Virus record (IMG/VR): IMGVR_UViG_3300008339_000335 | Location: 1-29,569 of that record | Direction: 5' to 3' (one strand) | Length of the DNA stretch: 29,569 nt | Source: a virus | Shown here: piece by piece, positions 1 through 29,569 of the stretch | How the letters are laid out: each line of letters starts with the position of its first letter | Numbering within the stretch: the first letter of the stretch is position 1 | The notes under the pieces: model-generated | Told to the model about the DNA's origin: nothing | The model's input: the letters and a program-made list of their open reading frames with translations, nothing else | Databases searched by the model: none | Program-made: the position numbers and the translations under genes

Positions 1-114
1 TTTCATGTAATAACCGAGCAAGGCGTTTATTTGTTATGGCTAACCGAAAACACTATAAACGGGCAAACCTTTACAAGCTCGGATGAATTAATTGAGTATC
101 TAAATAATTTGTAA
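1..114 (+). CDS. C-terminal end of an unknown protein (partial, cut by window edge)
   Basis: An open frame runs from base 1 to a TAA at 112-114 and codes for at least 37 residues, ending in TSSDELIEYLNNL. Its codon choice matches the phage genes that follow, and the next gene starts 23 bases later on the same strand, so it is probably the last part of an upstream structural gene. The acidic, helical end (SSDELIEYL) is common in small phage proteins. The start lies outside the window and no function can be assigned. Confidence 0.7.
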   Translation, partial: FHVITEQGVYLLWLTENTINGQTFTSSDELIEYLNNL

Positions 115-137
115 ATTAGCAACTAAATAAACCAACT

Positions 138-635
138 ATGGCAGGCGTTAAAGTAACCGACTTAACTACATTAGGGGCAGCAGATGCAACCGATGTAATG
201 TACATTGTGGACACATCAGCCAATCAATCCAAGCAGATTGAGGTGCAAAACCTATACGCGGGTATGCCGCAATTCGAAAGCGGCGCGTTTACACCTACCG
301 TTAGCGACGAAACTAATAACGTTGTAGTAACGCCTATACAGGCGTTTTACCAGCGTGTGGATAACGTAGTTAATTGCAGCTATTATTTAGAGGTTGCTTT
401 ATATACGGGTCAAACAACTGGGACTTTTAATTTATCGCTACCCGTAGCCTCTAATTTTACGCAGGCTAAACAGTTATTCGGTATTGTAGCGCATAATGCC
501 AACCCTAGCGAGTTAGTTTCATGGGATTTAAGCGCGGATACTACAAACGATAAATGCTCTGTAAGCGTCGAAAGTACAAGCACCGCATACGGCTATCAAT
601 ATATTTATATAGTAGCTCAATACGAAGTATTATAA
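138..635 (+). CDS. Small virion or tail-appendage-like protein, function unproven
   Basis: A 165-residue protein without signal peptide or membrane segment. Residues 1-40 (VKVTDLTTLGAADATDVMYIVD, then ...KQIEVQNL in shorter pieces) resemble the short N-terminal anchor motif of many phage tail fibre and appendage proteins, where a segment meaning roughly 'thresholds, value to be met, list of parameters' precedes a beta-rich body. The rest is rich in T, V, Y and N, as in a beta-sandwich. It directly precedes the lysozyme with a one-base TAATG overlap, so the two are translated together. The family resemblance at the N-terminus is seen; a role as appendage or fibre tip is inferred from that and from its position before the lysis genes. 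Confidence 0.6.
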   Translation: MAGVKVTDLTTLGAADATDVMYIVDTSANQSKQIEVQNLYAGMPQFESGAFTPTVSDETNNVVVTPIQAFYQRVDNVVNCSYYLEVALYTGQTTGTFNLSLPVASNFTQAKQLFGIVAHNANPSELVSWDLSADTTNDKCSVSVESTSTAYGYQYIYIVAQYEVL

Positions 636-1090
636 TGCGCTCGACCTCTAAACTCGGTTTAGATATTATAAAGAAATACGAGGGGCTACGGCTTACTAGC
701 TACCTTTGCCCCGCTGGAATACCGACCATAGGCTACGGCTCGACGCGTTACCCGAACGGCAAAAAGGTAATATTAGGCGAAAAGCTAAATAACGAAACCG
801 AGGCAACCTCGTTGCTTTTAGCAACTATGAAGCCATACGAGGACGCCGTTAATAGGCATTTACCGAACCTAAACCAATGCCAATTCGACGCGCTAGTTAG
901 CTTTTGTTATAATGTAGGTACTGGAGCGTTTATTAAATCGACGTTGCTACGCAAAGCAAAAGCAAACGCAAACGACCCCTCGATAGTGGACGAGTTTTCG
1001 AAGTGGGTACGCGGCGGCGGTAAGGTTTTACCGGGCTTAGTAACGCGCCGCAAAGACGAAGCGCGGTTATACTTTTCACTTTGTAAATAA
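635..1090 (+). CDS. Endolysin: GH24 lysozyme (T4/P1 Lyz type)
   Basis: A 151-residue muramidase that cleaves the glycan backbone of peptidoglycan to release progeny. The catalytic arrangement is visible: Glu16 (KKYEG), Cys25 and Thr31 (AGIPTIGYGS), that is E-x8-C-x5-T. T4 lysozyme has Asp in the middle position; Cys there is known from phage P1 Lyz. The C-terminal part has the usual CQFDALVSFCYNVG motif and a late GLVTRRKDEARLY helix. I chose the ATG at 635, which overlaps the stop of the previous gene (TAATG), because an upstream ATG at 554 would add 27 basic residues with no counterpart in the family. There is no clear signal or SAR segment, so export should need a holin; the next gene is a candidate. 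Full length for the family. Confidence 0.93.
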   Translation: MRSTSKLGLDIIKKYEGLRLTSYLCPAGIPTIGYGSTRYPNGKKVILGEKLNNETEATSLLLATMKPYEDAVNRHLPNLNQCQFDALVSFCYNVGTGAFIKSTLLRKAKANANDPSIVDEFSKWVRGGGKVLPGLVTRRKDEARLYFSLCK

Positions 1091-1107
1091 TAGCCCTAAA
1101 ATTAATT

Positions 1108-1123
1108 AACCGCGCTCGCGGTT
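1108..1123 (+). terminator. Short GC hairpin between lysozyme and holin genes
   Basis: AACCGC, loop GCTC, GCGGTT forms a perfect six-base-pair hairpin (the next pair G-C can also form). No T-run follows, so termination is doubtful; it could instead separate expression of lysozyme and holin. A TATCTTTA element at 1129-1136, close to the Bacteroidota -7 box, sits just after it and three bases before the next start codon. Confidence 0.35.
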
Positions 1124-1139
1124 TAACGTATCTTTAGGC

Positions 1140-1343
1140 ATGGCACGGCGAACAAATAAGGCTAAACGAATTTGTAGTATAATTCTTAAACATTGGAAGC
1201 CAACGATAGGGAGCTTAACGATACTCGTTTCGGTATTCCTGTTAATACTCAAAAAAATCGAAGTCGAAACCTTAGCGGCTATCGTAGCTGCGATGTTAGC
1301 CGCTGGATATATACCTAAAGCGAAAGACGATGCTAGCGAATGA
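1140..1343 (+). CDS. Small two-helix membrane protein, candidate holin
   Basis: A 67-residue protein with a strongly basic N-terminus (MARRTNKAKR), a first hydrophobic helix at about residues 21-38 (TIGSLTILVSVFLLILKK) and a second at about 43-58 (ETLAAIVAAMLAAGYI), and a charged C-terminal tail. The size, two membrane segments and position directly after the lysozyme are those of a class II holin, which forms membrane lesions that let the endolysin reach the wall. There is no sequence motif that proves this. It overlaps the next gene by 14 bases. Confidence 0.65.
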   Translation: MARRTNKAKRICSIILKHWKPTIGSLTILVSVFLLILKKIEVETLAAIVAAMLAAGYIPKAKDDASE

Positions 1344-1761
1344 CACTACCGTAATATGTACGAACCCGGGTAATTGCAAAAATCACCCCGTTAAAACGCT
1401 TTTAAGCGATTTAAATACGCAAACCGAGGCAAAGGGTGGCAGCGCAGAAATAAGCGCCTTAGACACGCTTAAAATGGATATTAAACACGAAGCGGTTAAG
1501 GAGGTTGTTATAAATAAATTGCAGGCTATTGATACTATTAAGCCGTGTAACGTATCTTTGTTAACCGAACAAACGTACACGCCCGTAATAATTCACGAAG
1601 TAAGAAAAGCGCCCGAAATGCAACAGCCTATGCAGTACGATTTACTAATAAACGCCGCCTTATTTACCTTTATGCTAGGTTTAACAGCCAAATATGCGCT
1701 AACATGTAGCGGCGCATGGCTTAACCTATTCAAAGATTTACGCAAAGAAATTGCAGCGTAA
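1330..1761 (+). CDS. Unknown protein with one C-terminal membrane segment
   Basis: A 143-residue protein I do not recognise. Residues 1-100 are hydrophilic, with three Cys (10, 16, 73) and a charged middle. One likely membrane helix lies at about 103-123 (YDLLINAALFTFMLGLTAKY), followed by a short amphipathic, basic tail. The start overlaps the preceding holin candidate by 14 bases, so the two are probably translationally coupled. Its place between the holin candidate and other membrane proteins suggests a lysis or envelope role, but that is inference from position alone. Confidence 0.7.
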   Translation: MLANDTTVICTNPGNCKNHPVKTLLSDLNTQTEAKGGSAEISALDTLKMDIKHEAVKEVVINKLQAIDTIKPCNVSLLTEQTYTPVIIHEVRKAPEMQQPMQYDLLINAALFTFMLGLTAKYALTCSGAWLNLFKDLRKEIAA

Positions 1762-1786
1762 TACACGTTAACATTTTTTTAGGTTG

Positions 1787-1794
1787 TAAATTTG
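1787..1794 (+). promoter_or_regulatory. Bacteroidota -7 box (TAAATTTG) before the PAS gene
   Basis: TAAATTTG matches the TAnnTTTG -7 consensus. It ends four bases before the GTG start at 1799, so the transcript would begin at or next to the start codon. No good -33 TTG at the usual distance is visible. The 37 bases between the previous stop and this gene otherwise hold a T-rich run. Confidence 0.55.
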
Positions 1795-1798
1795 TAAA

Positions 1799-2365
1799 GT
1801 GAGCAGCCTATACATACTCGAGAATAGCATAGACCTATTTTACGTAGTTACCGACCGCGACGGGCTTATATTGACCTCAAACGACTTATTTCGCGAGTAT
1901 TCGAGCCATTTAAAACCCGAAAATATTGCGGATATTAGCGCTACCGAACCCGACCGCGACGACGTTTTAGCGGCTATCGAAAAGGCAAAGGGCAAAGCGC
2001 CCGAACCTATACGGGTTTACGCAAAGACGAAGCAAAAAAACGGGGCTTTACGGTATAACGTTTGGAATATTTACGCAATATTAGATTGTTACCATTTTAT
2101 AGGTATTCAGCTAGTCGATGTAACTAGCATAACAAGCCACGAACACGAACGCCAAAAGGTATTATTAGAAGAATTTAGGTTTATGTTAAGCCACGAGCTA
2201 CGCCAGCCGCTAACCTCGATAGGCGGTTTAGTACGTATGTTAGTTCAGCATGGTAACGCAAGCGAAAAGGAGCGTTTAGAGCTGGTTAGAATGATAGAAG
2301 AAAGCGTAAACCGCCTCGACGATGTTATAAAATTGCTAGTTAAGAAAGCCGCACGCCAAATATGA
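1799..2365 (+). CDS. PAS domain + histidine-kinase DHp helices, no ATPase domain
   Basis: A 188-residue cytoplasmic protein. Residues about 5-110 read as a PAS fold: SIDLFYVVTDRDGLILTSND at the start, then an HFIGIQLVDVTSI strand at the end, the usual PAS-to-helix junction. Residues about 115-185 form the two-helix dimerisation/phosphoacceptor (HisKA) domain, with the H-box SHELRQPLTSI; His132 is the expected phosphoacceptor. The protein then ends: the N, G1 and G2 boxes of the catalytic HATPase domain are absent, and the next gene (63 residues) does not supply them. It therefore cannot phosphorylate itself but could dimerise with, or take phosphate from, a host kinase. Start is GTG, four bases after a -7 box; no upstream ATG fits. 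Domain reading is firm; function is inference. Confidence 0.85.
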   Translation: MSSLYILENSIDLFYVVTDRDGLILTSNDLFREYSSHLKPENIADISATEPDRDDVLAAIEKAKGKAPEPIRVYAKTKQKNGALRYNVWNIYAILDCYHFIGIQLVDVTSITSHEHERQKVLLEEFRFMLSHELRQPLTSIGGLVRMLVQHGNASEKERLELVRMIEESVNRLDDVIKLLVKKAARQI

Positions 2366-2553
2366 TGCCCGAAACAGCTACCGAGTGCGACGAAAGGCTA
2401 GTAAAGATAGCCGCTGTTTACGTTTTGGAGCGCGGGATGCCGTTACAATTCGCTATTGAGCTGTTAAGCGATAGGCTAAAGGACAAAACAGAAATAAACG
2501 AACGTTTAACGCAATTTTTAAGCTATGTTTTCGCAGGCAAAAGTCCTTTATAA
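2362..2553 (+). CDS. Small unknown acidic protein
   Basis: A 63-residue, mostly helical protein with no recognised family. The start ATGATG (2362 or 2365) overlaps the stop of the PAS-DHp gene, so it is translated with it, and its 3' end overlaps the next gene by 29 bases. There is no membrane segment and no ATP-binding motif, so it is not the missing kinase domain. The tight coupling makes a joint role with the PAS-DHp protein possible. Confidence 0.65.
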   Translation: MMPETATECDERLVKIAAVYVLERGMPLQFAIELLSDRLKDKTEINERLTQFLSYVFAGKSPL

Positions 2554-3205
2554 ACCAATTACGGCGCTAATTATAGCTTGTTTATTACTCGTTATTATGC
2601 TAATAGCTACTTGCCAAAGCGCAAACGGGCTACGCGATAGGTTAAGCGCTTCAGAAAGCTACAACGGTAAGCTAAAACAGCGCACGGTTAACGATAGCCT
2701 GCGGCTTTTTACGCAGGATATTAAGCTAACACGCAGCGACCGCGATTTAAAGGAGCTAAAAAAGCGTTTGGCGTTGGTAAATATTGAACAAGCGACCGAG
2801 GCGAAAGTTAAAACGGTTATAAAAACCGAGTTTAAAATAGGCGAACCAATAGTAATACACGACACTATTTACGTTTTAAAGCTACCTATCGAGTTTAACC
2901 GCTCTGAAAAGTGGTTTAATATGGCAGGGCGTATAAACCGTTTAGGGTTGTTTCAGCTCGATAGCTTAGTAACGTATGGGCGTTTTACCCATAGCGTAGG
3001 CGATACCGTTTCTAATCGCTTTTTAGGCGGCTTATTTGCCAAACGCGGTAAGGTTGTTAGGGTTGCTATTGATAACCCTTATATGAGCGTAACGGGTTTA
3101 AATAATATCTACGTGCGCCGCGAGCCTAAATGGTACGAGCTGGGCGTTGTTAAGTTTGGCGCGGGCTTTCTTTTGGGCGCTGCGTTTATAGCCGCTGCAA
3201 ATTAA
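2525..3205 (+). CDS. DUF6549-like membrane protein; possible spanin
   Basis: A 226-residue protein with a hydrophobic N-terminal segment at about 12-29, a charged coiled-coil region at about 33-95 (heptad-like KELKKRLALVN), a DTIYV strand motif near 115-120, and a second hydrophobic segment at the C-terminus (about 206-225). The layout resembles DUF6549 proteins of Bacteroidota phages, as I remember them. Cys30 after LIAT and Cys19 after IIA give weak lipobox-like sites. A lipidated or anchored N-terminus plus a C-terminal membrane helix is the design of unimolecular spanins, which join the two membranes at lysis, and the gene lies near lysozyme and holin. The spanin role is inference. Confidence 0.65.
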   Translation: MFSQAKVLYKPITALIIACLLLVIMLIATCQSANGLRDRLSASESYNGKLKQRTVNDSLRLFTQDIKLTRSDRDLKELKKRLALVNIEQATEAKVKTVIKTEFKIGEPIVIHDTIYVLKLPIEFNRSEKWFNMAGRINRLGLFQLDSLVTYGRFTHSVGDTVSNRFLGGLFAKRGKVVRVAIDNPYMSVTGLNNIYVRREPKWYELGVVKFGAGFLLGAAFIAAAN

Positions 3206-3254
3206 TTGCGCTGAAAATTAAGCGGTTAAGTGAGTAGATTAAAAAATATTGAAT

Positions 3255-3321
3255 TTATTTTTGTTTAAGTATTGCCAATTCAAAATAAAGGTGTAGATTT
3301 GCTCCCGTTAAACATTTAAAC
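3255..3321 (+). promoter_or_regulatory. Early promoter with operator-like inverted repeat (copy A of a duplicated 67-bp element)
   Basis: TTG at 3272-3274 and the -7 box TAGATTTG at 3294-3301 are 19 bases apart, the ideal Bacteroidota spacing. The -33 box lies inside a near-perfect inverted repeat (TTTATTTTTG at 3254-3263 and CAAAATAAA at 3281-3289), a likely operator. The leader ends with AAACATTTAAAC (3310-3321). The same element, aligned without gaps, occurs at 10377-10442. The 125-base gap 3206-3330 holds nothing else apparent. Confidence 0.8.
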
Positions 3322-3330
3322 TTTTACACC

Positions 3331-3501
3331 ATGAAAGCACAAGTAAAAACAAAATCAAATTTTAAAGGTCTAAACGGTCAAATACTAACCGTAAAAGAAA
3401 TTTCAGGAACTCGAGTAAGCTGCGAATATTTTTGTTTAGAATTTCAGCGCTTAATAACTATTGATTTTACATTAACTGAGATAGTACGTTTTTATAACTA
3501 A
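3331..3501 (+). CDS. Small protein behind the early promoter, possible KOW/SH3-like barrel
   Basis: An open frame of 56 residues (MKAQVKTKSNFKGLNG...) starting ten bases after the AAACATTTAAAC leader motif and ending before a GC hairpin. The segment FKGLNGQILTVKEISGTRV has the alternating pattern of a KOW or small SH3-like barrel, but no family is certain. It is AT-richer than its neighbours. It is the first gene of the early transcript and is flanked by a promoter and a terminator-like hairpin, so it can be a separate, strongly expressed unit. The gene at 10452 has the same arrangement. Confidence 0.7.
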   Translation: MKAQVKTKSNFKGLNGQILTVKEISGTRVSCEYFCLEFQRLITIDFTLTEIVRFYN

Positions 3502-3508
3502 CCCCCAC

Positions 3509-3530
3509 GGGCGGCTAATAACCGCCCTTT
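3509..3530 (+). terminator. GC hairpin with short T tract after the 56-residue gene
   Basis: GGGCGG (3509-3514), loop CTAATAA, CCGCCC (3522-3527), then TTT and a further TTTT at 3535-3538. Probably a partial terminator that lowers transcription into the rest of the early operon. Confidence 0.65.
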
Positions 3531-3570
3531 CAACTTTTCAAACATTCAAACACTTAAACCCTTTTATACC

Positions 3571-3876
3571 ATGTTACAAATGCACTCAACTTTCAAAAAC
3601 ACCGAAAACACCGAGTTTTATTTATTCGACCATTTAAACGGCGTGCTAACCATGCTCGTTGACGATGGCTGTTTAAAAGGTATCTACACGCGCTGCGATA
3701 GCAAATGCGCTGCGATATACCGCAAATTTAATATCGAGCAAATCGAGGGCGTACCTTTCGAACACCGCATGTACGACGTACTCGAAGCCGCTGAATTTCA
3801 CAGCCGCTATATTAAAGTAGTGGACGCCGTTAATCGTAACTTCGATATGTGTTTCACGCAGCCAACCGAAAACTAA
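3571..3876 (+). CDS. Unknown small early protein
   Basis: A 101-residue soluble protein, unrecognised. It has four Cys (residues 34, 43, 47 and 93 by count), with the closest pair in TRCDSKCAAIYRKF, and many charged and aromatic residues, but no clear zinc motif. The leader upstream carries AAACATTCAAAC at 3540-3551, close to the leader motif of the two promoter repeats, and no Shine-Dalgarno sequence. An alternative Met lies three codons in. It is co-oriented with the SSB gene 27 bases downstream. Confidence 0.75.
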   Translation: MLQMHSTFKNTENTEFYLFDHLNGVLTMLVDDGCLKGIYTRCDSKCAAIYRKFNIEQIEGVPFEHRMYDVLEAAEFHSRYIKVVDAVNRNFDMCFTQPTEN

Positions 3877-3903
3877 TTTTTAAACCCTTTAAACATTTAT
3901 ACT

Positions 3904-4566
3904 ATGGCTTTAACAGCACCCGTTGGCGGAACGGTAAACCGCCAAATAGCGCCCGAGGGTAGTTACCCTGCGCGATGCTATCAGATTATTGACCTCGGTA
4001 CAACCGAGCAAGGTGGGAACTTCCCCGGCAAAAAACGTAAAGTTCAATTCCTATTCGAGCTGCCAACCGAGCTGGCAGTATTCGACGAAGCGAAAGGCGA
4101 GCAACCGTATTACGTGCGTAGCATTTACACCCTTAGCATGAACGAAAAAGCGCTATTACGCCGCGACCTTTCAGCATGGCTCGGTAAAAAGATAACCGAC
4201 GAACAAGCGGGTAAACTCGATATATTCGCGATGCTAGGCAAAACGTGCATGGTTAATATAGCGCACGTAACGAAAGGCGAAAACACCTACGCTAATATTA
4301 TTAGCTTTGCGCCACTAATGAAAGGCTTTGACTGCCCGCCTGCGGTTAACGAGGCGTTTACTTACACGCCTACTGAGCATAACCCCGAAACGTTCGCGAA
4401 GCTACCCGAATTTTTACAGGATAAAATAAAGGAAAGCGACGAATACAAAGCGACGTTAAACAAGCCTAAAAAGGCTACGCCGCCGCAGAATATCCAGCCT
4501 ATTGACGGGAACGACGAAGACGATATATTCGGGATTAAAGCGGCTAACGACCTACCGTGGGACTAA
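3904..4566 (+). CDS. Phage single-stranded DNA-binding protein-like
   Basis: A 220-residue protein. Residues 1-140 fit a phage OB-fold SSB: an N-terminal GTVNRQIAPEGSYPARCYQI strand pair, aromatic and basic residues through the KKRKVQFLFELP region, and a CMVNIAHVTKGENTYANI strand. Residues 150-195 are a lysine-rich linker. The last 20 residues are acidic and end in NDLPWD, like the C-terminal tip by which SSBs recruit replication and repair proteins (DDLPF in bacterial SSB). It would coat single strands made by the exonuclease at 5925 and by the helicase at 10750. The tail is seen directly; the family call rests on pattern and context. Confidence 0.8.
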   Translation: MALTAPVGGTVNRQIAPEGSYPARCYQIIDLGTTEQGGNFPGKKRKVQFLFELPTELAVFDEAKGEQPYYVRSIYTLSMNEKALLRRDLSAWLGKKITDEQAGKLDIFAMLGKTCMVNIAHVTKGENTYANIISFAPLMKGFDCPPAVNEAFTYTPTEHNPETFAKLPEFLQDKIKESDEYKATLNKPKKATPPQNIQPIDGNDEDDIFGIKAANDLPWD

Positions 4567-4574
4567 ATAAATAA

Positions 4575-4595
4575 GGGGCGGTTAATCGCCGCCCC
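4575..4595 (+). terminator. GC hairpin after the SSB gene
   Basis: GGGGCGG (4575-4581), loop TTAATCG, CCGCCCC (4589-4595). The stem is perfect but no T-run follows, so it is more likely an mRNA-stabilising or attenuating hairpin than a complete terminator. It is of the same type as the hairpins at 3509, 10723 and 29461. Confidence 0.55.
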
Positions 4596-4625
4596 TAATT
4601 CAAACACAAACTAAAAATAAAGCAG

Positions 4626-5294
4626 ATGACACTTGCAAAGATACAAATACCGATTGAAAAAATATACGCCGCGATAAATTCGCCCGACGTATTAAACGCG
4701 CAAGCTACGATAGCCCGCAATACAGGCGGCGGCGAAGCGTTAACCATTCGCAACGTAAGCGACTATACGGCTATGAACGCCGCTGTTAAGGAAGTAAGCG
4801 ACGCCGTTAAGCTAATCGAAAGCGCACGTAAGGACGTAACCACGCCTTTAGATAACTTCAAAAAAGAGCTAATGAAGCTGGAGCGCGAAAGCACCGCGCC
4901 GCTAATTGAATTTATCGAAGACGCTAAACGCGTTATGTTAGAATACCACGAACGGCTCGAAGCTGAACAAGCCGCAGCCGAAGCTAAGTTAAAAGCCGAA
5001 GCCGAAGCGAGCCTAAAGCAAGCGCAAAGCGTAGGCGATATTATGGCGAATTTTACCGACCGCCTATTCGCTACGACGGTCGAGAATAACCAAACGAAAA
5101 ACGTGCGCACGACCATTAAGGCACGTATTAACGGCGAGGTTGACTGGGTAAAGGTTTTAGGGCTGTTATTCGCTTCAGGTGAACTAGACGCTAACGAGCT
5201 AATTAAAAACCTACCGCGAGCTATGAAAGCGCAAGGCGTCGAGGCTATCGCAGGCATTGAATTGTACGAACATAAAACTCAAATAATCAAATAA
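4626..5294 (+). CDS. Coiled-coil protein of the recombination operon
   Basis: A 222-residue protein, mostly helical. Residues about 60-145 form a long coiled coil (for example MKLERESTAPLIEF and RLEAEQAAAEAKLKAEAEA), followed by a globular C-terminal part with ARINGEVDWVKVLGLL. The arrangement resembles DUF1351-type proteins that precede recombinases or SSBs in siphovirus recombination operons, but I see no diagnostic motif. It lies between the SSB-like gene and an HTH protein, two bases from the latter. A role in DNA replication or recombination is inferred from the neighbours. Confidence 0.7.
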   Translation: MTLAKIQIPIEKIYAAINSPDVLNAQATIARNTGGGEALTIRNVSDYTAMNAAVKEVSDAVKLIESARKDVTTPLDNFKKELMKLERESTAPLIEFIEDAKRVMLEYHERLEAEQAAAEAKLKAEAEASLKQAQSVGDIMANFTDRLFATTVENNQTKNVRTTIKARINGEVDWVKVLGLLFASGELDANELIKNLPRAMKAQGVEAIAGIELYEHKTQIIK

Positions 5295-5296
5295 AC

Positions 5297-5695
5297 ATGG
5301 AAACAACAAGACCCACAGTTTCAATTAAAAAACATTTGCAAACTATAACCTATAAATTCACGCCGTTAACGCATAACGAAATATGCGAACGCATTGAAGC
5401 CGCACGCACGCGCCATAGTTTTAATAAAGCAGAATTTTGTCAAATGATGGGGTATAACCCAACGATATTAAATAAATGGCTTAAAGGCGCTAATTTTAGC
5501 TCTAAATCTTATAGAAGTGCAATGGAGCTTATTAAAAAGCTAGACGAAGCGCCTAAACAAACCGAAATTAAGTTTAACCCGAAGCCTATCGAGAAACCTA
5601 ACTACGGCGTACTAACGCTCGAGGCGGCTATTAAAATGGTTAAGGACGCAGGCTATAAGGTAAGCAAGCGCGTAGAAACATGGGAGGAGATTTAA
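5297..5695 (+). CDS. Helix-turn-helix DNA-binding protein
   Basis: A 132-residue protein. Residues about 26-82 look like an XRE/Cro-type domain: ICERIEAARTRH, then the HTH core at 43-64 (NKAEFCQMMGYNPTILNKWLKG), where the second helix reads TILNKWLKG as in many Cro-like proteins. The C-terminal half carries a linker rich in Lys and Pro and a short helix with ...LEAAIKMVKDAGYKV, the pattern of an effector or dimer segment. It lies in the early operon, so it could regulate the inverted-repeat promoters at 3255 and 10377; that is a guess. The gene ends in a GGAGGAG sequence that serves the next start. Confidence 0.75.
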   Translation: METTRPTVSIKKHLQTITYKFTPLTHNEICERIEAARTRHSFNKAEFCQMMGYNPTILNKWLKGANFSSKSYRSAMELIKKLDEAPKQTEIKFNPKPIEKPNYGVLTLEAAIKMVKDAGYKVSKRVETWEEI

Positions 5696-5928
5696 TGAAA
5701 AAGCAAACAGCAGTTGAGTGGTTGGCACTTTACATTAAAGGCATAACAAATCTAAATTGTGATGAAGTTATTGACCAAGCCAAAGCAATGGAGAAGGAGC
5801 ATTTTTTTAAAGTATTTAGGTCAGGTTTTATAAATGGCAATCTTATTGAAACAGAATATTTTAATGATAATAAAGAAGAATTAATTAAATCAGCATTCAA
5901 ATCATTTGAAAATTATTACGAACTATGA
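5695..5928 (+). CDS. Small unknown protein with a rare Shine-Dalgarno start
   Basis: A 77-residue protein starting MKKQTAVEWLALYI, an opening seen in many small hypothetical proteins of flavobacterial and related phages. I chose ATG 5695 rather than 5680, because the sequence GGGAGGAG (5682-5689) lies six bases upstream of it and the ATG overlaps the previous stop (TAATG). This is one of very few clear Shine-Dalgarno sites in the window. Base and codon use is AT-rich and unlike the flanking genes, suggesting separate acquisition. No function can be given. Confidence 0.75.
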   Translation: MKKQTAVEWLALYIKGITNLNCDEVIDQAKAMEKEHFFKVFRSGFINGNLIETEYFNDNKEELIKSAFKSFENYYEL

Positions 5929-6497
5929 CCCGCGAGCAATACATTAAGCACCCCGCAACGAGCGCAAGCCGTATTAAACGTTTCTATACGGGCGATATAA
6001 GTTACGCCCAAACGGCGCTCGATGCGGGCGCGGCTTTTCACTACCAGCTATTAGAACAGCCTTTCGTTAATATGCCGCCGCCCGTGCAAAACGTTTACAC
6101 CGCTATTAACGAGCTGCCATTATTAGCGCAACTGTTTATAAACTCCGAAAAGGAATATATTAAACTCGGTAGCGTTAACGTGGACGGCGTCGAGCGCGAG
6201 GCTAAAGGCATGTTTGATTTATGTTGGTTAAGCGAGGGTATTATAGCCGACGTTAAAACAACGAGCGCGAATACAATACAAGCCTTTGCGCATGATATGA
6301 TTAAACACCTTAATCACGTTCAGGCGGTTTGGTATTCGTCGCTAATGGGCTTCGACCCGGCGCTATTTTTTTACATAGGAATACCGCCAAAGGTGAAGCA
6401 AACGGGGCGCTTTACCGACCTTTATTTATACCGCCACAAGCCCGAAGAAATAGAACACGCGAAACAATTAATTTCTAAATACTTTAAGAGCTTATGA
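5925..6497 (+). CDS. PD-(D/E)XK exonuclease, RecE/YqaJ-like
   Basis: A 190-residue nuclease. The N-terminal TSASRIKRF and the AFHYQLLEQP segment (His39) match the opening of RecE/exodeoxyribonuclease VIII-like and YqaJ proteins. The core is visible: GMFDLCW with Asp98, then ADVKTT with Asp109 and Lys111, the metal-binding D...DxK of the PD-(D/E)XK fold. A Gln-rich helix (HVQAVWYSSLMG, about 131-142) follows, as in this family. It should resect dsDNA ends for phage recombination, giving single strands for the SSB-like protein at 3904. At 190 residues it is shorter than typical RecE-like domains of about 250. It overlaps both neighbours by four bases. Confidence 0.87.
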   Translation: MTREQYIKHPATSASRIKRFYTGDISYAQTALDAGAAFHYQLLEQPFVNMPPPVQNVYTAINELPLLAQLFINSEKEYIKLGSVNVDGVEREAKGMFDLCWLSEGIIADVKTTSANTIQAFAHDMIKHLNHVQAVWYSSLMGFDPALFFYIGIPPKVKQTGRFTDLYLYRHKPEEIEHAKQLISKYFKSL

Positions 6498-6715
6498 ATT
6501 ACGCAATGTTACAAACCCCTATTGAGCGTTTAATCGAGGCGCTAAACCTAAACCCTAATAACCCGCATGTAAGCGAAGCCCTAGAGCGCGAAAAAGGCGA
6601 TTTTAGGCACGCTTACGAAACAGGATATAACGACGCAGAAACACGGCTAAACCCGAACCTTAGCGCAAAGAGAATGAGCCTAATTGAATTTAATGAGTAT
6701 TATGGCAAAGACTAA
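6494..6715 (+). CDS. Small unknown protein
   Basis: A 73-residue soluble protein with a helical N-terminal part (TPIERLIEALNLNPNNP) and the phrase FRHAYETGYNDAE, which recurs in small proteins of Bacteroidota phages. Its ATGA start overlaps the exonuclease stop, so translation is coupled. Function unknown. Confidence 0.7.
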   Translation: MNYAMLQTPIERLIEALNLNPNNPHVSEALEREKGDFRHAYETGYNDAETRLNPNLSAKRMSLIEFNEYYGKD

Positions 6716-6935
6716 CGACGTAAGCGAATTAAACGAGCTTATAGGGCTTAAAGCCGAACACGTTAAACCGTACCTCTATGCGCTAGGGTTTGAATACTTC
6801 GAATGTAACTATAAGTACCGCAAAATATTTAACGACTATAAACGCAATCGCTGTTTAGTAGTGGACTTATTCGAAGATAAAAGCGAGCGTATAGAACAGT
6901 TTAAATTGATAACTAACCGCCTATACACTAGATGA
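6702..6935 (+). CDS. Small unknown basic protein
   Basis: A 77-residue protein, rich in Tyr, Lys and Arg, from the ATG at 6702 (MAKTNDVSELNELIG). In-frame ATGs at 6684 and 6693 would lengthen it by six or three residues, and the exact start is uncertain. It overlaps the preceding gene by 14 bases and the VRR-NUC gene by four. I recognise no family. Confidence 0.65.
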   Translation: MAKTNDVSELNELIGLKAEHVKPYLYALGFEYFECNYKYRKIFNDYKRNRCLVVDLFEDKSERIEQFKLITNRLYTR

Positions 6936-7318
6936 AACGAGCGCCACGCGAAAGCGATATATACAACGAGCTATCTAAATTTATGCGCCTAAAATACCCT
7001 ACGTTAATTTGGCGCTTCGACTTCAGCGCGGGAACGAAAATGAGTATCGGGCAAGCGCGGGTACATAAGGGCTTAAACCCGCATCGCGGCTACCCTGACT
7101 TATTTATATGCCGCCCGTCGAACGGTTACGCGGGGCTATTTATCGAAATTAAACAGCAAGGCGTTAAGGTCGCTAAATTAGACGGGTCGCCGTTGGCTAA
7201 CGAACACCTAGCCGAACAAGCGCAAATAATCGACCAGCTGAAGCGCGAGGGCTATTACGCTACGTTCGCCTGCGGGTTAATGGAATGCATTGAAATAATT
7301 GAAAAGTACTTACGATAA
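6932..7318 (+). CDS. VRR-NUC domain nuclease
   Basis: A 128-residue protein of the VRR-NUC branch of the PD-(D/E)XK nucleases, single-domain in phages and usually taken to act on branched DNA such as replication or recombination intermediates. Visible motifs are GYPDLFI with Pro55-Asp56 and LFIEIKQQG with Glu72 and Lys74, and a C-terminal helix (EQAQIIDQLKREGYYATFA) typical of the family, where Gln and the G-Y-x-A segment complete the site. Start ATG 6932 overlaps the previous gene by four bases. Length is usual for the phage form. Confidence 0.9.
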   Translation: MKRAPRESDIYNELSKFMRLKYPTLIWRFDFSAGTKMSIGQARVHKGLNPHRGYPDLFICRPSNGYAGLFIEIKQQGVKVAKLDGSPLANEHLAEQAQIIDQLKREGYYATFACGLMECIEIIEKYLR

Positions 7319-7344
7319 ACACTAAACACCAAACACAAAAACAC

Positions 7345-8745
7345 ATGAACACAAGACAAACACAACTATTCGAGCCAAAAATCGAAATAAAAAAAGTTAA
7401 TTCAGTTATAGGCTCAGGCTACGAGGTAAAAGTAGCCGAACTCGCTTTATTAGACGGAGTAGCATATCGAGCCGCAAGAAAGAATATGCAAAAGAACTCA
7501 GCTATTATTTGTGAGATTGACGGTAATTTTGCGGGCTTTTTTACTTACGAGGTTAACCACGTTGTAAAAGAGTTTTGCTTGCTTCAGTCGGCAATGTATC
7601 CCGAGTATAAAGATAAAACCATTTATTCGATGATGGTTTCTGAAATCATTAAACAAAATACCGATAACTATGTAATGATAATGACGGTATCTAAAAAGCA
7701 TGATTTAGAAAATCCAAAAGTTTTTACGGCTTTAGGCTTTAAGGTTAATTTAGAAAAGTCTGATTTCGTTTATATGTATTACGGTCAACCTGAACAAGTG
7801 CGTATAAAAAAACTTTGCCATATGGCTATGACTAATTTATGGCAATCAACTAGCGGCGAATGGTTAAAGATTAAAAGAGAATGGAACGAAAAAATTGAGC
7901 TTGCAGGTTTAAAGCATAAAATACCTAATCCAAAGTTTGCAAGCCGCGAGGGTTGCTGGCAGGGTAGCAGCGGAATGAGTAACGTAGTTTTGTCTAAACA
8001 GGTCGTTAAAGACGACGAAATTATAACTGATAAAGGCAAAGACCTTAACGGTAACGCAAGCGTATTAGACCCTGCATTGTGTGAAATAATAGTTAAAATG
8101 TTTATGCCAAAAAATGGAGTAAGGGTATATAATCCGTTTGGCGGCGGCGTTCAAATGGGTTTCGTAGCTGGGGGGTGCGGATATGAATATTTAGCCTCTG
8201 AAATTAGACAAAACCAATGCGACGCTAATAATGCCATTTGTCAAGATTTTTATAATGTTAAATGGGTAAAATCAGATAGTTCAAAATACTTACCTAAAAA
8301 CCCTGAAAAATTTGATTTAATATTTTCTTGCCCGCCATATTATAAAGTAGAAAAATATATTGATTACGACGGCAAATCGCCAAACGGAGAATTAAACACT
8401 TTGCCAACCTACGAGGAATTTAGAGATTTACTTTTCGAGGGTTATAAAAAAGCTATTTCAGTAATGAATGATAATACATTTTTTGTTGTAATGACGGGAG
8501 ATAGTAGAGATGCAAAAGGCGGTTATTATGGATGCGAAGCCGAACACGAATTATTTTTTAAAAGTCAAGGGCTGCATATTTATAATAGGATAGTTTATTT
8601 AGAAAGTGAATTTACGCGTCGTGCAACGGCTAAGAAAACATTAAATTCTAGAAAGTATCCGAAATGCGAACAAAAAGTATATGCGTTTTTTAAAGGCGAC
8701 CCTAATAAAATTAAAGACTTATTTCCAAACGTTGGGCGCTTATAA
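7345..8745 (+). CDS. GNAT-like domain fused to a DNA methyltransferase
   Basis: A 466-residue two-domain protein. Residues about 20-145 look like a GNAT acyltransferase: AIICEIDGNFAGFFTYEV strands, then the AMYPEYKDKTIYSMMVSEII segment in the position of the acyl-CoA loop and helix, and NPKVFTALGFKV at the end. Residues about 160-455 are an amino-methyltransferase: NPFGGG (263-268) at the SAM-binding site and SCPPY (328-332) at the catalytic site, followed by FFVVMTGDSRDAKGGYYG, a segment seen in ParB-associated phage methylases. Motif order is SAM site first. The target base is not readable. The fused acyltransferase recalls Mu Mom, a GNAT-fold enzyme that hypermodifies adenine, so it may add more than a methyl group; this is inference. 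The gene is AT-richer than its surroundings and overlaps the next gene by one base. Confidence 0.85.
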   Translation: MNTRQTQLFEPKIEIKKVNSVIGSGYEVKVAELALLDGVAYRAARKNMQKNSAIICEIDGNFAGFFTYEVNHVVKEFCLLQSAMYPEYKDKTIYSMMVSEIIKQNTDNYVMIMTVSKKHDLENPKVFTALGFKVNLEKSDFVYMYYGQPEQVRIKKLCHMAMTNLWQSTSGEWLKIKREWNEKIELAGLKHKIPNPKFASREGCWQGSSGMSNVVLSKQVVKDDEIITDKGKDLNGNASVLDPALCEIIVKMFMPKNGVRVYNPFGGGVQMGFVAGGCGYEYLASEIRQNQCDANNAICQDFYNVKWVKSDSSKYLPKNPEKFDLIFSCPPYYKVEKYIDYDGKSPNGELNTLPTYEEFRDLLFEGYKKAISVMNDNTFFVVMTGDSRDAKGGYYGCEAEHELFFKSQGLHIYNRIVYLESEFTRRATAKKTLNSRKYPKCEQKVYAFFKGDPNKIKDLFPNVGRL

Positions 8746-9539
8746 TGAAAACTTATTCTAATGTAATTTCATTAACTAAAAATGCGCGCGGTATTTATTC
8801 AATAGACCCTACGGCTGGCTGTTCTTCAGGAACCAAAAACAATAAGCTAGGATGTTATAATGATTGTTACGCCGCGCGCATTGCTAAAATTTACGGCTAT
8901 AATTTTAGCAAAACAGTTATAAAGAATTTTACAAGCCAAAAGCATTTACATAAAATCAAAAGAGAAATAAATAAAATTAATATGCCTTTTATTCGTATGG
9001 GTACAATGGGCGACCCGTCCGAAGACTGGGAGCATACTATATCGATATGCGAAAAGCTGCAAAATAATATCCAGTTAGATATGTTTAAAGATGATAGTCG
9101 AAAAGAAATAGTTATAATAACTAAACATTGGGCTGTTTTAAGTTACGAACAACTTAAAAGAATATCAAAACTAAAAATATGTATTAATACTTCCGTTTCT
9201 GCAATAGACGAAAAAAGACAACTAGATTTATGTTTAAACGAATACGAACGAATTAAACCCTATTGTAAATCAATTTTAAGGTTAGTTTCATTCGATTTTA
9301 ACACTAATTCAAATGAAGGTAAAATATATTCAGAAATACAGGCGCAAATTTTTAGTAAGTATGAAGTTTTGGATACGGTTTTTAGAAGCTCTAAAAATAA
9401 CCAGCTAGTAAAAAACGGCATAATAAATATCCATAAAACAAAATTTTTAGGTAAAAAAACATATGTATCAAAGTTTAATAAAAAAACCTATTTTGGTAAT
9501 TGTAAAAACTGTTTGGAAATGTGCGGAGTAAATATGTAA
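8745..9539 (+). CDS. Cysteine-cluster protein, radical-SAM-like, partner of the GNAT-methyltransferase
   Basis: A 264-residue protein with two Cys clusters: Cys26, Cys37 and Cys41 (AGCSSG and LGCYNDCYAARIA) and Cys253, Cys256 and Cys260 (NCKNCLEMC). The GCxNDCYA phrase followed by a basic helix resembles phage radical-SAM-like proteins of the DUF5131 (Gp37/Gp68) and GP88 type, as does the central RMGTMGDPSEDW strand and the KICINTSVSA strand. The classical CxxxCxxC motif is absent, so Fe-S/SAM chemistry is only probable. The start overlaps the stop of the methyltransferase fusion (TAATG), and both share AT-rich codon use, so they probably entered as a unit and act in one pathway. It is followed by a structured RNA, not by another gene. 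Confidence 0.7.
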   Translation: MKTYSNVISLTKNARGIYSIDPTAGCSSGTKNNKLGCYNDCYAARIAKIYGYNFSKTVIKNFTSQKHLHKIKREINKINMPFIRMGTMGDPSEDWEHTISICEKLQNNIQLDMFKDDSRKEIVIITKHWAVLSYEQLKRISKLKICINTSVSAIDEKRQLDLCLNEYERIKPYCKSILRLVSFDFNTNSNEGKIYSEIQAQIFSKYEVLDTVFRSSKNNQLVKNGIINIHKTKFLGKKTYVSKFNKKTYFGNCKNCLEMCGVNM

Positions 9540-9556
9540 ATTTTGTATCTTTAAGC

Positions 9557-9672
9557 GTTCAGAGGTCGAAGCCTGAATATAGCTTTAAAAATTTTAAAGC
9601 CCTTTGGGGGCTGCGAGGGTGTAGGTAATAGCACGCCCGCTTCGACCGCAGCCGCTAAAGGGCAATTTTTTT
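9557..9672 (+). ncRNA. Structured noncoding RNA with pseudoknot and terminator-like end
   Basis: This gene-free stretch has several exact helices. A: GGTCGAAGC (9564-9572) with GCTTCGACC (9639-9647). Hairpin 1: 9582-9600, a perfect GCTTTAA stem. D: GCCCTTT (9599-9605) with AAAGGGC (9657-9663). B: GGCTGC (9609-9614) with GCAGCC (9648-9653). C: GGGTGT (9617-9622) with ACGCCC (9633-9638). A and B/D cross, so the fold is a pseudoknot or two alternative states. D is followed by AA and T7 (9666-9672), as in an intrinsic terminator. TATCTTTA at 9546-9553 could be a weak -7 box. The initiator's ATG follows three bases after the T-run. It could be a free RNA or a leader switch for that gene. I cannot match it to a known class. 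Confidence 0.7.
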
Positions 9673-9675
9673 ATA

Positions 9676-10365
9676 ATGTTTAATTACTTTAATGGGTATT
9701 GGAATTGGGCTTTGGAAAACCCCGAGCATAATAACCCGACCTCGACCGCTATTTATTTTTATATTGTTTCGGTAGCTAATCAATTAGGCTGGAAGTCTGA
9801 ATTTAGCCTTTCTTCAACTCAGGTTATGAACGGCTGCGGAATAGCCAACTATAAAACCTATAAAAAGCATTTCGATATTTTGGTTGAAAACGGGCTTATT
9901 AACGTAGTTCGTCAATCTAAAAATCAATACATGGCTAATATAATTGCTCTAGTAAATTTTACCGAAGCACTACCAAAGCAAAGCAAAAGCACTACCGAAG
10001 CATTACCGAAGCAAGCCCAAAGCACCGCCCATATACATAAGACTATAAAGACTATAAAGACTTATAAGAGTATAGAAGAAATAAAGGGCAGGGATTTTTT
10101 TAAAGACCAACAAATAAACGCCCTATTTATTCAATTCCTATCTGAGCGAATAGCGCGTAAAAAATACCCTACCGAAAACGCTATACAGCTACTAATAAAA
10201 AAAATGCGTGAGCTTTATAAAAGCAAAGAGCAAGCCGTCGAGGGTTTAGAAACTGCGATAGCTAACGGGTGGAGCGGTTTATTTGAAGTTAAAAACAACG
10301 CCTCTAAACAACCGCAAACCGCGCCAACGCTTACGCGAGCCTCGAGGGGCGTTAAAATGGAATAA
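9676..10365 (+). CDS. Replication initiator / helix-turn-helix replisome organiser
   Basis: A 229-residue protein. Residues 1-95 form the winged-helix domain of Bacteroidota phage replication proteins: YWNWALENPEHNNPTSTAIY, then LGWKSEFSLSSTQVM and the NYKTYKKHFDILVENGLI helix-turn-helix with the wing ending at NQYMANIIAL. Residues 97-125 are a linker holding an 11-residue repeat (EALPKQSKSTT and EALPKQAQSTA). Residues about 140-210 form a helical C-terminal domain (DnaD-like position), ending with a basic tail. Such proteins bind the origin and load the helicase, here the DnaB gene 385 bases downstream. Its own coding sequence contains the probable origin. The start lies four bases after a T7 run with no ribosome-binding site visible. 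Confidence 0.87.
   Translation: MFNYFNGYWNWALENPEHNNPTSTAIYFYIVSVANQLGWKSEFSLSSTQVMNGCGIANYKTYKKHFDILVENGLINVVRQSKNQYMANIIALVNFTEALPKQSKSTTEALPKQAQSTAHIHKTIKTIKTYKSIEEIKGRDFFKDQQINALFIQFLSERIARKKYPTENAIQLLIKKMRELYKSKEQAVEGLETAIANGWSGLFEVKNNASKQPQTAPTLTRASRGVKME
9961..10076. other. Probable replication origin: iterons and AT-rich unwinding repeats inside the initiator gene
   Basis: Six 9-base units start exactly every 11 bases: ACCGAAGCA at 9961, 9994 and 10005, ACCAAAGCA at 9972, GCAAAAGCA at 9983 and CCCAAAGCA at 10016. About 17 bases later come four AT-rich 9-base repeats: GACTATAAA at 10041 and 10050, GACTTATAA at 10059 and GAGTATAGA at 10068. Iterons phased by about one helical turn beside an AT-rich repeat, inside the initiator gene, are the plan of the lambda origin within gene O. 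The role is inferred from this plan. Confidence 0.7.
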
Positions 10366-10376
10366 AAAAAAGTAAA

Positions 10377-10442
10377 TTATTTTTGTTTAGGTATTGCGCA
10401 TTCAAAATAAAGTTGTATATTTGCATAGTTAAACATTTAAAC
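10377..10442 (+). promoter_or_regulatory. Promoter with operator-like repeat (copy B of the duplicated 67-bp element)
   Basis: TTG at 10394-10396 and TATATTTG at 10416-10423 are 19 bases apart, exactly as in copy A at 3255-3321. The ATTTTTG ... CAAAAT inverted repeat around the -33 region and the AAACATTTAAAC leader (10431-10442) are also kept. Offsets between copies are constant at 7122 bases through the leader, so the element is duplicated and not convergent chance. Confidence 0.8.
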
Positions 10443-10451
10443 ACTTACACA

Positions 10452-10703
10452 ATGAAAAAATGTACACAAATTGAAGAAATCAACTCAGGTGATGTTGTTC
10501 TTCGCAGTAATGGATTAAAAGCAAAACCATCAGAAATTGAAGTATTATCTATTGAAGTTAGTGGTACTTATGCTTTGATGACTTGGAAATGGAAAAATTC
10601 AACTAAGCACTATTATTCAACTGATTTTAGAAAATCGACCAATATAGCCGATTATGGTTTTTGGCATGATTTAACTACACAGCAATGGGAGTTAAAAAAT
10701 TAA
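10452..10703 (+). CDS. Small protein behind the second promoter copy
   Basis: An 83-residue protein (MKKCTQIEEINSGDVVLRSN...) with alternating strands, perhaps a small beta-barrel; unrecognised. I start it at ATG 10452 and not at the upstream in-frame ATG at 10383, because the latter lies within the promoter element, and because the start then sits ten bases after the AAACATTTAAAC leader as in the 3331 gene. Its AT-rich codon use contrasts with the helicase gene and matches the 3331 gene. A GC hairpin follows. The two small genes could be co-regulated, since their promoters and operators are duplicates. Confidence 0.75.
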   Translation: MKKCTQIEEINSGDVVLRSNGLKAKPSEIEVLSIEVSGTYALMTWKWKNSTKHYYSTDFRKSTNIADYGFWHDLTTQQWELKN

Positions 10704-10722
10704 AAGGAATAAAACACAAACG

Positions 10723-10738
10723 GGGGCTTAACAGCCCC
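10723..10738 (+). terminator. GC hairpin before the helicase gene
   Basis: GGGGC (10723-10727), loop TTAACA, GCCCC (10734-10738), then AACTTT. A weak terminator or attenuator between the small gene and the helicase gene, whose ATG follows 12 bases later. It has the same TTAA-loop style as the other intergenic hairpins. Confidence 0.5.
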
Positions 10739-10749
10739 AACTTTACCAC

Positions 10750-12126
10750 ATGAAACCGCTCCCGAAAATAGAACAAGCCCTAATTTATATTTCGCTTTTA
10801 AACGACGATACGTGGCGCGAAATTATACCGCAGCTATCCGAACACCACTTTAAGGACGAACTAGCGTTAAAATGCTTTAAAACGATTAAAAACATAATAG
10901 CAGATAACAAGCAACCAACACTAATAACGTTAGCGCAATTCGGGCGCTTAGAAAAAACATTTACAGGCTCAGACCTTTCAAATATCGCAAGCTGGGGCGA
11001 CGAATTTTATTTTAACCAGCCCGTTAATGATTATATAGCAATTCTAAAGGACGAACATATTAAGCGCCAAATAAGCTCCGTTATGGTCGAAGCCTCTCTA
11101 GAGTTTAGCGGCTTACGCGGCGGCGCTCAAACGGCAGCCGAAATAATTAAACGCCTTAACACGTTACTCGAGGACGGCGCTAGTAATGATAACATGCTCG
11201 ACACGTTAACCCTAGCGCACGAAGAACGGCAAGCCTATTACCGCCGCGCCGAACTGCATTTAAGCGGTAAAACAAGCGGGTTAAATACAGGGTTAAGCGC
11301 CTTAAATAGGTTTACGGGCGGCTTTCACCCCGAGTTAATTATACTAGCGGGGCGCCCCTCTATGGGAAAAACAGCGCTTGCGTTATATCACGCCTGCAAC
11401 TTTAACGAGCCGGGTATATACTTTAACCTCGAAATGAATAAAAGCCAGCTATGCCAGCGCTTAATATTGCAGCATTCAAATGAAAAGATTAACAGCGCAC
11501 GGCTACGCGACGGCAATTTAACGCAGCCCGAATTACACGCATTCGAAACTACGATAGGCACGGTCGAAAATTTGCCCTTTCTTATTTACGACAAACCGCG
11601 CTGCGGCGTACATGAAGCAATAAGAGTTATGCGCCGCGAAGCCCGCAAGGGTAATTGTAAATGGGTTATAATCGACTATTTGCAGTTAATGACGATAGAG
11701 GGCTTCAGAGGCGGCAACCGCGAGGCTGAAGTAGCCGAAATAAGCCGAACGCTAAAAGCCGCGCAAAAGGAATTAAACATACCTCTTATAGCCCTTGCGC
11801 AGCTATCGCGTCAAGTTGAGCAGCGAGCGGATAAACGCCCTATACTTTCGGACTTGCGCGAAAGCGGCTCAATAGAACAGGACGCCGACACGGTTATATT
11901 TATTTACCGCCCCGAATACTACGCGCTAAACGACGAACTCGGTAAGCCGTATAGCTCCGACGTTTTTTACCTATTCGAGAAACACCGTCAAGGCTCGACG
12001 GGCGAGGTACGTTTTAAGCATAATAGCACGATAACCAGCTTTAGCGATATTGCAACTAGCGGAGGCAGCACCTTTTTACCTTTGCCTATAAACACTAACT
12101 TTGACGAAGAACTAACGCCCTTTTAA
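10750..12126 (+). CDS. dnaB: Replicative DNA helicase, DnaB family
   Basis: A 458-residue hexameric 5'-3' helicase of full family length. Residues 1-115 are the N-terminal DnaB collar (EQALIYISLLNDD, HHFKDELALKCF, then DYIAILKDEHIKRQ), followed by a linker and the RecA-like motor. Walker A is GRPSMGKTA (201-209), then the FNLEMNKSQL strand, Walker B VIIDYLQL (306-313), LIALAQLSRQVEQR (347-359), and the SDLRESGSIEQDAD loop (367-380) with YRPEYY. All expected motifs are intact. It would be loaded by the initiator encoded at 9676 and unwind from the origin in that gene. Confidence 0.97.
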   Translation: MKPLPKIEQALIYISLLNDDTWREIIPQLSEHHFKDELALKCFKTIKNIIADNKQPTLITLAQFGRLEKTFTGSDLSNIASWGDEFYFNQPVNDYIAILKDEHIKRQISSVMVEASLEFSGLRGGAQTAAEIIKRLNTLLEDGASNDNMLDTLTLAHEERQAYYRRAELHLSGKTSGLNTGLSALNRFTGGFHPELIILAGRPSMGKTALALYHACNFNEPGIYFNLEMNKSQLCQRLILQHSNEKINSARLRDGNLTQPELHAFETTIGTVENLPFLIYDKPRCGVHEAIRVMRREARKGNCKWVIIDYLQLMTIEGFRGGNREAEVAEISRTLKAAQKELNIPLIALAQLSRQVEQRADKRPILSDLRESGSIEQDADTVIFIYRPEYYALNDELGKPYSSDVFYLFEKHRQGSTGEVRFKHNSTITSFSDIATSGGSTFLPLPINTNFDEELTPF

Positions 12127-12127
12127 A

Positions 12128-12232
12128 ATGGAAGTAAAAACGTTTATAATGATGGCTTTTATAATAATCATTACCGCCCTAACATGGGCTTATATAATTG
12201 ATAAGCACCATAACGACAAAGGCGGAGCATAA
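12128..12232 (+). CDS. Small single-pass membrane protein
   Basis: A 34-residue open frame whose ATG lies one base after the helicase stop. Residues about 6-24 are a hydrophobic helix (FIMMAFIIIITALTWAYII), with the positively charged end HKK-like (DKHHNDKGG) after it. Such tiny membrane peptides are frequent in phages and can act on host membranes or lysis. The start-stop spacing supports translation; function unknown. Confidence 0.55.
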   Translation: MEVKTFIMMAFIIIITALTWAYIIDKHHNDKGGA

Positions 12233-12304
12233 CGGTATCGGGCTTGGCGAAGAAGCCGAAACGAAAAGTTAAATCGAAGTACAAAACTTAAAAATTAGAA
12301 CAAT

Positions 12305-12400
12305 ATGTCAAATGAAGAACAAAACGGCTTTTTTGCCAAACCCGTGTTAGCAGTAGTGCCATTTCTCGAATTAAAACAAAACTTCTGGGAGGAGTTATAA
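12305..12400 (+). CDS. Very small peptide gene, uncertain
   Basis: A 31-residue frame (MSNEEQNGFFAKPVLAVVP...) ending before a GGAGGAG sequence and 16 bases ahead of the DGQHR gene. An ATA/AACAAT-type A-rich leader precedes it. Hydrophobic stretch FFAKPVLAVVPFL is short of a membrane helix. The length and lack of a known relative make it only a candidate. The bases 12233-12304 show nothing else clear. Confidence 0.4.
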   Translation: MSNEEQNGFFAKPVLAVVPFLELKQNFWEEL

Positions 12401-12416
12401 AACCCGATAAAATCAA

Positions 12417-13172
12417 ATGAAAAATTGCAAAGTAGAACCAATGGTGAAGCACAGTAACCAAGTTCACACAACAACCGATTACTTTCTATTTAAACCAATA
12501 GAAGGCAACAGAAACTTAAACCTTTTGCACCTTAACCGACTGCGAAAGTCAATGTCTGAAAAGTATTTATTTACCACAATTTTGGTAAATGAAAACTATG
12601 AAATCATTGATGGACAGCACCGCTTTGAAGTTATCAGAGTACTTGGACTGCCATTGCATTACATTATTTGTGAAAACTACGGATTGCCGGAAGTACAAAT
12701 TTTAAATCAAAATTCAAAAACTTGGAATTCAGATGACTATCTTGAAGGCTATTGCAAACTTGGTTACAATGAATATTTAAAATATAGGCAATTTAAAGAA
12801 ACTTATGATTTCGGTCATAGTGAATGCCAAATGTTATTAACCGGAGTACAGCAAGGTAGTGGTAAAAGAGCAAGTAATGCATCAACATTTTTTTCAGGTG
12901 AATTTAAAATATTGGATTATGATAATGCGTGTTCTATTGCAGATAAAATTCTTCTTATATCACCATATTATGAAGGCATCAAAAGAAAAACTTTTATTGT
13001 TGCAATGGTTCAATTATTAAAAAATCCAAATTTTGAATTTACTGAATTTTTACAAAGATTGAAACTACAACCTACTGCTTTAATTGATTGTGTAAATAAT
13101 TATCAATATATTTCATTAATTGAGGAAATATACAACTATCGCAGGCGTGAAAAGGTTAATCTTAGGTACTAA
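12417..13172 (+). CDS. DGQHR/ParB-sulfiredoxin-like protein
   Basis: A 251-residue protein. Residues about 20-85 fit the ParB/sulfiredoxin nuclease-or-NTP-binding fold: FLFKPIEGNRNLN, LHLNRLRKSM, then IIDGQHRFEVIRVLGLPLHY with the DGQHR motif at 65-69 and the usual LGLP loop after it. The rest is helical with no clear domain. The motif also names DndB-type DGQHR proteins, which regulate DNA phosphorothioation, but ParB-like proteins in phages have many roles. Strongly AT-rich codon use, unlike the helicase before and the genes after, marks it as an inserted cargo gene. The ATG at 12417 and one at 12441 are both possible starts. Confidence 0.8.
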   Translation: MKNCKVEPMVKHSNQVHTTTDYFLFKPIEGNRNLNLLHLNRLRKSMSEKYLFTTILVNENYEIIDGQHRFEVIRVLGLPLHYIICENYGLPEVQILNQNSKTWNSDDYLEGYCKLGYNEYLKYRQFKETYDFGHSECQMLLTGVQQGSGKRASNASTFFSGEFKILDYDNACSIADKILLISPYYEGIKRKTFIVAMVQLLKNPNFEFTEFLQRLKLQPTALIDCVNNYQYISLIEEIYNYRRREKVNLRY

Positions 13173-13256
13173 AATTATGGTGGTTTGTCAGTCGGCTTCC
13201 GGGTCGGCTGGCATTACTGCTAACTACCTAACAGCCGCTAATTAATCGCGCATAAC

Positions 13257-13496
13257 ATGACAACCGAACAGCGTATAATTGAATACATGACAAATTACGA
13301 GCCGCAGCCAGTAGCGATTAAAGACGGCGAAAAAACCTATTTTAACGCCCTTACAACGCATAAAAGCTATTCGATATACCTAACTAGCGCCAAACGAAAT
13401 ACAAGCGTTTATAGAGCCTATTTACGCCTATGTTTCGACTGGCTTAAAACGCTTAAAAAAAACGGCGTTGAATTGTGTTACATAATCAAAAATTAA
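13257..13496 (+). CDS. Unknown small protein
   Basis: A 79-residue soluble protein, unrecognised, with a basic C-terminal half (SAKRNTSVYRAYLRLCFDWLKTLKKNG) split over helices. Its codon use returns to the phage norm. The 84 bases before it (13173-13256) contain two direct copies of TCGGCT and no promoter. The following gene starts 14 bases after its stop, with a -7 box overlapping the gap. Confidence 0.65.
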   Translation: MTTEQRIIEYMTNYEPQPVAIKDGEKTYFNALTTHKSYSIYLTSAKRNTSVYRAYLRLCFDWLKTLKKNGVELCYIIKN

Positions 13497-13497
13497 C

Positions 13498-13505
13498 TAT
13501 ATTTG
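13498..13505 (+). promoter_or_regulatory. Bacteroidota -7 box (TATATTTG) five bases before a start codon
   Basis: TATATTTG matches TAnnTTTG exactly and lies right after the stop of the previous gene. The next ATG (13511) follows after five bases, so the mRNA probably begins at or close to the start codon. A TTG at 13473-13475 is 22 bases upstream, slightly too far for an ideal -33 box. Confidence 0.6.
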
Positions 13506-13510
13506 CAGCG

Positions 13511-13708
13511 ATGCAACCGAAGAAAAAGGATAACCGAGGCGGCGCACGCAAGGGTGCAGGGGCTAAACCGCTCTATAATGAGCCTACGGTTAATATAACC
13601 TTTCGTGTACCCGTTTCGCACCGCGCTACGATACGGCGCATGGTTTACGATTATATGGACGGCGTTAAGATAGCGCGAGTAAAACACGACCCCGAGTATG
13701 GATGCTAA
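13511..13708 (+). CDS. Small basic DNA-binding-like protein
   Basis: A 65-residue protein. The opening MQPKKKDNRGGARKGAGAKP has the glycine-arginine pattern of many small phage DNA-binding proteins (RGGARKGAGRKP-type), followed by TVNITFRVP, as in a ribbon-helix-helix strand, and a basic helix. I start it at 13511, because an upstream in-frame ATG (13475) precedes the promoter box. It heads the block that leads to the terminase genes, so a regulator of late genes is possible; this is inferred from position. Overlaps the next gene by 11 bases. Confidence 0.65.
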   Translation: MQPKKKDNRGGARKGAGAKPLYNEPTVNITFRVPVSHRATIRRMVYDYMDGVKIARVKHDPEYGC

Positions 13709-14081
13709 ACTCTTAACGATACCCTGCGCTATTGAGTCGGTAGCCACGCGCCGCGATAAGACCATTAAAATAACCATAGGCACGCAGGAGCTAACGCCCG
13801 AACAAACGAGCGCCTTATTTAATCAATGGACGGGCGGCGTTGGCGTTATGGCGTTTAAAGGCGAACAATTTAACTATAACGACGAAGCGCTAATAAACAA
13901 CCTAAAGCTAGACGCCGCAGAGCTCGGAAGTAAGACACCGAGCCAGCGCCTACGCTCCGTACTTTACGTGCTATTCACCCACGCCCCCGAGGGGCATAAG
14001 GAGTTTAGCACATTTTACGAGGCAACCATAGAGCGCTTTATAGATATGGCAAAGAAACGAATAGACACTTATAGCTTATGA
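13698..14081 (+). CDS. Unknown protein before the terminase
   Basis: A 127-residue protein with RDKTIKITIGTQELTPEQ strands near residues 19-36 and a helical second half (ERFIDMAKKRIDTY). The form 'strand-ETQEL-P-E' is common in small proteins near recombination genes of siphoviruses, but I cannot name a family. It overlaps both neighbours by four to eleven bases. Confidence 0.7.
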   Translation: MDAKLLTIPCAIESVATRRDKTIKITIGTQELTPEQTSALFNQWTGGVGVMAFKGEQFNYNDEALINNLKLDAAELGSKTPSQRLRSVLYVLFTHAPEGHKEFSTFYEATIERFIDMAKKRIDTYSL

Positions 14082-14482
14082 TTATCGACGAACAAGTAAA
14101 AGCAACGCATAAGCGCACCCGCACGGGGTTCATGCTAAACGTTAGAGCCGAGCACGTAGGCGCTCAACCTATATACGTAGGCTACGTACACGACGCAGGC
14201 AGTCACTTCGAATATCCGATAGCGCTTTGGCATGAAGACCTGAAAAAGTACGATAACCCCGAGCTTAAAAAGCTTCTACCCGAAAACGTGCGCTATTGCT
14301 TAGGCGCTATCGAAACCAACGAAGACCGTCAGGGCAACGAGGTTAAGTTAGTACGCGTATTCATAACGGGCAAAACAAAGGGTTTAACCGAGCTTGCGAT
14401 ATACCCTGAAGACCTTAAAACACTAAAGCGCGACGGGCAACACTATTGCGCCGCTATAAACGAATTACAGTTTATTGATTAA
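14078..14482 (+). CDS. Unknown protein before the terminase
   Basis: A 134-residue protein, rich in beta-prone residues and without membrane segments or recognised motifs. A YVGYVHDAGSHFEYPIAL segment and LVRVFITGKTKGLTELAIY near the end suggest a mixed fold. It is coupled to the previous gene by an ATGA overlap and its last codon overlaps the next -7 box. Confidence 0.7.
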   Translation: MIIDEQVKATHKRTRTGFMLNVRAEHVGAQPIYVGYVHDAGSHFEYPIALWHEDLKKYDNPELKKLLPENVRYCLGAIETNEDRQGNEVKLVRVFITGKTKGLTELAIYPEDLKTLKRDGQHYCAAINELQFID

Positions 14483-14487
14483 CTTTG
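14480..14487 (+). promoter_or_regulatory. Bacteroidota -7 box (TAACTTTG) before the terminase operon
   Basis: TAACTTTG fits TAnnTTTG. It overlaps the stop of the previous gene and lies five bases before the ATG at 14493, suggesting a leaderless start for the terminase operon. No clear -33 TTG is seen at 19-21 bases. Confidence 0.5.
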
Positions 14488-14492
14488 TAAGT

Positions 14493-14636
14493 ATGCCACT
14501 ATTTCAAGGCGATAGCCAAACCGTTATAAGCATGAATATTCGTAAGCTAATCGACGAAGGGTACACCCCGCAACAAGCCGCCGCAATAGCATACGCAGAA
14601 GCTGAAAAGTATAAACAAAAGCGAGGGAAGCGATGA
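14493..14636 (+). CDS. Small protein preceding terminase small subunit
   Basis: A 47-residue frame, too short for most callers. The core NIRKLIDEGYTPQQAAAIAY matches a helix-turn pattern of small phage proteins (a 'xEGYxxxQAxAIA' motif) that often sit next to terminase or head genes. It begins five bases after a -7 box and its TGA overlaps the next ATG (ATGA), so it heads the terminase operon. Function unknown. Confidence 0.65.
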   Translation: MPLFQGDSQTVISMNIRKLIDEGYTPQQAAAIAYAEAEKYKQKRGKR

Positions 14637-15067
14637 AAAAGAAATTAGGACGCCCTACCGACTATAAACCCGAATATGACGAACGCGCCTTTAACCTTGC
14701 TTTGTTAGGGCTTAACGACGTGCAAATGGCGGCGGCGTTTGATATATGCGAGGCAACGTTTAATAATTGGAAAAAAGACCAGCCCACATTTTTAGAGTCA
14801 TTAACGCGTGGAAAAGAAGACGCCGACGCTAAAGTAGCGCGTTCGATGTATGAGCGTGCGTTAGGCGTTACAATAGTAGAAGAAGCGGTAACTAAAGACG
14901 GCGATATTGTAAAGCTACGTAAACAGCTACCATCCGACACCGCAGCGGCTAAACATTGGTTAGCGAACAGGCAACGCGGGCGCTGGAGTAATAACGGCGA
15001 AAGTACGATAACTACAACCGAGCCGCTCGTTATTATTCGCACCGAACCGAGCCAACCGAATGAATGA
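14633..15067 (+). CDS. terS: Terminase small subunit
   Basis: A 144-residue protein. It opens GRPTDYKPEYDERAFNLA and holds a helix-turn-helix at about 22-50 (LGLNDVQMAAAFDICEATFNNWKKD), the DNA-binding domain of TerS. The middle (LTRGKEDADAKVARSMYERAL) is the oligomerisation helix pair, and LPSDTAAAKHWLANRQRGRW is typical of the family. It binds the packaging site and hands DNA to the large subunit encoded next, which overlaps by four bases. Family length is usual. Confidence 0.92.
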   Translation: MKKKLGRPTDYKPEYDERAFNLALLGLNDVQMAAAFDICEATFNNWKKDQPTFLESLTRGKEDADAKVARSMYERALGVTIVEEAVTKDGDIVKLRKQLPSDTAAAKHWLANRQRGRWSNNGESTITTTEPLVIIRTEPSQPNE

Positions 15068-16341
15068 GCTACCGATTAACCGAACGGCAAACGATAGCCT
15101 ACGATTTAGCATTAAGCGGCGATAAGCGCGTAATAGTATTCGGGGGCGCAATTCGCGGCGGTAAAACGTATTGGCTACTGTTAACGCTAACCTCGCTTTG
15201 TTTGGCGTACCCTCGTAGCCGTTGGGCGATTATACGTAAAAGCCTACCCGACTTAAAGCGTACAACGTTTCCTAGCTTTAGCTCTATAATGGTTGACGGC
15301 GTTTCTAATTACGTGCGGAGCTGGAATAGGGACACGCAAGTAGTAACGTTTATAAACGGTTCTGAGCTTATATTCATGGCAGAAAGCTACGACGAAGATA
15401 AAGACCTAAACCGCTTCAGGGGCTTAGAAATAAACGGCGCGGGCTTAGACGAAGTAAACGAGCTGCAAGAGCCAACGTTTTATAAAGTTCAGGAGCGCAT
15501 AGGGAGCTGGAATAAGGCGCAAGGTAAGCCGCCTATACTTTGCCTTGCAACGTGTAACCCCGCGCAAAATTGGGTTAAGACCGTTATTTATAAGCGGTAT
15601 ATCGAAAACACGCTACCCGAACGCTGGGCTTTTATACCTAGCAAAATAACCGATAACCCGCATATACCCGCCGAATACTTAGAAGCGTTAAAGGAATTAC
15701 CGCCTATACAGTACGCCCGTTTCGTCGAGGGCGACTGGGACGTAATGGACGAAGTATTAAACCCGTTCCTGTATGAATGGTTAGACGAAAAGCATATAGA
15801 CGATAATGCAACACTTAACCCTAATATACCCGTTTATGTTAGTGTGGACTTTAATATTAACCCTTTGTGCGCTTTGGTTATTCAGCAAACCAGCGGCGGC
15901 GCTAACGTGGTCGACGAAGTACGAATAGACAAAGGCAGCATAGAGGCGTTTTGCGATGCGGTAAGGGCTTTAAACATTCCTATTGGCTTACTACGCATAA
16001 CGGGCGACGCTATGGGGCGCGGCGGTACGGTCCAGCAGCGCGATAACTCGAGCGCCTATACTATGATTAAACGGCTTTTGCACATGAATGACAGCCAATT
16101 TATAATACCCGCAAACCCGAAGCACGAGAATAGCCGCGTCGATTGTAACTCCGCCTTACGGCGTTTGGATATAAGGGTAAACAGTAAACGTTGCAAGGGC
16201 TTTGTATTCGATGCGAAGCAAGTACAATGCGACGCCAACGGCTCAATTATTAAATTGAATAGGCGAAAGTTAACCGAGCGTGCGGATTTTTTAGATTGTT
16301 TTCGTTACTTTGTAAACGCAATTTTAAAACGTTACCTATGA
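15064..16341 (+). CDS. terL: Terminase large subunit
   Basis: A 425-residue packaging ATPase and nuclease. Walker A is FGGAIRGGKT (26-35), Walker B GAGLDEVNE with Asp129-Glu130, and the coupling motif CLATCNPAQNW (160-170). The C-terminal RNase-H-like nuclease shows Asp262 (VSVDFNINP), Asp315 (RITGDAMGRG) and Asp408/Asp411 (RADFLDCFRYF). All catalytic residues are present. It translocates DNA through the portal encoded far downstream at 26651 and cuts it. The gene overlaps the TerS gene and the next ORF by four bases each. Confidence 0.96.
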   Translation: MSYRLTERQTIAYDLALSGDKRVIVFGGAIRGGKTYWLLLTLTSLCLAYPRSRWAIIRKSLPDLKRTTFPSFSSIMVDGVSNYVRSWNRDTQVVTFINGSELIFMAESYDEDKDLNRFRGLEINGAGLDEVNELQEPTFYKVQERIGSWNKAQGKPPILCLATCNPAQNWVKTVIYKRYIENTLPERWAFIPSKITDNPHIPAEYLEALKELPPIQYARFVEGDWDVMDEVLNPFLYEWLDEKHIDDNATLNPNIPVYVSVDFNINPLCALVIQQTSGGANVVDEVRIDKGSIEAFCDAVRALNIPIGLLRITGDAMGRGGTVQQRDNSSAYTMIKRLLHMNDSQFIIPANPKHENSRVDCNSALRRLDIRVNSKRCKGFVFDAKQVQCDANGSIIKLNRRKLTERADFLDCFRYFVNAILKRYL

Positions 16342-16679
16342 GCGTATGCACCCCTTGTTACGATGCAGGCATTATAATAGACGCTTGTTTAAGCTCTTTA
16401 GCGTTCGGGTATGTTACACCCGAAACGGGATATATAGTGGACGTTAAGCATAACGCTACGGGCAAAATACAAACGTTCGAAGTTATAAGCGACGAAGCTG
16501 GGCTAATATCAATAAGCGGGTTAAAGGTTGACTCGTTGCAGGGCTACACAATTAGCTTACGCGATTGCACTAATTTCACTATTTGCGAAACTGAGTACAC
16601 ATGTATTAGCTTCGCGGTGGCAAACACTAACTACGAACCCGAGGGCGTTACTAACCTTTTAGACTGTACCGAATGTTAA
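16338..16679 (+). CDS. Cys-rich small structural-type protein
   Basis: A 113-residue protein with many Cys (MSVCTPCYD at the start, DCTNFTIC, YTCISF and LLDCTEC at the end) and an immunoglobulin-like beta pattern (TGYIVDVKHNATGKIQTFEVISDEAG). The start ATG overlaps the TerL stop (ATGA); an upstream in-frame ATG at 16296 lies inside TerL and is not needed. The Cys-rich opening resembles those of the proteins at 22799 and 24529 in the same cluster, suggesting virion proteins of one style. Function unknown. Confidence 0.65.
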   Translation: MSVCTPCYDAGIIIDACLSSLAFGYVTPETGYIVDVKHNATGKIQTFEVISDEAGLISISGLKVDSLQGYTISLRDCTNFTICETEYTCISFAVANTNYEPEGVTNLLDCTEC

Positions 16680-16882
16680 CACGTATTAAACACATTTTTT
16701 TAGGGTGGTGGCTTATGCTTAAAGACGATAAGGCAACGCGTAATATGTCGCAAGTGCGGCGTATGGTTTGCGAGGTTTGCCCTAAGCGTAATAAGTTCTT
16801 AGACCAGTGTAATGAGTGCGGTTGTTTCTTACCCGCAAAGACCCGCGTAAAGGATGCTGAATGCCCCTTACAGCTTTGGTAA
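16673..16882 (+). CDS. Zinc-ribbon protein, DUF6171-like
   Basis: A 69-residue protein with Cys33, Cys36, Cys46, Cys49, Cys51 and Cys64 in the order CEVCPKRN...CNECGCFLPAK...CPLQLW. This 'CxxC ... CxxCxC ... CP...W' arrangement is that of the DUF6171 zinc-binding family found near phage structural genes. An N-terminal helix (IKHIFLGWWLMLKDD) precedes it. It overlaps the previous gene by seven bases. The metal site is seen; its role in assembly is not known. Confidence 0.75.
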   Translation: MLTRIKHIFLGWWLMLKDDKATRNMSQVRRMVCEVCPKRNKFLDQCNECGCFLPAKTRVKDAECPLQLW

Positions 16883-16889
16883 GCGCCCT

Positions 16890-17144
16890 ATGTTTATTAA
16901 GCTCAAAGCCATGCTAGTTGAAAGCCTTGACACCGAGGATGAAAAACTAGCGGAAGCGACGCGGCGCGAAATAGGCTACACCGACCTATTGATAAACATA
17001 AACCACATTAATTACGCTTTTCGCTCAACCCCCAAAGAAACGGTATTATACCTGAACGACGATACAACTATAGTAACCTATGAAACGATTGCACAAATTC
17101 ACGAAAAGATTAACCGCGCCTTTGCGCTCCCTCTTTTATCGTAA
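16890..17144 (+). CDS. Small structural-cluster protein
   Basis: An 84-residue protein, with LNDDTTIVTYETIAQIHEKI at the end in the pattern of small tail-completion-like proteins, but no sure family. I start it at 16890; an upstream in-frame ATG at 16854 lies inside the zinc-ribbon gene. The 3' end overlaps the next gene by 65 bases, one of the longest overlaps in the window, and both frames keep plausible protein sequence, so the two are probably truly overlapping. Confidence 0.65.
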   Translation: MFIKLKAMLVESLDTEDEKLAEATRREIGYTDLLININHINYAFRSTPKETVLYLNDDTTIVTYETIAQIHEKINRAFALPLLS

Positions 17145-17733
17145 ACCCAAAACAACCTATAACCTAGTCGAAGTATTTAAACACGAACGCCATACGTATT
17201 ACCGTTTTCCAAAAGAGGTTAATATGCCGCTCGAACGCTTTGCTATGAGCATGAGCCTATTGGAGCGCTTAAGCAGCGGGTTAAGCGGTAGCGAAATGGA
17301 AAAGATACTAGTCGAAATGGAAAAGGCGTTAGCGGCTGGGCTATCGAACCCAAAGACCGCCGCGCTAATGGGCGCTTACATACACGTAATACGAGAACGC
17401 CAAAACACCGTTATACACCGCGACCTGTTATTAAACATAGCCGCGACTTGGATTATACGCGGCGATGAAAACCCCGCAGAAATAAACCCCGATATACACC
17501 AACAAAAGTTAACCCTATTTGAAGAGCTGAGTAAAGGGGGCGCTCACGATTTTTTTTACAGCTTGGGTATCGAGCCGCTGATGCCCTTATTCAGTATTTC
17601 ACCGGAAGAATTACAGCAGCTATGGGAATACAACACGGTGCAAATACGCAAGCTAACCGACCTACTACGCCAGCTGAGCTCTCACCGCAAAGCAGGGCAA
17701 CGCGAACAAGCCAACAGTTCAGAGAACAAGTAA
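17080..17733 (+). CDS. Tail assembly chaperone candidate
   Basis: A 217-residue soluble protein just before the tape measure, where siphoviruses encode the tail assembly chaperones (lambda G and GT). It has a basic N-terminus, the YNLVEVFKHERHTYYRFP region, a long helical part (SMSLLERLSSGLSGSEMEKI, LVEMEKALAAGLSNPK) and an Asp/Glu-rich middle. A short second frame overlaps its end (17733). Identification rests on position, size and helical content; no diagnostic motif is visible. Confidence 0.6.
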   Translation: MKRLHKFTKRLTAPLRSLFYRKPKTTYNLVEVFKHERHTYYRFPKEVNMPLERFAMSMSLLERLSSGLSGSEMEKILVEMEKALAAGLSNPKTAALMGAYIHVIRERQNTVIHRDLLLNIAATWIIRGDENPAEINPDIHQQKLTLFEELSKGGAHDFFYSLGIEPLMPLFSISPEELQQLWEYNTVQIRKLTDLLRQLSSHRKAGQREQANSSENK

Positions 17734-17852
17734 TGAACTTAGCGGGCGGTTCTATATCGGAGTTTAATGAATTAATGAGTTCAGATGTTTCGACTTATTT
17801 GCTTAAATTTGAGCAGCATTTAAAGGCTCAAAACAATGGCGGCAAAAGTTGA
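17733..17852 (+). CDS. Short ORF between chaperone candidate and tape measure
   Basis: A 39-residue frame from ATG 17733 (MNLAGGSISEFNELMSSDV...), in the -1 frame relative to the chaperone candidate. The stop TAA of that gene overlaps this ATG (TAATG). Its frame also stays open upstream to 17622, leaving a 112-base overlap in which a -1 frameshift could occur, as in lambda G-T. I see no canonical slippery heptamer there, so a coupled restart is more likely. Overlaps the tape measure start by 17 bases. Confidence 0.6.
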   Translation: MNLAGGSISEFNELMSSDVSTYLLKFEQHLKAQNNGGKS

Positions 17853-20790
17853 AATTATTTACGAAGCCGAGGCGTCGAGCCTAAAGGCGGTAGTTAACGA
17901 AGCGAATAAAGCGAATAGCGAATTAGAAGCGGGGGCGCAAGAAACCTCTAAAAAGGTAGCCGCTAGTTACAAAGCAACGGGTAAAACTATTGCCGCTGCG
18001 TTTTCGGGTACTGAAGTTAAGAAAGCGCTAAACGACCAATCTAAAGCATTCGACCAAATAGCGGGCAAAGGCAAAACGCTAACTGGTCAATTACGCGGGT
18101 TAAAGAACGAACTAACGCGGCTCGAAGCCGAGGGCAAAGCGGGTACTAAACAGTTTAGGGATTTAACCCTAGCAGCCGCCCAGCTCGAAGATCAGATAGG
18201 CGACACACGGGCGCGGGTTGCTAACCTCGCAAGCGATACGTTTAAATTTGATGCAGCGGTACAAGCTACGCAGGGACTAGCGGCGGGCTTCGAAATAGCG
18301 CAAGGCGCGGCGGCTTTGTTCGGTAGTGAAAGCGAAGACCTTAATAAAGTAATCGCTAAAACGACCGCCGTAATGGCTATTGCTAACGGCGTGCAACAAA
18401 TAGCAACCCTATTACTCGAAGAAAGCAAAATAAAAACCTTTGCACTAACCGCAGCGCAAGCTATTTATACTACGGTTGTAGGTACTACAACGGGAGCGCT
18501 AAAGGCTATGCGTATTGCTTTAGCGGCGACGGGCGTAGGCGCTTTAGTAGTTGGCTTAGGGTTTTTGGTAGAAAAGTTTTTAAGCGCACAAGCCGCCTCT
18601 AAAGCCTTTGACGAAGCGTTAGCGCGTTCAGCCGAAAGCGCCAAAAGAACAAAAGCCGCGATAGCTGAAATACAAAACGTAGGGCTAGAGGCTGCAACGC
18701 GCTTAAAGATAGCCAGCGGGCAGTTAACGCAAATAGAAGCTGATAGGCAAAAGGCAATAAGTGATTTAACAAAACAAAGGGCTACGGCTAACGCGGATGA
18801 AGCCAAAACACAAAAGGCGTTATTAACACAGATAGAAGCGCGTAAAAATGCTATAACGCAAGCTGAAAGCCAAATAGCAGCCGCGCAAACTTCGACACGC
18901 GAAAGCGCCGCGTTAAGTGCTGCAAGCGCTCAAAAAAGGCTCGCAACCGAAAAAGAAAACCTAGCAAAGTTAGAAGCTGAATTTAAAAAATCGGGCGAAC
19001 GTGTATTTAATACTAGAATAGCAACCGAAAAAGCTACGGCGGCTATAAACGCTGAGGCTGCGTTTGCTGAACAAGAGGACGCAAAAGAACGCGCTAAAGC
19101 CGCAGCCGACGCCGCTAAACAAGCGGGCGAAAAAGCAACGGCACAAGCAAAAGAAAACCAATTAGCACGCTTAAAGATAGTCGAGGAGGGCTTAAAGGTT
19201 GAGGCTATTATAGAGGGCGAAACGGTTGAAGAAAGAATTAAGATACTTCAAAACGCAGCCGAACAAGCTAAAGTAAGCGCAAGGTTTGATATTAAAAATG
19301 CCGAACTAAGAGCCGCAACCATTAAGCGTATTGAAGCTGAATTAGCCCGCGATATTGAACAAGTGCGATTAAACGAGGCAAAGCGTTTAGCAGAAATAAA
19401 GCTAATAGAACTCGATACCTTAAAGGCTGCAAACGCTTTAACGGTAGAACAGGAACGCGAAGCAGCACGGCAACGCGCGGAAATAGCAAAGGCTGAAGCC
19501 GAAAGCGAACTAGACCCGACTAAACGAGCTGCGTTATTAGCGCAAGTTCAGGCTAACCTGAATGCGGATTTATTAAAGATAGACACCGACTATCTAAAAA
19601 AGCGCGGAGAACTATTAAACGAACAATTTAATTTATCGCAGGCGCTAGGTACGGCGACGCTACAAACCGAAGAAGACTTTATAAACCAAAGCCTCGATAA
19701 CAAAGCCGAACAATTAAAAAAGGAAGCATCCCAAACCGTCGAAGGGCAAGCGTTATTAACTACGCAGCTGCAAGCGGTCGAAGCTGAACGTCAAAATAGT
19801 TTGGCAAAGGTACGCGCTGAATACGCTAATAATGAATTAGAGCTGGATAACCTACGAATTGAAACGTTAAAAGCCTTAGACCAAGATACGCTAGACGATA
19901 GAATACAATTATTAAACAATAAGCTTGAGGCGCAAAAGAATAGCATTAATGCGGAGCTAATAAGCGACAAAGAAAAGCAAGCTAAGATTAAAAAAGCTGA
20001 AGCCGAAACGCAGGAAGCAATACGCGCTGAACGGAAAAAGACTACCGAAGAAACAATAAATGACGCTTTACAAATAGCGCAAGCGATAGGTAACGCGTTT
20101 GGTTCTTTAGCGGACGCGTTAAAGAAACAAGGCGACGCGCGTATAGAATTTGTGCAACAAGCCGCAGCCGATGAACTAGAGGCTATAAATAATTCAGCTA
20201 AAACCGAACGCGAAAAGCAAAGGCAACGCGAAGCCCTAGAGCTAAGAACCAGCCGTAAGGTAGCCGAAGAAAAAACAAAGCAAGCGCGGCTAGATAAACA
20301 GCTCGCATTATTCAACGCTATCATAAATACGGCAGCGGCTATTATGAAAGCTGGCGGACCATTTACGCCAATAGGTGCGTTAACAGCTATTGCAGGGGCG
20401 GCGCAAATAGCAACCATAGCGGCGCAACCTATACCTAAATTTGCAAAGGGCGGTTTAATAGGTGGGCGTTTACATAGCGCAGGCGGTACGTTAATCGAAG
20501 CTGAACGCGACGAATATATAATTAACCGCCGCCAATCGGTTAAGCACCGCCGCGAACTAGATGCTATTAATACCTCGAGCGCAGCGTTTAAAAAGCTAAT
20601 CGAAGAACGGTATGTGCGCCCTGCGTTATTAGCTTACGCAGGCGGGCGCAAAAACGACGCGGTAATAGTTAACGCCTCGCTCAACTCTAAAAGCATGGAG
20701 CGCGAAATAAAAGGGCTTAGAAAGGATATGCGCAAGCAAAGTACAACGGTTAATATTAACGCATACGATACCCGTTACAAATGGCAGTAG
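17836..20790 (+). CDS. Tail tape measure protein
   Basis: A 984-residue protein, the longest here, that sets tail length and is ejected through the tube. The N-terminal half is helical and Ala/Lys/Glu-rich with long coiled coils. A hydrophobic segment at about 222-250 (ALAATGVGALVVGLGFLVEKF) is the usual membrane-inserting part. A second coiled-coil block spans about 330-830. The C-terminal region (865-900) is glycine-rich with FAKGGLIGGRLHSAGG and EADEYIINRR-like repeats (ERDEYIINRRQSV), common in tape measures of Bacteroidota phages. At about 1.5 Angstrom per residue this predicts a tail of about 145 nm, so a siphovirus is likely. Confidence 0.9.
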   Translation: MAAKVEIIYEAEASSLKAVVNEANKANSELEAGAQETSKKVAASYKATGKTIAAAFSGTEVKKALNDQSKAFDQIAGKGKTLTGQLRGLKNELTRLEAEGKAGTKQFRDLTLAAAQLEDQIGDTRARVANLASDTFKFDAAVQATQGLAAGFEIAQGAAALFGSESEDLNKVIAKTTAVMAIANGVQQIATLLLEESKIKTFALTAAQAIYTTVVGTTTGALKAMRIALAATGVGALVVGLGFLVEKFLSAQAASKAFDEALARSAESAKRTKAAIAEIQNVGLEAATRLKIASGQLTQIEADRQKAISDLTKQRATANADEAKTQKALLTQIEARKNAITQAESQIAAAQTSTRESAALSAASAQKRLATEKENLAKLEAEFKKSGERVFNTRIATEKATAAINAEAAFAEQEDAKERAKAAADAAKQAGEKATAQAKENQLARLKIVEEGLKVEAIIEGETVEERIKILQNAAEQAKVSARFDIKNAELRAATIKRIEAELARDIEQVRLNEAKRLAEIKLIELDTLKAANALTVEQEREAARQRAEIAKAEAESELDPTKRAALLAQVQANLNADLLKIDTDYLKKRGELLNEQFNLSQALGTATLQTEEDFINQSLDNKAEQLKKEASQTVEGQALLTTQLQAVEAERQNSLAKVRAEYANNELELDNLRIETLKALDQDTLDDRIQLLNNKLEAQKNSINAELISDKEKQAKIKKAEAETQEAIRAERKKTTEETINDALQIAQAIGNAFGSLADALKKQGDARIEFVQQAAADELEAINNSAKTEREKQRQREALELRTSRKVAEEKTKQARLDKQLALFNAIINTAAAIMKAGGPFTPIGALTAIAGAAQIATIAAQPIPKFAKGGLIGGRLHSAGGTLIEAERDEYIINRRQSVKHRRELDAINTSSAAFKKLIEERYVRPALLAYAGGRKNDAVIVNASLNSKSMEREIKGLRKDMRKQSTTVNINAYDTRYKWQ

Positions 20791-22802
20791 AATTAAAGTT
20801 TTTAATCGACGGCTTAGACCGTGGGCAACCGTTAAACCCTGAGGACTTTAGTATAAATATTAACGAGGACGATGGTATAGGGGCGCGGGTTGTATCGTTT
20901 GAAAACGAGCTAACCTTTGGCGGCGACGTTTACGACTATCTATACACCAAACTAGAAGTAGGCGGATATTGTGAATTAGTGCGCGTAACGGTGCAATATA
21001 TTTGCGCTTCGGGTACGTGGGTTAAATTAGTGGACGGCTATATAATAGCTACCGAGTGTACTTTTATTTTAGACCGCTGCCAAGTTAAAACGAAGCTATA
21101 CGACGAAACATTTAGCACCAAAATAAACAATAATAAAAGCATACCGTTTTCGCTTCAGCTTAATCAAACCAAAAACGGGCAACCGATAACGCCGCCCCCT
21201 ATTTATAGCCTAGTATTATTCACGCCGTCAACGGGTGCAATAATAAGCCCTAACGCATACGGCTACGCGTTATATGATGTATTTAGGCATTTAGTGAATT
21301 GCATGAGCGATAACCTAGTAGACTTCGATAGTAATTACTTTGCTTATAATAACACCTCTGATAACATACCCGCATATACACAAGGGCTAACAATTAGAAC
21401 CGCCGTACCTTTAGAAATGACGGCTAACTTCGAAGAACTATACAACGCCATGCGCACTAAATTAAATTTAGGTATAGGTTTCGAGAAACAAGCCAACGGG
21501 CGACCGTTATTAAGAATAGAGCCTATTAGCTATTTTCAACAAACTAGCGCGAGCGTTAACCTATTCGACCAGCCCGAAATAGAAATGAAGTTCGATACTA
21601 GCAGGCTTTACGCTTCAATCGAATTTGGCAATTCTCCATACTTTGAACAAGCCGAATGCGATAGCGGTAATACAGGATGCACGTTCGTACAAACGCCGTT
21701 TAGGGGCTTTAGGGAAGAAACGTTTGGCTTTGTTGGAGAATGCAATAGCCCTAACGTTTTAAGCGTTGCAACAGAAAATATAATATTCGATACAAATGTA
21801 ATTGAGGACGTAATAGTTTTTGATAACCCTAGCTTCGACCAATCGAATTTTGTTATACAATGCGAAGCTCCAATGATAGGGGCGTTTAGGCTCGTTGCTA
21901 AAAGCTACGACCCGTATTCGTTAGGGCAAACGGTTTATAACGGTAATTATAGAAATATAAGCGTTTCGGCTAATTGGCTTAATGGTTACCCTAACTCGTT
22001 ATTCTCGTTTTTAACGCAGCCGTTTAACCCAGCTCAAACGGTATTAGATGCGCGTATAAATAATGATGCGCAAACGTGGGCGGTCGATGTTAACACCCCT
22101 AGTTTATACTCTGATTTTGTAGGCGACTATATTCAATTTAACGACCAATATAACGACCCTAACAACCTATTCGACGGTATTAAATACACTTGCCCGTTTA
22201 CAGGAATATACACAATAAGCACCGAGTTAATTTATGGCTTTTTAGAACCTAACGAAGCAGGCAATAGAAACAGGCAAAGCCGCGCCCGTATTGTTAGGTT
22301 TGACGCTAACGATAACGAAATAGAAGATTATTACGGTACGCTGTTTACAGACACGGGCGCGGGCGATGTTATTATACCCGCTTCGACTTCGTTTCTTTGC
22401 AATCAAGGCGACTTAATCCGTATTGATGCTGAAGTAAATTATACTATACCAATTTTATATAATTCATTAACTGAGCGATTATTAGATAACATAGTTTTAT
22501 CGGGCGTTACGCGCTATTCTTTTGTTTCTATTGACGGCGTACCGTTAAACCCCGATAACCCAGATGAGGAACTTAACCCCGTAGATATTAACGACGTTCA
22601 AAGCTACCTATATAAGTTTAACCGCCCGCTTACAATGGCAGAAATAAACGCTATAACGAGCGAAACTTCCAAGCCTATTTTACTAGGTAGGCGCGACGAT
22701 AGTTTAGCGGTTATACCTACCTACATTAAAACGATTAATATACAATCTGTAATGCGCAAGGGCGCAGAATTTGAATTACGCTCTAATAAACTACTTCCAT
22801 GA
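20781..22802 (+). CDS. Distal tail / tail-tip protein
   Basis: A 673-residue protein following the tape measure with a ten-base overlap. It opens MAVELKFLIDGLDRGQPLNPEDF and then has a beta-rich N-terminal domain (residues about 1-115, LTFGGDVYDYL and WVKLVDGYIIAT) such as occurs in distal tail/baseplate proteins. The middle is a beta domain with NNTSDNIP, and residues about 430-560 look like another sandwich (TCPFTGIYTISTELIY). Position and size fit a tail-tip or host-recognition component. The exact family is not certain. Confidence 0.75.
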   Translation: MAVELKFLIDGLDRGQPLNPEDFSININEDDGIGARVVSFENELTFGGDVYDYLYTKLEVGGYCELVRVTVQYICASGTWVKLVDGYIIATECTFILDRCQVKTKLYDETFSTKINNNKSIPFSLQLNQTKNGQPITPPPIYSLVLFTPSTGAIISPNAYGYALYDVFRHLVNCMSDNLVDFDSNYFAYNNTSDNIPAYTQGLTIRTAVPLEMTANFEELYNAMRTKLNLGIGFEKQANGRPLLRIEPISYFQQTSASVNLFDQPEIEMKFDTSRLYASIEFGNSPYFEQAECDSGNTGCTFVQTPFRGFREETFGFVGECNSPNVLSVATENIIFDTNVIEDVIVFDNPSFDQSNFVIQCEAPMIGAFRLVAKSYDPYSLGQTVYNGNYRNISVSANWLNGYPNSLFSFLTQPFNPAQTVLDARINNDAQTWAVDVNTPSLYSDFVGDYIQFNDQYNDPNNLFDGIKYTCPFTGIYTISTELIYGFLEPNEAGNRNRQSRARIVRFDANDNEIEDYYGTLFTDTGAGDVIIPASTSFLCNQGDLIRIDAEVNYTIPILYNSLTERLLDNIVLSGVTRYSFVSIDGVPLNPDNPDEELNPVDINDVQSYLYKFNRPLTMAEINAITSETSKPILLGRRDDSLAVIPTYIKTINIQSVMRKGAEFELRSNKLLP

Positions 22803-24436
22803 GTTACACCTCGATACCGAACCAACCTATAATATTTAACACCGTACTACCTGAAAACTGCGTAGGCTGCGAGGGTAACTATTCGCAGCTAGTAGATTTT
22901 AACGACCAGCTGTTTTGGCAGTTAGAAACTGAGCCTTGCGGTGCGCTCGAATTAAAATTAAGCGCGTTAAGTAACTGGACGCAAAGCGGCAGCGAAATAA
23001 CCGCAACGGGTAACTCGGGCTACTTATTACAGCAATATTGGCGCTTCGATGTTATTACGGTTGTTAAGGTTGTTATAAGCGTTACTAATTATAATTCGGG
23101 TACACTTGTAGTTAGTTTAGCAGGCGGCTCGTTTGAATACCTTACAACGGTCGGTACGCATACGCTGTATTTGAATATAGGCAATTTAACAAGCCCCTAT
23201 TTAACGCTCGATATTTACGGGCTTGCGGGTAACTTATTTAACGGTACGTTTATAGTTGATAGCGTTGAGCCTATACCAACGGGCGCTTTATTTACGGGTA
23301 TTGTAGATGCGCAAACGTTAGCCGTCGTTCAGGTACTCGAACCCGTGCTAACGGTAAAAGACCAATATTTAACGGCGGCTATTGACCTTGCAGATTATGA
23401 GCTAACGGCGGGCTGTTACCGTTTGGCTATTGCAGATTATTGTACCAACACATGCGGGCAATACTTTATTTATAACCCTTTCTTCAGTGGCGACCCGCTA
23501 TGTATAGGCTGCGAGCCCATCGGCTGGAGTAATAATATTATTTCGGGCGGGGCGAATTGGGACGCGGGTAACGGTAGCGCAAGCATAACAATGAATACGG
23601 GCGATGTAACGCAGTTAGTAAGCGTTACCGAGCTTTGTGAAGACGTCGAATATAGCGTAACGATTAAGGTTGAAACAATGTTAAACGCCCGCCTACGTTT
23701 TCAGGTCGATAACGTTACCTACGAAACTATAAATATAGCGGGTATTTATACCTTTGACGTAACGCCAACTAGCAGCGGCGCGATAGCGTTACAGGCTTCG
23801 CAGTTCAGCTCAACACCGAGCGAAATAGAAGTAAGCTATGTAAAGGTAAGGGCGTATAAAGAACACGCGGTATATGATAAATACAGCGAGGTTATAAGTA
23901 TAGGCGATTATAGCGACGAATGCAGGTTCTTTAAGCTCGAGGGCTGCAACGCTGAAAACCAATTCGGGTTAGCCTTTAGCGGTACTTCGTTTTTACCGGG
24001 TATTCGTTTAGAGGGTAGGCAATTTAGGGCGCAGTATAATACCGACGTCGATTTATTCAGATACGCAAGCGGTCGCGCCGTTACGAGTTATGCGGATATA
24101 CGTAAACGCTGGAGCTTTTATTTTGGGCGTTTGCCTGAATACGTTTTCGACTTCCTTTCGATTATAACCTACTTCGATAACCTTTACGTTAACGGCGAAC
24201 TATACGCGCCCGCCGAAGATAGCTTCCCTGAAATTGAATACAACGACGCCGATAACTTAGGCGCTATAACAATAGACCTATTTAAGAAAAACGTTAAGGT
24301 ACGTAAGACGGTTTGCAGCGCCGCTGATGCGAACTGCTTACCGTCCATACTTGATTTAGGCGGAGAACCGTTTTTATTAACGCAAGCCGAAGACCGTATT
24401 TTAACGCAAGATAACGTTAACTTATATCAGGAATAA
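22799..24436 (+). CDS. Tail-tip protein with carbohydrate-binding-like sandwiches
   Basis: A 545-residue Cys-rich protein (NCVGCEGN near the N-terminus, CTNTCGQYF, LCIGCEP). Two segments, about residues 55-160 and 235-355, have the pattern of jelly-roll or CBM-like modules: GNSGYLLQQYWRFDVITVV with Tyr/Gly strands, and SASITMNTGDVTQLVSVTEL. Each follows a short Cys motif. A last domain (about 370-500) has SVISIGDYSDECRFFKLEG-type strands. Such modules often bind host surface sugars. Position after the distal tail gene supports a receptor-binding or tail-tip role, inferred. Confidence 0.7.
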   Translation: MSYTSIPNQPIIFNTVLPENCVGCEGNYSQLVDFNDQLFWQLETEPCGALELKLSALSNWTQSGSEITATGNSGYLLQQYWRFDVITVVKVVISVTNYNSGTLVVSLAGGSFEYLTTVGTHTLYLNIGNLTSPYLTLDIYGLAGNLFNGTFIVDSVEPIPTGALFTGIVDAQTLAVVQVLEPVLTVKDQYLTAAIDLADYELTAGCYRLAIADYCTNTCGQYFIYNPFFSGDPLCIGCEPIGWSNNIISGGANWDAGNGSASITMNTGDVTQLVSVTELCEDVEYSVTIKVETMLNARLRFQVDNVTYETINIAGIYTFDVTPTSSGAIALQASQFSSTPSEIEVSYVKVRAYKEHAVYDKYSEVISIGDYSDECRFFKLEGCNAENQFGLAFSGTSFLPGIRLEGRQFRAQYNTDVDLFRYASGRAVTSYADIRKRWSFYFGRLPEYVFDFLSIITYFDNLYVNGELYAPAEDSFPEIEYNDADNLGAITIDLFKKNVKVRKTVCSAADANCLPSILDLGGEPFLLTQAEDRILTQDNVNLYQE

Positions 24437-24442
24437 ATTTTA

Positions 24443-24450
24443 TATCTTTG
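24443..24450 (+). promoter_or_regulatory. -7 box (TATCTTTG) upstream of the tail tube gene
   Basis: TATCTTTG fits TAnnTTTG and is in the only sizeable gap (24437-24528, 92 bases) of the late region. A transcript from here would have a leader of about 70 bases, including TAGGA at 24468-24472 complementary to TCCTA at 24486-24490. This fits a strongly expressed virion gene. No clear -33 TTG is seen. Confidence 0.5.
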
Positions 24451-24528
24451 TAAAACACTAAAGCGCCGTAGGAATAAACGAGGCATCCTATTTAACAGCC
24501 GCGTATAAATTCTAAATACTTTAATTCT

Positions 24529-25065
24529 ATGGCATGCGTAAGCTATTGCGATAGTTCGTTACTAGACCATAATTTGGTTAACTGCAACGATTATAAGTTA
24601 GGCGGCGTTTCAGCTATTTTAGTGGGCGCTTGCGGTACTGCGTTAGTAGACCCCTCAGACGAAACAGAAGTTAATGCTTTGATTAGCGCCGGAACGGCTA
24701 AGCTAATTGAGGACATTCGCTTCGCTTTGCCTGCGGGTTCACCCGTAACGGTTGACAGCCCTATTGGCTGCGGCGTTCCTATTCGTATTAACGAAGACCG
24801 TACAGCAACCCTCTACGATGCGAACGTAACCGACGAAAATAATACCTTTTGGAATGATGTAAATAACCGCCGTATAGCGTGGATACTCGCGTATATGTGC
24901 GATAGCGGTAAGGTTATTTATATTAACCCGCCTGTAGGTATTAGCACTTCGGCTAACTTTATTTTGCCCGAGCAAAACAACGAACTACAACGTTATGAGG
25001 TAACGTTCAGCTGGAGGGATAAAAACATTCCTAGCCAGTACGACGCCCCTCCCGGAGTATTCTAA
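24529..25065 (+). CDS. Probable tail tube (major tail) protein
   Basis: A 178-residue protein with its own promoter. It opens MACVSYCDSSLLDHN and contains GGVSAILVGACGTALV and the closing phrase EVTFSWRDKNIPSQYDAPPGVF, similar in style to small tail-tube proteins of Bacteroidota siphoviruses as I know them (a V-T-F-S-W-x-D-x-x-I-P ending). The length and the presence of a separate promoter suit an abundant subunit. It lies after the tail-tip genes, unlike the usual order, so minor capsid or decoration protein is an alternative. Confidence 0.55.
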   Translation: MACVSYCDSSLLDHNLVNCNDYKLGGVSAILVGACGTALVDPSDETEVNALISAGTAKLIEDIRFALPAGSPVTVDSPIGCGVPIRINEDRTATLYDANVTDENNTFWNDVNNRRIAWILAYMCDSGKVIYINPPVGISTSANFILPEQNNELQRYEVTFSWRDKNIPSQYDAPPGVF

Positions 25066-25985
25066 TGGATAACCTACCAACAAATCAGAGTAACCAGCAC
25101 GCGCCTACGGGTGTCGTGTTGGTTGCTTTTGGTAAGCCGCAATATTATTGGGCGGCTTATAACCTAGCCTATTCAATTAAGCGATTTAACGCAGCTATTA
25201 ACGTTGCGCTTATTTGCGATACTAAAGAACGGGCGTGTTATTATTGCACCGACTTATTAGGCTATATAGATAGCTTTGTTGAATTACCCGAAGCGAATAT
25301 TTATACTAATAAAAAGATAGACCCCGGCAAAGCTAAAGTATTGTTATACGATTATTTGCCCTACGATAACAACCTATACTTAGACGTAGACGCGGTATGC
25401 CTAAAGGATTTACAGCCGTTAATTGATAGCTGCATTAATTCGGGCGAACCGTATTTAACCCGCGTAGTTGGCGAACATAATATTAAGCAAGGACGAGATT
25501 TTAAAGCCATGCAATGGGCTTGGGCGGATGAACTATGGCAGCACTTCGGGCTAAATAAAAACGACGTTATTTACGCTATAAACAGCTCAATACAATTCAT
25601 TAAAAAGAGCGAAACAGCTGAGGCGATTTACCGCACGGCTGCGGATTTATATTTAAATAACCCCATGCCTATTTATAAGCTACGAATGAAGTGGGGCGGC
25701 GGTCAACCCGACGAACTATACTTTAACGTAGCGTTCGGTAAAACAGGCTATAAGCCTAAAGACGTAAACGCTATTTGCTTTCAAATGAGTAAGGAGTTTA
25801 CCTATAAGCAAATCGAAGAATTATATTACCTAATGAGCTACTACGGCGGCAAGGGCTTTACACCTAGCTATTACGTGGACTGGCTCGATAGGAAGCTAAA
25901 ACAATGGATGGAAGCCGACGGCAAACAACATAAGTATTTCATACACCGAATAACCGATAACAAACATGCAGACCCCAAGCGCTAA
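25065..25985 (+). CDS. Glycosyltransferase, GT-A fold (GT8-like)
   Basis: A 306-residue enzyme in the structural cluster. It opens with the nucleotide-sugar strand TGVVLVAFGKPQYYWAAYNL (residues 15-34), has VALICDTKE, and a metal-binding DxD at 107-109 in YLDVDAVCLKDL. Downstream it has INSSIQFIK (in the acceptor-loop position), GGGQPDELYFNVAF and a Lys/Trp-rich tail. These are the features of GT8-type glycosyltransferases. A glycosyltransferase and a methyltransferase between tail and head genes suggest modification of virion protein or of phage-made glycan; substrate unknown. Overlaps both neighbours. Confidence 0.85.
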   Translation: MDNLPTNQSNQHAPTGVVLVAFGKPQYYWAAYNLAYSIKRFNAAINVALICDTKERACYYCTDLLGYIDSFVELPEANIYTNKKIDPGKAKVLLYDYLPYDNNLYLDVDAVCLKDLQPLIDSCINSGEPYLTRVVGEHNIKQGRDFKAMQWAWADELWQHFGLNKNDVIYAINSSIQFIKKSETAEAIYRTAADLYLNNPMPIYKLRMKWGGGQPDELYFNVAFGKTGYKPKDVNAICFQMSKEFTYKQIEELYYLMSYYGGKGFTPSYYVDWLDRKLKQWMEADGKQHKYFIHRITDNKHADPKR

Positions 25986-26577
25986 AAAGGAAAAACCGAA
26001 AAAGGCTACTAAGCCAAAAGCTACAAAAGAAAAAAAAGAATACGTGTACGCCCTCGAGCCGCTACCCGAAAAAACGGCAAATAATGCGCCTTGGGAAAGC
26101 GAACACGAAGTAGGCATGTTACTAGGTGCGTTTATAAAAACAAGCGGCTTAACGCGTGTATTAGACCTCGGAACGTACACGGGTAAAACTACCGACGCTA
26201 TGCTTCAGGCGCTACCCGAAAACGGGAGTATTATAAGCGTCGATATTGAAGACCATAGGGGCGAAACATTTAAGGAAATTTGCGGCTTTGATACGCGCAT
26301 TAAATATATTTTAGGCGATAGTATAGAAACATGCAAAAGCCTATACGGTCAAAAGTTCGATTTAATATTTGTCGATACGGTACACGAATGGAGCTACGCG
26401 CTACCCGAATTTAAGGCTATTGAATTGCTTATAAATAAGGGCGGCGTTTTGGCGTACCACGACTCAATTAAATTCGAGGGTATCGAGCGCCTTATAAACT
26501 ACGCTAAAGTGTTTGGATATAACGCCGTAACAATTAATACACCAGCCGGAAACGGTTTAACCTTTTTACAGAAATGA
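25966..26577 (+). CDS. SAM-dependent methyltransferase with lysine-rich tail
   Basis: A 203-residue enzyme. The first 25 residues are very Lys-rich (AKKEKPKKATKPKAT), an unstructured tail. Then a Rossmann-type methyltransferase: motif I VLDLGTYTGKTT (66-77), acidic loop IISVDIED (89-96), GDSIETC, DLIFVDTVHEW (132-142) and GGVLAYHDS (159-167). The 'VDxxH..E' and 'HDS' pattern resembles O-methyltransferases of the class that act on sugars (macrocin/cephalosporin type). It follows the glycosyltransferase with a 20-base overlap, suggesting that both act on one glycan. Confidence 0.8.
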   Translation: MQTPSAKKEKPKKATKPKATKEKKEYVYALEPLPEKTANNAPWESEHEVGMLLGAFIKTSGLTRVLDLGTYTGKTTDAMLQALPENGSIISVDIEDHRGETFKEICGFDTRIKYILGDSIETCKSLYGQKFDLIFVDTVHEWSYALPEFKAIELLINKGGVLAYHDSIKFEGIERLINYAKVFGYNAVTINTPAGNGLTFLQK

Positions 26578-26651
26578 AAACGAACTATTGCAGAACCCGA
26601 TCTTGCGGCTCGAATATTATAGACAAACCAACCGTTAAAAGTATTGCGTAA
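26574..26651 (+). CDS. Tiny Cys-containing ORF coupled on both sides
   Basis: A 25-residue frame (MKTNYCRTRSCGSN...) whose ATG overlaps the previous stop (ATGA) and whose TAA overlaps the next ATG (TAATG). This exact stop-start nesting on both ends supports translation, at least as a ribosome bridge to the portal gene. Function unknown. One of the three GATC sites lies within it. Confidence 0.5.
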   Translation: MKTNYCRTRSCGSNIIDKPTVKSIA

Positions 26652-28555
26652 TGGCACTAACACAAGACGAAGTTACCCGCGTTGTTAACCGCTTTGCCGC
26701 CATGTATAAGGGCTGGGAGAGCGCCGCAGCAAAGCACCCTATAAACCCGATAACGAAACAGCGCACGGGCGTAAGTCAATACCCCGAATATTGGGACGGC
26801 TATAACTACGCGGCTAAAATGTACGATAGCATTTTACCGCACGCCCGACCCGACGTTTACCCTGAACACTTGTTAAGCGTTCGCGCCCCAAACCAAACCG
26901 AAGCGCAGGCGCAATACATTAAGGCGAATTATAAGCCTACAACGTTAAGCGTATTCGAGGACTTTAAGGCTACGGTAAGCCGCGCGTTTGCCGACCAAAA
27001 CTGGAGTATTCGGTATAACCCCGAAACCGAGCCTATTTTCGGTAACGATACCTTTCAACGCTACGTAAATACTGAAATAGAAAAGTTTACCAGCGTTGAG
27101 GCATTCGCTAAGTCGATGCTGCCAACGCTAAAGCTAATCGACGCTAACGGTATTATAGCGATAGAACCCGAAGAAATTGAAACAACTGAAAACGAAATAG
27201 GCGAAGAAATAATAAGCAACGAACTACTAAAGCCCTACCCGCATTATTATTCATGTAAGTCTATTGTAGGGCAAAAGTTCGGCGAATATTACCTAGTAAT
27301 TATCGAAGATAAAAGCCGCGTTCGGGTAGGCTCTAAGGACGAATTAAGTGGGCTTATATTAGAGCTTTACGACGACGAAAACATTTGGAAAATAGCGCAA
27401 TATGGTAAGCGCTCAGAAATGCAATTTAGCGAGCCTGTATTATACTTTAACCACGGGCTAGGCTATGTACCCTGCGAAAAATTAAAGGGTACGCCGCAAA
27501 TGATTAATAACGAGTTAGCTTTTCAGTCGCCGTTTATTACTGCCGTGCCTTTACTCGATCAGGTAGTATTAGACGAAAGTTACCTACAAATTAGCAAGGC
27601 TACTAGCTCATTCCCGTACATGGTGGCTTTAGGTGAAATATGCGACTTTACAGACCGAGAGGGTAACAAGTGTCAGGACGGGCAAATATTCGACCCCGTT
27701 AACGGCGGCTTTAGAACGTGCGGCTCATGTTCAGGTAGCGGCGTTCGTTCGCGCTTTAGCCCGACGGGCGTTATGCTTATTAAGCCTAAGACCTCGTTAA
27801 GCGACGGCGATACGTTAAGCGGCGAATACCTTAAATTCGTTTCGCCGCCTTTGGATACGCTAAATTTTTTACGCAGCGAAATAGAAGCGCAGCTAAAAAA
27901 GAGCCGCCAAATATTGCACCTACCAAGCTCCGACGAAAGCGGCACGGTAGGCGAAGCGTCAACCGCTACGGGTTCGCTAAATAAAATGCGGGCGCTATAT
28001 GCCTTTATTAAGCCTATATCAGACCAGCTATTCGGCTTATATGAGTTTATGCTTATAACGATAGGGCGTATGCGTTACGGCGAATACTTCGGGGGCGTTA
28101 ATCTTATATACCCTACGACGTTTGATATTAGCACCCCTAGCGATTACCTAGCTATTATAGCCGAGGGTATAAAGGCGGGCGTACCGCCTGCGGTAACGTA
28201 TAGCAACGTTTATAATTACATTAAAGCTATTCACTTTACCGACGAAGAAACGAGCGCTATTTATGATTTAATTGTAAATGCAGATGAACTATTGTTAATG
28301 AGTAGCGCGGATATATTCGCCCGCTTAAATAACGGTACGGTAGAAAAATGGCAGGACGTTTTACACCACAGCGCCCCGCAATTAATAATGGAGCTTATAC
28401 GTACCTATTTGCCAACCGAGGAAGCGCCGCGCTTTGTCGATTTAGATATGAGCGAACAGGTGGCGCAACTGCGGGCGTTAGCCGCTAGTAAGGTAGCCGA
28501 ACAACTAGACCCTATTCAACAAGTACAACGGGAGTTATTAAATGGCATCGCTTGA
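26651..28555 (+). CDS. Portal protein with an inserted Cys4 motif
   Basis: A 634-residue protein directly before the Mu-F-like head gene, the usual place of the portal. It has a SQYPEYWDGYNYAAKMYD opening, a middle with ...SIRYNPETEPIFG and a C-terminal region with AHHSAPQLIMELI-like helices (LHHSAPQLIMELIRTYLP) that fit a dodecameric portal clip/crown. An unusual inserted motif has Cys331, Cys341, Cys357 and Cys360, ending CGSCSGSG as in a DnaJ-like zinc repeat. The portal is the DNA gate for the TerL motor. The call rests on context, length and fold pattern. Confidence 0.75.
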   Translation: MALTQDEVTRVVNRFAAMYKGWESAAAKHPINPITKQRTGVSQYPEYWDGYNYAAKMYDSILPHARPDVYPEHLLSVRAPNQTEAQAQYIKANYKPTTLSVFEDFKATVSRAFADQNWSIRYNPETEPIFGNDTFQRYVNTEIEKFTSVEAFAKSMLPTLKLIDANGIIAIEPEEIETTENEIGEEIISNELLKPYPHYYSCKSIVGQKFGEYYLVIIEDKSRVRVGSKDELSGLILELYDDENIWKIAQYGKRSEMQFSEPVLYFNHGLGYVPCEKLKGTPQMINNELAFQSPFITAVPLLDQVVLDESYLQISKATSSFPYMVALGEICDFTDREGNKCQDGQIFDPVNGGFRTCGSCSGSGVRSRFSPTGVMLIKPKTSLSDGDTLSGEYLKFVSPPLDTLNFLRSEIEAQLKKSRQILHLPSSDESGTVGEASTATGSLNKMRALYAFIKPISDQLFGLYEFMLITIGRMRYGEYFGGVNLIYPTTFDISTPSDYLAIIAEGIKAGVPPAVTYSNVYNYIKAIHFTDEETSAIYDLIVNADELLLMSSADIFARLNNGTVEKWQDVLHHSAPQLIMELIRTYLPTEEAPRFVDLDMSEQVAQLRALAASKVAEQLDPIQQVQRELLNGIA

Positions 28556-29453
28556 CGAACTGGTTAAAAAGAAACTAGCGCTTTACGAGAGCATACCCGA
28601 AAAGTTAGCGACGCAAGCCGAACGGGCGCAGCGTGAAAGCTGGGAAAAGGTATTACCGTTAATCGAAGAAATGGATACAGACGCCAACGGTAACATAACG
28701 CAAACCGAAGACAATATAAGGCGCATAGGCATAATAGCCGAAGAACTTAATAAGAGTTTAGCGGGAGGCGAATACCGCGACGCCGTTCAGGATTTTTTAG
28801 GTTCAATAGACGATAGTGTTAACCTAACGAATGAAATAGCGCAAGAATTTGAACGCGGGTTCGAGCCTACCAACGCCCAAAGGCAATTAGTACAAATCTC
28901 AAAGCAAAACGCTATAACCTCTTTTTTCGGTAGCGGCTTACGCGACCGCGTTACGCAGCCTTTTATTGAGCAGCTAACGGCTAACATAGCCGCACGCGCC
29001 CCGTTACGCGAAGCTGTTAAGGCTTTAAAAATGCAGGTCGTAGGGGACGCGAACCTTGACGGTAAGCTATTAAGCAACGTTAAGAGCGTAGCCTATACAG
29101 CGCAAGCGGTCGCAGACCGTAGTTATTCAGCTGCGGTTAACGAGGACTTAGGCATAGAATGGTTTAGATATGCGGGCGGCGATATACCTACAACGCGCCC
29201 CTTTTGCGACCATAGAAAGGGGCAAATATTCCATAAAAAGGAAATAGAGGCGTGGGGTCGCGGCGATAATAGCGCGGGTATAAAAGATATACGCGAGGGT
29301 ACATGGGCGGGGCGTATAGACGGTACAGATGAAAAAACGATATTTACCTTTGTAGGCGGCTGGAATTGTCGCCATAATTTAGTGCCCGTTACCGAGCGGC
29401 GTGTACCCGACGAAGTAAAGGCAAGGGCGCGAGCTGAGGGGTATATCGATTAA
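28542..29453 (+). CDS. Head morphogenesis protein (Mu F / SPP1 gp7-like) with a calcium-loop-like motif
   Basis: A 303-residue protein. Residues 204-280 show the head-morphogenesis signature: GIEWFRYAGG, TTRPFCDHRKGQIF (Cys222, His224) and FVGGWNCRHNLVPV (Cys276, His278), as in Mu gpF. An N-terminal helical part carries DTDANGNITQTE (residues 45-56), which fits the EF-hand loop consensus, and DANLDGKLLSN near 170 is a second, weaker acidic loop. Such proteins are minor head proteins that act with the portal in assembly. The gene overlaps the portal gene by 14 bases. Confidence 0.85.
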   Translation: MASLDELVKKKLALYESIPEKLATQAERAQRESWEKVLPLIEEMDTDANGNITQTEDNIRRIGIIAEELNKSLAGGEYRDAVQDFLGSIDDSVNLTNEIAQEFERGFEPTNAQRQLVQISKQNAITSFFGSGLRDRVTQPFIEQLTANIAARAPLREAVKALKMQVVGDANLDGKLLSNVKSVAYTAQAVADRSYSAAVNEDLGIEWFRYAGGDIPTTRPFCDHRKGQIFHKKEIEAWGRGDNSAGIKDIREGTWAGRIDGTDEKTIFTFVGGWNCRHNLVPVTERRVPDEVKARARAEGYID

Positions 29454-29460
29454 ACAAAAA

Positions 29461-29500
29461 GGGCGGTGGTTAGCCGCCCATTATTTCTTTTTTTTATTTT
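29461..29500. terminator. Bidirectional terminator at the end of the late operon
   Basis: GGGCGG (29461-29466), loop TGGTTAG, CCGCCC (29474-29479). In the + direction a T-rich tract with TTTCTTTTTTTTATTTT follows; in the - direction the hairpin is followed by TTTTTG. It closes the late + strand operon and also the minus-strand gene on the right. Confidence 0.8.
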
Positions 29501-29568
29501 GCTTTGCATTTCATAAAATTTTCAGCTTTAATAACTCCGCATTCTACTAAATTTTCAGCAGTTTCAAA
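29494..29568 (-). CDS. C-terminal end of a minus-strand gene (partial)
   Basis: On the minus strand an open frame from the window edge codes for 24 residues ending in AENLVECGVIKAENFMKCKAK, with TAA at 29494-29496. The phrase AENxxxCGVIKAENF has a repeat-like look, and AT-rich codon use differs from the late genes. It is the only supported minus-strand gene and converges with the late operon. Function unknown; the start is outside the window. Confidence 0.55.
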   Translation of the reverse strand, partial: FETAENLVECGVIKAENFMKCKAK

Positions 29569-29569
29569 T

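Follow-up and report, generated by a model that had tools for sequence, protein, structure and literature searches.

Two adjacent genes of an uncultured phage encode proteins, here called P0001 and P0002, that very probably function together as a single enzyme system: P0001 is a fusion of a GNAT-like domain to an amino-methyltransferase, and P0002 appears to be a divergent member of the radical-SAM family. We favor, at a probability of about 0.55, the interpretation that these three parts (radical-SAM, GNAT-fold, and amino-methyltransferase) hypermodify nucleic-acid bases, most likely those of the phage's own DNA. The linkage of the genes and the radical-SAM identity of P0002 are the best supported of our claims, and the chemistry is a proposal. 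The window, by which we mean the whole stretch of DNA that was analyzed, corresponds to positions 1 to 29,569 (29,569 bases) of IMG/VR virus record IMGVR_UViG_3300008339_000335 and further encodes a terminase large subunit, a structural protein, and a portal protein. The features discussed below are collected in Table 1.

Table 1. Features of the gene pair and two neighboring genes (positions in the window)
Feature	Position	Strand	Basis or remark
P0001, GNAT-like/amino-methyltransferase fusion, 466 aa	7345..8745	+	ORF; phrog matches; family in 80+ distinct versions
GNAT-fold domain, residues ~11-148	7375..7788	+	Predicted fold
SAM-dependent amino-methyltransferase domain, residues ~240-466	8062..8742	+	phrog_498, 2zie
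Motif I NPFGGG, residues 263-268	8131..8148	+	Invariant in 32 aligned proteins
Motif IV SCPPYY, residues 328-333	8326..8343	+	Alignment; Cys replaces the usual D/N/S
P0002, divergent radical-SAM family protein (rSAM1), 264 aa	8745..9539	+	Fold; profile-profile homology
Candidate [4Fe-4S]/SAM site, C26-x10-C37-x3-C41-Y	8820..8867	+	Invariant; flanked by predicted strand 23-25 and helix 42-49
G86xxGDP(S/C)(E/H) motif, end of second barrel strand	9000..9023	+	Invariant or nearly so
C253-x2-C256-x3-C260, candidate C-terminal metal or auxiliary Fe-S site	9501..9524	+	Invariant
Replication initiator	9676-10365		Window gene
DnaB	10750-12126		Window gene

Results

Linkage and Fusion of the Two Genes

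The first-pass annotation of this DNA had called the two open reading frames, noticed that the stop of one overlaps the start of the other, and proposed a search for the same pair in other phages. The frames do overlap, by a single base, and roughly a hundred phage sequences from the environment carry the pair. The P0001 family was found in every one of the 221 loci examined that hold the P0002 family, a set that includes many repeats of the same contigs and is represented by 82 distinct methylase sequences. When the genes were directly paired (216 loci), the overlap was 1 base in 124 cases and 4 bases in 78 (202 of 216 together). Such pairing is far beyond chance. The genes that surround the pair differ between phages, the commonest being a replication-initiator cluster that lies close to roughly half of the distinct versions, and so the pair appears to move as a cassette. 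In one viral contig (L338) the order of the two genes is reversed.

The case for joint function is strengthened by five proteins (L225, L226, L227, L228, and L337) in which all three domains are joined in a single chain, in the order radical SAM-GNAT-methylase. Four of the fusions come from bacterial contigs (Desulfobacula, Desulfobacterales, Smithella, and Spirochaetes) and one from a viral contig. They were found by way of the methylase; a scan of genome contigs with the P0002 family returned nothing, its patterns probably being too strict for the fused forms. Only 1 of 297 genomes of the phylum of Smithella was positive, as were 4 of 395 genomes of the phylum of Massilibacteroides (two of these with the methylase domain only), and the system is thus rare in bacteria. 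Riemerella columbipharyngis encodes the same methylase domain (L229, 5683-7323) behind another N-terminal domain, which weakly matches PF09924/LPG_synthase_C (an aminoacyl-tRNA-dependent acyltransferase type), and has no radical-SAM gene beside it. It is because of the fusions, the obligate linkage, and the exchange of partners described below that we consider it very probable that P0001 and P0002 act together.

The two genes had also been said to have AT-rich codons unlike those of their neighbors. Their GC3 values are indeed low (0.31 for P0001 and 0.25 for P0002, when most genes of the window lie at roughly 0.4-0.55), but three other window ORFs (5680-5928, 10383-10703, and 12417-13172) are AT-rich as well. 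The last of these, near the pair and with a GC3 of 0.24, encodes a ParB-like protein (phrog_12305, with a weak GmrSD_N match) and is likely to be another AT-rich cargo gene.

P0002 Is Predicted to Be a Divergent Radical-SAM Protein

P0002 had no credible match in Pfam, PHROG, NCBIfam, or PDB sequences; a PDB sequence search with the P0002 family was likewise negative, and none of 50,697 cultured-phage records matched the family. Its AlphaFold (AF2) model (pLDDT 89) is a partial TIM-barrel with predicted strands at residues 18-25, 82-85, 121-126, 145-151, 175-182, and 208-215, in which three cysteines follow the first of the six barrel strands. The 12 best matches in a viral Foldseek search all bear radical-SAM-type names. 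Foldseek against the PDB gave nothing below an E-value of 0.001, only a mixed, weak list that includes some radical-SAM enzymes, SkfB among them. Comparison of profiles by hhalign joined the P0002 family, widened by its fused relatives, to a second family, rSAM2 (see below), with P=5.9e-8 over 205 columns, and a plain hmmsearch with the P0002 family reached rSAM2 proteins at 3e-4 to 7e-3. From its predicted fold, its viral structural matches, and its homology to rSAM2, whose members match PF04055, we conclude that P0002 is in all likelihood a divergent radical-SAM protein, as the first-pass annotation had suspected.

The six cysteines of P0002 and the two methylase motifs of P0001 lie at the residues originally given for them and are conserved in their families. 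All six cysteines are invariant among 36 relatives and again in a wider set of 18 sequences that takes in fusions down to 28% identity. The first gap is x10 in P0002 and x11 in the fusions, and the canonical CxxxCxxC is absent from P0002. That spacing is common but not universal among radical-SAM enzymes, accepted members with other spacings being Elp3 and ThiC. The G86xxGDP motif sits where radical-SAM enzymes have their GGE motif and aligns to GGMTD of rSAM2. In the fused relatives the C-terminal cysteine triplet falls between the radical-SAM and GNAT parts. We also considered membership in DUF5131 (Gp37/Gp68), whose three-Cys proteins have a similar, GC...GCxxCYA-like cysteine pattern, and rejected it: the profile match to P0002 is limited to 25 columns around the cysteines (P=0.011).

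A Second Radical-SAM Family in the Place of P0002

The rSAM2 family stands in the place of P0002 beside ten distinct versions of the GNAT-methylase. In L099, L199, L208, and L217, for example, the gene that follows the GNAT-methylase encodes a different protein with the canonical CxxxCxxC. Three intact rSAM2 proteins were tested and all matched Pfam Radical_SAM (PF04055), two of them above the cut-off. In a quick tree of the methylases, which has some long branches, the rSAM2 partners are scattered, and well-supported branches force at least three changes of partner. Sixty-three loci hold rSAM2 without the GNAT-methylase, and a ParB-type methylase cluster is present in 34 such rSAM2-only loci, which suggests a tie to DNA modification.

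Several other features of loci with rSAM2 deserve mention. In five phages that lack the GNAT-methylase (L251, L252, L253, L256, and L265), a second, larger radical-SAM-like protein of about 434-441 aa is encoded ~2 kb downstream of rSAM2. Two further proteins are encoded near rSAM2 genes (L291, 4807-5502, and L260, 5142-5891): one is similar to queuosine-precursor transporters of the YhhQ/VUT_1 type, and the other may, as judged by eye, resemble tRNA-guanine transglycosylase. Finally, in a Massilibacteroides MAG (L224, 7569-7835) a deletion has left only 88 residues of rSAM2, and in L199 (7395-8251) rSAM2 is split into two ORFs, the GNAT-methylase being intact in both.

The Methyltransferase Domain of P0001

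The assignment of an amino-methyltransferase to P0001 was borne out by profile searches. Residues 204-463 match phrog_498, annotated 'DNA methyltransferase' (6e-40); P0001 also matches phrog_12517 (2.8e-39); the P0001-family profile finds 2zie, a putative modification methylase, in the PDB (2.7e-6); and PF01555 matches 28 of 32 family members, with P0001 itself falling under the gathering score. Residues C329-P330-P331-Y332 are invariant in 22 proteins, two ParB-type phage enzymes among them, and the motif reads S/T-C-P-P-Y. An invariant cysteine in motif IV is unusual among amino-methylases. Relatives of the domain in cultured phages include ParB fusions, as in Listeria B054 gp77 and phiFL3A gp36, and in the cultured-phage relatives P0003 and P0004 the domain is joined to a ParB-type N-terminus. 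P0001 displays the motif I, the CPPY motif IV, and the profile match of the ParB-methylase type, but the N-terminal ParB domain is absent and a GNAT-fold domain stands in its stead, and P0001, unlike the ParB fusions, has a radical-SAM partner. Judging from its sequence, then, the C-terminal part of P0001 is an amino-methyltransferase of the ParB-methylase family, whose target atom may be N4, N6, or another.

The enzyme aTrm11, which forms m2G in tRNA, ranks among the domain's best structural matches. PADLOC matched the domain to mads_2 (1.6e-10) and gave no match for P0002; we dropped a reading of this as a defense system and take it as a generic methylase match. Two relatives of the domain lie in other settings. 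In Croceibacter phage P2559S (L231, 3470-5111), the gene for a ParB-type methylase is directly followed by one for SAM decarboxylase, an arrangement suggesting that decarboxylated SAM serves there as an aminopropyl donor for DNA. A distant relative is encoded on a Borrelia turcica plasmid (NZ_CP028891.1, 23354-24016).

The N-Terminal Domain of P0001 Has a Predicted GNAT Fold

The N-terminus of P0001 had been described as GNAT-like at about residues 20-145, with structure prediction proposed as the check. The AF2 model showed strands and helices in the order b-a-(a)-b-b-b-a-b-a-b-b, which is the GNAT topology, at residues ~13-146, mostly with high pLDDT. The top Foldseek match of whole P0001 was 6d6y, a natural-product methyltransferase-GNAT didomain, in a search in which the contributing domain is not separable. 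At the level of sequence the best PDB profile match was the GNAT 3bln, with an E-value (0.038) that is not significant alone and that fell from 0.83 to 0.46 to 0.038 as the profile was focused and widened. Pfam had no match for the domain. Nor did hhalign find one against 15 GNATs, a test of low power since Mom also fails against ordinary GNATs. We conclude from the predicted fold and the weak sequence matches that P0001 probably begins with a GNAT-fold domain. H72, E76, C78, and S82, together with other residues, are invariant in the family alignment. The acyl-CoA pyrophosphate loop [QR]xxGx[GA] was seen in none of the 19 GNAT domains tested, which speaks against acetyl-CoA itself as the donor.

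Comparison with Known Systems

Elp3 is the catalytic subunit of Elongator, a radical-SAM and GNAT/KAT protein that acts in the formation of cm5U in tRNA, and its cysteine motif is CX9CX2C. The non-canonical first cysteine gap of P0002 (x10, then x3) recalls this arrangement, as does the order of radical-SAM and GNAT domains within one chain, a likeness confined to the five fusions and not found in the window. The GNAT domain of Elp3 hydrolyzes acetyl-CoA, and the acetate passes to the radical-SAM site, where it becomes attached to uridine at C5 (PMC13315578). In DmcElp3 the inter-domain linker binds zinc (PMC7663514), and the cysteine triplet of the fusions likewise lies at the domain junction. 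Unlike Elp3, the present system has a third (methylase) domain and no acyl-CoA loop, usually consists of two genes, is borne by phages, and probably acts on DNA. The NCBIfam ELP3 family model matched neither P0001 nor P0002, and the TIGR01211 matches in genomes that hold fusions were all at places other than the fusions. By analogy of architecture, Elp3 would be the closest mechanistic counterpart of the system, which is not itself a member of the Elp3 family.

Mom of phage Mu, like P0001 in the function proposed here, is a phage nucleic-acid modifier of GNAT type, belonging to the GNAT superfamily and acting on DNA (PMC7824862). The first-pass annotation had proposed a Mom-like acyl step. This proposal fared poorly: a profile comparison of the P0001 family with nine Mom-family proteins gave nothing (P=0.37), in a kind of test that has little power, Mom itself failing in it against ordinary GNATs, and the common Mom motifs (HY near residue 58, ELNRLW, and SYAD) are absent from P0001. 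We therefore rejected membership of P0001 in the Mom family, from which it further differs in its methylase domain and its radical-SAM partner.

A third parallel is the CmoA/CmoX/CmoY system for 5-carboxymethylcytosine, in which a methyltransferase-fold enzyme sets a handle on phage DNA that a second enzyme extends (PMC12783734). CmoX, however, is a relative of C5-methyltransferases that uses carboxy-SAM, no GNAT or radical-SAM protein is mentioned, and N6 or N4 versions of the system were not found by its authors (PMC12783734).

Discussion

How might the three parts divide the work? In the scheme that we favor, the methyltransferase domain, whose family is otherwise fused to ParB, would bind and flip the target base and methylate the base or its adduct. 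The radical-SAM protein would generate a 5'-deoxyadenosyl radical and thereby make a carbon-centered bond on the base or on a small added unit, which the GNAT-fold domain would bind and present, a division of labor like that of Elp3 and proposed by analogy of architecture. The product would mask the phage DNA from host nucleases. We infer DNA as the substrate solely from the family to which the methylase belongs. Several observations count against the scheme: the absence of the acyl-CoA loop from a GNAT domain that is assigned by predicted fold and weak sequence matches, the non-canonical cysteine spacing of P0002, the negative search of 50,697 cultured-phage records for its family, the 63 loci in which rSAM2 occurs apart from the GNAT-methylase, the Riemerella relative, and the failure of Elp3 family models to match either protein. 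A bolder form of the scheme, which we advance tentatively, is that the system is a DNA-directed counterpart of Elp3, that is, a radical-SAM/GNAT pair, equipped with a methylase domain of its own, that evolved separately from the tRNA enzyme and that creates a new hypermodified base with a C-C or C-N bond to a small acyl-derived unit.

The GNAT-fold domain could instead be a non-catalytic recognition module that has replaced ParB, the methylase acting on an amino group and the radical-SAM protein functionalizing that methyl or a neighboring carbon, with no acyl unit involved. The absence of the acyl-CoA loop from all 19 proteins tested, the ParB-type N-terminus on the same methylase domain in P0003 and P0004, and the other N-terminal domain of the Riemerella relative are consistent with such a role, but the domain is strongly conserved, with invariant residues that resemble those of an active site more than those of a simple adaptor, and the Riemerella domain is itself, weakly, of an acyltransferase type (PF09924). 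We regard this explanation as rather unlikely. Modification of RNA (tRNA, rRNA, or mRNA), as a counter-defense or as a takeover of translation, would accord with the action of Elp3 on tRNA and with the structural resemblance of the methylase to aTrm11; the relatives of the methylase at the sequence level are, however, DNA modification methylases and ParB fusions, and we judge an RNA substrate improbable.

We are a shade more skeptical of a mechanism in the manner of Mom, with the GNAT domain adding an acyl-type group to the amino group of adenine, the methylase acting independently, and the adduct tailored by the radical-SAM protein. Mom does provide the precedent of a DNA modifier in the GNAT superfamily (PMC7824862), and Staphylococcus phage Alsa_2 has a Mom-like gene adjoining a DNA methyltransferase gene; against these stand the lack of profile similarity to Mom and of its motifs in P0001. 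Modification of a peptide or protein, as in the tailoring of RiPPs or polyketides, is brought to mind by the 6d6y didomain and by SkfB among the weak matches of P0002, yet clustering of the neighbors revealed no recognized precursor-peptide gene beside the pair, the methylase belongs to a DNA-type family, and this possibility strikes us as very remote. Base hypermodification by the combined action of all three parts, then, is the interpretation we prefer.

A literature search found no description of a module of radical-SAM, GNAT-fold, and methylase parts, though an earlier mention is possible. Hypermodification of DNA is a main route by which phages escape host nucleases, and new pathways yield new enzymes and bases. 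The P0002 family has no Pfam, PHROGs, or NCBIfam entry and carries an unusual cluster motif, and the natural single-chain fusions offer a compact, directly testable protein. If the Elp3-like interpretation is true, viruses would carry out a kind of chemistry new to them, the radical transfer of carbon to the bases of DNA.
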